Positions 1-64,000 of a DNA stretch of 64,000 nucleotides are shown here, piece after piece. The translations under genes were made by a program, and so were the position numbers. How positions within the stretch are numbered: the first letter of the stretch is position 1; each line of letters begins with the position of its first letter. Below the pieces are notes generated by a model that was not told the DNA's origin, did not search any database, and saw only the letters and a program-made list of their open reading frames with translations. The stretch is from an alpha proteobacterium AAP38 (GTDB lineage: Bacteria; Pseudomonadota; Alphaproteobacteria; Azospirillales; Azospirillaceae), in the NCBI GenBank assembly GCA_001296005.1, contig LJHR01000003.1, positions 124,001-188,000 of the forward strand. Reading direction: 5' to 3'.

Positions 1-2078
1 GCACGGCCACCTTCAGCGACATCGCCAATGGCGTGTCGCGTGAGTATGGCTTCTGGCTGGACGATGCCTTTGCCTCTGGCGGTTCCGCCGGTTACGACCA
101 TAAGGGCATGGGCATTACCGCGCGCGGCGCGTGGGAGGCGGTGAAGCGCCATTTCCGCGAGCTGGGCAAGGATATCCAGAACGAGGATTTCACCACCGTC
201 GGCGTGGGCGACATGTCGGGCGATGTGTTTGGCAATGGCATGCTGCTGTCCAAGCATATCCGCCTGATCGCGGCCTTCGACCATCGCCACATCTTCGTCG
301 ATCCCAACCCGGATGCGGCCAGCAGCTGGGCAGAGCGCAAGCGCCTGTTCGATCTGCCGCGTTCGTCCTGGGCCGATTACGACACGACGAAGCTGTCGCC
401 GGGCGGCGCTATCTTCGACCGGGGGGCGAAGTCTCTCACCCTGTCGCCGGAAATCCGTCAGGTCCTGGAAATCCAGGCCGACCGCGTGACGCCGACGGAG
501 CTGATGCGGGCTGTCCTGCGCGCCAAGGTGGAACTGCTGTGGCTGGGCGGTATCGGCACCTATGTGAAGTCGTCGGACGAGACCAACGCCGATGCCGGCG
601 ACAAGGCCAATGACCCGATCCGCCTGAATGGCCGGGAGTTGCGGGCCAAGGTGGTGGGCGAGGGTGCGAACCTTGGCTTCACCCAGCGCGGTCGTATTGA
701 GGCGGCGCAGGCCGGTGTCTCGATCAATACCGACGCCATCGACAATTCCGCCGGCGTGGACACCTCTGATCATGAGGTGAATATCAAGATCCTGCTGCGC
801 GACGTCATGGATGGTGGCGGCATGACGCGTGAACAGCGCGACGTGCTGCTGGCCCAGATGACGGACGAGGTGGCGGATCTGGTGCTGGCCGATAATTACA
901 AGCAGACCCAGGCCCTGACCATCGCCCAGGCCATTTCGGTGGAAACGCTGGAAGATCAGGCCCGGTTCGCCCGCACCATGGAAAAGGCCGGCAAGCTGTC
1001 CCGCGCCATCGAGTTCCTGCCCGATGACGAGGAGATCGCTGCCCGTGTCAACGCCAAGCGCGGCCTGACCCGCCCGGAAACGGCGGTGCTGCTGGCCTAT
1101 GCCAAGATCGACCTCTATGACCAGCTGCTGGCGTCCGACCTGCCGGAGGACAAGAGTGTCGAACGCGATCTGATGCGCTACTTCCCCAAGCCGTTGCAGG
1201 AGAAGTTCCCCGACGCTTTGGGGCGGCATCAGTTGCGGCGGGAGATCATCTGCACCGCCGTCACCAATGGCATGGTCAACCGCGTCGGCCCGACCTTCAC
1301 CTGGGAAATGGTGGAACAGACGGGCCGCCGCGAGGGCGATGTGGCCCGCGCCTATCTGATCGTACGTGACGCGTTCGGCCTGCGCCGGCTGTGGGACGCG
1401 GTGGAGGCGTTGGATACCAAGGTGCCGGCGGCGGTGCAGACGGCCATGATGCTCTATACGGGCCGCCTGATGCGCCGGGCCGTGCCCTGGGTCCTGGCCC
1501 ATGGCAGCTACCCGCTGGATATTGCGGCGGAAGTGGCGCGTCTGGCCCCCGTGGTGGAGGAACTGACGGGTCACCTGCCCGATATCCTGTCGCCGTCGGC
1601 CCTGAAATGGCTGGCGGAGACTGCGGGCAACTGGTCCAAGGATGGGGTGCCGGGCGACCTTGCCCGCCGCGTCTCGGCCCTGCCGCTGCTGGCGGCCAGC
1701 ACCGACATCGCGGAAATCGCGGTTGAGGCCAACCGCGACCCGTCGGACGTGGCCAACCTTTATTTCGACCTGGGCGACCGCCTGGGCCTGGAATATCTGC
1801 GGGCCCGCACGGCAGAGGTGAAGGCCGAGAACCACTGGCAGCGCCAGGCGGTGGCGGCCTCGCTGGATGATCTGTTCAACTTGCAGGCCCGCCTAACGGC
1901 GCGCGTGCTGGTGCAGGTCCAGGGCGGCGGCGACCTGTTTGAGGCCTGGGCGGCACACCGCACCGGCCCGCTGGAGCGGATCAACAGCCTGCTGGCCGAC
2001 CTGCGCGGTGTGGCGGCGCTGGATATCGCCATGCTGGCGGTGGCGGGGCGGCAGCTCCGTGGGTTGCTGGCGGGGTAA
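1..2078 (+). CDS. gdhB: NAD-specific glutamate dehydrogenase, large type (3' part)
   Basis: C-terminal part (about 690 residues) of the large (~180 kDa) NAD-dependent glutamate dehydrogenase, which deaminates glutamate to 2-oxoglutarate and ammonia in the cytoplasm. The reading frame is already open at base 3 and enters from outside the window (first visible residues TATFSDIANG), so the true start is not here. Visible signatures are the cofactor-domain stretch around GVGDMSGDVFGNGM, the downstream FVDPNPD and LLWLGGIGTYVK motifs, and KVVGEGANLG. The long helical C-terminal extension typical of the roughly 1600-residue family follows. The gene ends with TAA just ahead of a nested palindrome. 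Family assignment is firm; the symbol is by analogy with other proteobacteria. Confidence 0.95.
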   Translation, partial: TATFSDIANGVSREYGFWLDDAFASGGSAGYDHKGMGITARGAWEAVKRHFRELGKDIQNEDFTTVGVGDMSGDVFGNGMLLSKHIRLIAAFDHRHIFVDPNPDAASSWAERKRLFDLPRSSWADYDTTKLSPGGAIFDRGAKSLTLSPEIRQVLEIQADRVTPTELMRAVLRAKVELLWLGGIGTYVKSSDETNADAGDKANDPIRLNGRELRAKVVGEGANLGFTQRGRIEAAQAGVSINTDAIDNSAGVDTSDHEVNIKILLRDVMDGGGMTREQRDVLLAQMTDEVADLVLADNYKQTQALTIAQAISVETLEDQARFARTMEKAGKLSRAIEFLPDDEEIAARVNAKRGLTRPETAVLLAYAKIDLYDQLLASDLPEDKSVERDLMRYFPKPLQEKFPDALGRHQLRREIICTAVTNGMVNRVGPTFTWEMVEQTGRREGDVARAYLIVRDAFGLRRLWDAVEALDTKVPAAVQTAMMLYTGRLMRRAVPWVLAHGSYPLDIAAEVARLAPVVEELTGHLPDILSPSALKWLAETAGNWSKDGVPGDLARRVSALPLLAASTDIAEIAVEANRDPSDVANLYFDLGDRLGLEYLRARTAEVKAENHWQRQAVAASLDDLFNLQARLTARVLVQVQGGGDLFEAWAAHRTGPLERINSLLADLRGVAALDIAMLAVAGRQLRGLLAG

Positions 2079-2090
2079 GCCTTGGACGGA

Positions 2091-2165
2091 CGTCGCATGC
2101 GCTGAGACTTATGCGACCTACGACGAACCGTAGGTCGCATAAGGCCCAACGGGCCGCATGCGACG
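2091..2165. repeat. Nested palindrome, copy 1
   Basis: Outer arms CGTCGCATGC (2091-2100) and GCATGCGACG (2156-2165) enclose inner arms CTTATGCGACCTACG (2108-2122) and CGTAGGTCGCATAAG (2129-2143). All arms match perfectly. The same arms recur at 27151-27230. It lies between the gdh stop and the stop of the convergent DUF454 gene, so it could act as a bidirectional terminator, but there is no T-run. Confidence 0.85.
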
Positions 2166-2555
2166 TCACCCGCGCTTGGGCGCCGGACGTGTGGCGACGA
2201 AAATCGCCGTGCAGCAAAGGATGACGCCGACAATCACGGGCACCCAGGTGCCTTTTGCCGTGAAGAACACCACGACCCAGGACAGGGCCATCACCGTCAC
2301 CGCCGCGATCTTCGCCCGGGTCGGGATGGCCCTTTGTTCATGCCAGTCGCGCAGCATCGGTCCCCAGCGCGGATGGTCCAGCAGCTTCTGCGCCTTTTCC
2401 GGATGCGAACGGAAATAGGCCCACAGCGCAACCAGCAGAAACGGCGTCGTCGGCAGAACCGGCAGCACCGTCCCCGCCATGGCCAAGCCCACGCAGACAT
2501 AGCCCAGCGCGATATAGAAGGGCCGCCAGCGGCGGCGGCTGTTCGGCTCGGTCAT
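2166..2555 (-). CDS. DUF454 (YbaN-like) small inner-membrane protein
   Basis: 129-residue protein of the DUF454/YbaN family; function unknown. After a short basic N-terminus there is a hydrophobic segment at about residues 13-30 carrying the family-typical VLPVLPTTPF stretch. A loop with HPRWGPMLRDW, as in YbaN homologues, follows, and two more hydrophobic segments fill residues 84-120. The start chosen is the ATG opening MTEPNS; the frame stays open further upstream but that part looks non-coding. Its stop codon abuts the outer arm of the nested palindrome, and it is convergent with gdh. Confidence 0.85.
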   Translation of the reverse strand: MTEPNSRRRWRPFYIALGYVCVGLAMAGTVLPVLPTTPFLLVALWAYFRSHPEKAQKLLDHPRWGPMLRDWHEQRAIPTRAKIAAVTVMALSWVVVFFTAKGTWVPVIVGVILCCTAIFVATRPAPKRG

Positions 2556-2660
2556 GCTGCTTTCCGCTGCCAATCGCAAATCATTCGCAACAATGGCGCG
2601 GGGACGGGTGGTTGGCAAGGGCGGTGGCGTGGTAGCAGGGGGCAGATGGAGGAGGACCCC

Positions 2661-3008
2661 ATGACCCGCGACATCCTGTATCTGCTGCCGCCCGATTTCC
2701 CGGACGAAAAGTACCCCGGCCAGCGCTTCTATTGCGCCGATTGCATGTTTTTTGAGGGCATTCTGGCCCGGTTCTCGGTGATTGCGGAGCGGGTGGAGGT
2801 GCGGCGTCATGATTTTCCCCGACCCAGGGCGGAGGTCGTAGCGCTGGTGGGGGAGGCGAACCAGGGCCTGCCGCTGCTGATCTTTTGCGATGATGCCGAG
2901 GATGGTCTGGAGACCGGGCGGTATGGCGGTTTGCGCTTTACCGGCACAAGGGTCGCCATCATGAAGGCGCTGGCCGTGCGCCATGGGATACCGTTGCCGC
3001 ATCCGTGA
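2661..3008 (+). CDS. DUF3088 family protein
   Basis: 115-residue soluble protein matching the DUF3088 pattern: an N-terminal LYLLPPDF followed by FYCADCMFFEG, an internal strand-like LPLLIFCDD and a C-terminal GIPLPHP. The opening resembles a thioredoxin-like fold with a CxxC-type pair (CADC near residue 29), but no redox activity has been shown that I know of. The ATG is preceded by GGAGGA at a suitable distance. It stands alone, divergent from the DUF454 gene and upstream of an AT-rich gene of different composition. Function is unknown. Confidence 0.75.
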   Translation: MTRDILYLLPPDFPDEKYPGQRFYCADCMFFEGILARFSVIAERVEVRRHDFPRPRAEVVALVGEANQGLPLLIFCDDAEDGLETGRYGGLRFTGTRVAIMKALAVRHGIPLPHP

Positions 3009-3047
3009 GAGGGCGGGGCGGATAGAGTGTTATATATCATTGTAATA

Positions 3048-3076
3048 TTGACAGTTTTAGTTCATTGCGATATATA
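3048..3076 (+). promoter_or_regulatory. Sigma-70-type promoter of the AT-rich gene
   Basis: TTGACA at 3048-3053, a spacer of exactly 17 nt, then TATATA at 3071-3076. This is near consensus, which is uncommon in GC-rich alphaproteobacteria, and gives a leader of about 45 nt before the GTG start. The whole stretch 3030-3128 is AT-rich. Confidence 0.7.
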
Positions 3077-3128
3077 TTAATAAGTCAATACATTTTATTA
3101 AGATATTGATATCAAATGGAGCTACAGG

Positions 3129-4094
3129 GTGGCCTTGAAGAATATCTTTAATGCAAATACAGTTAGTATATTTGTTGCTTTTCTGGGTATTATTGTGCCA
3201 ATTATTTGGGTGAACTACGAATCAAAAGCAAGTATATCAGTTTACAGGAAATCTTCTACGGAAATTAAGAGAGATAATATTGGTGCTGGCGACAAAATCG
3301 AGATAATGTACAATGGATTGCCCATTGAAAAGTTAAATATTAGTCTATTTTTAGTAGAGAATACTGGAAACAAGCCAATAAAGTCCGAGGATGTCAAGTC
3401 GCCCTTGCGAGTGCGTTATGATGGTGAAATTGAAATACTGGAGGCGCACCTTGTAGATCAGCATCCTAAAAACCTGGGCGCAAGGATTAAGGTTGCAGGT
3501 TCCGATATCATTGTTGAGCAAGATTTACTAAATCAAGGTGATAGTTTTGTTTTTAAAGTTGTATCATCTGGGAGTGTAAAGAAAATAAGCGCAGATGCAA
3601 GGATTGCCGATATTAGTGAAGTCGAATATGTTGATCAGACTTATCTTCTTGCGAGTTCCGAAACGAATTTTTCATTAAAAGACTTAATTATTTTGTCCTT
3701 TCTTGCATTTTTTATGACTTTATTGATAGCGACGTGTCGCGAAATTGTAGCAATTCATATTGCAATTAGAAACACATTTAAGTCTCGATTTATATATGAG
3801 TTATCCAGTGAAAAGATCAAACAGAAAATTTCAGAACTAATTTATTGTGGTTTACTTGCTCGTGAGTTGGAAAATTTTAAGGAAGTAGCAGTTAACCTAT
3901 TAAAAAAGGATGCGTCAAATATAAATGATAGTGACAGAGATTTGCTGAAAAATTCAATACCAAAATTCCACAATAGTTATCGGGCTGCAATCTTTTCTCT
4001 ACTGTTCTCTATTGTAATGGTTTACTCATTGAAGGACTTTATTTCACTAAATATCATGAAATTGATAAATATTATGAACTTAATCAGCAAATAA
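3129..4094 (+). CDS. Unrecognised AT-rich membrane protein, probably acquired
   Basis: 321-residue protein that I do not recognise. A GTG start is supported by GGAG seven bases upstream. Hydrophobic segments lie at about residues 11-28, 186-206 and 286-306. Between the first two is a beta-rich region of about 150 residues with a FLVENTGNKPI motif like an immunoglobulin-like or CARDB-type fold. Between the last two is a charged helical region (ELSSEKIKQKIS and onward), probably cytosolic. Base composition is far more AT-rich than every neighbour, with many AAA, ATT and TTA codons, which suggests horizontal transfer. No transposase, integrase or flanking direct repeat is visible. A defence or immunity role is conceivable but unsupported. 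Confidence 0.75.
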   Translation: MALKNIFNANTVSIFVAFLGIIVPIIWVNYESKASISVYRKSSTEIKRDNIGAGDKIEIMYNGLPIEKLNISLFLVENTGNKPIKSEDVKSPLRVRYDGEIEILEAHLVDQHPKNLGARIKVAGSDIIVEQDLLNQGDSFVFKVVSSGSVKKISADARIADISEVEYVDQTYLLASSETNFSLKDLIILSFLAFFMTLLIATCREIVAIHIAIRNTFKSRFIYELSSEKIKQKISELIYCGLLARELENFKEVAVNLLKKDASNINDSDRDLLKNSIPKFHNSYRAAIFSLLFSIVMVYSLKDFISLNIMKLINIMNLISK

Positions 4095-4129
4095 AAAGAT
4101 GGGCGGCTGGGTTAACCCCAACCGCCCAT
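4091..4129 (-). terminator. Rho-independent terminator of the zwf-pgl-edd-eda operon
   Basis: Read on the minus strand, a 13-bp stem (4117-4129 with 4099-4111, one mismatch, 5-nt loop) is followed by CTTTTTATTT. It lies about 58 nt beyond the eda stop. A second 10-bp inverted repeat (4135-4144 with 4159-4168) sits between the eda stop and this stem. Confidence 0.8.
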
Positions 4130-4186
4130 AAGGTCGATCGCCGTGAAATGACCGGACAACGGCGATCGTAGAGGACCGGAATAACG

Positions 4187-4819
4187 TTAAGAACGACGCG
4201 GCAGGCTGGCGGCTTCGCGGGCAAGGGCCGTGATGCCGGCCCAATCGCCGGCCTTGACCATGTTGCCGGGCGTCACCCAGGAGCCGCCGACGCACATGAC
4301 GTTGGGCAGGGCCAGGAAGTCGGGCGCGGTGGCGGCGGTGACGCCGCCGGTTGGGCAGAACTTGATCTGGGACAGCGGCGAGGATACCGCCTTCAGCATG
4401 TCCATGCCGCCCACGACGGTGGCGGGGAACAGCTTCTGGTGGCGGATGCCGCGCGACAGCAGGTACATCATCTCCGCCGGGGTGGCGACGCCGGGCAGGT
4501 AGGGTATGCCGCTGTCCAGGATGGTGTCGACCAGGGCCGGATAGGTGCCGGGGCTGACGATGAACTTTGCCCCGGCATCGGCCACCTGCGCCACCTGTTC
4601 GGGGGCGATGACGGTGCCGGCACCGACCACCGCACCCGGCACCTTGGCCATGATGCGGATGGCGTCCAAGGCGGCGGCGGAGCGCAGGGTGACTTCCAGC
4701 ACCGGCAGGCCGCCGGCGACCAGCGCCTCTGCCAGGGGCTGGGCATCTTCCAGCCGGTCGATGATGATCACCGGAATGACCGGGGCCAGGCTGGCGATGT
4801 GGGCGATATCCATGCTCAT
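4187..4819 (-). CDS. eda: 2-dehydro-3-deoxy-6-phosphogluconate (KDPG) aldolase
   Basis: 210-residue class I aldolase that cleaves KDPG into pyruvate and glyceraldehyde-3-phosphate, the last step of the Entner-Doudoroff pathway. Family motifs are visible: [12 protein letters not shown] near the N-terminus, GAGTV, the GVATPAE segment, KLFPA, and IKFCPTGGV, which carry the substrate- and Schiff-base-forming region. The start at MSMDIAHI leaves a 20-nt gap to the edd stop; an ATG two codons later is the alternative. It is the last gene of the operon and is followed by an intrinsic terminator. Length is normal for the family. Confidence 0.96.
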
Positions 4820-4839
4820 CTTGTCAGGTTCCGGTCGGG

Positions 4840-6672
4840 TCAGGCGGTGGGGATGGGGGCGGCGAAGCAGGAACCACCCTGCTCGGCCCCGGTGGCGGCG
4901 GCGCGGAAGGCACCGAACAGGTTGCGGCCCATGCCCCATTCATTGTGCGACAGGTCGGGCACGGTGACGGTGCGGGCCGCGAATTCGGCTTCATCGACCA
5001 GCACGTTCAATTCACCGGTTTCGGCATCGAGGCGGATGATGTCGCCATCGCGCACCCGGGCCAGCGGGCCGCCGCCCAGGCATTCCGGCGTGATATGGAT
5101 GGCGGCCGGCACCTTGCCCGACGCACCGGACATGCGGCCATCGGTGACCAGCGCCACCTTGAAGCCCTTGTCCTGCAACACGCCCAATCCGGGCGTCAGC
5201 TTGTGCAGTTCCGGCATGCCATTGGCGCGCGGACCCTGGAACCGGACAACGGCGATGACGTCGCGGTTCAAGGCACCGGCCTTGAAGGCTGCCTGAAGGT
5301 CATCCTGGCTGTCGAATACGGCGGCGGGCGCCTCAATCACCCGATGTTCCGGCTTCACGGCGGACACCTTGATGATGCCACGGCCCAGATTGCCGGACAG
5401 GAGGCGCATGCCGCCCGTGCTGTCGAACGGGTCGGCGACGGGGCGCAGCACCTTGGTATCGGCACTTTCCTTCACGCCGGGCCGCCAGGTGGCGACACCG
5501 TGATTATCCAGGAAGGCATCCTGGCGATAGGCGTCCAGACCATCGCCGGCCACCGTCTTCACATCGCCATGCAGCAGGCCGCTATCCAGCAGTTCGGAGA
5601 TCACGAACTGCATGCCGCCCGCGGCGTGGAAATGGTTCACATCGGCCACGCCATTGGGATAGACGCGGGCCAGCAGCGGCACGGACGAGGACAGGTCGCT
5701 GAAATCCTGCCAGTCGACCTGGATGCCGGCGGCCGCCGCCATGGCGACCAGATGGATGGCATGGTTGGTGGACCCGCCCGTCGCCATCAGGCCGATGATG
5801 CCATTCACGATGGCCTTTTCATCGATCACGTCGCAGATGGGCGTATATTCATCACCCAGCGCCGTGATCTTGGCCGCCCGCTCAGCGGCAGCGACGGTCA
5901 GCGCATCGCGCAGCGGCGTGTTGGGGTTGATGAAGCTGGCGCCCGGCAAATGCAGGCCCATGATCTCCATCAGCATCTGATTGGAATTGGCGGTGCCATA
6001 GAAGGTGCAGGTACCCGGTCCGTGATAGCTCTGCGACTCCGCCTCCAGCAGCGCGTCGCGGCCCAGTTTGCCCTCGGCATACAACTGCCGGACCTTGGCC
6101 TTTTCCGGGTTGGACAGGCCGGACGTCATGGGGCCGGCGGGCACGAACACGGCAGGCAGATGGCCGAAGGACAGGGCGCCGATGAACAGGCCCGGCACGA
6201 TCTTGTCGCAGACACCCAGATAGAGGCCCGCATCGAACATGTTGTGCGAGAGCGCGATGGCCGTCGACATGGCGATGACATCGCGGGAGAACAGCGACAG
6301 TTCCATGCCGGGCTGACCCTGGGTCACGCCATCGCACATGGCGGGCACACCGCCCGCAAACTGCGCCACGGCGCCGGCCTTGCGCACGGCATCCTTGATC
6401 AGGGCCGGATAGCGTTCCAGCGGCTGATGCGCCGACAGCATGTCGTTATAGGCGGACACGATGGCGATATTCGGCTCGGTCCCGGATTTCAGCTTGGCCT
6501 TGTCGTCAGGGCCACAGGCCGCGAAACCATGGGCCAGATTGCCACAGGCCAGCGTACCGCGCTTAGGCCCCTTGCCGGCGGCGGCGCGGGTCTGCTCCAG
6601 ATATTTGGACCGGGTCGCCGCACTGCGGGCGATGACCCGGTCGGTGACGCGGCGGATGGCGTCCTGTGTCAT
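4840..6672 (-). CDS. edd: 6-phosphogluconate dehydratase
   Basis: 610-residue Fe-S dehydratase of the IlvD/Edd family converting 6-phosphogluconate to KDPG. Diagnostic segments include [39 protein letters not shown] and [10 protein letters not shown], which contain the cluster-binding cysteines, and [13 protein letters not shown] near the C-terminus. AGGAGG stands 8 bases ahead of the ATG, the best ribosome-binding site in the operon. It lies between pgl and eda in one transcription direction. Length agrees with E. coli Edd (603 residues). Confidence 0.97.
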
Positions 6673-6716
6673 CTTGAACTTCCTCCTTCAGGGGCGCCCG
6701 GCAAAGGCCGTGGGGG

Positions 6717-7412
6717 TTACGGCGCCCACCAGATGGAAACGGGGACCTGGGTCTGGTGCAGCACGGAGCGGACGGGGGCGGCCTCAACCGGTCCCGGCGC
6801 CAATGCGTCGTCCAGAACGGCCTTTTTCTTGTCACCGGTGATCAGCAGGGCCACGGCGCGGGAGCGCAGCAGTTCCGGCAGGGTCAGGGTGATGCGGGCG
6901 GGTACACCCCCTCCAGGCGTAACGGCGGCAACCGCCAGACCCAGCGCACCGCTCAACGCCTCTGCCAGACCGGTGGCACCGGGGAAGAAGCTGGCCGTGT
7001 GGCTGTCCTCCCCCATGCCCAGCAGGACAAGGTCATAGGGGCGCGGCATGGTCGCCAGCCGGCTGCTGGTGCGGGCCAGACCGTCGGCGGGGGTGGCGCC
7101 CACGCTTTTCAGGCCGACCACGGTCGCACCCTTGGCAACAGCAGCGGATAGGGTCCGGCGGACCATCGCCTCATTGCTGGCCGGGTCGTCCAGATCGACC
7201 CAGCGTTCGTCCGACAGGGTCAGATAGACCTTGTCCCAGGGCAGGTCATAGGTATCCAGCCGGGCGAACAGGTCGGCTGGCGTGGTGCCGCCCGACAGGA
7301 CCAGCGAGGCGCGGCCATGCGTCGCCACCGCATCGCGGATCAGGCGGGCGATATGGTCGGCCAGGCAGGTGACCAGGGCCGGCCTGTCGGCGTGGGCATT
7401 AATAGTCGGCAT
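6717..7412 (-). CDS. pgl: 6-phosphogluconolactonase
   Basis: 231-residue hydrolase of the DevB/Pgl type that opens 6-phosphogluconolactone. LSGGTTPADLFARL and the LSDERWVDLDDPASN segment are the classic motifs, followed by LLGMGEDSHTASFFPG. The ATG of MPTINAH lies inside the end of zwf, overlapping it by 14 bases, which suggests translational coupling. An in-frame ATG 21 bases upstream is possible but would deepen the overlap. Enzyme order in the pathway matches gene order in the operon (zwf, pgl, edd, eda). Confidence 0.95.
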   Translation of the reverse strand: MPTINAHADRPALVTCLADHIARLIRDAVATHGRASLVLSGGTTPADLFARLDTYDLPWDKVYLTLSDERWVDLDDPASNEAMVRRTLSAAVAKGATVVGLKSVGATPADGLARTSSRLATMPRPYDLVLLGMGEDSHTASFFPGATGLAEALSGALGLAVAAVTPGGGVPARITLTLPELLRSRAVALLITGDKKKAVLDDALAPGPVEAAPVRSVLHQTQVPVSIWWAP

Positions 7413-8910
7413 CGTTCCACCGCCGATCATCACGGGCCAGCAGCAGGGCCGCCGACAGCGGCCCCCAGCTTCCGGCCGGATAGGGTTCTGCCGGCTGGTC
7501 GGTGTCCTTCCAGCCCTTCTGGATGGTGTCGATCCAGGCCCAGGCGGCGTCCACCTCGTCCCGGCGCATGAACAGAGACGGGTTGCCGCGCACCGTGTCC
7601 ATCAGCAGCCGTTCATAGGCATCCGGGTAGCGGTCCTTGAACGTCTCTGCATAGGACAGGTTGAGAGGCACCGAGCGCAGGCGCAGGCCGCCGGGGCCGG
7701 GCACCTTGGTCATGATCGACAGGTTGACCCCCTCATCCGGCTGCAACCGGATGACCAGCCGGTTGGCGGTCAGTTCCCCCGCGCCGCGCCCGAACACATT
7801 GTGCGGCGTGGCCTTGAATTGAATCACGATCTCGGAATAGCGGGTGGGCATGCGCTTGCCGGTGCGCAGGTAAAAGGGAACCCCGCCCCAGCGCCAATTA
7901 TCCACCTCCGCCTTGATGGCGACGAAGGTTTCATTGTTGGACGACGCCCCCAACTCCTCGGCATAGCCGGCGACGGACTTGCCCTCGATGGCGCCCTGGC
8001 GGTACTGGCCGCGCACCGTCTTGGCCTTCACATCCTGGGCGGTGATGGGGCGGAGCGCGCGCAGCACCTTGATCTTCTCATTGCGGATCATGTCCTCCGT
8101 CAGAGATGACGGCGGCTCCATGGCAACGAGGCACAGCAGCTGCAGGAAATGGTTCTGGACCATGTCACGCAGGGCGCCGGCCTTGTCGTAATATTCCGCA
8201 CGGCCTTCCACGCCGACCTTTTCGGCCACCGTGATCTGCACATGGTCGATATAGTTGGCGGACCAGAGCGGTTCGAACAGGGCGTTGCCAAAGCGCAGCA
8301 CCATCAGGTTCTGCACCGATTCCTTGCCCAGATAATGGTCGATGCGGAAGATCTGCTCTTCCTTGAAGATGGCGCCGACCTCGTTATTCACGGTGTTGGC
8401 TGAGGCCTGATCCTTGCCGATCGGCTTTTCCAGGACGACGCGCGTCTTGGGGCAGATCAGGTCGGCTTCTTTGATGTTACGGCAGATGGCGCCGAACAGG
8501 ACGGGCGAGGTGGCCAGATAGAAGACGCGGGCCTTGTCCCCGCCATCCTTCAGCGCCTCGACCAGCAGCGGCCAGTTGCCGCCCGGCTTGGTCGCGTCCA
8601 GGGGCACATAGGTGATGCGGCCCAGGAAACGGGCCAGGATGGCCTGATCGATATCTTCCGCCGGCACGAACTGACCCAGCGCCTTGGTGATCTGCGCGCG
8701 GAAGGCGTCGGTATTCTGATCGGTGCGGGACACGCCGATGATGCGGCTGTCATCGGTCAACTGATGATCGCGTTCACGATAGTACAGGGCAGGCATCAGC
8801 TTGCGCAGGGCCAGATCGCCCGTGCCGCCGAACACCACATAGTCAAACGGATTAACCTGCATCACATCAGCCATGGCACCCGGCCCGCCCGTCCCTTGAT
8901 TTCCGGCCAT
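7399..8910 (-). CDS. zwf: Glucose-6-phosphate 1-dehydrogenase
   Basis: Up to 503 residues; oxidises glucose-6-phosphate to 6-phosphogluconolactone with NAD(P). The nucleotide-binding [11 protein letters not shown] lies near the N-terminus, the active-site RIDHYLGKE is in the first half, and [10 protein letters not shown] is in the second. Start is uncertain: the first ATG (8910) adds 12 poorly conserved residues before [12 protein letters not shown], and the ATG at 8874 gives a more usual N-terminus. Neither has a strong ribosome-binding site. It is the first gene of the Entner-Doudoroff operon, facing a regulatory region with HexR-like sites. Confidence 0.95.
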
Positions 8911-8956
8911 TTCCTAGCCGAGGCGGCGCGCGGTCCGCGCCGTCTTCTGGGGTGAA

Positions 8957-8971
8957 TGTAGCAGAATTACC
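8957..8971. promoter_or_regulatory. HexR-like operator near zwf
   Basis: TGTAGCAGAATTACC is an imperfect match to the HexR consensus (TGTAAT, A/T centre, ATTACA), keeping TGTAR and TTAC halves at the right spacing. It lies 47 bases upstream of the first zwf start, where a repressor could block the promoter. A separate perfect palindrome, GACTACGTAGTC, lies at 8988-8999. Confidence 0.5.
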
Positions 8972-9180
8972 AAAGCTGGCAAGCGGCGACTACGTAGTCT
9001 GTCCGCATTTCCGGCATTCACGCGCATGTTTGTGACCGGCATGCTGCGCTGCGGCGTAACTTTACTACGGTTTTTGCCCTGGGAAAGGCATTTCGGGGGC
9101 GGAACGGGCCAAACTCGGCAGGCAGGGGTGCCCCGCTGTTACCGCCGGTATGCCGGCCTTGCCAAATCCGGCTGGATTTC

Positions 9181-9197
9181 GTGTAATTCCCTTACAC
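9181..9197. promoter_or_regulatory. hexR operator: HexR-like operator, perfect inverted repeat
   Basis: GTGTAATTCCCTTACAC is a perfect inverted repeat with 6-bp arms (GTGTAA/TTACAC) and a 5-bp centre. It matches the published HexR site pattern TGTAA-N5-TTACA. Its position between zwf and the hexR-like gene fits autoregulation and control by KDPG. Confidence 0.7.
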
Positions 9198-9218
9198 GGC
9201 CCAGCCGGCTGGCTGATA

Positions 9219-9350
9219 CCATCTCCCGAAGAGTTTCGCTCTTCGGGAGATGGCGCGGCGGCGACCGCCGCCGCGCCGCCCATGCGGCGTAGTCAAGTCG
9301 CCGGATGGCGGCGCTGGCGATTGAGGTCGGTGATCGGTTGCGATCACCGA
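9219..9350. repeat. Structured intergenic repeat element, copy A
   Basis: Left hairpin with 15-bp perfect arms (9219-9233 and 9239-9253). A core follows with stems GGCGGC/GCCGCC (9257-9262, 9267-9272), CGCCGC/GCGGCG (9274-9279, 9284-9289) and CGCC/GGCG (9299-9302, 9307-9310), ending in TGAGG. Right hairpin has 10-bp arms TCGGTGATCG and CGATCACCGA (9327-9336, 9341-9350). The core aligns with copy B at 19329-19400. It fills the leader of the hexR-like gene. The rest of the 8911-9362 gap holds only the operators listed. Confidence 0.8.
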
Positions 9351-9362
9351 GACTGGGAAAAC

Positions 9363-10226
9363 ATGTTTGGGGGAGTGGCCGACGTGCTTGAACGTATCCG
9401 TGGCATGCAGTCCGGTTTGCGCCGATCCGAACAGAAGATCGCGGAAGTGGTGTTGAAACGCCCGCATTCGGTGGTCAACGCCTCTGTCGCGGAGGTGGCG
9501 CGCGAGGCACAGGTCAGCCAGCCGACGGTCGTCCGCTTCTGCCGCTCCATCGGCTGCGCCGGGTTCCAGGATTTCAAGCTGCGTCTGGCCCAGGATCTGG
9601 CCACCGGCACACCTTATGTGCATGAGGAGGTGCGACCCGACGATCCCGTGGTTGATGTCGCGGCCAAGGTGTTGAACCGGTCCATCGCCTCGCTGACCCG
9701 CGTGCGCAACCATACCAACCCGGAGGCCCTGGAAGAGGCGGTGCGCATCCTGTCCGAGGCGCAGCGCATGGAATTCTATGGGTTCGGCGCGTCGGGTGTG
9801 GTGGCCATGGATGCGCAGAACAAGTTCTTCCGCTTAGGGATTCCCTGCGTCGCCTATACCGATTTCCATGTGCAGGCCATGTCGGCCACCTTGCTGGGTC
9901 CCAACGCGGCGGCCCTGGTCATCTCCCACACGGGCCGCACGCGCGAATTGCTGCGGTCGGTCGATCTGGCACTGGATAGCGGGGCCAAGGTGGTGGCGCT
10001 GACCTCGGGCGGGTCGCCGCTGGCGGAAAAGGCGACGGTGTCGCTGCTGGTCGATGTGGTGGAAGATACCAGCATGTATACGCCGATGGTCAGCCGTCTG
10101 GCGCATCTGGCCATGCTGGACGTGTTGCAGGTGGCCGTGGCCCTGCGCCGGGGTGTCAATCTGGCGGAGAGCCTGGCGCGGTCGAAGCGGCCGATCCGGG
10201 AGCGGCGGTTGGGGCAGCGGGGGTAG
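9363..10226 (+). CDS. hexR: RpiR/HexR family transcriptional regulator
   Basis: 287-residue regulator: N-terminal helix-turn-helix of the RpiR type (SEQKIAEVVLKRP then ASVAEVAREAQVSQPTVVRFCRSIG, residues ~15-60) and a C-terminal SIS sugar-phosphate-binding domain (EFYGFGASGVVAMD, then VISHTGRTRELL). HexR proteins repress Entner-Doudoroff genes and are released by KDPG. Divergent placement from zwf-pgl-edd-eda and the perfect TGTAA-N5-TTACA site upstream make that role likely. ATG at 9363 is taken; GTG at 9384 has a better GGGGGAG ribosome-binding sequence and would give the typical VLERIRGMQ opening. The HexR name rests on context, the family on sequence. Confidence 0.88.
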   Translation: MFGGVADVLERIRGMQSGLRRSEQKIAEVVLKRPHSVVNASVAEVAREAQVSQPTVVRFCRSIGCAGFQDFKLRLAQDLATGTPYVHEEVRPDDPVVDVAAKVLNRSIASLTRVRNHTNPEALEEAVRILSEAQRMEFYGFGASGVVAMDAQNKFFRLGIPCVAYTDFHVQAMSATLLGPNAAALVISHTGRTRELLRSVDLALDSGAKVVALTSGGSPLAEKATVSLLVDVVEDTSMYTPMVSRLAHLAMLDVLQVAVALRRGVNLAESLARSKRPIRERRLGQRG

Positions 10227-10296
10227 GGGCAACGTTCGTTACACTCCCCTCCCGCAAACATGGTAAATTTCCCAACCACCCCAACCCAGGTAGACC

Positions 10297-12513
10297 ATGC
10301 CCCAGACCCCGTCCGAAGCCGAGATTGCCGCCATCATCCAGGCGACGCATGGTGACGTCTTCGCGATCCTGGGGCCGCATCCGTTGCATGACGGGTCGGG
10401 GCGTGCGGAATTGCGGGTGTTCCGGCCCGATGCGGAACGGGTAGTGGTGATCGGCGCGGATGGGGCGGAACGGCTGGACCTGCCGCGCCTGCATGGCGAC
10501 GGGTTCTTTGCCGGCACCCTGACCGCTGAACAGGCAGTGGGTTACCGCCTGCGTCTGTCGCGCGGGAATGACCGCTGGGAGATTGAGGACCCGTATCGGT
10601 TTCCGCCCATCCTGGGGGAGATGGACCAGTATCTTCTGGGCGAGGGGCGACACTGGCGGTCTTATGAGAAGCTGGGCGCGCATCTGGATGTGATCGAGAG
10701 GGTTGCCGGTGTGCGCTTTGCCGTCTGGGCGCCCAATGCGCGGCGCGTCTCAGTCGTGGGCGACTTCAACGGCTGGGATGGCCGTATCCACGTCATGCGC
10801 CTGCGCATGGGGGCGGGCATCTGGGAGATTTTCATCCCCGGCGTGACCGAGGGCGCGCATTACAAGTATGAGATGCTGGATGCCGGCGGCTATATGCTGC
10901 CGCTGAAGGCCGATCCGCATGCCCTGGCCGCCGAATTCCGGCCCGCCACCGCCTCCATCGTGTCGCGCATCGATCATCACCCCTGGCAGGATGCGCAATG
11001 GCTGGCCAAGCGGGCGGCGCGCAATGCCCGGTCGGCACCCATTTCCATCTATGAGGTGCATCCCGGTTCCTGGCGCCGGCCCGGCCATGGCGGTTACCTG
11101 AACTGGCGCGATCTGGCGAACCAGTTGGTGCCCTATGTGCAGGAAATGGGCTTCACCCATATCGAGGTGATGCCCGTTCATGAGCATCCGTTTGACGGTT
11201 CCTGGGGCTATCAGGCGCTGGGCCTGTTCGCGCCGACCTCCCGCTTTGGCACGCCGGCGGATTTCCAGGCCTTTGTCGATGCCTGCCATCAGGCGGAAAT
11301 CGGCTTGATCATCGATTGGGTGCCCGGCCATTTCCCCACCGATGCCCATGGCCTGTATGAATTCGACGGCTCGCACCTGTACGAACATGCCGATCCGCGC
11401 CAGGGCTATCACCCCGACTGGAACACCGCGATCTATAATTTCGGGCGGAATGAGGTGACGAACTTCCTCATCTCCAACGCCCTGTTCTGGCTGCGCCATT
11501 ACCATATCGACGGGCTGCGCGTGGATGCGGTCGCCTCCATGCTGTACCTGGATTACAGCCGCAAGGAAGGCGAATGGATTCCCAACCGCCATGGCGGGCG
11601 GGAGAACCTGGAAGCCATCGATTTCATGCGCCGCATGAACGCGCTCGTCTATGGCACCGAGGAAGGGCAGGGCGGCGGGGCAATGACCATTGCCGAAGAG
11701 TCCACCGCATGGCCCGGCGTGTCACAGCCCGCACATGCCGGCGGCCTGGGCTTCGGCTATAAATGGAACATGGGCTGGATGCATGACACGCTGAAATATA
11801 TGCAGCGTGACCCCATCCATCGCCGCCATCACCATAGCGACCTGACCTTCGGCCTGCTCTACGCCTTTTCCGAAAACTTCATCCTGCCGCTCAGCCATGA
11901 TGAGGTCGTGCATGGCAAGGGCTCGCTGCTGGCCCGCATGCCGGGCGATGATTGGCAGAAATTCGCCAACCTGCGCGCCTATTTCAGCTTCATGTGGACC
12001 CATCCGGGCAAGAAACTGCTGTTCATGGGGGGCGAGTTCGCGCAGGGACGCGAATGGAACCATGATGGGCAGTTGGACTGGCATCTGCTGCACGATCAAG
12101 GCGGCGGCCATTGGCACCGGGGCGTACGCGATCTGGTCCGCGATCTGAACCATCTCTACCGCGATACCCCGGCCCTGCATGAGCGGGACTGCGAGGGCGA
12201 GGGCTTCCGCTGGATCAAGGGCGGGGCGGCGGATGAAAGCGTGTTGGCCTATAGCCGCCATGGCTTTGCCGAGGGGGCGGTCGCCGTGACATTGGTGAAT
12301 TTCACGCCCGTCCCGCGTCAGCGTTATCGCGTGGGTGTGCCTTCGGGGGGGATGTGGCGGGAGGCGTTGAACAGCGATGCCGCCGCCTATGCCGGCAGTG
12401 GCATCACCAATCCGCAACCGGTGCAGGCCGAACACCTGCCCTGGGACGGGCAGCCATTCAGCGTGGAGATCGCCTTGCCACCGCTGGCGGGTCTGGTGCT
12501 GCTGCCGGCTTGA
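10297..12513 (+). CDS. glgB: 1,4-alpha-glucan branching enzyme
   Basis: 738-residue GH13 enzyme that makes alpha-1,6 branches in glycogen. Order of domains: an N-terminal CBM48-like repeat ([13 protein letters not shown]), a second CBM48 ([20 protein letters not shown]), then the catalytic barrel with [17 protein letters not shown], the nucleophile region [12 protein letters not shown], the acid EES and the [12 protein letters not shown] segment, and a C-terminal beta domain. Length is normal. AGGT lies just ahead of the ATG. It follows the sugar-catabolic regulator in the same direction but 70 bases away, and no other glg gene is in the window. Confidence 0.97.
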
Positions 12514-12524
12514 GGCGACGCACC

Positions 12525-12580
12525 GGGGTTTGCGCGGATTACGCTTCGCTCATCCGCGCTACGGCTTGACCGGAAACCCC
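12525..12580. repeat. Nested palindrome downstream of glgB
   Basis: Outer arms GGGGTTT (12525-12531) and AAACCCC (12574-12580) enclose inner arms GCGCGGAT (12532-12539) and ATCCGCGC (12552-12559), with a TACGCTTCGCTC loop. The architecture resembles the nested palindromes at 2091 and 27151, but the arms differ. It may serve as a glgB terminator or be a REP-like element. Confidence 0.6.
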
Positions 12581-12683
12581 ATCACGGTTATCCAAAACAC
12601 GCTCTGGCGGAGCCGACGGGTGCCTGCACCCCGTAAACTAAGTGCCCCGGATCGGGTCGGGAACCCGTCATGGGAGCACTGAA

Positions 12684-13307
12684 TTGATCGACCGCAGCCG
12701 CCAGATTGCCCTTTTCGACCGCTATGACCAGCCCGCCGTGAATATCGCGGCGGTGGCCGATTGCCCGGATTTCGTGACGCCGGCCAAGGATGCCGGTATT
12801 CCGCCCTTCGCCCGCGTCCTGCACGCCATCGGGCGGGCCAGCATGGACATCCCGCATATGCGCCTGCGCCTGCTGGAAAAGCGGGTCAGCGAGGTGAAGA
12901 ACCTGACCATGTCCTATACGGTGATCGGGCGGGATCAGAACCTGAACTTTTCCACCATCCCGTTCGTGCCGGATTTCCAGGCCTTCCTGAAAAACTACCT
13001 GGCCGACCGGGAAGTGGCGCGCAACGCCGTGGAACTGCGGCTGACGCCGTTGAGCACCCGCGATTACATCTTCACCACCTGCCTGCCCTGGCTGCGCTTC
13101 ACCTCTATCCAGCATCCGATGGCACGGTTTGGCGATTGCTCCATCCCCAATATCGCCATCGGCAAGTTCGGCCACAGCAATGGCCGCGTGGATTTCCCCG
13201 TCGCTGTGCAGGCCCATCACGGCCTGATCGACGGGCTGCATATCGCCCAGTTCATTGCCCGGCTGGAGGAAGTGCTGGCCGAGGCTGTCAACGACCCGAC
13301 ACGATAA
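12684..13307 (+). CDS. Chloramphenicol-acetyltransferase-like acyltransferase
   Basis: 207-residue protein of the classical CAT fold. The catalytic HHGLIDG (HHxxxDG) motif is at about residues 178-184, followed by LHIAQFI, as in CATs. Other family-like segments are MSYTVIGRD and the FTSIQHP stretch. Start is assigned to TTG at 12684 because GGGAG stands 7 bases before it and upstream in-frame codons give no CAT-like sequence. Chromosomal CAT-like proteins often have no resistance role, so the substrate is unknown. It stands between glgB and a methionine/cysteine gene, with no mobile element nearby. Confidence 0.82.
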   Translation: MIDRSRQIALFDRYDQPAVNIAAVADCPDFVTPAKDAGIPPFARVLHAIGRASMDIPHMRLRLLEKRVSEVKNLTMSYTVIGRDQNLNFSTIPFVPDFQAFLKNYLADREVARNAVELRLTPLSTRDYIFTTCLPWLRFTSIQHPMARFGDCSIPNIAIGKFGHSNGRVDFPVAVQAHHGLIDGLHIAQFIARLEEVLAEAVNDPTR

Positions 13308-13369
13308 GGGTGATCGTTCCGGACGGTGACGTCCGGGGCGTGAATCACCCGACCCCAAGAGATGTTGGG
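13308..13369 (+). promoter_or_regulatory. Stem-rich leader of the cystathionine gene
   Basis: Outer stem GGGTGAT/ATCACCC (13308-13314, 13344-13350), inner stem CCGGAC/GTCCGG (13319-13324, 13331-13336, loop GGTGAC), then CCCAA/TTGGG (13354-13358, 13365-13369). The ribosome-binding AGAGG follows at 13380. It could be a terminator for the CAT-like gene, a cis-regulatory leader, or both. It does not fit the known SAM riboswitch consensuses I can recall. Confidence 0.4.
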
Positions 13370-13393
13370 CGCTTACAATAGAGGATGTTCAGC

Positions 13394-14557
13394 ATGAAGG
13401 ACCGCCCCAACCGCCAGGGATTCGCGACCCGCGCCATCCATGCCGGTCAGCAGCCCGACCCCACGACCGGCGCCATCATGGTGCCGATCTACGCCACCAG
13501 CACCTTTGTGCAGGAAAGCCCCGGCGTTCATAAGGGCTATGAATATGCCCGCAGCCAGAACCCGACGCGCATGGCGTACGAGGCCTGCATCGCCGATCTG
13601 GAGTCAGGATATCGCGGCTATGCCTTTGCCTCCGGTCTGGCGGCGGAGGCCACCATCCTGGAACTGCTGGATGCCGGCGCGCATGTCATCGCGTCGGATG
13701 ATCTTTATGGCGGCACCTACCGCCTGCTGCACCGGGTGCGGTCGCGCACGGCCAACCTGTCGGTGACGACGGTCGACCTGTCCGACCTGGACGCGGTTAA
13801 GGCGGCCATCCGCCCGGAAACCCGTATGATCTGGGTAGAGACGCCGACCAACCCGCTGCTGAAGCTGGCGGACCTGGAGGCATTGGCGCAACTGGCCAAG
13901 ACGCATAACCTGATCTCCGTCGCCGACAATACCTTTGCCAGCCCGTGGATTCAGAGACCGCTGGAGCAGGGTTTCGACATTGTCGTCCATTCGGCCACCA
14001 AATATCTGAACGGCCATTCCGACATGGTGGGCGGCGTCGCGGTGGTGCGCGAAGCTGGCGAAATCGCCGATCGCATGGCCTTCCTGCACAATGCCGTGGG
14101 GGCTATCCAGGGTCCGTTCGACAGTTTCCTGGTGATGCGCAGCCTGAAGACCCTGGCGCTCCGCATGGAGCGCCATTGCCAGAACGCCGTCGTGATCGCC
14201 GAATGGCTGGAAAAACACCCGTCGGTCGCCAAGGTGCGCTATCCTTTCCTGCCCAGCCATGCCCAGCATGATCTGGCCAAGCGGCAGATGCGGGCCGGTG
14301 GCGGCATGGTGACCATCCACCTGAAAGGCGGGCTGGAACCCGCGCGCCGCATGCTGGAACGGACGGAGCTGTTCAGTCTGGCCGAAAGCCTGGGTGGGGT
14401 GGAAAGCCTGATCGAGCATCCGGCCATCATGACCCATGCCAGCATCCCGCCCGAACAGCGCGCCGCCATCGGCATCGATGACGGTCTGGTCCGCCTGTCG
14501 GTGGGCGTGGAGGACGTGAACGACCTGCTGGCCGATCTGGAACAGGCGCTGCGGTAA
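13394..14557 (+). CDS. Cys/Met-metabolism PLP enzyme, cystathionine gamma-lyase/gamma-synthase type
   Basis: 387-residue fold-type I PLP enzyme of transsulfuration. Family features: TRAIHAGQQPDPTTGAI at the N-terminus, YARSQNPTR, ASGLAAEATIL, the substrate segment ETPTNPLLKL, the cofactor lysine in HSATKYLNGHSD, and C-terminal SLGGVESLIEHPA with SVGVED. Sequence alone does not separate lyase from synthase. The second ATG (13394) is chosen because AGAGG lies 9 bases before it, while the first ATG (13385) would overlap the ribosome-binding site. A stem-rich leader precedes it. Confidence 0.92.
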   Translation: MKDRPNRQGFATRAIHAGQQPDPTTGAIMVPIYATSTFVQESPGVHKGYEYARSQNPTRMAYEACIADLESGYRGYAFASGLAAEATILELLDAGAHVIASDDLYGGTYRLLHRVRSRTANLSVTTVDLSDLDAVKAAIRPETRMIWVETPTNPLLKLADLEALAQLAKTHNLISVADNTFASPWIQRPLEQGFDIVVHSATKYLNGHSDMVGGVAVVREAGEIADRMAFLHNAVGAIQGPFDSFLVMRSLKTLALRMERHCQNAVVIAEWLEKHPSVAKVRYPFLPSHAQHDLAKRQMRAGGGMVTIHLKGGLEPARRMLERTELFSLAESLGGVESLIEHPAIMTHASIPPEQRAAIGIDDGLVRLSVGVEDVNDLLADLEQALR

Positions 14558-14639
14558 GTGTTGCGGCGGGGCGGGCGGTTTTCCGCTTACCCCGCCGTCG
14601 GTGATTGCCCAAATCTGGGATGTCGCCAGGGAGGGTGCC

Positions 14640-15068
14640 ATGAGCCTTTATGAGAAGGATTTCTACGCCTGGGCCAACCAGCAGGCAGCCTTGTTGCGTG
14701 CAGGCAAGCTGGATGCCGCCGATATCGCCAACATTGCCGAGGAGATCGAAAGCATGGGGCGGACGGAAAAGCGCGAGTTGGTAAGCCGTCTGGCCGTTTT
14801 GCTGCTGCATCTGCTGAAGTGGCAGTTCCAGCCGGGGTTGCGCAGTCGTAGCTGTGCACTGACAGTGCGAGAGCAACGCCGCCAACTTTTGCGGCATATG
14901 AAGGACAATCCCAGCCTCAAAGGCACTTTGGCGGAGTCGATTGACGAGGCCTATGGCGATGCTGTGATCGCTGCCGAACGTGAGACTGGGCTATCCAGCT
15001 ACACTTTCCCCGCCACCTGCCCCTTCACCTATGACCAGATGGCGGATGACGGGTTCTGGCCGGAATAA
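14640..15068 (+). CDS. DUF29 domain protein (first of two)
   Basis: 142-residue DUF29 protein. The family opening LYEKDFYAWANQQAALLRAG, the AEEIESMGR segment and LLLHLLKWQFQPG are clear, as is the C-terminal FPATCPFTYDQ. A GGGAGGG ribosome-binding site precedes the ATG. Function is unknown; DUF29 genes are abundant in cyanobacteria and some alphaproteobacteria. A second, diverged copy is at 57958-58437. Confidence 0.9.
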   Translation: MSLYEKDFYAWANQQAALLRAGKLDAADIANIAEEIESMGRTEKRELVSRLAVLLLHLLKWQFQPGLRSRSCALTVREQRRQLLRHMKDNPSLKGTLAESIDEAYGDAVIAAERETGLSSYTFPATCPFTYDQMADDGFWPE

Positions 15069-15070
15069 AA

Positions 15071-15100
15071 AAATGGCGCCCGGATTGGGGCCGGGCGCCA
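15071..15100 (-). terminator. Terminator between convergent genes
   Basis: Perfect 10-bp arms TGGCGCCCGG (15074-15083) and CCGGGCGCCA (15091-15100). On the minus strand the stem runs into seven T residues, so it best serves the leftward 98-residue gene, though the stem could also stop the DUF29 transcript. Confidence 0.75.
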
Positions 15101-15154
15101 GTTGTTCAGCAATCCATACACATACCGCCTACATGGCGACTCACCATACCGGGT

Positions 15155-15451
15155 TCAGGGTCGGACTTCCCAAGCGAACTCGACATGGCAAGGGGTGTTC
15201 GGCATGGCCGCGATGGGGTTCATCTGCAGCCACGTCCAGAATTCCTTGAACGCCAGCTGGGGACGGGCCTGCGCGTATGCACCCAGACGATCGGCAACCC
15301 GTTCGCTTAGCGTACGCGTTACTTCCTCATAGGCGACTTCGGGTAGGCCGTGTGCAACCTGAATGTCGCCCGTGCGAGGGTCGGCAGCCCGGAAAGAGTG
15401 GGCGCCATCGCGAAACGCATATGCAACTCGGATCGGTTCGTCTTGATACAT
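15155..15451 (-). CDS. Small hypothetical protein
   Basis: 98-residue soluble protein that I do not recognise. It has a charged N-terminus (MYQDEPIRVAYAFRDG) and a helical middle (VAYEEVTRTLSERVADRLGAY). The ATG chosen has GGAGG 9 bases upstream; the frame is open for about 59 more codons but that part resembles non-coding sequence. A terminator stem with a T-run follows its stop. No membrane segment or known motif is visible. It is a single gene between DUF29 and apbC. Confidence 0.6.
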   Translation of the reverse strand: MYQDEPIRVAYAFRDGAHSFRAADPRTGDIQVAHGLPEVAYEEVTRTLSERVADRLGAYAQARPQLAFKEFWTWLQMNPIAAMPNTPCHVEFAWEVRP

Positions 15452-15606
15452 CCTGTCCGTCCTCCAGCGGAGTACGAAGTTTATGTACCAAATGCCGGCC
15501 TGGACGGAAAGGAAAAATCCATTGCACGATACGCAGTGCAGCAATCCGTCTTTTTGCGGGCTCTGCGCGAAAGGGTGTTTCAAATGAACATTTGTAAAAT
15601 ATCGCA

Positions 15607-15651
15607 CCAACCCGATCGGGGTATTCAATAATCGCCGGAATATCGGGTTGG
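15607..15651. repeat. Inverted repeat downstream of apbC
   Basis: CCAACCCGAT (15607-15616) and ATCGGGTTGG (15642-15651), perfect 10-bp arms 25 bases apart, just beyond the apbC stop. It may be a weak terminator or a protein-binding site. The rest of the 15452-15662 gap shows nothing clear. Confidence 0.4.
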
Positions 15652-15662
15652 GCGCGCCTTGA

Positions 15663-16817
15663 TCATTCGATCAGGATACGGGGTGCGGCCCGCCCGCTGC
15701 CGATGCTGATCTTGTCCCAGACGCGGGCGGCGATGGAACGGTAGACCTTGGCATGGTCGCTGTCGGGCTGGGAGACAACGATGGGGTCGCCGCCGTCGCT
15801 GGTCTCCCGGATGGCGATATCCAGCGGCACCTCGCCCAGGAAATCGATCCCCAGCTTGTCCGCTTCGGCCCTGGCACCGCCATGGCTGAAAATATCGCTG
15901 CGGTGGCCGCAATTGGGGCAGCAGAAATAGGACATGTTCTCCACAATGCCCAGGACGGGCACATCGACGCGGCGGAACATGTTCAGCCCCTTGCGCGCAT
16001 CCAGCAGGGCGATGTCTTGCGGGGTGGAGACGATGACGGCCCCGGCCAGGGGCACATTCTGCGACAAGGACAGTTGCGCATCACCCGTGCCCGGCGGCAT
16101 GTCGACCACCAGCACATCCAGTTCGCCCCAGGCGACATCGCGCAGCATCTGCTGAATGGCGCCCATCACCATGGGGCCGCGCCAGATCATCGGGGTTTCT
16201 TCGGCCACCAGGAAGCCCATGGACATGACCTTCACCCCATGGCGCACATGCGGGCGCAGGACCTTGCCATCGGCGGTTTCCGGCTTGCCCGACAGGCCCA
16301 TCATGCGGGGAAGGGACGGGCCATAGATATCGGCATCCAGCAGACCGACGCGCAACCCATTGGCCGCCATGCCCAGCGCCAGATTGACCGAGGTCGTGGA
16401 TTTGCCCACCCCGCCCTTGCCCGACGCCACCGCGATGATGGCGCGCACGCCGGGCACGCCGATCTTAGCAGGTTTCGGCGGCGGGGCGGCGGCGGGGGCG
16501 GGACCATGGCTGTGACCCTTATGGTCATGCCCCTTATGATCATGGCCGCCCCCCAGCTTTGGCGGTGCACGATGGGCCGTCAGCATGGCGGTGACCGAGG
16601 TAACGCCGGGCAGGGCGTCCACGGCCTTTTCCGCCGCCTGACGCAGGGGTTCCAATGCGGCGCCGCGGCTTGGGTCCACCTCCAGCGCGAAGGCGACATT
16701 GCCGCCCTTCACCGTCAGGCCGGAAATCATGCCCAGCGACACGACATCCGCACCCCGGTCGGGGTCCTTCACGGTGCCGAGCGCCTTCAGAACCTGTTCC
16801 TCGCTGACCACGGCCAT
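15663..16817 (-). CDS. apbC: Mrp/ApbC/NBP35-type Fe-S cluster carrier ATPase
   Basis: 384-residue P-loop protein that carries and delivers Fe-S clusters. An N-terminal MIP18/DUF59 domain ([18 protein letters not shown]) is followed by a His/Lys-rich linker ([14 protein letters not shown], ~residues 92-105). The ATPase core has the deviant Walker [10 protein letters not shown] and DADIYGPS, and FCCPNCG carries the CxxC cluster-bridging cysteines. The ATG at MAVVSEEQ is chosen; the open frame continues 52 codons upstream without family similarity. It is divergent from hflK. The His-rich linker is longer than in E. coli Mrp. Confidence 0.94.
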
Positions 16818-16992
16818 GGTTGAAAACCCCGTTCTTTTCCCAATATCTGCGGTGACCGATGGCCCAAGGGCCTTGTCTCCGGTGCGCCGCGATATATAGG
16901 GTGGCGTATCACAGAGAGAAAGCGTCCTGTCCCTGGGGGCAGGCCTGTCGGTTTGGCAGTTACGTGGGTCCAATCACCAAAGGGTCGGCAAT

Positions 16993-18162
16993 ATGCCCTG
17001 GAACAATCAAGGTGGCGGCAATGGCGGTGGCCCCTGGGGTTCTCCCCCGGGTGGTGGCGGCAATGGCGGCGGTAACAATCCATGGGGCCGTCCGCCCGGC
17101 GGTGGCGGCGGCGGGCAACCGCCCGGCGGCCCCGACCTGGAGGAACTGCTGCGCAAGGGGCAGGAGCGGTTCAAGAACCTGACGCCCGGCGGCCTGGGCG
17201 GCGGCAAGGGCATCGCGCTCGGGCTGGTCGCCCTGGGCTTGCTGTGGGGCCTGTCGGGCATTTACCGCGTGCAGCCCGACGAGCAGGGCGTGGTTCGCCG
17301 ATTCGGTGAATATGTCCGCACCGAACAGCCGGGCCTGCGTTATCACCTGCCCGCCCCAATCGAAATGGTGGACACGCCCAAGGTGACGCTGGTCAACCGT
17401 CTGGAGGTCGGCTACCGCTCCGGCACCGACAGCCGGCGTCCCGGCGGCGGCGACATCCTTGACGAAAGCCTGATGCTGACAGGCGATGAGAATATCATCG
17501 ACATCGACTTCACGGTCCTGTGGGTGATCAAGGATGCGGGCAATTACCTGTTCAAGATCCGCGATCCGGCCAACACCGTGAAGATGGCCGCCGAAAGCGC
17601 CATGCGCGAAGTGATCGGCCGCACCGATATCCAGCCCGCGCTGACCGAGGCGCGCCAGGATATCGAACAGCAGACCAAGGCCCTGTTGCAGACCATGCTG
17701 GACGAGTACCAGTCCGGTATCGAGATCACGCAGGTGCAGTTGCAGAAGGTGGACCCGCCGGCCCCCGTGGTCGATGCGTTCAACGATGTGCAGCGCGCCC
17801 GCCAGGACCGCGAGCGTCTGCGTAACGAGGCCGAGGCTTATCGCAACGACATCATCCCCCGCGCCCGTGGTGAGGCCGAACAGCTGATCCAGCAGGCATC
17901 GGCCTATCGTGAACAGGTGGTGAGCCTGGCACAGGGTGATGCGCAGCGTTTCGCCCAGGTTCTTGCGGCCTATAGTCAGGCGCCGGAAGTTACGGCCCGC
18001 CGCATGTATCTTGAAACGATGCAGGAGGTGCTGGGCGGCACCAACAAGGTCATCATCGATCAGGGCAAGGGCAGCGGTGTCGTGCCGTTCCTGCCGCTGA
18101 ACGAGTTGACGAACCAGATCCGCCAACAGACGCCGGCCGTTCCGGCCGCACCGCGCCAGTAA
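16993..18162 (+). CDS. hflK: HflK, SPFH-domain subunit of the FtsH modulator complex
   Basis: 389-residue membrane protein. A Gly/Pro/Asn-rich cytoplasmic N-terminus fills residues 1-45. One membrane segment (ALGLVALGLLWGLSG, ~residues 73-92) follows, then the SPFH/band-7 domain (YRVQPDEQGVVRRFGEY) and a long helical region rich in Q, E and R (DVQRARQDRERLRNEAEAY). HflK and HflC form large membrane assemblies around FtsH and limit its proteolysis. The gene is 12 bases ahead of hflC in the conserved order hflK-hflC-DUF2065-Do protease. Length is in the family range. Confidence 0.96.
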   Translation: MPWNNQGGGNGGGPWGSPPGGGGNGGGNNPWGRPPGGGGGGQPPGGPDLEELLRKGQERFKNLTPGGLGGGKGIALGLVALGLLWGLSGIYRVQPDEQGVVRRFGEYVRTEQPGLRYHLPAPIEMVDTPKVTLVNRLEVGYRSGTDSRRPGGGDILDESLMLTGDENIIDIDFTVLWVIKDAGNYLFKIRDPANTVKMAAESAMREVIGRTDIQPALTEARQDIEQQTKALLQTMLDEYQSGIEITQVQLQKVDPPAPVVDAFNDVQRARQDRERLRNEAEAYRNDIIPRARGEAEQLIQQASAYREQVVSLAQGDAQRFAQVLAAYSQAPEVTARRMYLETMQEVLGGTNKVIIDQGKGSGVVPFLPLNELTNQIRQQTPAVPAAPRQ

Positions 18163-18174
18163 GGGGGACGGACC

Positions 18175-19050
18175 ATGAGCACCAAACTTGTCGCTCTCGG
18201 CATTGCCGCCGCCGCAACCGCCATCCTGGCCTCGGCCTCCCTGTTCACCGTGAACCAGACCCAACAGGCCCTGGTGCTGCAATTGGGTGAATGGAAGCGG
18301 ACCATTCAGGAGCCGGGCCTGCATGCCAAGATCCCGTTCGTGCAGAATGTGGTTCTGCTGGACGCCCGCGTGCTGGATGTCGATCCGCCGGTCGAACAGG
18401 TGATCCTGGCCGACCAGAAGCGTCTGGAAGTGGACGCGTTTGCACGTTATCGCATCACCGAACCGTTGAAGTTCTATACGTCGGTCGGCAATGAGAACGT
18501 GGCCGAACAGCGTCTGGCCGCCACCGTCAATTCGGCCCTGCGCCGTGTGCTGGGTAACGCCACCTTGCTGGCCGTCCTGTCCAAGGAACGCGGCAAGGTG
18601 ATGACCGACATCAAGGCGCAGGTGAACCAGGAAGCCGCCCAGTTCGGGGTGGAGATCGTGGATGTCCGCATCCGCCGCGCCGACCTGCCCGAAGCCACCT
18701 CGCAGGCCGTTTATGAGCGTATGCGGTCGGAACGCGAGCGCGAGGCCAAGGAAGCCCGCGCGCAGGGTAGTGAACAGGCCCAGCAGATCCGTAGCCGGGC
18801 CGAGCGTGAACGCACCGTCATCCTGGCCGAAGCCCAGCGCGACAGCCAGGTGCTGCGCGGTGAAGGCGACAACCAGGCTATCCGTATCCTGGCCGAATCC
18901 GCGAACAAGAACCCGGAATTCTATGGGTTCTACCGGTCGCTGGATGCCTATAAGGCGGCGATGAAGGGCGATAACACGCAGATGGTCTTGTCACCGGACA
19001 GCGAGTTCTTCCGCTACTTCAACAGCACGGGCGGCGTGACCAAGCGGTGA
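18175..19050 (+). CDS. hflC: HflC, SPFH-domain partner of HflK
   Basis: 291-residue partner of HflK. An N-terminal signal anchor (VALGIAAAATAILASASLF) is followed by the SPFH core (VNQTQQALVLQLGEWKR, then EPGLHAKIPFVQNV) and a coiled-coil-like stretch (ERMRSEREREAKEARAQGSEQAQQ, in shorter blocks). The C-terminal EFFRYFN is typical of the family. GGGGGACGG precedes the ATG. Co-transcription with hflK is likely from the 12-base gap. Confidence 0.96.
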   Translation: MSTKLVALGIAAAATAILASASLFTVNQTQQALVLQLGEWKRTIQEPGLHAKIPFVQNVVLLDARVLDVDPPVEQVILADQKRLEVDAFARYRITEPLKFYTSVGNENVAEQRLAATVNSALRRVLGNATLLAVLSKERGKVMTDIKAQVNQEAAQFGVEIVDVRIRRADLPEATSQAVYERMRSEREREAKEARAQGSEQAQQIRSRAERERTVILAEAQRDSQVLRGEGDNQAIRILAESANKNPEFYGFYRSLDAYKAAMKGDNTQMVLSPDSEFFRYFNSTGGVTKR

Positions 19051-19111
19051 TGCTGCCTTGCGCGGGGCGGTTTTGACCGCCCCGCGCCCCCTCCTTTTCC
19101 GGACACCTCCC

Positions 19112-19297
19112 GTGACCGATTTCCTGACCGCACTGGCCCTGGTCTTTGTGATCGAGGGGCTTCTTTATGCCGTTGCGCCCAATTCCATGCGGGACATGGC
19201 CCAGCGCATTACCGGCATGGAGCCTGTCATGCTGCGCCGGATCGGCTTGGGTGCCGCCATCCTGGGCGTCGTGGCCTTGGCCGCGATCCGGGGCTAG
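19112..19297 (+). CDS. DUF2065 small membrane protein
   Basis: 61-residue protein with two hydrophobic helices (FLTALALVFVIEGLLYAVAP and IGLGAAILGVVALAAI) joined by a MRDMAQRITGMEP loop, the DUF2065/YjeT pattern. GTG at 19112 gives the usual length; a longer frame from 19058 adds a Pro/Arg-rich leader unlike the family. It lies between hflC and the Do protease, the standard neighbourhood of this family, suggesting a role with the HflKC-FtsH system. Its TAG stop touches the left hairpin of repeat copy B. Confidence 0.85.
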   Translation: MTDFLTALALVFVIEGLLYAVAPNSMRDMAQRITGMEPVMLRRIGLGAAILGVVALAAIRG

Positions 19298-19447
19298 AGC
19301 TGTTTTACGGTATACCGGAAACAGCTCCGGCAGCGACTGCTGCCGCGCCGCACGTGCGGCGTGAAGCCAAGCCAACGGACGTTGGCGCCGGCGCCTGAGG
19401 AAAACGAAAGGCTGTAGCGTGTTTCCAGACAACGGAAACACGCTACA
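19297..19447. repeat. Structured intergenic repeat element, copy B
   Basis: Left hairpin arms GAGCTGTTT/AAACAGCTC (19297-19305, 19319-19327) close over an inner CGGTATACCG. The core has stems GGCAGC/GCTGCC (19329-19334, 19339-19344), the 16-nt palindrome 19346-19361 and CAAC/GTTG (19373-19376, 19381-19384), ending in TGAGG. Right hairpin has 14-bp perfect arms (19413-19426, 19434-19447). The core matches copy A with paired substitutions. It fills most of the 19298-19619 gap; nothing else was seen there. Confidence 0.8.
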
Positions 19448-19619
19448 AAGGTTCTGGTGCCGCTTTTCGCATCCAAGACCATCCGCCTGTTACGAAGGAA
19501 TGCTTCGCAAGGCGGTCTTTCACGCTATATTCCTTGGCTGTCGGTGCGCCCCTTTCGGGCCGGCGTGCCGATGCGTGCCCCGGGGTGTGGGCGCGGATGA
19601 CCGGCCCCTGGAGATTGAC

Positions 19620-21158
19620 GTGATCGACGCCTTCCGTTCCCGTTCCGCCCGCGCCACTGCCGGGGCCGTCGTCCGGGAAGGCCGCGTGGCCGGCCTCTTG
19701 TCGTTGCTGGCGGTGACTGCCGCCCTGATCTTCACCCCGCCGGCCCTGGCCCAGCGTGGCGCGCCCGATAGTTTCGCGCCGCTGGCCGAAAAGACGCTGC
19801 CGTCGGTGGTCAATATCTCGACCAGCCAGACGATCCAGAACAAGCAGGGTGGCCGCGGCGCCGTGCCCATGCCCGACTTCCCCCCCGGCTCGCCCATGGA
19901 AGAATTCTTCCGCGACTTCCTGGAACGCCAGCAGCAGGGCCAGGGCGCCCCGCGCAAGGCGCAGTCGCTGGGGTCGGGCTTCATCATCGACGCGTCGGGT
20001 TATATCGTCACCAACAACCACGTGATTGAAGGTGCCGACGAAATCACCGTCATCTTCCAGGATGCCGACCAGACCGAACTGAAGGCCAAGCTGATCGGCA
20101 CCGACAAGGAGACCGATCTGGCCCTGCTGAAGGTTGAGACCAAGCAGAAGTTGACCGCCCTGAAATGGGGCGACAGCGATGTGCTGAAGGTCGGTGACTG
20201 GGTGGTGGCCATCGGTAATCCGTTCGGCCTGGGTGGCACCGTCACCGCCGGCATCGTGTCGGCCCGCGCCCGTGATATCGGTGCCGGTCGCTTTGACGAT
20301 TTCATCCAGACCGACGCCGCCATCAACCAGGGCAATTCCGGTGGCCCGCTGGTCAATCTGGCCGGCGACGTGGTTGGCATCAATTCGGCCATCTACAGCC
20401 GTACGGGCGGTTCGGTCGGTATCGGCTTTGCCATCCCGTCCAGCATGGCCCGCACCGTGATTGAGGAAATCCGCAAGGCCGGCAAGGTGCGCCGTGGCTG
20501 GCTGGGCGTGCAGATACAGTCGGTGACCCCGGAAATCGCCGAAAGCATGGGGCTGGCCCATCACAAGGGTGCCCTGGTCGGCACCGTGACGGAGGGCAGC
20601 CCCGCCGCCGCCGCCGGTTTGAAGCCCGGCGACGTCATCCTGACCTTTGACGGCAAGGAGGTTGCCAACAACCGCACCCTGCCGCGCATGGTGGCCGGCA
20701 CACCGGTGGGCACCAAGGTCAATGTCGGCATTTCCCGCAAGGGCACGCCGGTGAATGTGACCGTTGCCCTGGCCGAATTCCCCGAGGAACCCGCCGCCGC
20801 AGAAGAGGAGCAGCCCGAGGAGCAGCAGTCTGGCACCTCCGGTGCGCAGCAGCAGGTGGACGCGCTGGGCCTCACCGTTTCCGCCATCACCGCCGAACTG
20901 CGCAAGCAGTTCGAACTGGCTGAGGGCACCAAGGGCGTGGTCATCACCAAGGTGAATCCCAACGCCCCTGCCCAGTCCCGTCAGCTGCGCCCCGGCGACG
21001 TGGTGCTGGAGGTCAGTCAGCAACCGGTAACCACCCCCGCCGACGTGCAGGACCGCGTGGGCAAGGCCAAGACCGCCGGCCAGAAGGCCGTGCTGCTGCT
21101 GGTCGAACGCCGTGGTGAACAGACCTTCCTGGCCCTGTCGCTGGAGGGCGCACCGTAA
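19620..21158 (+). CDS. degP: Do/DegP-type periplasmic serine endoprotease
   Basis: 512-residue HtrA-family protease/chaperone. The signal peptide ends at PPALA-Q (~residue 45). The trypsin-like domain carries the triad His in TNNHVIEGA, Asp in ETDLALLK and Ser in GNSGGPL. Two PDZ domains follow (GWLGVQIQSV onward, and ALGLTVSAI onward), joined by a Glu/Gln-rich linker. GTG at 19620 is chosen because GGAG lies 6 bases ahead and a good signal peptide follows; the open frame extends through repeat B, which is non-coding. It is last in the hflK-hflC-DUF2065 neighbourhood. Function: degradation of misfolded envelope proteins. Confidence 0.95.
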   Translation: MIDAFRSRSARATAGAVVREGRVAGLLSLLAVTAALIFTPPALAQRGAPDSFAPLAEKTLPSVVNISTSQTIQNKQGGRGAVPMPDFPPGSPMEEFFRDFLERQQQGQGAPRKAQSLGSGFIIDASGYIVTNNHVIEGADEITVIFQDADQTELKAKLIGTDKETDLALLKVETKQKLTALKWGDSDVLKVGDWVVAIGNPFGLGGTVTAGIVSARARDIGAGRFDDFIQTDAAINQGNSGGPLVNLAGDVVGINSAIYSRTGGSVGIGFAIPSSMARTVIEEIRKAGKVRRGWLGVQIQSVTPEIAESMGLAHHKGALVGTVTEGSPAAAAGLKPGDVILTFDGKEVANNRTLPRMVAGTPVGTKVNVGISRKGTPVNVTVALAEFPEEPAAAEEEQPEEQQSGTSGAQQQVDALGLTVSAITAELRKQFELAEGTKGVVITKVNPNAPAQSRQLRPGDVVLEVSQQPVTTPADVQDRVGKAKTAGQKAVLLLVERRGEQTFLALSLEGAP

Positions 21159-21188
21159 GGATCACTGCATTACCGGTGAATGGCTTGA

Positions 21189-21223
21189 CCCCGGTCCACC
21201 TGTATGGGTGGGCCGGGGCTTTT
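21189..21223 (+). terminator. Intrinsic terminator of the Do protease gene
   Basis: CCCCGGTCCACC (21189-21200) pairs with GGTGGGCCGGGG (21207-21218) with one wobble, and CTTTT follows. It ends about 30-60 nt after the stop codon, ahead of the TPP riboswitch. Confidence 0.85.
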
Positions 21224-21280
21224 CATTTGTTCGTCCCCTGAACCACCCACCCTTGACACCCAACCCCATCATCCCGCACC

Positions 21281-23321
<2,041 letters not shown>

Positions 23322-23397
23322 GGGGGCAGGTCAGGGAGCGGGTGGTGCGAAGGCCACCCGCTCCGGCTTGCGGGGCGGATCAATCAAAAAGAACCAT

Positions 23398-23465
23398 GCA
23401 CAGATAATTTATTAATAAATATAAGGCAAAATAGCTAATTATATTATCAATTCAGGAGGTGGATC
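23398..23465 (+). promoter_or_regulatory. AT-rich promoter region of the secreted protein gene
   Basis: A short AT-rich patch in a GC-rich context holds the perfect 14-nt palindrome ATTTATTAATAAAT (23407-23420) and several TAATTATATT-like boxes, then AGGAGGTGG ahead of the ATG. It is a plausible promoter/operator, but exact -35 and -10 boxes cannot be fixed. Confidence 0.4.
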
Positions 23466-24191
23466 ATGCGGGCACGTATCCTTGGTTCCTTGGTCGCGCT
23501 GTCATTTTGTAGCCTTTCCCTCCTCCATGCCGTACCCGCCGCAGCATTGACCTTTGTCGAGGTTGATTATACCTGCCCCATCACCGGGGAGAAATTCACC
23601 GCCCCAACAATGGCATCCGGGACCTCTTTCGGCAGTCGGCTTGATTTTCGGAAAGTTGGGCCCATCGCCTCGCCTTGGCCGATGGTCACCTGTCCCAGCA
23701 ACGGCTTCCCCCTGTTTCAGGAAGAATTCAAAACAGAACAGATTGAAACCTTGAAGGCCTTCGCTGCGACACCGGAATACAAGGCGTTGGTGGCAAGCCA
23801 TCCCGTCTATTACCTGGTCGCCCGCTTGCAGCCTCTGTTGGGTTATACAACAGAGGATATCGCCTTCAGTCTTCTGTACGCGTCCTGGCAGGCAGAGGCG
23901 AATGAGCAGAAAGCACTGGGCTATCTGGAAGAGGCGCTGCCGCTGTTCCAGGAAGTTCTTGAAAAGCAACCACCGGTCGATGTCCGTAATGTGGCCAGCT
24001 TGCGCTTTCTGACCGTCGAGCTGCATCGCCGGCTGGGTCGGTTTGAACAGGCGGCGGCCTTGCTAGAGAAATACCGGGCGGAGTTGGAACCGGTGGTACC
24101 GCCCGACTTCATGGTGTTGGAAACCAAGCTGATCCAGCAGCGGGTGTCGGTACCGGCAACGCCCGAAAGGCCGAAGGACAAGTCGCCCTGA
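23466..24191 (+). CDS. Secreted DUF2225-like protein
   Basis: 241-residue exported protein. The signal peptide covers roughly residues 1-27 (VALSFCSLSLLHAVPAAA). The mature start has a YTCPITGEKF motif and later VTCPSNGFPLF, resembling the paired CP-x-x-G knuckles of DUF2225, although one Cys of each pair is replaced, so metal binding is doubtful. The C-terminal half is helical and repeat-like (ALGYLEEALPLFQEVLEKQ, then HRRLGRFEQAAALLEKY), consistent with TPR helices. A very strong AGGAGGTGG ribosome-binding site and an AT-rich promoter patch suggest active expression. Function is unknown. Confidence 0.72.
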   Translation: MRARILGSLVALSFCSLSLLHAVPAAALTFVEVDYTCPITGEKFTAPTMASGTSFGSRLDFRKVGPIASPWPMVTCPSNGFPLFQEEFKTEQIETLKAFAATPEYKALVASHPVYYLVARLQPLLGYTTEDIAFSLLYASWQAEANEQKALGYLEEALPLFQEVLEKQPPVDVRNVASLRFLTVELHRRLGRFEQAAALLEKYRAELEPVVPPDFMVLETKLIQQRVSVPATPERPKDKSP

Positions 24192-24195
24192 AACA

Positions 24196-24230
24196 AAAGG
24201 CCCCCGTCCGCATCGCGAACGGGGGCCTTT
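24196..24230. terminator. Bidirectional terminator
   Basis: AAAGGCCCCCGT (24196-24207) and ACGGGGGCCTTT (24219-24230), perfect 12-bp arms with flanking A/T runs on both strands, between convergent genes. Confidence 0.88.
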
Positions 24231-24259
24231 CTTCTGGCCGTTCGGGGCCGGAAATGCCG

Positions 24260-24427
24260 TCAGGCGCGGGCCAGGCGGTCCATTTCCTCCTTCACGCGCA
24301 ATTTCTCCATTTTCAGGCGGGTCAGGGTCGTTGTGTCGGGCATGGGACGGCGCGCTTCCATGCGCACCTCCCGATCCAGGTTCTCGTGCTTCGTACGCAG
24401 CGATTCAACACGCTCGGGGAACAACAT
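24260..24427 (-). CDS. DUF465 (YdcH-like) small protein
   Basis: 55-residue highly charged helical protein of the DUF465 family: LRTKHENLDREVRMEARRP, then LKMEKLRVKEEMDRL, which would form a short helical hairpin. The ATG opening MLFPERVESL is preceded by AAGGAGAGG at 5 bases. Related proteins are common in Rhodospirillales; function unknown. It is convergent with the secreted protein gene. Confidence 0.85.
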   Translation of the reverse strand: MLFPERVESLRTKHENLDREVRMEARRPMPDTTTLTRLKMEKLRVKEEMDRLARA

Positions 24428-24642
24428 ACGGCCTCTCCTTCTTGAACGATGGAACAACGGACCTGTCTGGTTGTTGGGACCTGAAACGCGGCTTGACCTT
24501 TCCTGAGGGACAAAACATGGGTCACGATCCTGACATGGAATCGTAACTTGCGGCTCTATGCATATGGATAGGGTGGTGGGGTTTTTCGAGGGGCGGATTA
24601 GCCACCCTGGACGAAAACCATCGGGGGCGCTACATCACCTCC

Positions 24643-25272
24643 ATGGCAGATATCCTCCCACAGCCGGCCGGTTCTTCCGGTCCTGACCAGAACCCGGCAT
24701 CCACACCGCCCCGACGGATGATTGTCGGGATCAGCGGGGCGTCGGGCATTGTTTACGGCATACGCCTGCTTGAAACGTTACGCCGGCTGGGCATCGAATC
24801 CCACCTCGTAATGAGCAGGTCTGCCGAGGTGACCTCTGCGCACGAGTCGGGGCTGAAGGTGGCTGACATTCGCGCATTGGCCGACGTCACCTATGCCATC
24901 ACCGATATCGGGGCTGCCATATCATCGGGCAGTTTCCGCACCATGGGCATGATCGTCGCGCCTTGTTCGGTGCGCTCCCTGTCGGAGATTGCGTCGGGGG
25001 TCACCAGTTCGCTGCTGACCCGTGCCGCCGATGTCGTGCTGAAGGAACGCCGACGGCTGGTGCTGATGCTGCGCGAGACGCCGCTGCATCTGGGCCATAT
25101 CCGCTCCATGGCGGCGGTGACGGAGATGGGGGCCATCGTCTATCCGCCCGTTCCTGCCTTCTATGCCAATCCGCAAAGCCTGGACGACATGGTCGACCAT
25201 ACGATCGGGCGCGTGCTCGACCTGTTCGATATCGACACGGGCCGGGTGCGGCGCTGGGGGGAGGGGGGGTAA
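24643..25272 (+). CDS. ubiX: Flavin prenyltransferase UbiX
   Basis: 209-residue enzyme that prenylates FMN to make the cofactor of UbiD decarboxylases, used in ubiquinone synthesis. Motifs: VGISGASGIVYGIRLLE (FMN-binding glycine-rich loop), ISSGSFRTMGMIVAPCSVRSL, and RRRLVLMLRETPLHLGHI. The first 25 residues are proline-rich and not conserved; an internal ATG at MIVGISGAS (24718) could be the start. No UbiD is in the window. Zur follows 62 bases downstream in the same direction. Confidence 0.93.
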   Translation: MADILPQPAGSSGPDQNPASTPPRRMIVGISGASGIVYGIRLLETLRRLGIESHLVMSRSAEVTSAHESGLKVADIRALADVTYAITDIGAAISSGSFRTMGMIVAPCSVRSLSEIASGVTSSLLTRAADVVLKERRRLVLMLRETPLHLGHIRSMAAVTEMGAIVYPPVPAFYANPQSLDDMVDHTIGRVLDLFDIDTGRVRRWGEGG

Positions 25273-25334
25273 CCCTCCTTTCCATATGCTGCCGGCCTGC
25301 TTACATTGGCATCATCCTTGCCGAAGGCTTTCCC

Positions 25335-25832
25335 ATGTCCAGTCCTGCCCACGCCCATCACCACCATGACCATGCCGTCCGCCATGACCATGGCTCGTGC
25401 GTCAAGGATGCGCTGGCGCGGGCCGACGCGCTCTGTACCGAACGCGGCGTGCGCCTGACGTCGCAGCGGGCGCGGGTGCTGGAACTGGTCTGGTCCAGCC
25501 ACAAGCCGCGTGGCGCCTATGCCATCCTGGAGGACCTGTCGGCGGATGGAAAGCGGGTGGCTCCCCTGACCGTCTACCGTGCCCTGGATTTCCTGCTGGA
25601 ACAGGGGCTGATCCATCGGATCGAAAGCCAGAATGCCTTTGTCGGCTGTCCTGATCCGGGTACGGCGCATACGGGGCAGTTCCTGGTCTGCTCCTGCTGC
25701 GGCAACGCCACCGAACTGACCGACCGCGGCATTGCGGCGGCCATCGCCGACAGTGCGGCGGCGCAGGGTTTTACCGTGCAGCGGCAGACCGTTGAAGTAA
25801 CGGGCATCTGCCCCGACTGCCGCGACCATTGA
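25335..25832 (+). CDS. zur: Fur-family regulator, Zur type
   Basis: 165-residue Fur-family repressor. A His-rich N-terminus (HAHHHHDH, HDHGS) precedes the winged helix (GVRLTSQRARVLELV, VAPLTVYRALDFLLEQGLI). The C-terminal dimer domain has CSCCG and CPDC, the two CxxC structural zinc knuckles, and GTAHTGQFLVC. Assignment to Zur rather than Fur rests on the LTVYRALDFL form, the His-rich start and the adjacent COG0523 zinc GTPase. No clear Zur box was recognised nearby. Confidence 0.87.
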   Translation: MSSPAHAHHHHDHAVRHDHGSCVKDALARADALCTERGVRLTSQRARVLELVWSSHKPRGAYAILEDLSADGKRVAPLTVYRALDFLLEQGLIHRIESQNAFVGCPDPGTAHTGQFLVCSCCGNATELTDRGIAAAIADSAAAQGFTVQRQTVEVTGICPDCRDH

Positions 25833-25901
25833 CGATTGGGGTATTGGTCCCCCACATGTCCGTTTAAGTAACCGACCTTTCTCTGCCCGAGGAATCCTCC
25901 C

Positions 25902-27146
25902 TTGTCCACGCAACAGACCCCGCCCAGCCCGCCGCCCCGCCTGCCCATTTCCGTCCTGACCGGGTTTTTGGGCAGCGGCAAGACCACGCTGCTGTCGCGC
26001 CTGATCCGCGACCCGGCCATGGTGCGCACCGCCGTCGTCATCAATGAATTTGGCGAGGTCGGGCTGGACCATCTGCTGGTGGAACAGTCGGACGAGAATA
26101 TGGTGCTGATGGATAGCGGCTGCCTGTGCTGCACCATCCGTTCCGACCTGGCCGAGACGCTGCGCGACCTCTACATGAAGCGTATGCGCGGCGAGATCCC
26201 GGAATTCGACCGGGTGGTGATCGAGACGACGGGTCTGGCCGATCCGGCGCCCATCCTGCACACGCTGATGACCGATCCGCTGATCGCCTCGCGCTTCCGT
26301 CTGGACGGGGTCGTGACCACCATCGACAGCGTCCATGGCATGGGCCAGTTGGACGAACACGAGGAAAGCCTGAAGCAGGCGGCGGTGGCCGACCGCGTGG
26401 TCCTGACCAAGACCGATCTGGCCGAACCGGCCCAGGTGGAGGCCCTGCGCCGCCGCCTGCATGACCTCAACCCCGGTGCGGTGCATGTCGACGCGCAGAA
26501 GGATCAGGGCCTGCCGGTCCTGCTGTTCGATGCGGGCCTGTACAATCCCAACACCAAGTCGCTGGACGTGCAGCGCTGGTTGAAGGCCGAGGCGTATGAG
26601 GGTGGTCATGATGATCACCATGATCATGACCACGGCCATTGCGACCACGACCATGGCCATTGCACCCATGACCATCATGAACATGGGCATGATCACGGCC
26701 ATGATCACCACGCCCATGACCATGGGCACGACCATCATGATCATGATCATAGCCATTGCGACCATGATCACGGCCACTGTGATCACGACCATGGGCATGG
26801 CCACGACCATCACCACCATGACGTCAACCGTCACAATGACAAGATCTCGTCCTTCGTGATCCGGTCGGAAAAGCCGCTGCCCTGGGACGGTCTGGTGACC
26901 TTCTTCGAGACGGTGGCCAAGGCGCAGGGCGACAATATCCTGCGCGTGAAGGGCCTGCTGAATGTCGAGGAGGCGGAACGCCCCATCGTCATCCACGGCG
27001 TGCAGCACCTGTTCCACCCGCCGGTCCAGCTGGACGCTTGGCCGACCGCCGACCAGAGCACCCGCATCGTCTTCATCGTCAAGGATTTGAAGCGCGAAAC
27101 GGTGCAGGAACTGTTCGACAGCGTGGTGAACGCCAAGGCGGCGTAA
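25902..27146 (+). CDS. COG0523/CobW-type G3E GTPase with His-rich metal-binding loop
   Basis: 414-residue GTPase, probably a zinc metallochaperone. Walker A is GFLGSGKTT, the family metal motif CLCC appears in DSGCLCCTIRSDL, and TKTDL gives guanine specificity. Residues ~236-306 are an extraordinarily His/Asp-rich run (HDHDHGHC-type units), and the C-terminal CobW domain carries LRVKGLLNVE and VIHGVQHLFHPP. TTG start is supported by GAGGAA 8 bases ahead. Next to zur it fits the ZigA/YeiR group induced by zinc shortage, rather than cobalamin synthesis. Confidence 0.9.
   Translation: MSTQQTPPSPPPRLPISVLTGFLGSGKTTLLSRLIRDPAMVRTAVVINEFGEVGLDHLLVEQSDENMVLMDSGCLCCTIRSDLAETLRDLYMKRMRGEIPEFDRVVIETTGLADPAPILHTLMTDPLIASRFRLDGVVTTIDSVHGMGQLDEHEESLKQAAVADRVVLTKTDLAEPAQVEALRRRLHDLNPGAVHVDAQKDQGLPVLLFDAGLYNPNTKSLDVQRWLKAEAYEGGHDDHHDHDHGHCDHDHGHCTHDHHEHGHDHGHDHHAHDHGHDHHDHDHSHCDHDHGHCDHDHGHGHDHHHHDVNRHNDKISSFVIRSEKPLPWDGLVTFFETVAKAQGDNILRVKGLLNVEEAERPIVIHGVQHLFHPPVQLDAWPTADQSTRIVFIVKDLKRETVQELFDSVVNAKAA
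26608..26823. repeat. Low-complexity CATGAC/CATGATCAC-type coding repeat
   Basis: In-gene repetitive tract of His and Asp codons (CAT/CAC with GAC/GAT) encoding the metal-binding loop of the GTPase. Irregular unit length and the coding frame show it is not a CRISPR array. Confidence 0.9.
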
Positions 27147-27150
27147 GTCC

Positions 27151-27230
27151 GTCGCATGCGCTTCGCTTATGCGACCTACGGGGACAGGCGGTTTTCGTAG
27201 GTCGCATAAGGGCGATTGCCCGCATGCGAC
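27151..27230. repeat. Nested palindrome, copy 2
   Basis: Outer arms GTCGCATGCG (27151-27160) and CGCATGCGAC (27221-27230); inner arms CTTATGCGACCTACG (27166-27180) and CGTAGGTCGCATAAG (27196-27210). The inner arms are identical to those at 2108-2143, and the outer arms are the same motif shifted by one base. It lies between convergent genes, as copy 1 does. Confidence 0.85.
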
Positions 27231-27236
27231 ACCGCC

Positions 27237-28466
27237 TCACCACCCCACATACCCCATCGCCCACAGCCACCCGATGGCCAGGACGATGGAGGACAGCGTC
27301 ATCGGCACCCCGCATCTGGCATGTTCCCAGAAGCCCAGGGTCACGCCGCTGGCTGCCGCGCGTTCCACCACGATCAGGTTGGCAAGGCTGCCCAGCAGCA
27401 GCAGGTTGCCCGACAGGGTGGACAGGACGGCGAGCGCGTAAAGCGCGCCTTCCGGCGGGCTAGGCCAGACCTGCATCAGCAGCAGTACCGCCGGCACATT
27501 GCCGATGGAATTGCTGGCCGCCAGTGATAGGGGTGCCAGCACCGACAGCCGGTCGATGGGCCAGCCGCTGCTGGCCAGCGCCGCCACCATCTCCCCCGGC
27601 AGGCCGGTGCGGGCCAGGGCCGCTGTCACCACAAACAAGGCCGCGAACAGCACCAGCAGGTGCCAGTCAACCAGCCCCAGCATGCGCCGGCTGGCGAACC
27701 GGCGGCTGATCAGCATGGCGGCGGCCACGGCCAGAACCCCTTCTTCCTGCGGCAGGGGGGTGGCGAAGAAGATCAGCAGCGCCAGGGTGGCCAGCAGCGC
27801 CTTTTTCAGATGCCACAGGTCCAGGTCGGGCGGGGCCAGGGGCAGGGGGCTGGCATCGGCCATTTCCAGCCGCCCGCGCCAGACAAGGGCGACGGTGGCG
27901 AAGACGCAGCCCATGCCCAGCAGGGCCGGTACGCCGCAGGCCGCCAGGAAAGGCCAGAAATCCAGGTGGCCCAGCTGTCCGATCAGGATGTTCTGCGGAT
28001 TGCCGATGATGGTGGCCGCCGATCCAGCATTGGCGGCACCGGCCAGCGCGATCAGATAGGGCCGCGCATCCAGCCCCCGCGCCAGCAGCCCGGCGCAGAG
28101 CAGCGGCGTCATGGCAAAGACCACCACATCATTGGCCAGTACCGCCGACAGCCCACCGCCCACCGCCACCACGAGCGCCAGCAGCGCCACGGGGCTGTAC
28201 GCCGCCTGCGCCAGCCGGACGGCGCACCAGCCATAGAAGCCCGCCAGTTCGAACTGTGCCGACAGGATCATCAGACCCAGCAGGATGAACAGGGTCGGGT
28301 AATCGATGGCCGCACCCAGCGCATCACCCGGCATGGCACCGGCCAGCGCCAGAATGACGGCGCCCAGCAGGGCGATGCCGGTCCGGTCGATCTGCAATCC
28401 GGGGAAGCGGCCCACGGCCATGCCCAGATAGACCAGCACGAAGATGGTGAGGATCAGGATGGTCAT
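27237..28466 (-). CDS. ArsB/NhaD/SLC13-superfamily anion permease
   Basis: 409-residue protein with about 11 hydrophobic helices, of the ion-transporter superfamily that includes ArsB, NhaD and CitM. Typical signatures are LANDVVVFAMTPLLC with GAANAGSAATIIGNPQNILIG in the first half and the mirrored SNSIGNVPAVLLL with GSLANLIVVE in the second, the two inverted-repeat hairpins of the fold. ATG at MTILILTIF is taken; an ATG 63 bases upstream would add a Pro-rich leader. Substrate cannot be told from sequence. The ArsR-type gene starts 144 bases away and diverges, but its partner is an SRPBCC protein, so an arsenite role should not be assumed. Confidence 0.85.
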   Translation of the reverse strand: MTILILTIFVLVYLGMAVGRFPGLQIDRTGIALLGAVILALAGAMPGDALGAAIDYPTLFILLGLMILSAQFELAGFYGWCAVRLAQAAYSPVALLALVVAVGGGLSAVLANDVVVFAMTPLLCAGLLARGLDARPYLIALAGAANAGSAATIIGNPQNILIGQLGHLDFWPFLAACGVPALLGMGCVFATVALVWRGRLEMADASPLPLAPPDLDLWHLKKALLATLALLIFFATPLPQEEGVLAVAAAMLISRRFASRRMLGLVDWHLLVLFAALFVVTAALARTGLPGEMVAALASSGWPIDRLSVLAPLSLAASNSIGNVPAVLLLMQVWPSPPEGALYALAVLSTLSGNLLLLGSLANLIVVERAAASGVTLGFWEHARCGVPMTLSSIVLAIGWLWAMGYVGW

Positions 28467-28547
28467 GGGCGCCGGTGGGGATGGGGAGACTGTCCCCTTG
28501 GCGTACAACGCCGGGACCGACGGGGCCATGGGAATTTCGGTTGGGAA

Positions 28548-28619
28548 AATAGTTAGGTATTTTACAAACTATTCCCTTGCGGCCATGCCTGCGCCCTGAT
28601 AGTTAGGTTTATGCCTAAC
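28548..28619. promoter_or_regulatory. ArsR-type operator cluster
   Basis: AATAGTT (28548-28554) and AACTATT (28567-28573) form one inverted repeat. GTTAGG (28602-28607) and CCTAAC (28614-28619) form a second across the arsR start codon. ATAGTTAGGT occurs twice, exactly 50 bp apart (28549, 28599). This suits autoregulation by the downstream ArsR-family protein. Confidence 0.6.
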
Positions 28620-28985
28620 ATTCAAACCGACCCGATACAGCTTGACCGCATGTTCCACGCCCTGGCCGATCCGTCGCGCCGCGCGGTGCTGGAACGGCTG
28701 GCCGAAGGGCCGGCCAGTGTGGGGGAGCTGGCAAAGCCGCTGCCCATGGCCCTGCCCAGCCTGATGCAGCATCTGCGGCTGCTGGAGGATTGCGGCCTGA
28801 TCCAGACGGAAAAGGTGGGGCGTGTCCGCACCTGCCGGCTTCAGCCCCACGCGATGGATGCGGCGGGGGAATGGATTGCGCGGCAGCGGGCCGTCTGGGA
28901 GGCCCGGTTCGACCGGCTGGACGCCTATTTGCAGATATTGAAGCAACAGGAGGAAGCGACCGATGACGACCCCACCGCCCGCTGA
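28611..28985 (+). CDS. ArsR-family transcriptional regulator
   Basis: 124-residue winged-helix repressor: FHALADPSRRAVLERLAEGPASVGELA then LPSLMQHLRLLEDCGLIQTEKVGRVRTCRL. The metal-sensing ELCVCD cysteines of true ArsR are absent; this is the subgroup (ALADPSRR, MQHLRLLE) that pairs with SRPBCC/AHSA1 genes. The ATG lies inside an inverted repeat, and the gene overlaps the next one by 23 bases. Ligand unknown. Confidence 0.92.
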   Translation: MPNIQTDPIQLDRMFHALADPSRRAVLERLAEGPASVGELAKPLPMALPSLMQHLRLLEDCGLIQTEKVGRVRTCRLQPHAMDAAGEWIARQRAVWEARFDRLDAYLQILKQQEEATDDDPTAR

Positions 28986-29880
28986 CCGCAGCATGGTGAT
29001 CACCCGTACCCTGAACGCGCCGCGCCCGATGGTGTGGAAGGTGCTGACCGACCCGAAGCATATCCCCCTGTTCTGGGGCCCCAACGGCTTCTCCACCACG
29101 GTGCACGAGATGGATGTGCGACCGGGCGGTACCTGGCGCTACACGATGCATGGATGGGGTCAGGATTTCGAGAACTGGATCCGCTATCGCAAGGTCGAGG
29201 CGCCGGCCCTGCTGGAGTATGAGCATGGCGGCGACGATCCCGACCATTGCCTGTTCGATGCCTCCATCCGATTGGAGGAGGTGGGGGCGGACAAGACCAG
29301 GGTGACCCTGACCATGGTCTGCCCCACCGTGGAGTCGCTGGAGGAAAAGCGCAAGTTCGGGGCGGAGGCCGGCGGCCATCAGACGCTGGAGCGGCTGGAA
29401 CGTCAGGTGCTGGTCGCCGACCGCGATCTGGGGATCACGCGCATCCTGGATGTGCCGCGCGATCTGGTCTGGAAGGCCTGGACCAGCCCGGAACATCTGA
29501 AGCAATGGTGGTGCCCGCGCCCCTGGCAGACGGTGGAGGTCCGCATGGACCTGCGGCCCGGCGGGGAATTCTATACCCGCATGGAGGGGCCGGATGGCGG
29601 CGTGTCGGACAATCCCGGCATCTTCCTGCTGATCGAAGAGGGCAAGCGCCTGGTCTTCACCAATATGATGGCGCCGGAATTCCGGCCCGTGACGCCGGGC
29701 TTCGTCGCCTTCACCGCCGACATCACCTTTGAGGATCATCTGGGTGGCACACGCTATACCGCGCGCGCCATGCACCAGACGCCCGAGGGTGCGGCCAGCC
29801 ATGCCGAGATGGGCTTCTATGATGGCTGGTCGACCGTGGTGGATCAGCTTTTGGAGGCGGCGAAGAGCTGGAAACTGTAA
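28963..29880 (+). CDS. Tandem SRPBCC (AHSA1/START-like) domain protein
   Basis: 305-residue protein made of two SRPBCC domains. The first runs from residues ~10-150 (ITRTLNAPRPMVWKVLTDPKHIPLFWGP ... GGTWRYTMHG). The second covers ~155-303 (ITRILDVPRDLVWKAWTSPEHLKQWWCP ... GGEFYTRM ... GFYDGWSTVVDQL). Each has its own helix-grip start and glycine-turn strand, so the gene looks like an internal duplication or fusion of the usual single-domain (~150 residue) protein. Overlap with the ArsR gene implies coupling. Such proteins bind hydrophobic ligands; the ligand here is unknown. Confidence 0.9.
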   Translation: MTTPPPADRSMVITRTLNAPRPMVWKVLTDPKHIPLFWGPNGFSTTVHEMDVRPGGTWRYTMHGWGQDFENWIRYRKVEAPALLEYEHGGDDPDHCLFDASIRLEEVGADKTRVTLTMVCPTVESLEEKRKFGAEAGGHQTLERLERQVLVADRDLGITRILDVPRDLVWKAWTSPEHLKQWWCPRPWQTVEVRMDLRPGGEFYTRMEGPDGGVSDNPGIFLLIEEGKRLVFTNMMAPEFRPVTPGFVAFTADITFEDHLGGTRYTARAMHQTPEGAASHAEMGFYDGWSTVVDQLLEAAKSWKL

Positions 29881-29883
29881 GGT

Positions 29884-30744
29884 TTAAGCCGCCACCACGA
29901 TCCCGTCGACCGCCGGCAGGTTCAGCATGTCCAGCGTCACCCCCTCGCGCGCGGCAAAGGCGCCGGGGAAACGCTGGGCGGCCTCCCGCTCGATGGCGGC
30001 CATGGCCGTATCATCATGGTCGGGGTCGTGGTGGAACAGGCACAGGCGCTTGGCACCCGCCGCCTCCATCAGCTTCACGCCCTCGTTCCAGGTCGAATGG
30101 CCCCAGCCGACGCGGGTGGCGTATTCCGCCTCCGTGTAGGTCGTGTCATAGACGACGACGTCCGCGCCCTCGATCAGGCGCAAGATATTCTGGTCCAGCT
30201 GCCCCGGCACATGTTCGGTGTCGGTGACATAGCAGAAGGACTTGCCCGCATATTCGATGCGATAGCCAACGGCCCCACCGGGATGGTTCAGCTCACCCGT
30301 CTTCACCACCAGGCCGGGGGCGAGGTCCAGCTGGTCACCGGCATGCAGGTTCTGAAAGCCGATCTTGGCGCGCATGGTGGTCAGCGGCACCGGGAACAGC
30401 GGCTTTTCCATGCAGGTGGTCAGCACCTCCCCGATGCAGGAACAGCCCGACAGGTCGCGGGCAAAGATATCCAGGCTGAAATCCGGGACATAGCCGGGTT
30501 CGAAGAAGGGGAAGCCGTTGATATGGTCCCAATGGGCGTGGCTGAGCAGCAGGGTGGCGTTGCGGATATTGTCGCGCAGGAAATGCTTGCCCATCGGGCG
30601 CAGGCCCGTGCCGGCATCCAGCACCAGCGTGCGGCCACCCACGGTGACCTCGATGCAGCTGGTATTGCCGCCATAGGTCAGATGCGAGGCGAAGGCACAG
30701 GGGAAGGTCCCGCGCACGCCCCAGAACTTAACCTTGAACTCCAT
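29884..30744 (-). CDS. Metallo-beta-lactamase-fold hydrolase
   Basis: 286-residue MBL-fold protein with the metal motif SHAHWDHINGFPFF (HxHxDH), upstream GGNTSCIEV and LDAGTGLRPMG, a later histidine in LNHPGGAVGYRIE, DTTYTEAEY, and LFHHDPDHDD. This is the RNase Z/PhnP-like subgroup fused in other bacteria to response regulators or cyclic-nucleotide-phosphodiesterase relatives. ATG at MEFKVKFWG has AGGGG upstream. A strong stem GGCCGGGC/GCCCGGCC (30758-30776) sits in its leader. Substrate unknown. Confidence 0.87.
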   Translation of the reverse strand: MEFKVKFWGVRGTFPCAFASHLTYGGNTSCIEVTVGGRTLVLDAGTGLRPMGKHFLRDNIRNATLLLSHAHWDHINGFPFFEPGYVPDFSLDIFARDLSGCSCIGEVLTTCMEKPLFPVPLTTMRAKIGFQNLHAGDQLDLAPGLVVKTGELNHPGGAVGYRIEYAGKSFCYVTDTEHVPGQLDQNILRLIEGADVVVYDTTYTEAEYATRVGWGHSTWNEGVKLMEAAGAKRLCLFHHDPDHDDTAMAAIEREAAQRFPGAFAAREGVTLDMLNLPAVDGIVVAA

Positions 30745-30940
30745 GACACGCCCCTGGGGCCGGGCGATGCCCGGCCGATTGCCCCCGGTTACCAGCGGAC
30801 ACATTCCGCCAGACGCCCCGAAGGTTCCACAAAAATAAATGCGACCGTGCCGATGTTCCTGTGACGAGGCACACAGGCGCAGTCACGAATCTGTCATGGC
30901 GGGCGTGCATCGGGATAGGTTGGAAAGCGCTGTGGCAATA

Positions 30941-31855
30941 TTACCGCCGGATGCGGTGGTCCAGGCGCTCATCCTCCAGGCCGGCCGGTTCCTGATGGAT
31001 GGCGAATTCGGCACTGGGGAAGGCGGCGCGCAACTCCCGCTCGATCTCGTCGGTGATGTCGTGCGCTTGGGCCAGCGTCAAATGCGGGTCCAGTTCCAGA
31101 TGGAATTCGATATGCTGGCCAATGCCGGTGGACCGGGTGCGCAGATCATGGATGCCGCGAGTCTGATGGTGGGCGCGGACCACTTCCTTCACGCGTGCCC
31201 GGTCGCCATCGGGCAATTCGCGATCCATCAGCACGCCCAGCGCGTCGCGCACGATACGGCTGGCACCCCAGACCAGGAAGGCGGCGATGCCGAGCGCGAA
31301 GATCGGGTCCCAATAGGGCCAGCCGGTCCATGCCGTCAGGCCCAGCGCCGCGATGACAGCAGAATTCATCAGCAGATCGCCGCTGTAATGCATGCTGTCG
31401 GCAGCAATCGCCATGGATTTCGTACGCCGGATCACCCAGCGCTGCACCAGCAGCAGCAGGCCCGTCATCACGATGGCGAAAACCATGGTGGCGATGCCCA
31501 GTTCGGCATTCTCCACCGGACGCGGCTCCGCCAGCCGGCCTACACCTTCATAGCCCAGGAACACGCCTGAACCGGCCACGAACGCCGCCTGGGCCAGGGC
31601 CGCCAGCGGTTCGGCCTTGCCACGACCGAACCGGTGTTTGCTGTCGGGCGGCTGCAACGCCTGCGCCACCCCCAGCAGGGTGACAACGGACGCCAGCAGA
31701 TCGACCGAACTGTCCATTAGCGAGGACAGGATGGCGACCGCCCCCGTGGCCATGTAGGAGGCCAGCTTGGCCGCGATCAGGATCAGGGCAACGGTCACAC
31801 TGGCATAGGTTGCCCACCGCCTGTACCGATCCGCCGCCGCTGCCGTTATCGTCAC
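30941..31855 (-). CDS. fieF: Cation diffusion facilitator (FieF-like metal exporter)
   Basis: 304-residue CDF transporter that exports divalent cations (Zn, Fe, Cd) by proton antiport. Membrane helices I-VI are visible, with LSSLMDSSVDL in helix II and MHYSGDLLMNSAV in helix V; these DxxxD and HxxxD motifs match the FieF zinc site. KHRFGRGKAEPLAAL follows helix II, and a cytosolic ferredoxin-like C-terminal domain carries FHLELDPHLTLAQAHDI. GTG start with AGGTG upstream. It is 15 bases upstream of, and may be co-transcribed after, pdxH. Confidence 0.92.
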   Translation of the reverse strand: MTITAAAADRYRRWATYASVTVALILIAAKLASYMATGAVAILSSLMDSSVDLLASVVTLLGVAQALQPPDSKHRFGRGKAEPLAALAQAAFVAGSGVFLGYEGVGRLAEPRPVENAELGIATMVFAIVMTGLLLLVQRWVIRRTKSMAIAADSMHYSGDLLMNSAVIAALGLTAWTGWPYWDPIFALGIAAFLVWGASRIVRDALGVLMDRELPDGDRARVKEVVRAHHQTRGIHDLRTRSTGIGQHIEFHLELDPHLTLAQAHDITDEIERELRAAFPSAEFAIHQEPAGLEDERLDHRIRR

Positions 31856-31870
31856 CGCACACCTGTCACA

Positions 31871-32464
31871 TCAGGGGTAAAGCCGGCCCTTTTTCCATTC
31901 CCCCTCACCCTCGCGGGTGAACAGGATACGGTCATGCAGCCGGTATTCGCGATCCTGCCAGAATTCAATGCGGTCGGGAACGACGCGGAAGCCGGTCCAG
32001 TGCGGGGGGCGCGGCACTTCGCCGCCATCGAACCGCGCCTCGGTATCGGCCACGGCCTGCTCCAGGGTGGCGCGGCTGTCGAGCGGGCGCGACTGCTGGC
32101 TGGCCCAGGCGCCGATGCGGCTGCCGCGTGGGCGGCTGGCGAAATAGGCGTCGGCCTCTGCGTCCGTCACCCGCTCCACCGGCCCTTCGATCCGCACCTG
32201 ACGGCGCAGCGACTTCCAATGGAAGGTCAGGGCGGCGAAATGGGTGGCGTCCAACTGGTCGCCCTTGCGGCTCTGCGTATTGGTGTAGAAGGTGAAACCC
32301 CGGTCATCCAGGCCCTTCAGCAGCAGGATGCGCACCGACGGGCGGCCATCGGCGCCGACGGTGGCCACCGACATGGCGTTGGGATCATTGATCTCCGCCG
32401 TCTCGGCCTCGGCGAACCACGCCCGGAACTGCGCGAAAGGGTCGGTGGCGTTTTCCAGCGTCAT
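31871..32464 (-). CDS. pdxH: Pyridoxine/pyridoxamine 5'-phosphate oxidase
   Basis: 197-residue FMN enzyme of the last step of PLP synthesis. Motifs: [61 protein letters not shown] and the C-terminal [13 protein letters not shown] with GRLYP at the end. The ATG opening [10 protein letters not shown] is chosen; the frame stays open far upstream but does not resemble PdxH. Length is slightly shorter than E. coli PdxH (218). It is divergent from the lipoprotein gene. Confidence 0.95.
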
Positions 32465-32623
32465 GGCTTGATCTTCGTCATAGTTGCGCCTGAATTCATC
32501 ACGAAGATAAGGAGCATGGGTTGTTTGTCCATGCCGTCCCCCGCATGGCACCCGTCCGCAGGCGGAAACGCCCGATGGCGAATGGTTCGGGGGCAAAGCA
32601 TGATCCGAGAAAGGTTCTGAAAA

Positions 32624-33094
32624 ATGATTCGCAAGATCGTTGTCGCCACCGCCCTGGTGGCCCTGCTGGCCGGGTGTCAGACCACGGGCGGCAACAAGCA
32701 GACCGGTGGCGCCGTGATCGGCGGCCTGATGGGCGGTCTGGCCGGCAGCCAGATCGGTGGCGGTTCGGGCAAGCTGTGGGCGACCGGCGCCGGTGCGGTG
32801 CTGGGTGCGCTGATCGGTTCGGAAGTGGGCGCCTCGCTGGACAAGGCTGACCGCGCCGCCCTGGAACGCAACACCTACGCGTCCTTCAACGCGCCGCTGA
32901 ACCAACCCATCGTCTGGGATAACCCCAATAACAGCAACCGCGTCATCGTGACGCCCACCCAGGAAGGCCGTCAGGCCGGCACCAACGCCTATTGTCGCGA
33001 ATACCAGCAGACGATCATCGTCGGTGGCCGCAGTGAACAGGCCTATGGCCGCGCCTGTCAGCAGCCGGACGGTTCCTGGAAGATCGTCAGCTGA
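32624..33094 (+). CDS. Glycine-zipper outer-membrane lipoprotein (17 kDa antigen-like)
   Basis: 156-residue lipoprotein: signal peptide ending in the lipobox LLAGC (~residues 15-19). A glycine-zipper region ([20 protein letters not shown] and [15 protein letters not shown]) is followed by a soluble C-terminus with CREYQQTI and [12 protein letters not shown], as in the Rickettsia 17-kDa surface antigen/SlyB-like family. AGAAAGG precedes the ATG. It is a single gene with its own terminator. Probable role in envelope integrity. Confidence 0.9.
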
Positions 33095-33123
33095 CGATCG
33101 CCCAATCGGCAGGACAAATGATC

Positions 33124-33162
33124 ACCCCGCGTCAGGGTCTACCCCCTGGCGCGGGGTTTTTT
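33124..33162 (+). terminator. Intrinsic terminator of the lipoprotein gene
   Basis: ACCCCGCGTCAGGG (33124-33137) pairs with CCCTGGCGCGGGGT (33144-33157) with one mismatch and is followed by a run of six T (33157-33162). Confidence 0.92.
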
Positions 33163-33261
33163 ATACGCATGCGCTGGCCGCTTCCTGTCGGCCATGCTTG
33201 ACCGGGGGCCGATGGGGCGTAGGATGCGGCAGGTTTTCACTTTTTCTGCCTGCTGGTGACC

Positions 33262-34236
33262 ATGCGCGATCCCTACCTTGTCCTCGGCCTGACGCGGAGT
33301 GCCTCTGCCGATGACATCAAGCAGGCCTTTCGCGGATTGGCCAAGCAGTTCCATCCGGACCTCAATCCCGGTCGCCCTGACATTGAACAGAAGTTCAAGG
33401 AGGTCAACGCCGCCTATTCCCTACTGTCCGATCCGGACAAGCGGGCGCGGTTCGACAAGGGCGAGATCGATGCCAGCGGCGCCGAACGGCCCGACCGCAC
33501 CTTCCGCCGCGCCTGGGGCGCGGGGCCGGGTACGGGACGTGGGGCTGGATTCGGTGCGCGCGGTCCCGGCGGCGGGGCCAAGCCGGGTGCCGGTGGCGCC
33601 GGTGCGGGCGACGATCCCTTTGCCGATGATCTCTTCAACGATATTTTCGGGGCGACCAAGCGGCGCTATTCCGCCGGCTCCGGTGCCGGCGTCAAGGCCA
33701 AGGGCAGCGACGTCAATTATTCGGTCAGCGTCAGCTTTGCCGATGCCTGCCTGGGTGCCAAGCGCCGGCTGACCCTGTCCACGGGCAAGACCATCGATGT
33801 CAACATCCCGCCCGGTACGCGCGATCAGACCAAGCTGCGCCTGAAGGGGCAGGGTCTGGCGGGGCTGGGCGGTGCCGGGGCCGGCGACGCGATTGTCGAG
33901 GTGCTGGTGGACCCCCACCCGCTATTCACCCGCAAGGATGACGACATCCATCTGGATGTGCCGGTGACGTTGCAGGAAGCGGTCCTGGGGGCGGCCATCA
34001 AGGTGCCGACCCTGGACGGGCAGGTGGCCGTGAAGGTGCCCGCCGGCGCCAATAGCGGCACGATCCTGCGCCTGAAGGGCAAGGGCATCCCCAATGCCGA
34101 CCGCAAGGTCACGGGCGACCTTTATGTGAAGCTGATGGTGATGCTGCCGGAAAAGCCGGATGCCGAGCTGTCCAGCTTCATCGAGCGCTGGTCCAAGGGC
34201 AAGGATTACGACGTGCGGCGCAAGCTGGGGGTGTGA
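33262..34236 (+). CDS. J-domain co-chaperone (DnaJ/CbpA class)
   Basis: 324-residue class B J-protein. J-domain at residues 1-70 with the HPD motif in KQFHPDLNPG and YSLLSDPDKRARFD. A long Gly/Ala/Arg-rich linker (~75-130) with a DDPFADDLFNDIFG patch follows, then two DnaJ C-terminal beta domains (VSFADACLGAKRRLTLSTGK and VPVTLQEAVLGAAIKVPTLDG). There is no zinc finger. It would recruit DnaK/Hsp70. ATG at MRDPYLVLG; a GTG two codons earlier is possible. dnaK is not in the window. Confidence 0.9.
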   Translation: MRDPYLVLGLTRSASADDIKQAFRGLAKQFHPDLNPGRPDIEQKFKEVNAAYSLLSDPDKRARFDKGEIDASGAERPDRTFRRAWGAGPGTGRGAGFGARGPGGGAKPGAGGAGAGDDPFADDLFNDIFGATKRRYSAGSGAGVKAKGSDVNYSVSVSFADACLGAKRRLTLSTGKTIDVNIPPGTRDQTKLRLKGQGLAGLGGAGAGDAIVEVLVDPHPLFTRKDDDIHLDVPVTLQEAVLGAAIKVPTLDGQVAVKVPAGANSGTILRLKGKGIPNADRKVTGDLYVKLMVMLPEKPDAELSSFIERWSKGKDYDVRRKLGV

Positions 34237-34259
34237 TCCCCCCAGTTGCGTTTACGGTG

Positions 34260-34499
34260 TTACTTTTTATCGTCCTTGGCCTTTTCCACGGCATCATCCG
34301 CCTTGTCGCGCAGGTCCTTCACGGCTTCGCCGGCCTTGTCGCGGGCGTCTTCCAGCTTGTCGCCGGTCTTTTCGGCGGCATCGTCGATCTTCTCACCCGC
34401 CCGTTCGGCCGGGCCCTTCTTGTCGCAGGCCGTCAGGGCCAGGGGGGCTGCCAGAAGCATGACGGCCAGGGTGCCCTGGCGCAGAAGGTTCATCCGCAT
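34260..34499 (-). CDS. Small helical lipoprotein
   Basis: 79-residue lipoprotein: signal peptide with lipobox LTAC (~residue 25), then an amphipathic, repeat-like helix with about 11-residue periodicity (KIDDAAEKTGDKLEDARDKAGEAVKDL in parts), reminiscent of LEA/ColE-type stress lipoproteins. GGAGAGAG stands ahead of the first ATG of MRMNLLRQ. Convergent with the J-protein. Its leader carries GACCACCC/GGGTGGTC (34528-34548) and a G/C-run stem (34565-34598). Function not known. Confidence 0.75.
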   Translation of the reverse strand: MRMNLLRQGTLAVMLLAAPLALTACDKKGPAERAGEKIDDAAEKTGDKLEDARDKAGEAVKDLRDKADDAVEKAKDDKK

Positions 34500-34656
34500 G
34501 ATCTCTCTCCATCCATTTGTGTCTTTCGACCACCCCTGACGGGTGGTCTTCGGCGATAGAACAGCCAAAGGGGGCGGAAGGTTCCCGCCCCCCCTTGGCG
34601 TTGGCCTGCCGCGATCTAGCTCCTGTTGCCCCTAAAGGACAGGACGGAACAGCGTT

Positions 34657-35385
34657 ATGGCATCCCCCATCATCATTATTGGTGCGACCGGCGGCACCGG
34701 TCAGGCCCTGGCCCGGCGGTTGGCGGCCAAGGGCCATGCCCTGCATCTGGTGGCGCGCGATGCGGTGCGGGTGGAGGATCTGGCCCAGAACCTGGGCGCC
34801 ACCCATGCCGTCGCCGATGTGATGGCAGAGGATGCGCTGGCCGATGCGGTGGCGCTGGGCGACCGGGGTGAAGGCATCGCGGGTCTGGCCTATTGCGTCG
34901 GCTCCATCGTCATCAAGCCCTTGAAGGCGACCCGTAGTGCTGATTTCCTGACAGCCTTCAACCTGAACCTGCTGGGTGCGGCCACGGCCCTGCGCGCGGC
35001 GGAAAAGGGGTTGAAGGCGGCCAAGGGGGCGGTCGTGCTGTTCTCAACCGTCGCCGTCGAACAGGGCTTTACCAACCATGCCGTTATTGCGGCGGCCAAG
35101 GGGGCGGTGGCGGGCCTGGGCCGGGCCATGGCGGCGGAATGGGCACCGCATGTGCGCGTGAATGTCATCGCTCCGTCTTTGACCCGCACGCCGCTGGCGG
35201 CACCGCTGCTGTCCTCCGAACAGATGGCGCAGGGGATTGCCGCCATGCACCCGCTGGCAAGGCTGGGGGAGGCCGATGATCTGGCTGCCATGGCAGATTT
35301 TTTGCTGTCCGCCGATGCCGGATGGATCACAGGGCAGGTTCTGGCCGTTGATGGGGGACGTAGTACACTTCGCACCAAGGGATAG
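34657..35385 (+). CDS. Atypical short-chain dehydrogenase/reductase lacking the catalytic Tyr
   Basis: 242-residue SDR fold: dinucleotide loop IIGATGGTGQALARRL (GxxGxxG), AYCVGSI in place of the NNAG strand, STVAVEQGF, and PSLTRTPL. At the YxxxK position the sequence is IAAAK, so the lysine remains but the tyrosine is replaced, within the HAVIAAAKGAVAGL block seen in a known divergent SDR clade. It may therefore use a different mechanism or be a binding protein. First gene of an apparent operon that includes a photolyase; the next gene is 9 bases away. Confidence 0.85.
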   Translation: MASPIIIIGATGGTGQALARRLAAKGHALHLVARDAVRVEDLAQNLGATHAVADVMAEDALADAVALGDRGEGIAGLAYCVGSIVIKPLKATRSADFLTAFNLNLLGAATALRAAEKGLKAAKGAVVLFSTVAVEQGFTNHAVIAAAKGAVAGLGRAMAAEWAPHVRVNVIAPSLTRTPLAAPLLSSEQMAQGIAAMHPLARLGEADDLAAMADFLLSADAGWITGQVLAVDGGRSTLRTKG

Positions 35386-35394
35386 GAGACGAAC

Positions 35395-36120
35395 ATGCAT
35401 CGCCGCCACCTGATCCTCTCATGCCCGCTGGCGCTGGGCCTTGGCCTGATCCTGCCGCGCCGGTCGGCGGGATTCATCCTTCCGGAAACGGATGCCGTTT
35501 CCTTTTCCGTGTTCCGCAAGAATGACAGCCCTATGGGCTTTCACCGGATGCGCTTCACGCGCGACGGTGACCGGCTGATCATGGAAAAGGAAATCAGTCT
35601 GGAGGTGACGCTGGCCTTCGTCACCGCCTATCGCTACCGCCACCGCAACCGGGAGGTCTGGGAGGCGGGGCGGCTGATCGAGATTGAAACCCGCACCGAT
35701 GATGACGGCGACGATTACTGGCTGCGCGCCAAGGCGGGGCCGGACGGGCTGATGGTCGAAGGCAGCGGGGGGGCCTATGTGGCCCCCGCCGACATCATCC
35801 CCACCAGCTATTGGAACAACGCCATCACCGGCGCGACCCAGCTTCTGGACACGCAACGCGGCCTGATCATGGATGTGCGGATGGAGGATAGGGGACCGGA
35901 GGTGTTGGACACGCAATCCGGCCCGACGCGGGCGCATCGCCACACCATCAACATCCTGACCAACCCGCCCGGCAAGACCAACCAGATCGACCTCTGGTAC
36001 GATGATACCGGCCAATGGGTGGGGCTGGCGTTTGAGGCGAAGGGACAGAAAATCACCTATATCCTGGATAGCGTTCCGGTGCCGCCGCAGCCTGCCCCGC
36101 AATCGGCCTCCACCCCATGA
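35395..36120 (+). CDS. DUF6134 exported protein
   Basis: 241-residue protein with a basic HRRHLIL signal-like start and a hydrophobic core (residues ~7-20). A beta-rich domain follows: VSFSVFRKNDSPMGFHRMRF, EKEISLEVTLAFVTAYRYRH and SYWNNAITGATQLLDTQRG, the DUF6134/DUF3108-like pattern of a periplasmic beta-barrel lipid-binding fold. AGGAGACG precedes the ATG. Its TGA overlaps the ATG of the photolyase (ATGA). Such genes recur in photolyase operons of alphaproteobacteria, but function is unknown. Confidence 0.78.
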   Translation: MHRRHLILSCPLALGLGLILPRRSAGFILPETDAVSFSVFRKNDSPMGFHRMRFTRDGDRLIMEKEISLEVTLAFVTAYRYRHRNREVWEAGRLIEIETRTDDDGDDYWLRAKAGPDGLMVEGSGGAYVAPADIIPTSYWNNAITGATQLLDTQRGLIMDVRMEDRGPEVLDTQSGPTRAHRHTINILTNPPGKTNQIDLWYDDTGQWVGLAFEAKGQKITYILDSVPVPPQPAPQSASTP

Positions 36121-37679
36121 GCGGTGCTGTCCGTCTGGTCTTGGGCGATCAGCTGTCGCGCAATCTGGCGTCCTTACGCGGGCTGGACAAGGACCAGGAT
36201 GTGGTCCTGCTGGCAGAGGTGATGGCGGAGGCGACCTATGTCCCCCACCACCCGCAGAAGATCGCCTTTCTGTTCAGTGCCATGCGGCACTTTGCCGAAG
36301 AGCTGCGGGCGGATGGCATCCACGTCGATTACATTCGCCTGGATGATCCCGACAATAGCGGCACCCTGGGCGGGGAACTGTCAAGCGCCATTGCCCGGCA
36401 TGGGGCCGCCCGCGCCATCGTCACCTTCCCCGGTGAATGGCGTGTCTGGAAACAGATGCGGCAATGGCAGCAGGATTTCAGCGTTCCGGTTGAGGTGAAG
36501 GAAGATGACCGTTTCTTCTGCCCCATCGCGCGCTTCCGCTCCTGGGCCGATGGGCGCAAGCAGCTGCGCATGGAGTTCTTTTACCGGGAGATGCGGCGCG
36601 ACTATAAAATCCTGCTGACGGAAGAGGGGCAGCCGGAGGGCGGGCAATGGAATTTCGATGCGGAGAACCGTAAGTCCCTGCCCAAGGGCCTGAAAATCCC
36701 TCCCCCCTATCGCGAAGAACCCGATGCCATTACCGCCGAGGTGCTGTCCCTGGTCGCCGACCGTTTCGCCGGCCATTTCGGCAAACTGGAAGGGTTCTTC
36801 TATGCCGTCACGGCGGCGGGGGCGGAACGGGCGCTGGACCATTTCATCCGCCATTGCCTGCCTTTGTTCGGGGATTATCAGGATGCGATGGCCATGGGGC
36901 AGGAAACCCTGTTCCATTCCATCCTGTCGCCCTACATCAATGCCGGCCTGCTGGACCCGCGCCGCGTGGTGGATGCCGCCGAAACCGCATGGCGGCGGGG
37001 GCAAGCGCCGTTGAATGCGGTGGAAGGGTTCATCCGCCAGATTCTGGGCTGGCGCGAATATGTGCGCGGCATCTACTGGCTGAAAATGCCGGGATATGCT
37101 GAGACCAACGCACTGAACGCCCACCGCCCACTGCCCGATTTCTATTGGACCGGGCGCACCGACATGAACTGCATGGCGCAGGTCATCGGGCAGACGGAAC
37201 GTCTGGCCTACGCCCACCATATCCAGCGCCTGATGGTGACCGGCAATTTCGCCCTGTTGCTGGGCGTGGAGCCAGCGCAGATCGAGGAATGGTATCTGGC
37301 TGTCTATGCCGATGCCTATGATTGGGTGGAACTGCCCAATGTGCATGGCATGGTGATGCATGCCGATGGCGGCTATCTGGGCAGCAAACCCTATGCCGCC
37401 AGCGGCAAGTATATTCAGCGCATGTCGGATTACTGCACCCGCTGCCGCTACGATGTGAAGGAAACCACCGGCCCCACCGCCTGCCCCTTCAACGCCCTCT
37501 ATTGGAACTTCCTGATGGAGAATGAGGGCAAGCTGCGCGCCAATCCCCGCATGGGTCTGGTTTATAAGGGCCTGGACGGCATGGAACCGGCCAAGCGCGA
37601 CGGCATCCGGGATCAGGCCGGGCGGTTCATTGCGGGGCTGGTGCCAGCCTATCCGGCCACGGGAACGGAGAGATCATGA
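36117..37679 (+). CDS. phrB: FeS-type bacterial cryptochrome/(6-4) photolyase
   Basis: 520-residue protein of the FeS-BCP group (Agrobacterium PhrB). N-terminal photolyase-related domain (LVLGDQLSRNL), then the helical FAD domain. Cluster-ligand cysteines appear as one in DMNCMAQVI and three in DYCTRCRYD and TACPFNALYW, the four-Cys 4Fe-4S pattern of this group. GWREYVRGIYW and HHIQRLMVTGNF are family blocks. PhrB enzymes repair (6-4) photoproducts with light. ATGA overlaps on both sides indicate tight coupling with DUF6134 and the next SDR. Confidence 0.94.
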   Translation: MSGAVRLVLGDQLSRNLASLRGLDKDQDVVLLAEVMAEATYVPHHPQKIAFLFSAMRHFAEELRADGIHVDYIRLDDPDNSGTLGGELSSAIARHGAARAIVTFPGEWRVWKQMRQWQQDFSVPVEVKEDDRFFCPIARFRSWADGRKQLRMEFFYREMRRDYKILLTEEGQPEGGQWNFDAENRKSLPKGLKIPPPYREEPDAITAEVLSLVADRFAGHFGKLEGFFYAVTAAGAERALDHFIRHCLPLFGDYQDAMAMGQETLFHSILSPYINAGLLDPRRVVDAAETAWRRGQAPLNAVEGFIRQILGWREYVRGIYWLKMPGYAETNALNAHRPLPDFYWTGRTDMNCMAQVIGQTERLAYAHHIQRLMVTGNFALLLGVEPAQIEEWYLAVYADAYDWVELPNVHGMVMHADGGYLGSKPYAASGKYIQRMSDYCTRCRYDVKETTGPTACPFNALYWNFLMENEGKLRANPRMGLVYKGLDGMEPAKRDGIRDQAGRFIAGLVPAYPATGTERS

Positions 37680-38443
37680 CCAATCTGCACACCCCCACCC
37701 CAACCGATGGTTTTGCCTGGGTTACCGGTGCCTCTTCCGGGATTGGGGAGCATGTGGCGCTGGCGCTGGCGGCGGAAGGGTGGACCGTGCTGGCCAGTGC
37801 GCGGCGGGTGGAGCCGTTGGCAGCATTGGCGGCGCGGGCCGTGGGGTCGGGGCGGATTATTCCGGTGCCGCTGGATATCACCGATGCCGATGGGGTGAAG
37901 GCAGCGCTGGCGCCGCATGGCCCCATCGCGCTGGCGGTGCTGAATGCCGGGACCTATCAGCCGGATGCGGCCAAGGACCTGGACCCCGCCACATTCGCCC
38001 GCACCATTGATGTCAACCTGATCGGTACCGTGAACTGTCTGGCCGCCATCCTGCCGGGCATGATCACGGCGAAGCGGGGGCATGTGGCGGTGGTGTCCTC
38101 TGTGGCGGGCTATCGCGGCCTGCCCCGGTCCCTGGCCTATGGCGCGTCCAAGGCGGCCTTGAACAATATGACCGAGAGCCTGAAGCTGGATGTGGAGCGG
38201 TATGGCATCAAGATGCAGCTGGTCTGCCCTGGGTTCATCAAGACGCCCCTGACCGACAAGAACGACTTCCCCATGCCGTTCCTGATGCCGGTAGAGAAGG
38301 CGGCAGCGCGGCTGGTGGCGGGACTTAAAGGCAACGGGTTCCAGATAACGTTCCCCCGTCGCTTTACATGGCTGCTTCTGCTGTTGCGCTGTTTTCCCGA
38401 TGCACTGTATTTCATGATGGTCCGTGGAACCGTGCCGAAATAA
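37676..38443 (+). CDS. Classical short-chain dehydrogenase in the photolyase operon
   Basis: 255-residue SDR with a full active site: TGASSGIGEHVAL (cofactor loop), LNAGTY, the Ser in VVSSVAGY and YGASK (YxxxK), then CPGFIKTPLTD. The C-terminus has a hydrophobic segment (FTWLLLLLRCF, ~residues 228-240), so it may be membrane-associated, as in the SDRs that accompany photolyases, DUF1365 and cyclopropane synthase-like genes. Starts inside the photolyase stop (ATGA). Substrate unknown, possibly a lipid. Confidence 0.9.
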   Translation: MTNLHTPTPTDGFAWVTGASSGIGEHVALALAAEGWTVLASARRVEPLAALAARAVGSGRIIPVPLDITDADGVKAALAPHGPIALAVLNAGTYQPDAAKDLDPATFARTIDVNLIGTVNCLAAILPGMITAKRGHVAVVSSVAGYRGLPRSLAYGASKAALNNMTESLKLDVERYGIKMQLVCPGFIKTPLTDKNDFPMPFLMPVEKAAARLVAGLKGNGFQITFPRRFTWLLLLLRCFPDALYFMMVRGTVPK

Positions 38444-38488
38444 GCGCCGGGATTGGACCCTCAGGAAACGGCTTGGATCAGGGTTGGC

Positions 38489-38938
38489 ATGGGATCGGTG
38501 AATGGACAGGTTCCGGTGGATCAGGCGCTGGGCGCCTATATCCGCTTTTATCAGGAACTGCGGCCTGAAACGGTGGCGCGGCTGGACCGGCTTGCCGTGC
38601 CGGACGTGCATTTCAAGGACCCGTTCAATGATTTCCGGTCGCGCGACCGGATGAAGGCGGTGTTCACGGCCATGTTCGATGTGCTGGAACAGCCGCGTTT
38701 CATCGTGCGGGATCATGCCGTGTCGGAACAGACGGCGTACCTGCGTTGGGGCTTTGTCTTCCGCCGCAAGGGTCAGCCTCGCCCCAGCACCATCGAGGGC
38801 ATGTCGGAGGTGCGGTTCGATCTGGCCGGACAGGTGACCAGCCATATCGACCATTGGGACGCCGCCGAGCAGTTTTATGAAAAGCTGCCCCTGCTGGGCT
38901 GGGTGCTGCGCAAGATCAAGGCCTATATGGCGCATTAG
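38489..38938 (+). CDS. NTF2-like (SnoaL-type) protein
   Basis: 149-residue cone-fold protein: YIRFYQELRPETVARLDRL, VHFKDPFNDFRSRDRM, FVFRRKGQ and HIDHWDAAEQFYEKLPLLGWVLRKIKAYM. The last block is characteristic of the NTF2-like proteins that follow SDR genes in photolyase operons. ATG at MGSVNGQ has AGGG upstream; a TTG 36 bases earlier is less likely. Last gene of the operon. Ligand unknown. Confidence 0.82.
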   Translation: MGSVNGQVPVDQALGAYIRFYQELRPETVARLDRLAVPDVHFKDPFNDFRSRDRMKAVFTAMFDVLEQPRFIVRDHAVSEQTAYLRWGFVFRRKGQPRPSTIEGMSEVRFDLAGQVTSHIDHWDAAEQFYEKLPLLGWVLRKIKAYMAH

Positions 38939-39008
38939 CGCTTGTCGTGGGGCCGGCGAGGGCATACCTCCCTATACCGCACCCGCGAAACAGACCTGAG
39001 CCGCCGCC

Positions 39009-39848
39009 ATGAGCATTGCCATCGTCCGCACCGTCGCCGACCTGCGTGCCCAGGTGTCCGCCTGGAGGCAGGCGGGGCTGCGCACGGCCCTGGTGCCCAC
39101 CATGGGCGCCCTGCATGACGGGCACCTGACCCTGGTGCGACGCGGGCGCGAACTGGCCGACCGGGTGGTGGCGACCGTCTTCGTGAACCCCACGCAGTTC
39201 GGCCCGAACGAGGATTTCAGCCGCTATCCGCGCGATGAGGCCGGCGACGCCGCCAAGCTGGCCAGTGCCGGCTGCGACCTGTTGTTCGCGCCGACCGTTG
39301 ATGTGATGTATCCGACGGGCTTTGCCACCGGCATTGATGTCGGCCCCGTCACCACCCGCTGGGAAGGCGCCTTCCGCCCCGGCCATTTCCAGGGTGTGGC
39401 CACGGTCGTGACCAAGCTGCTGTTGCAGGCCGGCGCCGATGTCGCCTGTTTTGGGGAAAAGGATTACCAGCAGCTCTGCACCATCCGGCAACTGGTGCGC
39501 GACCTGGATATCCCGGTGCAGATCGAAGGCGTGCCAACGGTGCGGGAGGCGGATGGGCTGGCCCTGTCATCGCGCAACGCCTATCTGTCACCCGAACAGC
39601 GGCAGGTGGCGGGGCAGCTGAACCGCGTGATGCGCGACGCCATCGCCCGGCTGCAGGCCGGTGAGGCGGTGGAACCCGTCCTGTCGGCTGGTATTAATGC
39701 CCTGCTGGATGCCGGCTTCACCGCGGTGGATTACCTTGCCTTGGTTGACGCCTTGACCCTGGAACCGCTGACGGAACCCGTCCCCGGTCGTCTGATTTGC
39801 ACCGCCCGGCTGGGCGGGGTGCGGCTGCTGGACAATATGGCGGTATAA
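39009..39848 (+). CDS. panC: Pantothenate synthetase
   Basis: 279-residue ATP-dependent ligase joining pantoate and beta-alanine. PTMGALHDGHLTLV (HxGH motif), FVNPTQFGPNEDF, the GHFQGVATVVTKL segment, GEKDYQQL and LSSRNAYLS (KMSKS-like loop) are all present. Length is normal. No panB or panD nearby. Ribosome-binding site is weak. Convergent with the glyoxalase gene. Confidence 0.97.
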   Translation: MSIAIVRTVADLRAQVSAWRQAGLRTALVPTMGALHDGHLTLVRRGRELADRVVATVFVNPTQFGPNEDFSRYPRDEAGDAAKLASAGCDLLFAPTVDVMYPTGFATGIDVGPVTTRWEGAFRPGHFQGVATVVTKLLLQAGADVACFGEKDYQQLCTIRQLVRDLDIPVQIEGVPTVREADGLALSSRNAYLSPEQRQVAGQLNRVMRDAIARLQAGEAVEPVLSAGINALLDAGFTAVDYLALVDALTLEPLTEPVPGRLICTARLGGVRLLDNMAV

Positions 39849-39885
39849 GAAATGGGGCGGACCCGCCGGCCCGCCCATGCTTTCC

Positions 39886-40305
39886 TTACCACACGCCCGT
39901 ATTGGGCATGCTGGTCCAGGGTTCTGCCGGAGCCAGCGAGCCGCCCTTCTGCAACAGCTCGATCGAGATATTGTCGGGCGAGCGGACGAAGGCCATGCGA
40001 CCATCGCGCGGCGGACGGTTGATGGTCACGCCCTTGTCCAGCAGCGACTGGCAGGTGGCGTAGATGTCATCCACCTCAAACGCCAGATGGCCGAAATTGC
40101 GCCCGCCCGCATAGACCTCTGGGTCCCAGTTATAGGTCAGTTCCACCTGCGCATCCGGCGTCTCATCGGCGGCCAGGAAGATCAGGGTGAAGCGGCCCGC
40201 CTGGTTTTCCATGCGGCGCAGTTCCTTCAGGCCCAGCTTGTTGCAGTAGAAATCCAGCGACTGCTCCAGGTCGGTCACACGGACCATGGTATGCAGGTAT
40301 TTCAT
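39886..40305 (-). CDS. gloA: Lactoylglutathione lyase (glyoxalase I)
   Basis: 139-residue VOC-fold enzyme that turns the methylglyoxal-glutathione adduct into lactoylglutathione. [25 protein letters not shown] opens domain 1 with the first His ligand. LELTY-type VELTYNW supplies Glu, [10 protein letters not shown] the second His, and [11 protein letters not shown] the second Glu. The C-terminus is slightly longer than in E. coli GloA. Monocistronic; convergent with panC. Confidence 0.94.
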
Positions 40306-40538
40306 CGTTTCTTATCCAAGGGTTGGCGGAAATCCGATCCCCCTAACATGGGGCATCGGCGGGCAATATCCCAGCCCCGGCATGCAATTGTTCCCCGGCG
40401 CCCCCGCATAATCGCCATGAAAGTTCGATTGCAATGCAGCATGATCCGTGTTGGCATGGATGTTAGCGGTGTCACGCAATAATATTCACCAATATTTCCG
40501 GCCCACCCCCAACGGGAGGGGGGAAGGCGTCGGCGGGG

Positions 40539-42677
40539 ATGTGGATGACGAGTGATCCGGTCGTTCATCTATGGGTCCTGACCGCGACGGCCTTGGTCTT
40601 CGCGATGCAGCTGGGATTCTGCCTGCTGGAGGTCGGGTTCGTCCGGGCCAAGAACTCCATCAATGTCGCCATCAAGAATGTGATGGATTTCTGCATCGCC
40701 GGCTTCCTGTTCTGGCTGTTCGGCTATGCCATCATGTTCGGGCCCAGCTGGCTGGGCCTGATCGGCACGGGCGGCTTCATGCCCGACCATCTGGATGCCG
40801 CGACGCCACTGGTCTTCATCCTGTTCCAGATCATGTTCTGCGGCACGGCAACGACGATTGTGTCGGGCGCGGTGGCCGAACGCATGGGCTATGGCAGCTA
40901 TATCGTCGTCTCGGCCCTGCTATCGGCCCTGATCTATCCGGTTTTCGGGCATTGGGCCTGGGGCGGGATGGCGGGACCGCAGAGTCAGGGCTGGCTCTCG
41001 GCCCTGGGCTTCATCGATTTCGCCGGCTCCACCGTGGTGCATTCGGTGGGGGGCTGGCTGTCGCTGGCGGCCGTGCTGGTCATCGGGCCGCGTACCGGGC
41101 GCTTTGACCCCGGCGTGCGCGCGCTGGGCAGCAACAACCTGACCATGGCGGCGTCGGGCGTGCTGGTCCTGTGGTTCGGCTGGCTGGGTTTCAATGGCGG
41201 GTCGGTGCTGGGCGATCTCGACAAGGCGCCGGGGGTCCTGCTGAACACCGTGGTCGCGGGCTGCGCCGGTGGCCTGACGGGGCATTTCGTCTCCGTGCTG
41301 ATGGAGCCGAAGCCGCGCGTCGAACATTTCCTTAACGGCATTCTGGGCGGTTTGGTTGGCATCACGGCCTGTGCGCTGGTGGTGGGGACCGGGTCGGCTG
41401 CCATCATCGGGGCCGTGGCCGGGATCATCGTCATTGCCGGCGGCGTGCTGCTGGACCGGTTGAAGATCGACGATGCCGTGGGCGCTGTGCCGGTGCATCT
41501 GTTCGCAGGCATCTGGGGGACCCTGTGCGTGGCGCTGTTCGGGGATGTCGCCCTGTTCGGCACGGGCCTGTCGCGGTGGCAGCAGCTGGGTGTGCAGCTG
41601 ACGGGTGTGGCGGCCTGCGGTGTCTTCACCTTTGGCAGCGGTTATATCCTGCTGCGGGTCATCAACCGCATCTTCCCGCTGCGCATCGATGTGGAGGCCG
41701 AACGGCTGGGCCTGAACGTTGCCGAACATGGCGCCACCTCCCCCATGCTGGATCTGGCCGCCGAGATGGAGCGCCACCGCCAGGAGGGCAAGTTCGACCG
41801 CCCCGTCCATGTGGAGCCGCAATCGGATGTGGAACTGATCGCGGCCCAGTATAACCGTGTCATCGACCGGGTGACGTCGGAGATCCAGCGCCATTCCCTG
41901 CTGCTGGAGGAACTGGGCAAGGCCAAGGTGGAGGCGGAGAATTCCAACCTTGCCAAGTCGCAGTTCCTGGCCACCATGAGCCATGAGTTGCGCACGCCGC
42001 TGAACGCCGTCATCGGCTTTTCACAGCTGATCGCCGATCAGGCCTATGGCCCCATCGATGAACATTATGTCGAACATGCCCGCGATATCCATGATGGCGG
42101 CAAGCATCTGCTGGCGCTGGTCAATGACGTGCTGGATTTCTCCCGGCTGGAGGCGGGTAAGTTCCAGCTGAATGAACAGCCGCTGGATCTCGCCCGCGTC
42201 CTGCGCGGCGTCCATCGCCTGATGCAGCCCTTGGCCGAAAGCGGCAGCATGGGCCTGATCCTGGATGTCTCACCCGACCTGCCGGCCCTGCAGGCCGATG
42301 AACGTGCCATCCGCCAGATCCTGATCAATCTGGTCGGCAATGCGGTCAAGTTCACGCCGGCGGGCGGCAAGGTGAAACTGTCCGCCAGTTTCGAACCCGA
42401 TCGCCGCCTCTGCCTGACCGTGTCGGATACGGGTATCGGCATGGACCCGTCCATGGTTTCCAAGGCGCTGGAACCCTTCACGCAGCTGGAAGGCGGGCTG
42501 GCCAAAGGCCATGGCGGGTCGGGCCTTGGCCTGTCGCTGGTCAACGCCCTGGTGCGTCTGCACGAGGGGACGCTGGTCATCCAGACAGCACCGGCCAAGG
42601 GCACAAGCGTCCATATCCGCTTCCCCATCGCCCGCACCATTGAACGGGCGGCGGAGAAGGATCGGCGGACGGGTTAA
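40539..42677 (+). CDS. Ammonium transporter fused to a sensor histidine kinase
   Basis: 712-residue fusion. Residues 1-380 form an Amt/Rh domain of about 11 helices with the twin pore histidines at H168 (STVVHSVGG) and H320 (AVPVHLFAG) and the DFAGSTVVH signature. The Amt C-terminal tail (GLNVAEHGATSP) leads through a coiled-coil-like linker into a HisKA domain with H482 in MSHELRTPLN. An HATPase domain follows (N box LINLVGNAVKF, G boxes DTGIGMD and GSGLGLSLV). No receiver domain is attached. Inference: ammonium binding or transport is read out as phosphorylation. Two ATGs (40539, 40545) are possible. Stop overlaps the convergent DUF1203 stop. Confidence 0.95.
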   Translation: MWMTSDPVVHLWVLTATALVFAMQLGFCLLEVGFVRAKNSINVAIKNVMDFCIAGFLFWLFGYAIMFGPSWLGLIGTGGFMPDHLDAATPLVFILFQIMFCGTATTIVSGAVAERMGYGSYIVVSALLSALIYPVFGHWAWGGMAGPQSQGWLSALGFIDFAGSTVVHSVGGWLSLAAVLVIGPRTGRFDPGVRALGSNNLTMAASGVLVLWFGWLGFNGGSVLGDLDKAPGVLLNTVVAGCAGGLTGHFVSVLMEPKPRVEHFLNGILGGLVGITACALVVGTGSAAIIGAVAGIIVIAGGVLLDRLKIDDAVGAVPVHLFAGIWGTLCVALFGDVALFGTGLSRWQQLGVQLTGVAACGVFTFGSGYILLRVINRIFPLRIDVEAERLGLNVAEHGATSPMLDLAAEMERHRQEGKFDRPVHVEPQSDVELIAAQYNRVIDRVTSEIQRHSLLLEELGKAKVEAENSNLAKSQFLATMSHELRTPLNAVIGFSQLIADQAYGPIDEHYVEHARDIHDGGKHLLALVNDVLDFSRLEAGKFQLNEQPLDLARVLRGVHRLMQPLAESGSMGLILDVSPDLPALQADERAIRQILINLVGNAVKFTPAGGKVKLSASFEPDRRLCLTVSDTGIGMDPSMVSKALEPFTQLEGGLAKGHGGSGLGLSLVNALVRLHEGTLVIQTAPAKGTSVHIRFPIARTIERAAEKDRRTG

Positions 42678-43141
42678 GCCCGGTCCACCCGCCCGGCATA
42701 GCATCCGCGCCGGGCCAGATGCACATGCAGATACGCCACCTCTGACCGGGCCAGATACTGCCGGAACAGGGCGTCGGCGTCCTTGCCGTCCACCACATCG
42801 GCATCGACGATCATGTCATCGCCGTCATAGGCGCGGACGGACAGGATGCGCTTGGCCATCATTAATGGCACCTCGCCCTTCGCCACCGCCGTGTCTGCAT
42901 GGCCTTCGGTGACGAAGATCGGCCCCTCGGCGCGGTAGGGCGTGTGGGCCGGTTGATGCTGATAGGACAGCAGCAGGACATCGGTGCCCGCCGGTACATC
43001 GGCCAGCGTGACGCGGCAGGGGTACAGCCCATCCTGCGGCGCCGTCATGCGCCGGATGCCGCGTTGGGCCAGCGCCTGATCGTCCAGACCGAACAAGGGG
43101 GCGAAGGGGGCGGATTGCAGGCCGCTGACAATATAGGACAT
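42674..43141 (-). CDS. DUF1203 family protein
   Basis: 155-residue soluble protein: SGLQSAPFAPLFGLDDQALAQRG start, YPCRVTLADVPAGTDVLLLSYQHQP, YRAEGPIFV and CYAGRVDRA end match DUF1203. A cysteine occurs in PCRVTL and another near the C-terminus. Function unknown. Its stop codon and that of the Amt-kinase overlap on opposite strands, so there is no intergenic space. No strong ribosome-binding site. Confidence 0.82.
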   Translation of the reverse strand: MSYIVSGLQSAPFAPLFGLDDQALAQRGIRRMTAPQDGLYPCRVTLADVPAGTDVLLLSYQHQPAHTPYRAEGPIFVTEGHADTAVAKGEVPLMMAKRILSVRAYDGDDMIVDADVVDGKDADALFRQYLARSEVAYLHVHLARRGCYAGRVDRA

Positions 43142-43214
43142 GGGGGACGCTCCATCATTAGGGATGGCGCAACGATGTCAGGCCAGGGCCACAGCAGCGA
43201 CCCGGTTCTTGCGG

Positions 43215-44291
43215 TCACAGCAGCCAACGCCCCTCGGCCCAGCGCAGGGCCCATAGCGCAGTACGTCCCAGCATCCAGCGCCGGCCCCAGGCTGCCAGCG
43301 CCTCGCCATTACCCAGGTCGAAGAACAGCGGCGGTTTGCGCGCTGACGCCCGGCGCGGCACCAGATCATTGGCCATGGCCGTCAGATTGTACCCCAGCGT
43401 GCCCCAGCCGGGATGCCGCCCGCCCTCCGGGCTCACCGCTTCACCACCTGCCAGCACATGTTCCAACCCGCCCACGAACAGCTTGGCATCACAGTGCAGG
43501 CGCCCGTTCGCATCGACATCCAGTCCGCTGGTTTTCAGCCAGGCCGGCCCGGCCCCGCCGGTCGCATTCAAGAACAGGTCGAAGGCGATGCGGTCACCAT
43601 TGACCAGTACCGCCTCATTCCCCTCCACCCGCGCCACGGGTGCCTTTTCGATCAGGATGGCGCCATGGGTCGACAGGATTTCCGCCAGCTTAACCCCCGC
43701 CGGTCCCGGCAATTCTGTCAGGATCAGGCCGCGCATCAGCAAGGTGACGGCCACATGCCCGCCCAGCAGGGCGGCAAGATTGATGATCGACAGGGCGATG
43801 CGCACCGCCTCTACCCCGCCGCCGGCGATGGTCAGGGCCACGACGCGGCCCGGATGCTGCTCAAACCGCGCCTCCAGCGCCGAACGCAGGTCCAGCAGGC
43901 GGGACAGGGGGCGGGTGGCGAAGCAGCGGGCATGGCCCTGGGTACCGGGCAGGGGCCGGGTGCCCGCATCGGGCGCGATGGAAAGCAGGTCGAAGGGGAC
44001 GGGCTCCCCCTCATGCCGATGCACCAGCCCGGCCTTCAGGTCCAGGCCCAGAACGGCATCATCGATGAATCCGATCCCCGCATCCCGCGCCAGGGCGCCC
44101 GCATCCAGGCGGGCGGTGGCCGGATCGATCCGCCCGGCCAGCAGGGCCGGCACGGCCTCTGCCCAAACCTGCGGGGCAGGGGATAGAAGCGTGGTCTTGT
44201 GCCCACCCTTGCCCAGGGCGGACAGGCGTTTCAGCAAGGGCGGGCGTGCATGACCACCGCCCAGAAGCAGGATACGCTGTGGCCTGCTCAA
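43215..44291 (-). CDS. NDH-2-like FAD/NAD(P)-binding oxidoreductase
   Basis: 358-residue flavoprotein of the pyridine-nucleotide-disulfide/NDH-2 superfamily. [14 protein letters not shown] is the FAD dinucleotide loop, [18 protein letters not shown] the second nucleotide loop, [16 protein letters not shown] and [13 protein letters not shown] the conserved late FAD motif. The related SelD-fused and selenium-linked oxidoreductases have the same GGGHAH start, but no selD is present. TTG at 44291 overlaps the ctrA TGA as TTGA, with AAAGG upstream, suggesting translational coupling to ctrA. Electron acceptor unknown. Confidence 0.82.
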
Positions 44292-44998
44292 CCGGCGGCC
44301 TTTGTGGCCACGGCACCTTCGGTCGGGTCGCGCAGCACATAGCCGCGGCCCCACACCGTTTCGATATAATTGTCGCCCTCTGTGGCGGTGGTCAGCTTCT
44401 TGCGCAGCTTGCAGACGAAGACGTCGATGATCTTCAGCTCCGGCTCATCCATGCCGCCATAGAGATGGTTCAAGAACATCTCTTTGGTCAGGGTCGTGCC
44501 CTTGCGCAAGGACAGCAGCTCCAGAATGCCATATTCCTTGCCGGTCAGGTGCAGGGGCGCACCCTCCACCGTGGCCGTCTTGGCATCCAGGTTCACGGTC
44601 AGCTTGCCGGTGCGGATGATGCTTTCCGAATGGCCCTTGGACCGGCGGATGATGGCCTGTACACGCGCGATCAGCTCGCGCTTGTCGAACGGTTTGGTCA
44701 GGTAATCATCGGCGCCGAAACCCAGACCCTTGATCTTGTTATCCAGATCGGACAGGCCCGACAGGATCAGAATGGGGGTGTTGACCCGCGAGGCGCGCAG
44801 GCGGCGCAGCACCTCGTACCCGTCCATGTCGGGCAGCATTAGATCCAGGATGATGATATCGTAGTCGTAGAGTTTACCGATCTCCAGCCCGTCTTCACCC
44901 AGGCTGGTGGCGTCCACGATGTACCCGCCTTCGGCGGACAGCATCAGCTGGATGCTTTTCTGCATCGCGGCATCGTCTTCAACCAGCAGGACGCGCAT
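44288..44998 (-). CDS. ctrA: Cell-cycle response regulator CtrA
   Basis: 236-residue OmpR-type regulator, the alphaproteobacterial master regulator of cell cycle and motility. Receiver domain: [20 protein letters not shown] opening, phosphoacceptor D52 in [15 protein letters not shown], and the signalling Thr/Ser and Lys in [16 protein letters not shown] and DDYLTKPF. Winged-helix domain ends with [17 protein letters not shown] lies ahead of the ATG. It diverges from fliI across 169 bases, consistent with CtrA control of flagellar genes. The C-terminal tail (VATKAAG) is less proteolysis-tag-like than Caulobacter's Ala-Ala end. Confidence 0.96.
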
Positions 44999-45167
44999 GA
45001 TGGTTTCCTCGGGAGCAGGAGTGGGTATAACCCATCTACGGCAGATAGGTTAACAGAGCCTCTACGGATATGCTATCCGACCAATGGTTTTGCCAGGGGT
45101 GATAGCCTGTTCATTCGTATGTGCCCGGCCATGTCATTGCGGATTTGCCAAAGACCAGGGGCGTTCC

Positions 45168-46496
45168 ATGCTTGATCACGATCAGTTGGTGCAAGAGATC
45201 AACGCCTTGCCGACCTATGCCGTGTTTGGCCGCGTCACCTCGGTGCTTGGCATGATGGTCGAAGTCGGGGGCGTGGAACGGCGCCTGTCCATCGGCGGCC
45301 GCTGCCGCGTCATCACGCGCGGGGGTAAACCTGTCCCGTGCGAGGTGGTGGGCTTTCGCGGGGGACGCGCATTGCTGATGCCGTTCGGCACGCTGGACGA
45401 TATTGGCCTGGGCTGCCGGGCGGAGGTGGCGGAGGGGCAGGCTTCCATCTATCCGACGCAGGCCTGGCTGGGCCGGGTCATCAACGCCCTGGGACAGCCC
45501 ATCGACGGCAAGGGCCCCCTGCCCACCGGTGACGTCCCCTATTTGATCAAGGCTGGCCCGCCGCCCGCTCATGCCCGCAAACGGGTAGGGGGCAAGATGG
45601 ATCTGGGCGTCAAGTCCATCAACACCTTCCTGTCCTGCTGCCGGGGGCAGCGCATGGGCATCTTCGCCGGGTCGGGCGTGGGCAAGTCGGTGCTGATGTC
45701 CATGCTGGCCAAATATACAGAGGCCAATGTCAGCGTCATCGGCCTGATCGGCGAACGTGGGCGCGAGGTGCAGGAATTCCTGGAACATGATCTGGGACCC
45801 GAAGGTATCGCGCGGTCCGTCGTTGTCGTGGCGACGTCGGACGAGCCGCCCTTGATGCGCCGTCAGGCCGCCTATCTCACCTTCGCCGTGTCGGAGTTTT
45901 TCCGCGATCAGGAACAGGATGTGCTGTGCCTGATGGACAGCGTGACCCGATTCGCCATGGCCCAGCGTGAGATCGGCCTGTCCGCCGGCGAACCGCCGAC
46001 CACCAAGGGCTATCCCCCCACCGTGTTCGCCGAACTGCCGCGCCTGCTGGAACGCGCCGGGCCGGGCACAGGCGTGGGCACGATCAGCGGCCTGTTCACG
46101 GTGCTGGTCGAAGGCGGCGACATGGAAGAACCGATCGCCGACGCGGTGCGCGGTATCCTGGACGGCCATATCGTGATGGAACGCAAGATCGGCGAGCGCG
46201 GGCGCTATCCTGCCATCAATATCCTGCGCTCGGTCAGCCGTACCATGCCGGGCTGCAACACGCCCGAACAGAACGCCCTGGTCGGCAAGGCGCGGCGCCT
46301 GATGTCGGCCTATTCCGACATGGAGGAGATGATCCGCCTGGGCGCCTATCGCAAGGGCAGCGACGCGCAGGTGGATGAGGCCATCCATTACAACCCGGCC
46401 ATCGAGGCCTTTCTGCGCCAGAACAAGGGGGAACGCAGCACCCTTGACCAGGGCTATGCCGAACTGGCGGCCATCCTGGGCGGGGCCAGCGGATGA
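45168..46496 (+). CDS. fliI: Flagellar export ATPase FliI
   Basis: 442-residue ATPase of the flagellar type III export apparatus. Walker [16 protein letters not shown], Walker B-type [26 protein letters not shown], and [16 protein letters not shown] are standard. The ATG of MLDHDQLVQ has AGGGGCG upstream; the frame is open 28 codons further but without similarity. It is divergent from ctrA and overlaps fliJ by four bases (ATGA). Other flagellar genes are absent, so this is a detached pair, as in other Rhodospirillales. Confidence 0.97.
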
Positions 46497-46930
46497 AGGA
46501 CCTCAAACCCCTGATCCGCCTTAACCAGCGCGAGGTTGACCAGCGCCGCCGCGTCGTCGTGCAGCTTCAGGAAAGCCAGGACCGTCTGGTAGCGGAGCGG
46601 GAGCAGTTTGAACAACAGGTGATCGTGGAGCGCGATCTGGCCGCCACCGACCTGATGCTGGCCAAATCCTACCCGGCCTTTGCCCGGCGGGTGGAAATGC
46701 TGCGCGATGAGTATGAACGCCGGGCCGCCACCCTGCGCCTGGAACTTGAGCGGGCGGAGGAAGCCCTGGCCGAGGCGTTCCGCGAACAGAAGAAGTTCGA
46801 GCAGGTGCAAGAACAGCGCGACCTTGCCGCCAAGGAAGCCCGCCGCTACCGGGAAACCCAGATGTTCGACGAGGTCGCCTCCATCCGCTTTTCCCGGCAG
46901 CAGGGGGCGGAAGGCGAGGGAGAGGGGTGA
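46493..46930 (+). CDS. fliJ: Flagellar export chaperone FliJ
   Basis: 145-residue, almost entirely helical coiled-coil protein ([47 protein letters not shown]) as expected for the FliJ stalk that interacts with FliI and FlhA. The chain ends with an acidic GEGEG tail. Overlap with fliI (ATGA) supports the call, which sequence alone would leave weak. Its TGA is immediately followed on the other strand by the brnA stop, with no spacer. Confidence 0.9.
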
Positions 46931-47230
46931 TCAGCGAGGGGGTGTTTTGACAGGTGCCAGCCTTGCGGCCTCACGCAAGGCTGCATTCATCCGGGACTGC
47001 CACCCATAGCCACCCGACCGGAAATGGTCGATCACATCCTGGTCAAGGCGGAGTGATACCAGCGCCTTGGTCGGCGCCTTCTGCGGCCCCCGCCGCCGCA
47101 ATAGCTGCCCTGCCGCCTCTTCCCCCAGCAGACGGGGAAGCATCTCGGCCCCCGGTCTGGCGCGGGCAAAGAAATCCGCATCCAATTCAGGCGATACCTC
47201 GTCGGTCAGCTCAGGGTTGGGTTTCGGCAT
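46931..47230 (-). CDS. brnA: BrnA-family antitoxin
   Basis: 99-residue antitoxin. The C-terminal ribbon-helix-helix-like block KALVSLRLDQDVIDHFRSGGYGWQSRMNAALREAARL is the BrnA signature (VSLRLDxDV, G-x-G-x-Q-x-R-N). The N-terminal part, which would neutralise BrnT, is acidic (DEVSPELDADFFARARPG). ATG at MPKPNPE overlaps brnT by 20 bases. BrnA represses the pair's promoter with BrnT as co-repressor. The gene runs up to the fliJ stop with no gap. Confidence 0.88.
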   Translation of the reverse strand: MPKPNPELTDEVSPELDADFFARARPGAEMLPRLLGEEAAGQLLRRRGPQKAPTKALVSLRLDQDVIDHFRSGGYGWQSRMNAALREAARLAPVKTPPR

Positions 47231-47483
47231 AGCGAGCACACTCCCGCTCATTGGCGCGGCGAAGGCTGATGACGCGCAGCACCTGCCCCCGCATAGTGAA
47301 AACAAGCACATGCAGCCGGTCACCGATAAATCCCAGGGCCTGGAAACGCGGTTCCCCATATTCCCGTCGGTCATCGGCGGCGATCAGTGCCGTGGCGAAG
47401 TCGAAGTCTGCGGCCAAGGCAAAGGAAATGCCGCGTTCGGCAATGTTCCTTTGATCCTTGGCCGGGTCAAATTCGATCTCCAT
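47211..47483 (-). CDS. brnT: BrnT-family ribonuclease toxin
   Basis: 90-residue toxin: IEFDPAKDQRNIAERGISFALAADFDF start, DDRREYGEPRFQALGFIGDRLHVLVFT middle and VLRVISLRRANERECARY end, the standard BrnT (RelE-fold RNase) pattern with conserved Arg in ISLRRAN. The order toxin-then-antitoxin is that of known brnTA loci. Two GTATCTACAAA direct repeats lie in the promoter. No ribosome-binding site is evident before the ATG, which may keep toxin expression low. Confidence 0.92.
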   Translation of the reverse strand: MEIEFDPAKDQRNIAERGISFALAADFDFATALIAADDRREYGEPRFQALGFIGDRLHVLVFTMRGQVLRVISLRRANERECARYAETQP

Positions 47484-47491
47484 AGCAGATC

Positions 47492-47536
47492 GTATCTACA
47501 AAAAGATGATGAGGCAAGGCGGATTGTATCTACAAA
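47492..47536 (-). promoter_or_regulatory. Direct-repeat operator of brnTA
   Basis: GTATCTACAAA occurs at 47492-47502 and again at 47526-47536, 34 bp apart, immediately upstream of brnT. The spacing of about three helix turns suits cooperative binding by the BrnA/BrnT complex. Confidence 0.6.
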
Positions 47537-47551
47537 TTAAGGTGCGGTTGC

Positions 47552-47986
47552 TCACCGCATCTTCGCCAGACACTCCACCTCCAGCAGCGCACCCAGGGCC
47601 AGGCCGTTGGTGCCGAAGGCAGAGCGGGCGGGAAGGCGGTCGGGCTTGAAATAGGTGACGTAGATCTTGTTGAAGTCGCCCCACTGCTTCATGTCCGCCA
47701 TCATGACGGTGCATTTGAAGACATGGTCCATGGTCAGTCCGCGTTTTTCCACGGCGGCCTTGATATTCTCCATCACCTGCCGGCCCTGCGCCACCATGCC
47801 ATCGGGCAGTTTCAGGTTGGCATCGGTGCCCAGCTGTCCCGACAGGTAAAGCACCCCATCCACTTCCACCGATTCGGAGAAGGGGGCACCGGGGAAGGAT
47901 TTGTGGAAGACCATGTCATCGGCCAGGGCCGGGCCTGTGGAAATCCCGGCCAGCAGCAGGCCGGCGGCAAGTGCATGCTTCATCAT
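47552..47986 (-). CDS. Exported RidA/YjgF-family protein
   Basis: 144-residue RidA-fold protein with an N-terminal signal peptide (AAGLLLAGISTGPALA, cleaved near residue 22), so probably periplasmic, unlike cytosolic RidA. VLYLSGQLGTD, the MENIKAAVEKRGLTMDHV block, and RSAFGTNGLALGALLEVECLA carry the family fold; the active-site Arg of PARSA is kept. AAGGAG lies well placed before the paired ATGs. It probably forms a unit with the two hydrolases upstream. Possible role: deaminating or detoxifying reactive imines made by exported enzymes (inference). Confidence 0.87.
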   Translation of the reverse strand: MMKHALAAGLLLAGISTGPALADDMVFHKSFPGAPFSESVEVDGVLYLSGQLGTDANLKLPDGMVAQGRQVMENIKAAVEKRGLTMDHVFKCTVMMADMKQWGDFNKIYVTYFKPDRLPARSAFGTNGLALGALLEVECLAKMR

Positions 47987-47998
47987 CTCGGTTCTCCT

Positions 47999-49156
47999 TC
48001 AACCCCAGACATCGCGCGCAAAGCGCAGGAAATTGCGGCCCAGGATCTTTTCCACCTGTCCGGTTTTCAGACCCTTGGCCAGCAGCAGGTCGGCCAGTTT
48101 CTGGAACTGTCCCGGCCCGCGCAGATCCATGATGAAGGGGGTGGTGGTGGCGCTTTCGCCTGCCGCCGCGATGCCCAGCTTCACCCGCTGCGCATTCTCC
48201 TTCCGCAGCTCCTCCATATAGGCGTCCATATCGTCATAGGAGGTGACATAGCCATCCGTGCCGATGCCGACATGATCCTCCCCCGCCACCTTCACGGCGT
48301 GCATTATATGGGCGGCGACATCATCGGCGGTGGCGATGCGGCCCTTGGCCAGGAAGGGCATGAAATAGATGCCGACAAAGCCGCCCTTGTCGGCGATGCC
48401 GCGCATTTCCGCATCCGTCTTGTTGCGCCCCAGATCGGTGATGGCACGACAGCCGGTATGGTTGACCGACAGGGGCCGTGTCGCCGCCTTGATCGCGTCC
48501 AGGCAGGTCTGGCGGTTGGAATGGGACAGGTCGACCATGACCCTGTTCGCCTCGATCCGGGCCATGACCTCCCGCCCGAAATCGGTCAGGCCTTGGTCTT
48601 CGGGCATCAGGCTGCCCGAACCCAGGTCGTTCTGGACATTGTAGGTCAGCTGCATGACCCGCACGCCCATATCGGCGAAGAGATCGACGCGGCTTGCGTC
48701 CTTGCCGAACATGGTGGCGTTCTGGAACCCCATGATGATGCCGATCTTGCCCTCGGCCCGCACGCGCTCAATATCGCCCGCCGTCAGGATCAAGGACAGA
48801 TCACGCGGCTGGTTGCGGATTTGCAGCAGGGTGGAGGCCGTCTCCCGCACGCTGAATTCAAACGGCTCCCCCGGACCCGCGACCCAGCCGATGGTGCTGT
48901 TGACCACATGCAGGCCCGACCGGCGGGCATCATCCAGCGCGCGCTGATCGATGCGCAGCTTTTCCGCCCGTGAGGCGCCGTCCGCCGGCTTCACATTGGG
49001 ATTGCCCAGCCCGCCCAGGGCATTGATGACCAGCATGTTGCGGATGCTGCTGGCACCCGTAGGACCGGCGATGGCAGTAGCGGCCTGTGCCGCTGCGGGC
49101 AGCAGGGCCGCCGCAGCCCCGGCCAGCAGCAGATGGCGTCGGGCAATTTCAGTCAT
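47999..49156 (-). CDS. Exported membrane dipeptidase-like peptidase (M19)
   Basis: 385-residue protein of the M19 renal-dipeptidase family. The ARRHLLLAGAAAALL start looks like a Tat or Sec signal. The catalytic domain shows VMVDLSHSNRQT and PLSVNHTGCRA (zinc-ligand His), and DHVGIGTDGYV. The usual DGHNDL start motif is replaced by VINALGGLGN, so the first metal-binding pair appears lost or altered. ATG overlaps the preceding stop by eight bases. Substrate not predictable; dipeptide or lactone hydrolysis are options. Confidence 0.87.
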   Translation of the reverse strand: MTEIARRHLLLAGAAAALLPAAAQAATAIAGPTGASSIRNMLVINALGGLGNPNVKPADGASRAEKLRIDQRALDDARRSGLHVVNSTIGWVAGPGEPFEFSVRETASTLLQIRNQPRDLSLILTAGDIERVRAEGKIGIIMGFQNATMFGKDASRVDLFADMGVRVMQLTYNVQNDLGSGSLMPEDQGLTDFGREVMARIEANRVMVDLSHSNRQTCLDAIKAATRPLSVNHTGCRAITDLGRNKTDAEMRGIADKGGFVGIYFMPFLAKGRIATADDVAAHIMHAVKVAGEDHVGIGTDGYVTSYDDMDAYMEELRKENAQRVKLGIAAAGESATTTPFIMDLRGPGQFQKLADLLLAKGLKTGQVEKILGRNFLRFARDVWG

Positions 49157-50579
49157 CCTGGGGCATCTCCTGTGCGGTGATGGGGCGATAGGCGGTGCGG
49201 TCAAGGCGCGTGCCGCGCTTCACCGTGAAACGGATGGAGGTCAGGTTGCCCAGATCGGCCAGCGGGTCCTTCGCCAGCACCACGAAATTGGCAAGCTTGC
49301 CGGCCTCCACGCTGCCCATCTCCGCCTCCTGGCCCAGGACGCGGGCGCCGTCCAGCGTCGCGGCGCGGATCACCTCCGCCGTACCCATGCCAGCCTTTGC
49401 GTGCAGCAGGTTAAGCTCATCATAAAGGGCGGGCCAGGGATGGGCGGCGGGGGGAACGCCGTCGGTGCCGGTGACGATGGTGACGCCTTCACGCCGCGCC
49501 TGCGCCGTCAGGGCCGCCGCCACCTCCAGGGTGCAATGGGGCCGTGGCTTCATGTCGGGTTTGGCGGCCAGACGCCTGTCATATTCCTGATAGACGCGCA
49601 GGGTGGCGTCCAGAATGATGCCGCGCTTTGCCATGTCCCGGAACAGGGCCGCCATCTCCGGGTTATCCCCGCCCTTCAGCCGGTCGATCTCCACCAGACG
49701 CCGATCCTTGTAGGTCAGGGGGCGGGGGTTGGAGATGTGGTAGGCGAGGTAGCAGGTGTGGGAAATGCTGTCGACGCCGGCGGCCACCACATCGGCGGGC
49801 GGGGTGGGGAACACCATGCCATGGGCCCAGACACGCAGGCCTTGGCGGTGCGCCTCCGCCGTGATGGCGCGGACATCCTGGGGCCGCAGATTGTCATACA
49901 GCTTGACGGCGACGGCCGAGGTGCCGCGCGCCAGGGTCACGGCTTCCGCCAGGTTGGTGGCGTCATCGACGGCGCGCATCCAGGGCACGGTGCCGGGCTT
50001 CACCCCCTCTGCCGCTGCCGCCGTGCGCGGATCATCGAAGAAGTCGGGACCCGCAAACAGGGCGGCGGCCCAGATGTCCGGCCCCGGCACCTCGCCCACG
50101 CGGGCGGCGCGGGCATATTCATTGATGGCGCGCAAATCGTCGGCCATGTCGCGCACCGCCGTGACGCCGCCAAAGACATCGCGGCGCATCTGGGCTTCCG
50201 CCTGCACCCGGTTGGGCGGTGTCGCCATATGCTGATGGCTGTCGATCAGGCCGGGGATCAGATATTGGCCGGTCAGGTCGATCAGGGTGGCGCCCGTGCG
50301 GCTGGCCTCATCCAGTTGCGCCAGGGGCAGCACCTTTGCGATCCGCTCCCCTTCCGTGATCACCGCCATGCCGGGCTGTGCCGGTCCGCCGCGCCCGTCG
50401 ATCAGGGTAACGCCGGCATAGATCACGCGGGCGCCCTTTTCCGCCGGGGCAAAGGGCCGTTCCATGGCGCCCGGCGGGGCATGGGCCAGAGCGGGGGATA
50501 GAAGTGACGCCGCCAGCAACAGGAGGCCGAGGGCCGTGCGGGTCATTCCTGGCCGCACGGTTCCGTGAAATCCCATCAT
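49149..50579 (-). CDS. Exported amidohydrolase, imidazolonepropionase-like
   Basis: 476-residue secreted amidohydrolase: signal peptide (ALGLLLLAASLLSPALA). A composite beta domain (ATLIDLTGQYLIPGLIDSHQHM) supplies the HxH metal motif, with later histidines in LRVWAHGMV and DSISHTCYL, and Asp in VTGTDGVPPA. The end is RAATLDGARVLGQEAEMGSVEAGKLANFVVL. It belongs to the exported prolidase/Xaa-Pro-like amidohydrolase group. An ATG at MTRTALG is an alternative start. Upstream is a LytTR regulator; downstream it overlaps the dipeptidase. Confidence 0.9.
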   Translation of the reverse strand: MMGFHGTVRPGMTRTALGLLLLAASLLSPALAHAPPGAMERPFAPAEKGARVIYAGVTLIDGRGGPAQPGMAVITEGERIAKVLPLAQLDEASRTGATLIDLTGQYLIPGLIDSHQHMATPPNRVQAEAQMRRDVFGGVTAVRDMADDLRAINEYARAARVGEVPGPDIWAAALFAGPDFFDDPRTAAAAEGVKPGTVPWMRAVDDATNLAEAVTLARGTSAVAVKLYDNLRPQDVRAITAEAHRQGLRVWAHGMVFPTPPADVVAAGVDSISHTCYLAYHISNPRPLTYKDRRLVEIDRLKGGDNPEMAALFRDMAKRGIILDATLRVYQEYDRRLAAKPDMKPRPHCTLEVAAALTAQARREGVTIVTGTDGVPPAAHPWPALYDELNLLHAKAGMGTAEVIRAATLDGARVLGQEAEMGSVEAGKLANFVVLAKDPLADLGNLTSIRFTVKRGTRLDRTAYRPITAQEMPQDD

Positions 50580-50600
50580 CCCCCTGTTTCCCCTCTCTGT

Positions 50601-51428
50601 TCAGCGTTCCAGGGCCGGGCTCAATTCCGGCCAGCCCCGTTTGCGTACCATCGGCATGAAGGTGGCGCTGACGGGAACCAGCAGGCCGCCCTCCAGACGC
50701 AGCGCCCATTTGCGCCCGTCGCGCCGTTCCAGGCCGCGCACGGCCTGACCCGCCACCCAATAGCCGCGATGCACCTGTTCGCCATCCAGCGGCGAGAGTT
50801 CGGCCAGCGCGTCGCGCAGCCGGTACAGCACCAGCGGTTTTCGCCCATCGCTCAGATGCAGGCGCAGATAATGATCCTCTGCCTCCACCGCCATCACCTG
50901 TGCGGGGTCTGTCACCCCGGCCCGCAGCAGCAGACCGCCGCTGGGTGGATCGATGGGCAGGGCTGGTGCTGTCACTGCCATGTCTGCTGCTGCGGCGGTT
51001 GCAACCGCCGCCATCTCCGGCGTGCCGGTCATCTGATGCCGGCGCATGCCCCAGCGTGCAGCCTCGATCCCGGCGCAGATGATCAGGCCCAGGGCCACCG
51101 CCGTGCCGTAAAGCGGCAGATAGGCGGGCGCCGGGCCACCGACAAAGGCGTTGGCCACCTGCACCTCAAACGGCAGGGTCAGGTGCAGAATGAACACCGA
51201 CAGAACGCCCATCAGCGCCATGTCGCGTTCCCGCCAGCCAACCAGCGGGCCGGTAAGCCGGAACCAGACCCACCATTTCAGGCAGCTGACCGCCATCAGC
51301 CCCAGCCAATAGGGCAGGCGTTCCTGGAACGGAATGCGGATCGTTCCAAACGGCCCCATGATGGTGAGGGCGACCGATACGATCAACCACATCAACAACA
51401 TGCCGAGGAGACTGGGCGGGCTTTTCAT
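50601..51428 (-). CDS. Membrane-anchored LytTR transcriptional regulator
   Basis: 275-residue protein: four hydrophobic segments in residues ~8-120 (LLGMLLMWLIVSVALTIMG; YWLGLMAVSCLKWWVWF; LMGVLSVFILHLTLPF; LYGTAVALGLIICAG) precede a linker and a C-terminal LytTR DNA-binding domain (VMAVEAEDHYLRLHLSDGRKPLVLYRLRDALAEL, then VHRGYWVAG). Membrane LytTR regulators sense envelope signals. It reads in the same direction as, and 21 bases ahead of, the amidohydrolase, so it may control that operon. ATG at MKSPPSLLG is chosen. Confidence 0.86.
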   Translation of the reverse strand: MKSPPSLLGMLLMWLIVSVALTIMGPFGTIRIPFQERLPYWLGLMAVSCLKWWVWFRLTGPLVGWRERDMALMGVLSVFILHLTLPFEVQVANAFVGGPAPAYLPLYGTAVALGLIICAGIEAARWGMRRHQMTGTPEMAAVATAAAADMAVTAPALPIDPPSGGLLLRAGVTDPAQVMAVEAEDHYLRLHLSDGRKPLVLYRLRDALAELSPLDGEQVHRGYWVAGQAVRGLERRDGRKWALRLEGGLLVPVSATFMPMVRKRGWPELSPALER

Positions 51429-51596
51429 GGGGCGGCTTGGAACAGTGATGGTGAGGGGCAGGATAGTGGAAGGGCGGCAGGGGTGCCACCCTGAAGGGTG
51501 CCTTCGCGGTGCCAATCCGTTACGGGGGTTTACGCCCACCCCCGGTTCCCGGCACACTCCGCGCCGTTTGGGTTCTGACGGTGCGGAAGGTGCGGT

Positions 51597-54500
51597 ATGA
51601 CGGCTGGGCGTTGGCAATTCTGGATCGACCGGGGCGGCACCTTCACCGACATCGTGGCTCGCCGCCCGGATGGCCGCCTGCTGACCCACAAGCTTCTGTC
51701 GGAAAACCCCGAACGCTACCGCGACGCGGCGGTGCAGGGCATCCGCGACCTGCTGGGCGTGGCGCCGGGGGAACCCGTGCCGGCGGACGCGGTGGAGGCT
51801 GTGCGCATGGGCACGACGGTCGCCACCAACGCCCTGCTGGAACGCAAGGGGGAGAAGACCTTGCTGGTCATCACCGCCGGCCTGGGCGATCAGCTGCGCA
51901 TCGGCTATCAGGCGCGGCCCAAGATATTCGCGCGCAGGATCGAACTGCCCGAACAGCTTTACACCCGCGTGGTGGAGGTGCCGGAACGGGTGATGGCCGA
52001 TGGCACCGTGCGCCGTCCCCTGGACCTGGATGCCGCACGGGCAGGGTTACAGGCGGCGTTCGAGGCGGGTTATCGCGCTTGCGCCATCATCTTCATGCAC
52101 GGCTATCGCTATCCCGCACACGAGGCCGCCGTGGCCGATCTGGCGCGGGAGATCGGGTTCACGCAAGTGTCGGCCAGCCATCAGGTCAGCCCCCTGATGA
52201 AGATGGTGGGGCGCGGCGACACGACCGTGGCCGATGCCTATCTGTCGCCCATCCTGCGCCGCTATGTGGCGCAGGTGGCCGACGCGCTGCCCGGCATTCC
52301 GCTCTATTTCATGCAGTCCAATGGCGGCCTGACGGAGGCTGCCCGTTTCCAGGGCCGCGACGCGATCCTGTCGGGTCCCGCCGGCGGGATCGTCGGCGCG
52401 GTTCGGACGGCGGCGGCGGAAGGTTTGGACCGTATCATCGGCTTCGACATGGGCGGGACAAGCACCGATGTCTCCCACTATGCCGGCACCTATGAACGCA
52501 GCCTGGAAACGGTGGTGGCGGGGGTGCGCCTGCGCGTGCCCATGCTGCGCATCCATACGGTGGCGGCGGGTGGCGGGTCCATCTGCCGGTTTGATGGCGC
52601 GCGGCTGCGCGTGGGGCCGCAGTCGGCGGGGTCCAATCCCGGTCCCGCCGCCTATCGCCGGGGCGGGCCGCTGACGGTCACCGACTGCAATGTCATGGTC
52701 GGCAAGCTGCATCCCGATTTCTTCCCCGCGGTGTTTGGCCCCAACGGCGATCAGAAGCTGGACGCCGAAATGGTGCGGGCGAAGTTCGCGACCATGGCGG
52801 CGGAGGTGGCGGCGGCCACGGGCCGGCCCATGGGGGCAGAGGCGCTGGCCGAGGGCTTCCTGAAAATTGCCGTGGAGAATATGGCGAATGCCATCAAGCA
52901 TATCTCCGTTCAGCGGGGATATGATGTCACCCGCTATGCCCTGAACTGCTTCGGCGGGGCAGGGGGGCAGCATGCCTGTCTGGTGGCCGACGCGCTGGGC
53001 ATGACCAGCGTCTATCTGCACCCGTTCGCGGGCGTGCTGTCGGCCTATGGCATGGGCCTGGCCGATCTGGGTGCCTTGCGCGACCGGTCGGTGGAATTGG
53101 TCCTGGGGCCGGACGCGATGGCGGAACTGTCATCGGTGCTGGAGGCGCTGGGCACCGATGCAGCGGCGGAACTGCGCGAACAGGGGGTCACCGATGCCGG
53201 TATCCGCCTGATCCACACGGCCCGCATCAAGGTGGCGGGCACCGATGCGACGCTGGAGGTGCCATTCGGATCGGAGTCCGACATGCGTGCCGCCTTTGCG
53301 GCCGAACATCGCCAGCGCTTCGGCTTTGATGTTCCCCACCGCCCGCTGGTGGTGGAAAGCCTGTCGGCGGAGGCGGTGGCGGCCAGTGGGGAACAATTGT
53401 CTGACACCCTGATGGCCGAACCCGACACTGTGGCCGCCCCGTCGCCGCGTGCCACCGTGCCCGTCTGGATGGAGGGTGTGGAGCGGATGGTGGCCGTCCA
53501 TGACCGCGACGCCCTGGTCCCCGGTGTCGCCATCGACGGTCCCGCCATCCTGACGGAGGCGACGGGGACGACGCTGGTTGAACCCGGCTGGCAGGCGCGG
53601 GTGACGGTGCGGGGCGGCCTGATCTTGCGCCGCGTGGTGCCGCTGCCGGCCCGTGTGGCCGTGGGCACCGATGCCGATCCCGTGATGCTGGAGGTGTTCA
53701 ACAACCTGTTCATGTCCATCGCCGAACAGATGGGGCTGGCGCTGGAGAACACGGCGCATTCCGTGAATATCAAGGAACGGCTGGATTTCTCCTGTGCCCT
53801 GTTCGATGCGGGCGGCAATCTGATCGCCAATGCCCCGCATATCCCGGTCCATCTGGGGTCGATGGGGGACAGCGTGCGCACCGTGATCACTGCGCGGCGC
53901 GACAGTTTGCGTCCTGGCGATGCGGTGATGCTGAACAACCCCTATCGCGGCGGCACGCATCTGCCCGATGTGACCGTGGTGACGCCGGTCTTTGATCAGG
54001 CCGGAAGGGACATCCTGTTCTGGGTGGCCAGCCGGGGGCATCAGGCCGATATCGGTGGCATCACGCCCGGTTCCATGCCGCCCGACAGCACCCATATCGA
54101 TCAGGAAGGCATCCTGATCGACAATTTCCTGCTGGTCCGCGATGGCGTCCTGCTGGAACGCGAAGTCGTGGACCTGCTGACCAGCGGCCCCTGGCCCGCC
54201 CGCAATATCGAACAGAATCTGGGCGACCTGCGCGCCCAGATCGCCGCCAATGCACGCGGGCGGGATGAACTGTTGAAGATGGTCGATCTTTTCGGTATCG
54301 AAACGGTTATCTCCTACATGGGCCATGTCCAGCGCAATGCCGAGGAACAGGTGCGCCGGGTGATCGGCGTCCTGAAGGATGGTCATTTCGATCTCGAAAT
54401 GGATAGCGGAGCGCATGTGCGCGTCGCCGCCTCCATCGACCGCGCCGCCCGGTCGGCGCGGATCGACTTCACCGGCACGTCGGAACAGCAGTCGGGGAAC

Positions 54501-55202
54501 TTCAACGCGCCGTCGGCCATTGTTCGCGCTGCCGTGCTGTATGTCTTCCGAACCCTGGTGGATGATGACATCCCGCTGAATGATGGCTGCTTGCAGCCGC
54601 TGGAGATCATCATTCCAGAGGGCAGCATGCTGAACCCACGCTACCCCGCCGCCGTGGTGGCCGGAAATGTGGAGGTCAGTCAGGCCGTAACCAATGCGCT
54701 CTATGGCGCGCTGGGCGTTCTGGCCGCCGCGCAGGGGACGATGAACAATTTCACCTTCGGCAACGAGAAGTACCAGTATTACGAGACGATCTGCGGCGGG
54801 TCGGGCGCTGGGCCCGGCTTTGACGGCACCGACGGCGTGCATACCCACATGACCAACAGCCGCCTGACCGATCCGGAGGTGCTGGAATGGCGCTTCCCTG
54901 TTCTGCTGGACAGTTTCCGCCTGCGCAGCGGTTCCGGCGGGGTGGGGCGCTGGACGGGCGGAGAGGGCGTGGAACGCCGCATCCGCTTCCTGGAGCCGAT
55001 GACCGCCGCCATCCTGTCCAACAACCGCCGCATCCGGCCCTATGGGCTGGCGGGTGGCGGCGATGCCCTGCCGGGCGGCGCACGGGTGGAACGGGCCGAT
55101 GGGCGCATTGAGGTGCTGTCAGCCACCGCCAAGGCCGAGATGGGAGCCGAAGACGTGTTCGTCATCGAGACGCCGGGTGGCGGGGGATATGGGGTGATTT
55201 AA
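51597..55202 (+). CDS. 5-oxoprolinase/hydantoinase, fused A and B subunits
   Basis: 1201-residue ATP-dependent amidase of the 5-oxoprolinase type. Residues 1-690 are the HyuA part ([45 protein letters not shown]), and 700-1200 the HyuB part ([74 protein letters not shown]). The single-chain form matches eukaryotic and many proteobacterial 5-oxoprolinases, which return pyroglutamate to glutamate with ATP. Next to exported peptidase-like genes it may complete peptide catabolism. The gene is complete and is divergent from the LytTR gene. Confidence 0.94.
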
Positions 55203-55209
55203 GAGGCTG

Positions 55210-55722
55210 TCAGGCGTCCCCCTGACCTTCATCCTCCTCCGCCGCCTTTTTCAGATAATCCAGCGCGCCCTGCAGGATGTAGGCGGCGGCCATCTTGTCC
55301 ACCACCTCGTCGCGCCGCTTCCGGGTCATGTCCCATTCGATCATCATGCGGTCGACCGCGCTGGTCGACAGGCGTTCGTCCCAAAACGCGATCTCCGGCT
55401 CCACCTTGCCAAACAGCTCGGGCCGGATCAGCAGGTTGCGGGCGAACTCCCGCACCGACTCACAGCGCGGGCCTTCTGTCCCGTCCATGTTCACGGGCAG
55501 GCCGATGACCAGACCGCGCACGTCGCGGTCCTTCATGGCGCGGGCCAGTTCCTGCGCATCCTGCGTAAACTTTGTGCGCCGGATGGTGCCGATGGGCGAG
55601 GCGACGGTAAAACCGGGGTCGCAGACCGCCATGCCGATGGTTTTTTCGCCAATATCGAGCCCGATAAGGCGTGCATGGCGCGGCATGACCGCTTTCAGTT
55701 CCACAAGGTTGCGGATGGACAT
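55210..55722 (-). CDS. ruvX: Holliday-junction resolvase-like RuvX/YqgF
   Basis: 170-residue RNase H-fold protein: LIGLDIGEKTIGMAVCDPGFTVASP carries the first catalytic Asp, VIGLPVNMDG and FWDERLST the next acidic sites, and KRRDEVVDKMAAAYILQGALDYL the C-terminal Asp. It acts in 16S rRNA 5' processing and possibly recombination. The first ATG gives a short N-terminal extension; an ATG at MPRHARLIG is an alternative. Divergent from gatC. Confidence 0.94.
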   Translation of the reverse strand: MSIRNLVELKAVMPRHARLIGLDIGEKTIGMAVCDPGFTVASPIGTIRRTKFTQDAQELARAMKDRDVRGLVIGLPVNMDGTEGPRCESVREFARNLLIRPELFGKVEPEIAFWDERLSTSAVDRMMIEWDMTRKRRDEVVDKMAAAYILQGALDYLKKAAEEDEGQGDA

Positions 55723-55819
55723 GATGGGATGCTAGCTTCCTGACCGCTTTAACGCCCGCGTCTTCCATTCGGCGGACGGCTGGGACGACAAGCCCACAGC
55801 AATGATGAGATTTAGCACC

Positions 55820-56122
55820 ATGTCGCAGGACAAGGCCACCCTGGACGCCAAGACCGTGGCGAAGATCGCCCATCTTGCCCGCATCAAGGTTCCCGCCGAA
55901 GAGCAGGAGCATCTGGCGGGCGAGTTGAACAAGCTGCTCGACTGGGTCGAGCAATTGGGCGAAGTCGATACTGACGGGGTGGAGCCGATGACGTCTGTCG
56001 CGGCCCAGACCCTGCGCCGCCGCGCGGATGTCGTCACGGATGGCGGCTATCCCGACAAGGTCGTGTCGAACGCCACCGACGCCGCCGAACATTTCTTCTC
56101 CGTGCCCAAGGTCGTCGAATAA
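55820..56122 (+). CDS. gatC: Asp/Glu-tRNA(Asn/Gln) amidotransferase subunit C
   Basis: 100-residue subunit that stabilises GatA-GatB in the transamidation of Glu-tRNA(Gln) or Asp-tRNA(Asn). [45 protein letters not shown] and the end FFSVPKVVE are typical. ATG at MSQDKAT is chosen (an ATG 18 bases earlier has no better site). Its last stop base is the first base of the gatA ATG (TAATG), so translation is coupled. gatB must be downstream elsewhere, as it is not adjacent. Confidence 0.95.
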
Positions 56123-57603
56123 TGACCAACCTGACCCATCTCTCCATGTCCGATGCCCTGGCCGGGCTGAAGGCCAAGGATTTCACGGCGCTGGAACTGA
56201 CCAACGCCTATATCGCCGCTGTTGAGGCGGCGCGTCCGCTGAACGCCTTCATCACGGAGACGCCGGATATCGCGCTGGAACAGGCCAAGGCGTCCGACGC
56301 CCGCTATGCCGCGGGCACCAATCTGCCCCTGGACGGTATGCCGCTGGGCATCAAGGACCTGTTCTGCACCAAGGGCGTGCTGACGACGGCTGCCAGCCAT
56401 ATCCTGGACGGGTTCAAGCCGGAATATGAAAGCACGATCACGGAAAACCTGTTCCGTGACGGTGTTGTGATGCTGGGCAAGCTGAACCTGGACGAATTCG
56501 CCATGGGTTCGGCCAACATCACCTCCTATTACGGCCCCGTGCTGAACCCCTGGACGGGCAAGGACCCGGCGGGTGCGGATCGCAAGCTGGTGCCCGGCGG
56601 CTCGTCCGGCGGGTCCGCCGCGTCCGTGTCCGGTCGCTTTGCCATCGCCGCCACGGGCACCGACACGGGCGGTTCCATCCGTCAGCCGGCGAGCTTCACT
56701 GGCATCGTGGGCCTCAAGCCCACCTATGGCCGCTGCTCCCGCTGGGGCACCATCGCCTTTGCCAGCTCGCTGGATCAGGCCGGGCCGATGACCCGCACCG
56801 TGCGCGATGCCGCCCTGATGCTGCAGAGCATGGCCGGCTTCGACCCGAAGGACAGCACGTCCGTCGATATGAAGGTGCCGGACTTCCTTGCGTCGCTGAC
56901 CGGCGATATCCGGGGCCTGCGCGTCGGCATTCCCAAGGAATACCGCGTCGATGGCATGCCGGCGGAGATTGAGCGCGTCTGGAGCCAAGGCATCGAATGG
57001 CTGAAGGCCGCAGGGGCCACCCCGGTGGAGGTCAGCCTGCCGCACACCAAATACGCGCTGGCCACTTATTACGTGGTCGCTCCCGCCGAATGTTCATCCA
57101 ACCTTGCCCGCTATGATGGCGTGCGCTTCGGCCTGCGGGTTGAGGGCAAGGATCTGGCGGAGATGTATGAGAATACGCGCGGGCAGGGCTTCGGCAAGGA
57201 AGTACGCCGCCGTATCCTTATCGGCACCTATGTGTTGTCGGCGGGCTATTACGATGCCTATTACCTGAAGGCCCAGAAGGTCCGCGCCCGCATCGCCGAG
57301 GATTTCGCCAAGGCGTTCGAGCAATGCGACATCCTGCTGACGCCCACGGCGCCCAGCACGGCGTTCGCGATTGGGGAAAAGCAGGACGACCCGATCGCCA
57401 TGTACCTGAACGACGTGTTCACGGTGCCGGCCTCGCTGGCCGGTCTGCCGGGCATGTCGGTGCCGGCGGGTCTGGCTTACGATGGTCTGCCGCTGGGTCT
57501 GCAGCTGATCGGTCGTCCGTTTGATGAGGAGACGATGCTGCGCGTCGCCGATGTCATCGAAAAGGCCGCCGGCCCGCAGCCGCTGCCGCCCTACTGCCGC
57601 TGA
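56122..57603 (+). CDS. gatA: Asp/Glu-tRNA(Asn/Gln) amidotransferase subunit A
   Basis: 493-residue amidase-signature glutaminase. Catalytic Ser-cisSer-Lys set: Lys in LGIKDLFC, Ser in [11 protein letters not shown], and [12 protein letters not shown]. Landmarks MDQ-like GCCTGG region is replaced by the usual [25 protein letters not shown]. Length is normal. It follows gatC with a one-base overlap and ends ahead of a strong terminator, so gatB is not in this transcription unit. Confidence 0.97.
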
Positions 57604-57617
57604 TCACAGCTTAAACG

Positions 57618-57651
57618 AAAGGCCCCGTCACCGCAGGGTGACGGGGCCTTT
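57618..57651. terminator. Bidirectional terminator after gatA
   Basis: AAAGGCCCCGTCACC (57618-57632) and GGTGACGGGGCCTTT (57637-57651), perfect 15-bp arms with a GCAG loop, T-run on the plus strand and A-run before it. It separates gatA from the convergent lipoprotein gene. Confidence 0.93.
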
Positions 57652-57657
57652 TCTGTT

Positions 57658-57819
57658 TCAGGGCAGCGGTGCCGTCACCACATCCACGGTCGTGGAGACC
57701 GCCGTCGTGGCAACGTCGACCGTGGTTCCGACGACGGTTCCCACTGTAGAAGCAACACCACAGCCCGACAGGGCCAGGGCACCGGCCAGGACCAGCATCA
57801 GCCCCATGTTCTTGACCAT
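57658..57819 (-). CDS. Small lipoprotein
   Basis: 53-residue lipoprotein: signal peptide MVKNMGLMLVLAGALALSGC with lipobox LSGC, then a short low-complexity Val/Thr-rich tail (VGTVVGTTVDVATTAVSTTVDVV in parts) with a repeated VDV-T-A unit. GGAGG stands 6 bases ahead of the ATG. The Val/Thr repeat resembles entericidin-like or small glycine/valine-rich envelope lipoproteins. Function unknown. Confidence 0.72.
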   Translation of the reverse strand: MVKNMGLMLVLAGALALSGCGVASTVGTVVGTTVDVATTAVSTTVDVVTAPLP

Positions 57820-57957
57820 TCCCGCCCTCCGGCGCGTCCCATGCATGTGCACATGGTCGCGACCCTAGAACAGTTGCCAATCAGAAGCCAGCCACCCCCT
57901 TGCCGCAGTCACTTTATTCCCCCACAATCCCTCTGGTTCCGTCGATGGGGGATGCCC

Positions 57958-58437
57958 ATGCCCGACAATCTCTACGACCGCGATTATTACGCCTGGACGC
58001 GCGAGCAGGCCATGCGCCTGCGCGAGGCGGGTCAGAGTGGGCATAACAGTGCGATTGATTGGGAGCGGGTAGCCGAGGAGATTGAGGATATGGGGGATGT
58101 GAAGTGGGACGAGATCGAAAACCGTCTCGGCCTGCTGCTGACCCACCTGTTGAAGCTGATCTATTGCCCCGCACTGCGCGAACGCAACGCAAGGCAATGG
58201 TGGCTGACCATCCGTGAACATCGACGTTACATACCCAAACGCTTGAAGCGCAGCCCCAGCCTGCGTCCCATGGCGCGGGAGTGTCTGTCCGAGATTTACG
58301 CGGAGGCGCGCCATATCGCGGCGGATGAAGCGGAGGTTGATGTGTCCGTCTTTCCGGAAAACATGCCTTTTACCTATGACCTCGTCATGGAGTTGGATTT
58401 CCCAGAAGAATTCCTGCCCGATCACATGCGCCGCTGA
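57958..58437 (+). CDS. DUF29 domain protein (second of two)
   Basis: 159-residue DUF29 protein: LYDRDYYAWTREQAMRLREAG, WERVAEEIEDMGD, LGLLLTHLLKLIYCP and the C-terminal FPENMPFTYDLVMELDFPEEFLP. It is clearly related to the protein at 14640 but diverged, so not a recent duplicate. ATG at MPDNLYD is taken; an ATG two codons earlier and an open frame beyond exist. Function unknown. Confidence 0.88.
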   Translation: MPDNLYDRDYYAWTREQAMRLREAGQSGHNSAIDWERVAEEIEDMGDVKWDEIENRLGLLLTHLLKLIYCPALRERNARQWWLTIREHRRYIPKRLKRSPSLRPMARECLSEIYAEARHIAADEAEVDVSVFPENMPFTYDLVMELDFPEEFLPDHMRR

Positions 58438-58569
58438 CGCCTGCGGCTTGCCCATCCCCGCCCGCCATGTCACCTTCGGCCCCGGAAGTGGGGTGCCCGA
58501 CCAATGACCACCGGCGGCAAGACCGGGGCGGCCCGCCAGGGGAGTTCTGGCAGGGCAGGGGAGTAGATA

Positions 58570-59778
58570 ATGGGCAATGTCGTGTCACGGGACGGCAGCC
58601 GCATCGACATGGTGGATGCGCTGCGCGGAACGGCCCTGATCGGGCTGTTCCTGGTCCATATGGATGAACATTTCGAACTGCTGCGCTATCCGGTCAACGC
58701 GCCGGACTGGCTGAACAGCCTGAACCAGTGGGTGCATCAGCTGACCTTTGGCCTGTTCGCGGGCAAGGCCTACGCCATCTTCGCCATGATGTTCGGGATC
58801 AGCTTCACCCTGATCCTGCAAAGCTGGGCCAGGAAGGATGGCGACGCGACGGCGAGGCTGCGGTTCCTCTGGCGGCTGGTGCTGCTGGGGGCCTTGGGCT
58901 ATGTCCATGCCCTGCTCTATATCGGCGATATCTTGCTGGTCCTGGCCGTTTTCGGCCTGCCGCTGGTCCTGCTCTACCGCGTGCCCGACCGGTTTCTCTG
59001 GCCGCTGGTTGTGTTGCTGCTGGGTCAGGCCGTGTCGCTGTGGGCCGTGGCCAGCCTGTGGATTACGCCGGAGACCACGCCATCCAACCCGTCGCATTGG
59101 GCCCTTTATGGCCGCATCTTCACGCTGTTCACCCAGGATAGCTGGTCGGCGGTGTTCGTGAACAACCTGACAACAGGGCAGACGGCGCGGTTCTGGTTCT
59201 TCGCCGAATCGGGCCGCTGGCAGCAGATGGCGGGCCTGCTGATCCTGGGCATGATGGCCGGGCGGCTGCAGCTTTACCTGGACAGTCCTGACAATCGCCG
59301 CATCTGGTTGCGGACATTCCAACTGGCCCTGGCCGGTTTCGCCCTTCTGTTCCCGCTGTCGCTATGGGTGCAGGGGCTGCCCCTGCAGGGCCTGCTGAAA
59401 TACCATCTGGGCATGATGACGGGCGGCTGGGCCAACCTGATGCAGATGCTGCTCTGGGCCTCAGGTTTCGCCCTGATCTATCGCCGCATCGCGGGCTTTG
59501 GCTTCACGGGCCGGCTGGCCGCGTTCGGGCGGATGAGCCTGACCTGCTACCTGATGCATTCGATCATCTTCGTGCCCTTTTTCCATGGCTATGGGCTGGG
59601 CTTCTATCAGCATTGGGGCATTGCCCTGTCGGTGGGCGTGGGCGTGCTGTTCGTGGCCGCGCAGATGCGCTTTGCCGACTGGTGGCTGCGCCACCATGCC
59701 TATGGTCCCGTGGAATGGCTTTGGCGCTGCGCCACTTTGCGCCGGTTCGATGTGCCGTTCCGGCGGGTGGCGATCTGA
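58570..59778 (+). CDS. DUF418/DUF405 (YeiB-like) integral membrane protein
   Basis: 402-residue protein with roughly ten membrane helices. RIDMVDALRGTALIGLFLVHM is the DUF405-type acyltransferase-like opening, LFAGKAYAIFAMMFGISF follows, and FGRMSLTCYLMHSIIFV with PVEWLWRCAT mark the DUF418 C-terminal domain. Members resemble acyltransferase-3 membrane proteins, but the substrate is not known. A strong terminator stem lies 5 bases beyond the stop. Confidence 0.9.
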   Translation: MGNVVSRDGSRIDMVDALRGTALIGLFLVHMDEHFELLRYPVNAPDWLNSLNQWVHQLTFGLFAGKAYAIFAMMFGISFTLILQSWARKDGDATARLRFLWRLVLLGALGYVHALLYIGDILLVLAVFGLPLVLLYRVPDRFLWPLVVLLLGQAVSLWAVASLWITPETTPSNPSHWALYGRIFTLFTQDSWSAVFVNNLTTGQTARFWFFAESGRWQQMAGLLILGMMAGRLQLYLDSPDNRRIWLRTFQLALAGFALLFPLSLWVQGLPLQGLLKYHLGMMTGGWANLMQMLLWASGFALIYRRIAGFGFTGRLAAFGRMSLTCYLMHSIIFVPFFHGYGLGFYQHWGIALSVGVGVLFVAAQMRFADWWLRHHAYGPVEWLWRCATLRRFDVPFRRVAI

Positions 59779-59782
59779 TCAG

Positions 59783-59830
59783 AAGGGCCGTTGGCCGAGA
59801 CGGGCAACAACTCACCAGCCAACGGCCCTT
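59783..59830 (+). terminator. Terminator after DUF418 gene
   Basis: AAGGGCCGTTGGC (59783-59795) and GCCAACGGCCCTT (59818-59830), perfect 13-bp arms, followed by GCATTTTT. Confidence 0.88.
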
Positions 59831-59836
59831 GCATTT

Positions 59837-60490
59837 TTACGGAGTGCTCGCCGGCGCCGCAGTTAACGGAATGGACGCACGACTGGGAACCACCAGACGC
59901 CGCACCAGCCGGTCACCACGGCTTGGTTCCTGGTTGTTCAGTTTCTGGCGCAGGTCGGCAGCGATCTGGTCGAACCGGTCATCGACACGGATATCCAGCC
60001 GGACCTTGGCGGGGTCCGACCGGTCGGGTGCGAAATGCCAATGGCCCAGGTATAGGACATCGCCTTCCTTGACCTCGAAATCAATGATCCATCGGCCATC
60101 GATACGGCCCAGACTGTAGCTGGCATTGTTGCGGCCACCGTCATAGGTGGTGATATTGGCCAAACCGTAGCGACCGGCGGGCAAGGTGAAGAAACGGTCC
60201 TGGGCAACGGCAAAAAAAAGCGCCTTTTCAACCAGGACGCCTTTTTCCATCACCTTCACGGGCGGATCCACCGCCAGCGTCAGCATCGGCTGGGAGACAT
60301 AGTCGCTGGTGAACAGCCCGCCCATCTGGTCGATGCCGGCGCTGAAATAGACCAGCGCCTTGCCGGACCCTTGCAGGACCGGTACATCCTCGCGGTCCCG
60401 AACCAGGGCGGTGTTGCCACCACATCCCGACATAATCACGCTGACCAGCAGCAGGATAGGCCAGCTCAATACCTTCAGGCCACGCATCAT
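59837..60490 (-). CDS. Hypothetical lipoprotein
   Basis: 217-residue lipoprotein that I do not assign with confidence: signal peptide LLLVSVIMSGC with lipobox MSGC, then a beta-rich domain with GKALVYFSAGIDQMGG, FFTLPAGRYGLANITTYDGG and VKEGDVLYLGHWHF. The last block (PAGRYxL ... EGDVxYLGxW) is reminiscent of DUF2846-like envelope proteins, which is only a resemblance. C-terminus is a charged helix (DDRFDQIAADLRQKL). The paired ATGs have GGGGG ahead. Convergent with the DUF418 gene; upstream of clpA in the same direction. Confidence 0.75.
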   Translation of the reverse strand: MMRGLKVLSWPILLLVSVIMSGCGGNTALVRDREDVPVLQGSGKALVYFSAGIDQMGGLFTSDYVSQPMLTLAVDPPVKVMEKGVLVEKALFFAVAQDRFFTLPAGRYGLANITTYDGGRNNASYSLGRIDGRWIIDFEVKEGDVLYLGHWHFAPDRSDPAKVRLDIRVDDRFDQIAADLRQKLNNQEPSRGDRLVRRLVVPSRASIPLTAAPASTP

Positions 60491-60551
60491 TCCCCCGACA
60501 TTGGGCGTTGCTCATACGCCCAATGTCTTCAAATTATTGCGAAATGTCAAA

Positions 60552-62852
60552 TCACGCGAGTTCTTCGACCTTTTCCTCGCGTTTTTGGCCTTTCGGCTCG
60601 GCATAGTCGAAATCCAGGCCGTCGCCTTCCTTGTTCAGGATGACGCGCACGGCCCCGCCCTTCGACAGTTTGCCGAAGAGCAGTTCCTCGGCCAGCGGCT
60701 TCTTCACATGTTCCTGGATGGTGCGGGCCAGCGGGCGGGCGCCCATGACGGGGTCATAGCCCTTCTTGGCCAGCCAGGCACGCGCCCCATCGGTCAGTTC
60801 GATGGTCACGCCCCGGTCGGTCAACTGCGCTTCCAGCTCCATCACGAACTTGTCCACCACGCGGGCCACCACGTCCGGACCCAGATTGCCGAATGGGATG
60901 ATGGCATCCAGTCGGTTGCGGAATTCCGGCGTGAAGGTTTTGTTGATGGCTTCCTGATCGTCGCCCGTGCGCACGCCGCTGCCAAAGCCGATGGCATGCT
61001 TGGCCATGTCGGCGGCGCCGGCATTGGTGGTCAGGATCAGGATGACATTGCGGAAGTCGACGATCTTGCCGTTATGGTCCGTCAGCTTGCCATGGTCCAT
61101 GACCTGCAACAGGATGTTGTAGATGTCGGGATGCGCCTTCTCGATCTCGTCCAGCAGCAGCACGCAATGCGGATGCTGGTCGATGGCATCGGTCAGCATG
61201 CCGCCCTGATCGAACCCGACATAGCCCGGCGGCGCGCCGATCAGCCGGCTGATCGTATGGCGCTCCATATATTCCGACATGTCGAATCGGACCAGCTCGA
61301 TCCCCAGCGTGCGGGAAAGCTGCTTGGCAACTTCCGTCTTGCCGACGCCGGTGGGGCCGGAGAACAGGTAGTTGCCGATGGGCTTTTCCGGTTCGCGCAG
61401 GCCCGCGCGGGCCAGCTTGATGGCCGACACCAGCGCCTCGATGGCAGCATTCTGACCGAAGACCATGGTCTTCAGGTCGCGCTCCAGGTTCAGCAGCACT
61501 TCCTTGTCATCACGGCTCACCGACTTGGGCGGGATGCGCGCGATCTTGGCGACCACGGCTTCGACATCCTTCTGGGTGATGGTCTTCTTGCGCTTGTTCT
61601 CGGGCAGCATGGTCTGTGCCGCCCCGACCTCATCGATCACGTCGATGGCCTTATCGGGCAGCTTGCGGTCGCCGATATAGCGCGCCGACAGTTCCACCGC
61701 CGACCGGATGGCGTCCTTGGTGTAGCGCACCTTGTGGTGCGTTTCGTAATAGACCTTGATGCCGTCCAGGATCTTGATCGCATCCTCGATCGACGGCTCA
61801 TTGACGTCGATCTTCTGGAACCGGCGCACCAGGGCGCGGTCCTTTTCAAAGTACGACCGGTATTCCTTGTAGGTGGTGCTGCCGATGCAGCGCAGGGCAC
61901 CGGACGCCAGGGCCGGCTTCAGCAGGTTGGACGCATCCATGGCCCCGCCGCTGGTGGCACCGGCGCCGATGACGGTGTGGATCTCGTCGATGAACAGGAT
62001 GGAGCCTTCCATCGCCTCCAGTTCCGAGACCACGGCCTTCAACCGCTCCTCGAAATCACCGCGATAGCGCGTGCCGGCCAGCAGCGAACCCATGTCGAGC
62101 GAGTAGATGGTGGCCTTGCGCAGGATTTCCGGCACCTCACCCTGCACGATGCGGCGCGCCAGCCCCTCGGCGATGGCGGTCTTGCCTACGCCGGGATCAC
62201 CGACATAGAGCGGGTTATTCTTCGACCGGCGGCACAGGATCTGGATCGTGCGCTCCACCTCCTGCTCGCGCCCGATCAGGGCGTCGATCTTGCCGGAAAG
62301 GGCCTTCTTGTTCAGGTTGACGCAATAGGCTTCCAGCGCCTCCGTCCCCTTCTTCACCACCTTTTCGGCATGTGCCTCTTCATCGGCGCCCGACACGCGC
62401 TTTGGCTCGGCCCGGCCGGGGGCCTTGGCGATGCCGTGGGAGATGTAGTTGACGGCGTCGAACCGGGTCATCTCCTGCTCCTGCAGGAAATAGACGGCGT
62501 GGCTTTCGCGTTCGGAGAACAAGGCGACCAGGACGTTGGCGCCCGTCACTTCCTCGCGACCGGAGCTTTGCACATGGATGGCGGCGCGTTGCAGCACGCG
62601 CTGGAACCCGGCTGTGGGCTTGGCATCGTCCTGGCGGGTCGTGACCAGATTGGACAGTTCCCCATCCAGATATTCGACCAGCTCTGCCTTCAGCTTCGCC
62701 ACATCCACGCCGCAGGCCCGCAGCACGGCCAGTGCGTCCTGGTCCTCCGTCAGCGCCAGCAGCAGATGCTCCAGCGTCGCATACTCGTGACGCCGTTCGT
62801 TGGCGTTGGCCAGGGCCCGGTGGAGGGTCTGTTCGAGATTCCGCGACAGCAT
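60552..62852 (-). CDS. clpA: ATP-dependent Clp protease ATP-binding subunit ClpA
   Basis: 766-residue Hsp100 unfoldase that feeds ClpP. N-domain with two Clp repeats ([28 protein letters not shown]) is followed by AAA-1 (Walker [29 protein letters not shown]) and AAA-2 (Walker [31 protein letters not shown]). IGF-type ClpP-binding loop is HAIGFGSG. The C-terminal tail is charged. It lies 6 bases behind clpS, the adaptor gene; clpP is not in the window. Confidence 0.97.
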
Positions 62853-62858
62853 GATGCG

Positions 62859-63185
62859 CTAATCCTTTTCCAGGGTGCACTGTAACGGGTGCTGGTGCTG
62901 ACGGGCGAAGTCCATGACCTGGGTCACCTTCGTTTCCGCCACTTCATAGGTGAACACGCCGCAGACGCCGACGCCACGCCGATGGACATGCAACATGATC
63001 CGCGTCGCTTCATCACGGTTCTTGTTGAAGAAGCGTTCAAGGACATGCACGACGAACTCCATAGGGGTGTAATCGTCGTTCAGCATCAGCACCTTGTACA
63101 TGGCGGGCTTCTTCGTCTTCGGCTTGGCCTTCACGACCACGCCTGTCGACGTCCCCCCATTCCCGTGCTTGTCATCCTCAGCCAT
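62859..63185 (-). CDS. clpS: ClpS adaptor
   Basis: 108-residue adaptor that delivers N-degron substrates to ClpA. The core [56 protein letters not shown] is nearly canonical, with the hydrophobic-pocket region ([11 protein letters not shown]) intact. The N-terminal extension is disordered and Lys-rich ([11 protein letters not shown]). ATG at MAEDDKHG. Overlap-free 6-base gap to clpA. Divergent from uppP. Confidence 0.97.
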
Positions 63186-63416
63186 GGCGGTTAACGATCA
63201 ATTGATGGGTCCCCTCTTGCGCCCTATGATCATATGAAATGATTGGCCCCGGTTGGAAGGGCGTATCTGCATTGCCCGAAAGGTTTTGAAGGATACTTGA
63301 AATGAGACGGGGGCGATGCCAGTGCGGCGCGGCATCGGGCCACAATCATGCCCCTCGCCGCCCCCGGTACCGGCTGCTATAAGGCGCGGACCTATGCCAG
63401 CCGGGATGCCCCCTAA

Positions 63417-64000
63417 TTGACCGACCTCGCCCAATATCTCGACGCCGTCCTTCTGGGCCTGCTGGAAGGGCTGACGGAATTCATTCCCGTCTCCTCCACC
63501 GGGCATCTGATCCTGCTGGGAGAGATGCTGGGCTTCAAGGGGCAGGCGGAGGACCTGTTCAAGGTGGTGATCCAGCTGGGCGCCATCCTGGCCATCTTGC
63601 TGGTCTATTTCCAGAAGCTCTGGGGTGTGGTGCGCGGGCTGGTACAGGGCAATGGCGAGAGCTACCGGTTCACTGCCGCCATCCTGTTGGCCTTCCTGCC
63701 CGCCGCCGTGATCGGCGTCTTTGCGCATTCCTATATCAAGAGCGTGCTGTTCAACCCGACCGTGGTGTCGGTCGCCCTGATCACGGGCGGCATCGCCATC
63801 TTGGCAGCCGAACGGCTGGTGCCCCGGCCACAGCATTTCGCGGTGGAGGCGTTCCCGCCCAAACTGTCGTTGTCCATCGGCTTTGCCCAATGTCTGGCCA
63901 TGATCCCCGGCGTGTCGCGGTCCGGTGCCACTATCATCGGCGCGCTGCTGATGGGGGTGGAGCGCAAGGCGGCGGCGGAGTTCAGCTTCTTCGTGGCCAT
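63417..64000 (+). CDS. uppP: Undecaprenyl-diphosphatase UppP/BacA (5' part)
   Basis: First 194 codons of an integral membrane phosphatase that recycles undecaprenyl diphosphate for cell-wall synthesis; it runs off the window end. LGLLEGLTEFIPVSSTGHLILLG is the family signature with the catalytic Glu-rich motif, and MIPGVSRSGATIIGALLMG the second. The start must be TTG at 63417: an in-frame TAA (63414-63416) stands directly before it and no in-frame ATG lies ahead of the signature. Divergent from clpS across 231 bases that show nothing else clear. Confidence 0.9.
   Translation, partial: MTDLAQYLDAVLLGLLEGLTEFIPVSSTGHLILLGEMLGFKGQAEDLFKVVIQLGAILAILLVYFQKLWGVVRGLVQGNGESYRFTAAILLAFLPAAVIGVFAHSYIKSVLFNPTVVSVALITGGIAILAAERLVPRPQHFAVEAFPPKLSLSIGFAQCLAMIPGVSRSGATIIGALLMGVERKAAAEFSFFVA

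Follow-up and report, generated by a model that had tools for sequence, protein, structure and literature searches.

A structured, covarying repeat core with palindromic arms in Niveispirillum and other Alphaproteobacteria: probable copies of a MITE-like mobile element

The 64-kb window (the whole stretch of DNA analysed) contains two copies of a structured intergenic repeat on its plus strand, copy A around 9219-9350 and copy B around 19297-19447, both lying where a preliminary description of this DNA had placed them. Copy A is located between the start of an rpiR-type regulator gene and a palindrome, TGTAATTCCCTTACA (9182-9196), which is identical in 7 of 7 aligned relatives, sits between that regulator gene and the divergent zwf (G6PD), and presumably resembles a HexR operator. 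Elsewhere the window carries a TPP riboswitch aptamer (21285-21414, 59.6 bits) and a tandem-like repeat of GACCATGGCCAC-type units (26592-26834) that probably codes for a His/Asp-rich metal-binding stretch. The riboswitch is the only gathering-score match to Rfam in the window and none falls on the repeat; sub-threshold matches to naRNA4 over copy B (E 0.26) and to Scr4115 over copy A (E 0.39) were taken as chance, as was one to a miRNA family in another locus (L252), away from the core.

Each copy consists of a central core between two arms. At its left end (9214-9220) copy A has the triplet TGA (9214-9216) and then TACC (9217-9220), with which arms of the TACC/GGTA type begin; this terminus was defined on other copies. 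Its left arm hairpin (9217-9254) has 16 bp at 9219-9253 in the minimum free energy (MFE) fold, rather than the 15 bp claimed previously. The core (9256-9328; 78.7 bits with covariance model R1, built from 30 copies including A and B) is made up of hairpin 1 (9256-9273), hairpin 2 (9274-9289), the third stem GTC-AA-GTCGCC-GGAT-GGCGGC-GCT-GGC (9292-9318) and TTGAGG (9321-9326), and is followed by a right arm hairpin of 10 bp, TCGGTGATCG-GTTG-CGATCACCGA (9327-9350), in which the right terminus GGTA is not intact. By eye, kindred right arms, around GATCGGTNACGATC, are found in other genera. Copy B starts with TA (19295-19296) and the left arm hairpin GAGCTGTTTTACGG...GGAAACAGCTC (19297-19327); according to a home-made gene caller, a small upstream ORF ends in the TAG at 19295-19297. 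Its core (19328-19402, 93.8 bits) comprises hairpin 1 (19328-19345), hairpin 2 (19346-19361), the third stem GCC-AA-GCCAAC-GGAC-GTTGGC-GCC-GGC (19366-19392) and CTGAGG (19395-19400); an A-rich tail, AACGAAA, follows TGAGGAA at 19403-19409, as such tails do after many cores by eye, and the right arm is a 14-bp hairpin, TGTAGCGTGTTTCC...GGAAACACGCTACA (19413-19447).

The stem changes reported between the two copies, GGCGGC/GCCGCC in A for GGCAGC/GCTGCC in B and CGCC/GGCG for CAAC/GTTG, are as written, as are the retained loops GGAT (A) and GGAC (B). The shared core is real and measures 73-75 nt, while the arms, described as unrelated, are indeed modular but belong to recurring types, namely TA-GAGC.GTTTTCCGG hairpins and TACC hairpins. 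Both copies fold far more stably than shuffled sequence (copy A, -94 kcal/mol, z -8.2; copy B, -86.4 kcal/mol, z -7.9). Given that their single MFE folds disagree inside the core, where the first arm of hairpin 2 pairs with the third stem in A but not in B, the common structure rests on an alignment of many copies. The window taken alone also proves little: a pattern derived from the core matches only A (2 mismatches) and B (1 mismatch), but 15 of 100 shuffles also yield at least two matches, and it is the copies in the rest of the genome that decide the matter.

In that genome, which belongs to Niveispirillum, a blast search with the core of B gave 40 matches at E <= 1e-5, and the covariance model, with 150 candidates scored, gave 116 matches at E <= 1 and 102 at E <= 1e-7; the genome has at least 102 copies, A and B included. 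Searching the parent genome and its relatives with such a model was the check proposed in the preliminary description, and in the resulting set of 40 genomes 21 match at E <= 0.001. These include all 11 Niveispirillum genomes searched, with 13 to at least 123 matches each, and 10 of 29 genera are represented; in six further genera of this family no core match reached this threshold. Of 385 alphaproteobacterial genomes sampled evenly, at least 25 match at E <= 1e-4, a lower bound given the stricter filters and the 12 candidates scored per genome. Scanning named genomes for an exact core pattern gave at least 116 stretches, and the covariance model, applied to 76 of these, gave 108 matches at E <= 0.1 among the matches listed, the weakest of which may be chance. 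The matches listed come from Nitrospirillum, relatives of Roseomonas, Telmatospirillum, Sphingomonadaceae, Erythrobacter, Nitratireductor, Jiella and others.

An alignment of 30 copies from the parent genome (28 distinct rows, the structure being drawn from the same sequences) identified two hairpins followed by GCC-AA-stem-GGAT-stem-GCC-GGC and TGAGG. Hairpin 1 has 7 bp and the loop GACT or GACC, hairpin 2 has 6-7 bp, and a linker leads to GCC-AA, a stem closed by the loop GGAT or GGAC, GCC-GGC and then YTGAGG. In the 28 distinct rows 98.0% of 600 stem cells are paired and 8 of 22 pairs change on both sides; two-sided changes fill 45 cells against a shuffled mean of 11, and drop to 0-3 cells when the partners are slid by 1-3 columns. 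The distant set (108 matches, 96 distinct rows, among the matches listed by the scan of named genomes) has 94.8% of 1777 cells paired, 18 of 21 pairs changing on both sides and 347 two-sided cells against 113 by shuffling, figures that are to be read with an alignment fitted to the covariance model and hence leaning towards the model structure. The third stem was also parsed by its neighbouring letters instead of by pairing, with arms of equal length only: it is readable in 263 of 312 distinct matches, with 97.6% Watson-Crick pairs against 58.8% (maximum 63.1%) when partners are shuffled, and there are 31 distinct perfect third stems among the parsed matches. The G+C content of the core is 67-87%. 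The preliminary description had tied its case to the existence of further copies that are not all near-identical, and many divergent copies with strong covariation were found.

Comparison with relatives indicates that whole elements are present at a site in one genome and missing in another. The segment comprising the arms and core of copy A, left arm hairpin included, is absent at the same place in Niveispirillum cyanobacteriorum TH16 (G006) and in two further relatives (G009 and G003), and the segment comprising the arms and core of copy B is absent at the same place in G006, G005 and G007. At the site of copy A, G007 retains a remnant without most of the core, and G006 reads GGTATCA where the right terminus would stand, so that A may be an older insertion that has since been lost there; missing copies can be deletions. 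In 328 kb of one contig (C23) compared with G006, more cores are found that only one of the two genomes has, and this holds both ways: copies at C23:49328 (111 bp) and C23:219047 (110 bp) are missing in G006, and segments of 121 and 118 bp with cores in G006 are missing in the parent genome. At least 11 copies nevertheless have a counterpart at the same site in G006, and at one locus (L094) 4 of 4 copies compared are common to the parent genome and G005; many copies are old. Other palindromic repeats of 85-195 bp also differ between the two genomes. The 85-114 bp segments at C23:6041, 107610, 126080 and 151148, which belong to a different palindromic repeat with TTATGCGACCTACG...CGTAGGTCGCATAAG and CGCATGCGAC, are absent in G006, and so are those at C23:45705, 92658 and 100361 (148-163 bp), whose ends are CCCTCACCCTCC-like and GGGAGGGTGAGGG; a segment of 195 bp at C23:326507 has CGTCATCCCGGCGAAAGCCGGGACCC...GTCACCGGGATGACG.

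The limits of the element are defined by the many similar copies of the metagenome-assembled genome C5coas_bin-2163, in which similarity starts at ATACC and stops at GGTAT. TACC and GGTA occur at fitting distances in 34 of 312 distinct matches, in some as an inverted repeat of up to 8 bp, and one or both motifs are missing in the other 278, A and B included: copy A has an intact left end only, and the ends of copy B are TA-GAGC and GC-TA. An identical triplet, always TNA, stands on both flanks in 19 of the 34 copies with two termini, a number reached in 0 of 10,000 permutations; 15 of the 34 lack matching triplets and several of the 19 are from one metagenome-assembled genome. In the arms of copy B's type (type I, TA-GAGC) the flanks show, by eye, only TA on both sides. 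TNA comprises TGA and TAA, both stop codons, as well as the reverse complements of these, and an insertion at such a stop would therefore restore the codon. Of the 19 copies, 9 have a flanking triplet that terminates a coding-like ORF, compared with 42 of 2184 control TNA triplets that do so, a contrast that is overstated since the controls lie partly inside genes; measured against 22%, a rough guess of ours for compact gene gaps, p = 0.013. In the copy at C23:219047-219156 (L176) the CCACTG of the outer left hairpin matches coding sequence, where G006 has CCGCTG, and it seems that part of this arm is pre-existing flank whose complement was brought by the insertion. A pattern search for solo GAGC hairpins gave 0 matches, with a pattern whose spacing misfits the known arms.

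The copies lie close to the ends of genes. Among 89 copies of the parent genome with both neighbours called (home-made gene caller, raw counts), 35 of the 60 whose right neighbour points at them are no further than 15 nt from its stop, 35 of the 49 with a co-directional left neighbour start 10-40 nt past its stop, and 60 of the 89 satisfy at least one of these two conditions. Gene orientation around the copies is mixed: 31 are (-,-), 29 (+,-), 20 (+,+) and 9 (-,+), copy A being one of the 9 between divergent genes. The surroundings of the core vary as well. In Niveispirillum and in C5coas_bin-2163 it has arms on one or both sides, and elsewhere it forms tandem arrays with a period of about 90-116 nt. 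Such arrays are also found in a phage-like contig of 47.9 kb (IMGVR_UViG_2708742415_000004, gene kinds judged by eye only), where 14 core pattern matches, several in arrays, fall in three stretches (L459, L473 and L474). Inverted pairs number 13 among the loci of other genera (206-252 nt; Sphingomonadaceae, Telmatospirillum and Nitrospirillum), and the parent genome has one, with a spacer of 93 nt (C23:82739 minus, 82909 plus). Adjacent array units, like orthologous copies, can differ by whole stems.

Taken together, this evidence suggests that A and B are probably copies of a mobile element that is MITE-like, non-autonomous and about 110-190 bp long, with a structured core and palindromic arms as its ends. 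The element is short, dispersed and of high copy number, differs by presence and absence between relatives, and has terminal inverted repeats and a target duplication (in 19 of the 34 TACC/GGTA copies). Under such a reading a transposase acting in trans would cut at the element ends; an insertion at a TGA or TAA stop codon would restore the codon, and the element would pack harmlessly against gene ends. The least certain step is the retention of the core, which may be due to its recognition as a folded single strand, of DNA or RNA, at a step of spread or of host tolerance. Recognition of the folded core would fit the occurrence of the same core with three different end architectures. A transposase that cuts at terminal inverted repeats, however, needs no folded core, which counts against the MITE-like reading.

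Candidates for the mobilising enzyme were sought in several ways, and no mobiliser was found among the families and loci searched, which counts against the MITE-like reading as well. The parent genome has 0 matches to PF13340 and 3 to PF01609, and IS5-type mobilisers of these two families yielded no partner, the matching insertion sequences carrying other terminal repeats. No ends matching the element were found in 59 loci of two transposase families, apart from a chance-like 9/12 in L432; one insertion sequence (L415/L431, G002:C52) has termini, TTAGAGTCCGTTGGGAAAGG, that resemble, without matching, the TA-GAG at which type I arms start. When the ORFs within 2.5 kb of distant-locus cores were clustered, no transposase was seen by eye among the 25 largest clusters, nor was a transposase ORF recognised by eye in the stretch between two inverted cores (L236). 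As to a name for the family, no Rfam family matched at its gathering score, and a literature search, mostly of open-access journals, recognised no paper describing the element. The bacterial MITEs RUP, Correia and ERIC are under 200 bp and intergenic, with terminal inverted repeats, target duplication and stable folds (PMC2229807, PMC10969869), and in the portions of these reviews consulted the element shares all of these features with them. It differs in that they are reviewed there as A+T-rich with mostly TA ends, while the element is G+C-rich and has a three-stem covarying core; one of its arm types also has TACC/GGTA ends and a TNA triplet.

A MITE-like mode of spread leaves the paired changes in the stems to be explained, and it is a real possibility, though short of probable, that they reflect a DNA process and not selection, either template switching in imperfect palindromes or conversion among copies, in which both arms change at once. 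Imperfect palindromes are known to be rewritten through template switching during replication (quasipalindrome correction). In agreement with this, two-sided changes far outnumber one-sided changes to standard pairs (347 against 14 cells in the distant set, among the matches listed, and 45 against 6 in the parent genome), and the swaps are mostly of G-C to C-G, which no G-U step can bridge, although a G+C-rich composition also favours such swaps. At an orthologous site (L090/L307) with flanks 95% and 93% identical, both arms of hairpin 2 are altered, and hairpin 1 and the third stem show lesser changes; the copy at C7:71478 and its counterpart in G005 differ on both sides of the third stem; and neighbouring units of tandem arrays differ mainly in hairpins 2 and 3. 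Three points weigh against rewriting: first, unpaired cells amount to 92 of 1777 in the distant set (among the matches listed) and 12 of 600 in the parent genome, so that mismatched intermediates exist. Second, the cells counted are sequences and not events. Third, the loops and linkers GCC-AAG, GGAT, CGCC and TGAGG are constant across orders, which rewriting alone does not explain.

It is also possible, if doubtful, that the core has a function as RNA, affecting the stability, processing or translation of messages from their untranslated ends, and that copies are kept for that role. The crowding of copies at stop codons, with 8 of 89 within 25 nt of a start, is consistent with this, as is an excess of G-U over A-C cells in the parent genome (34 against 15, p = 0.009), expected if the plus strand folds as RNA; in the distant set no such excess is seen (29 against 28, among the matches listed). 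In two Niveispirillum genomes and in Nitrospirillum a core occupies the gap preceding an EVE-domain gene, the EVE domain being shown for L090 only, but with so many copies the sites shared by two genera (EVE and flgB-flgC) can be chance. Mixed gene orientation, moreover, means that either strand would be transcribed. The same mixed orientation, the lack of a T-tract after the core in A or B, and the fact that covariation can also arise in DNA palindromes weaken the regulatory RNA and the terminator that had been suggested at the outset. With regard to the folding of the core, selection on RNA and a DNA process may both hold. A bolder proposal, which must be regarded as speculative and rather unlikely, is that the core is a self-standing signal, read only when folded and carried by different vehicles (TNA-targeting arms, TA-GAGC hairpins and REPIN-like inverted pairs), whose stems are periodically rewritten whole by templated, palindrome-directed synthesis, such that structure is inherited and sequence is not.

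Movement as a REP or REPIN, by a RAYT-type (Y1) transposase via single-stranded DNA, is improbable. The preliminary guess of a mobile REPIN-like unit stands with respect to mobility (about 100 dispersed copies, empty sites in relatives, the duplicated triplet and inverted pairs in other genera); high copy number, palindromic and extragenic character and tandem arrays are shared with REP, BIME and REPIN elements, as are, in some loci, the inverted pairs. The parent genome has one RAYT-like Y1 transposase ORF (L330:1468-1938), just above the PF01797 cut-off (24.5 against 23 bits), but the other 10 of the 11 Niveispirillum genomes have no PF01797 match, and no core lies within the 3.4 kb around this ORF or beside the other PF01797 matches scanned. 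A duplicated target triplet, here TNA, is not expected of Y1 enzymes. On chromosome C1 of G006 the orientation of the core tracks the sign of GC skew (22 to 13 against 7 to 20, p = 0.005; skew was sampled at 50 places on C1 and at 5 on each of C2 and C3, and 85 of 94 matches were used), yet the link is weaker over C1-C3 (p = 0.016), a runs test for C1 is at 0.08, the trend is the opposite in the first 0.84 Mb, and in the parent genome orientation does not cluster by contig (p = 0.24). Known REPs, as far as the account consulted goes, are 20-40 bp long with a GTAG or CGTC tag (PMC3733652), compared with 73-75 nt for the core, which is thus two to four times the length of a REP.

Two other repeat families invite comparison. 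The CIR of Caulobacter (CerM-associated intergenic repeat) is described, in the part of the review drawn on here, as about 110 bp long with GANTC at the terminal loop (PMC2229807); it resembles the element in its size, in its alphaproteobacterial host and in having two arms with a linker between them in place of a single long stem. GANTC, however, is found in only 3 of 312 cores, which sets the element apart from CIR as so described; within 45 nt of the core GANTC occurs to the right in 57 of 312 and to the left in 15 of 312. The BOX elements of Streptococcus are likewise modular, combining constant with variable modules, and are predicted to fold as RNA, but in the portion of their description consulted (PMC3049150) the constant modules are terminal, where those of the element are central, and the modules, host group and composition are others. 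In summary, the mode is MITE-like, arrays and, in some loci, pairs are shared with REPINs, and the element is separate both from RAYT-moved REPs, given the missing RAYT match in 10 of 11 genomes, and from CIR, given the rarity of GANTC. A static terminator or bidirectional terminator module is very improbable, since its position at gene ends, including 29 of 89 copies between convergent genes, is set against an often A-rich and not T-rich tail after the core (by eye), presence and absence between species, and the copies between divergent genes, copy A among them.

Read as a MITE-like element, the repeat would extend the repertoire of alphaproteobacterial genomes by a widespread family of measurable copy number, ends and target, with hundreds of copies at gene ends and no Rfam match. 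Hundreds of its stems, closed by constant loops and in some cases orthologous in position, constitute a natural data set on which selection on RNA can be weighed against template-directed repair of DNA palindromes, and an insertion that restores a stop codon would be a simple way for a mobile element to be harmless.
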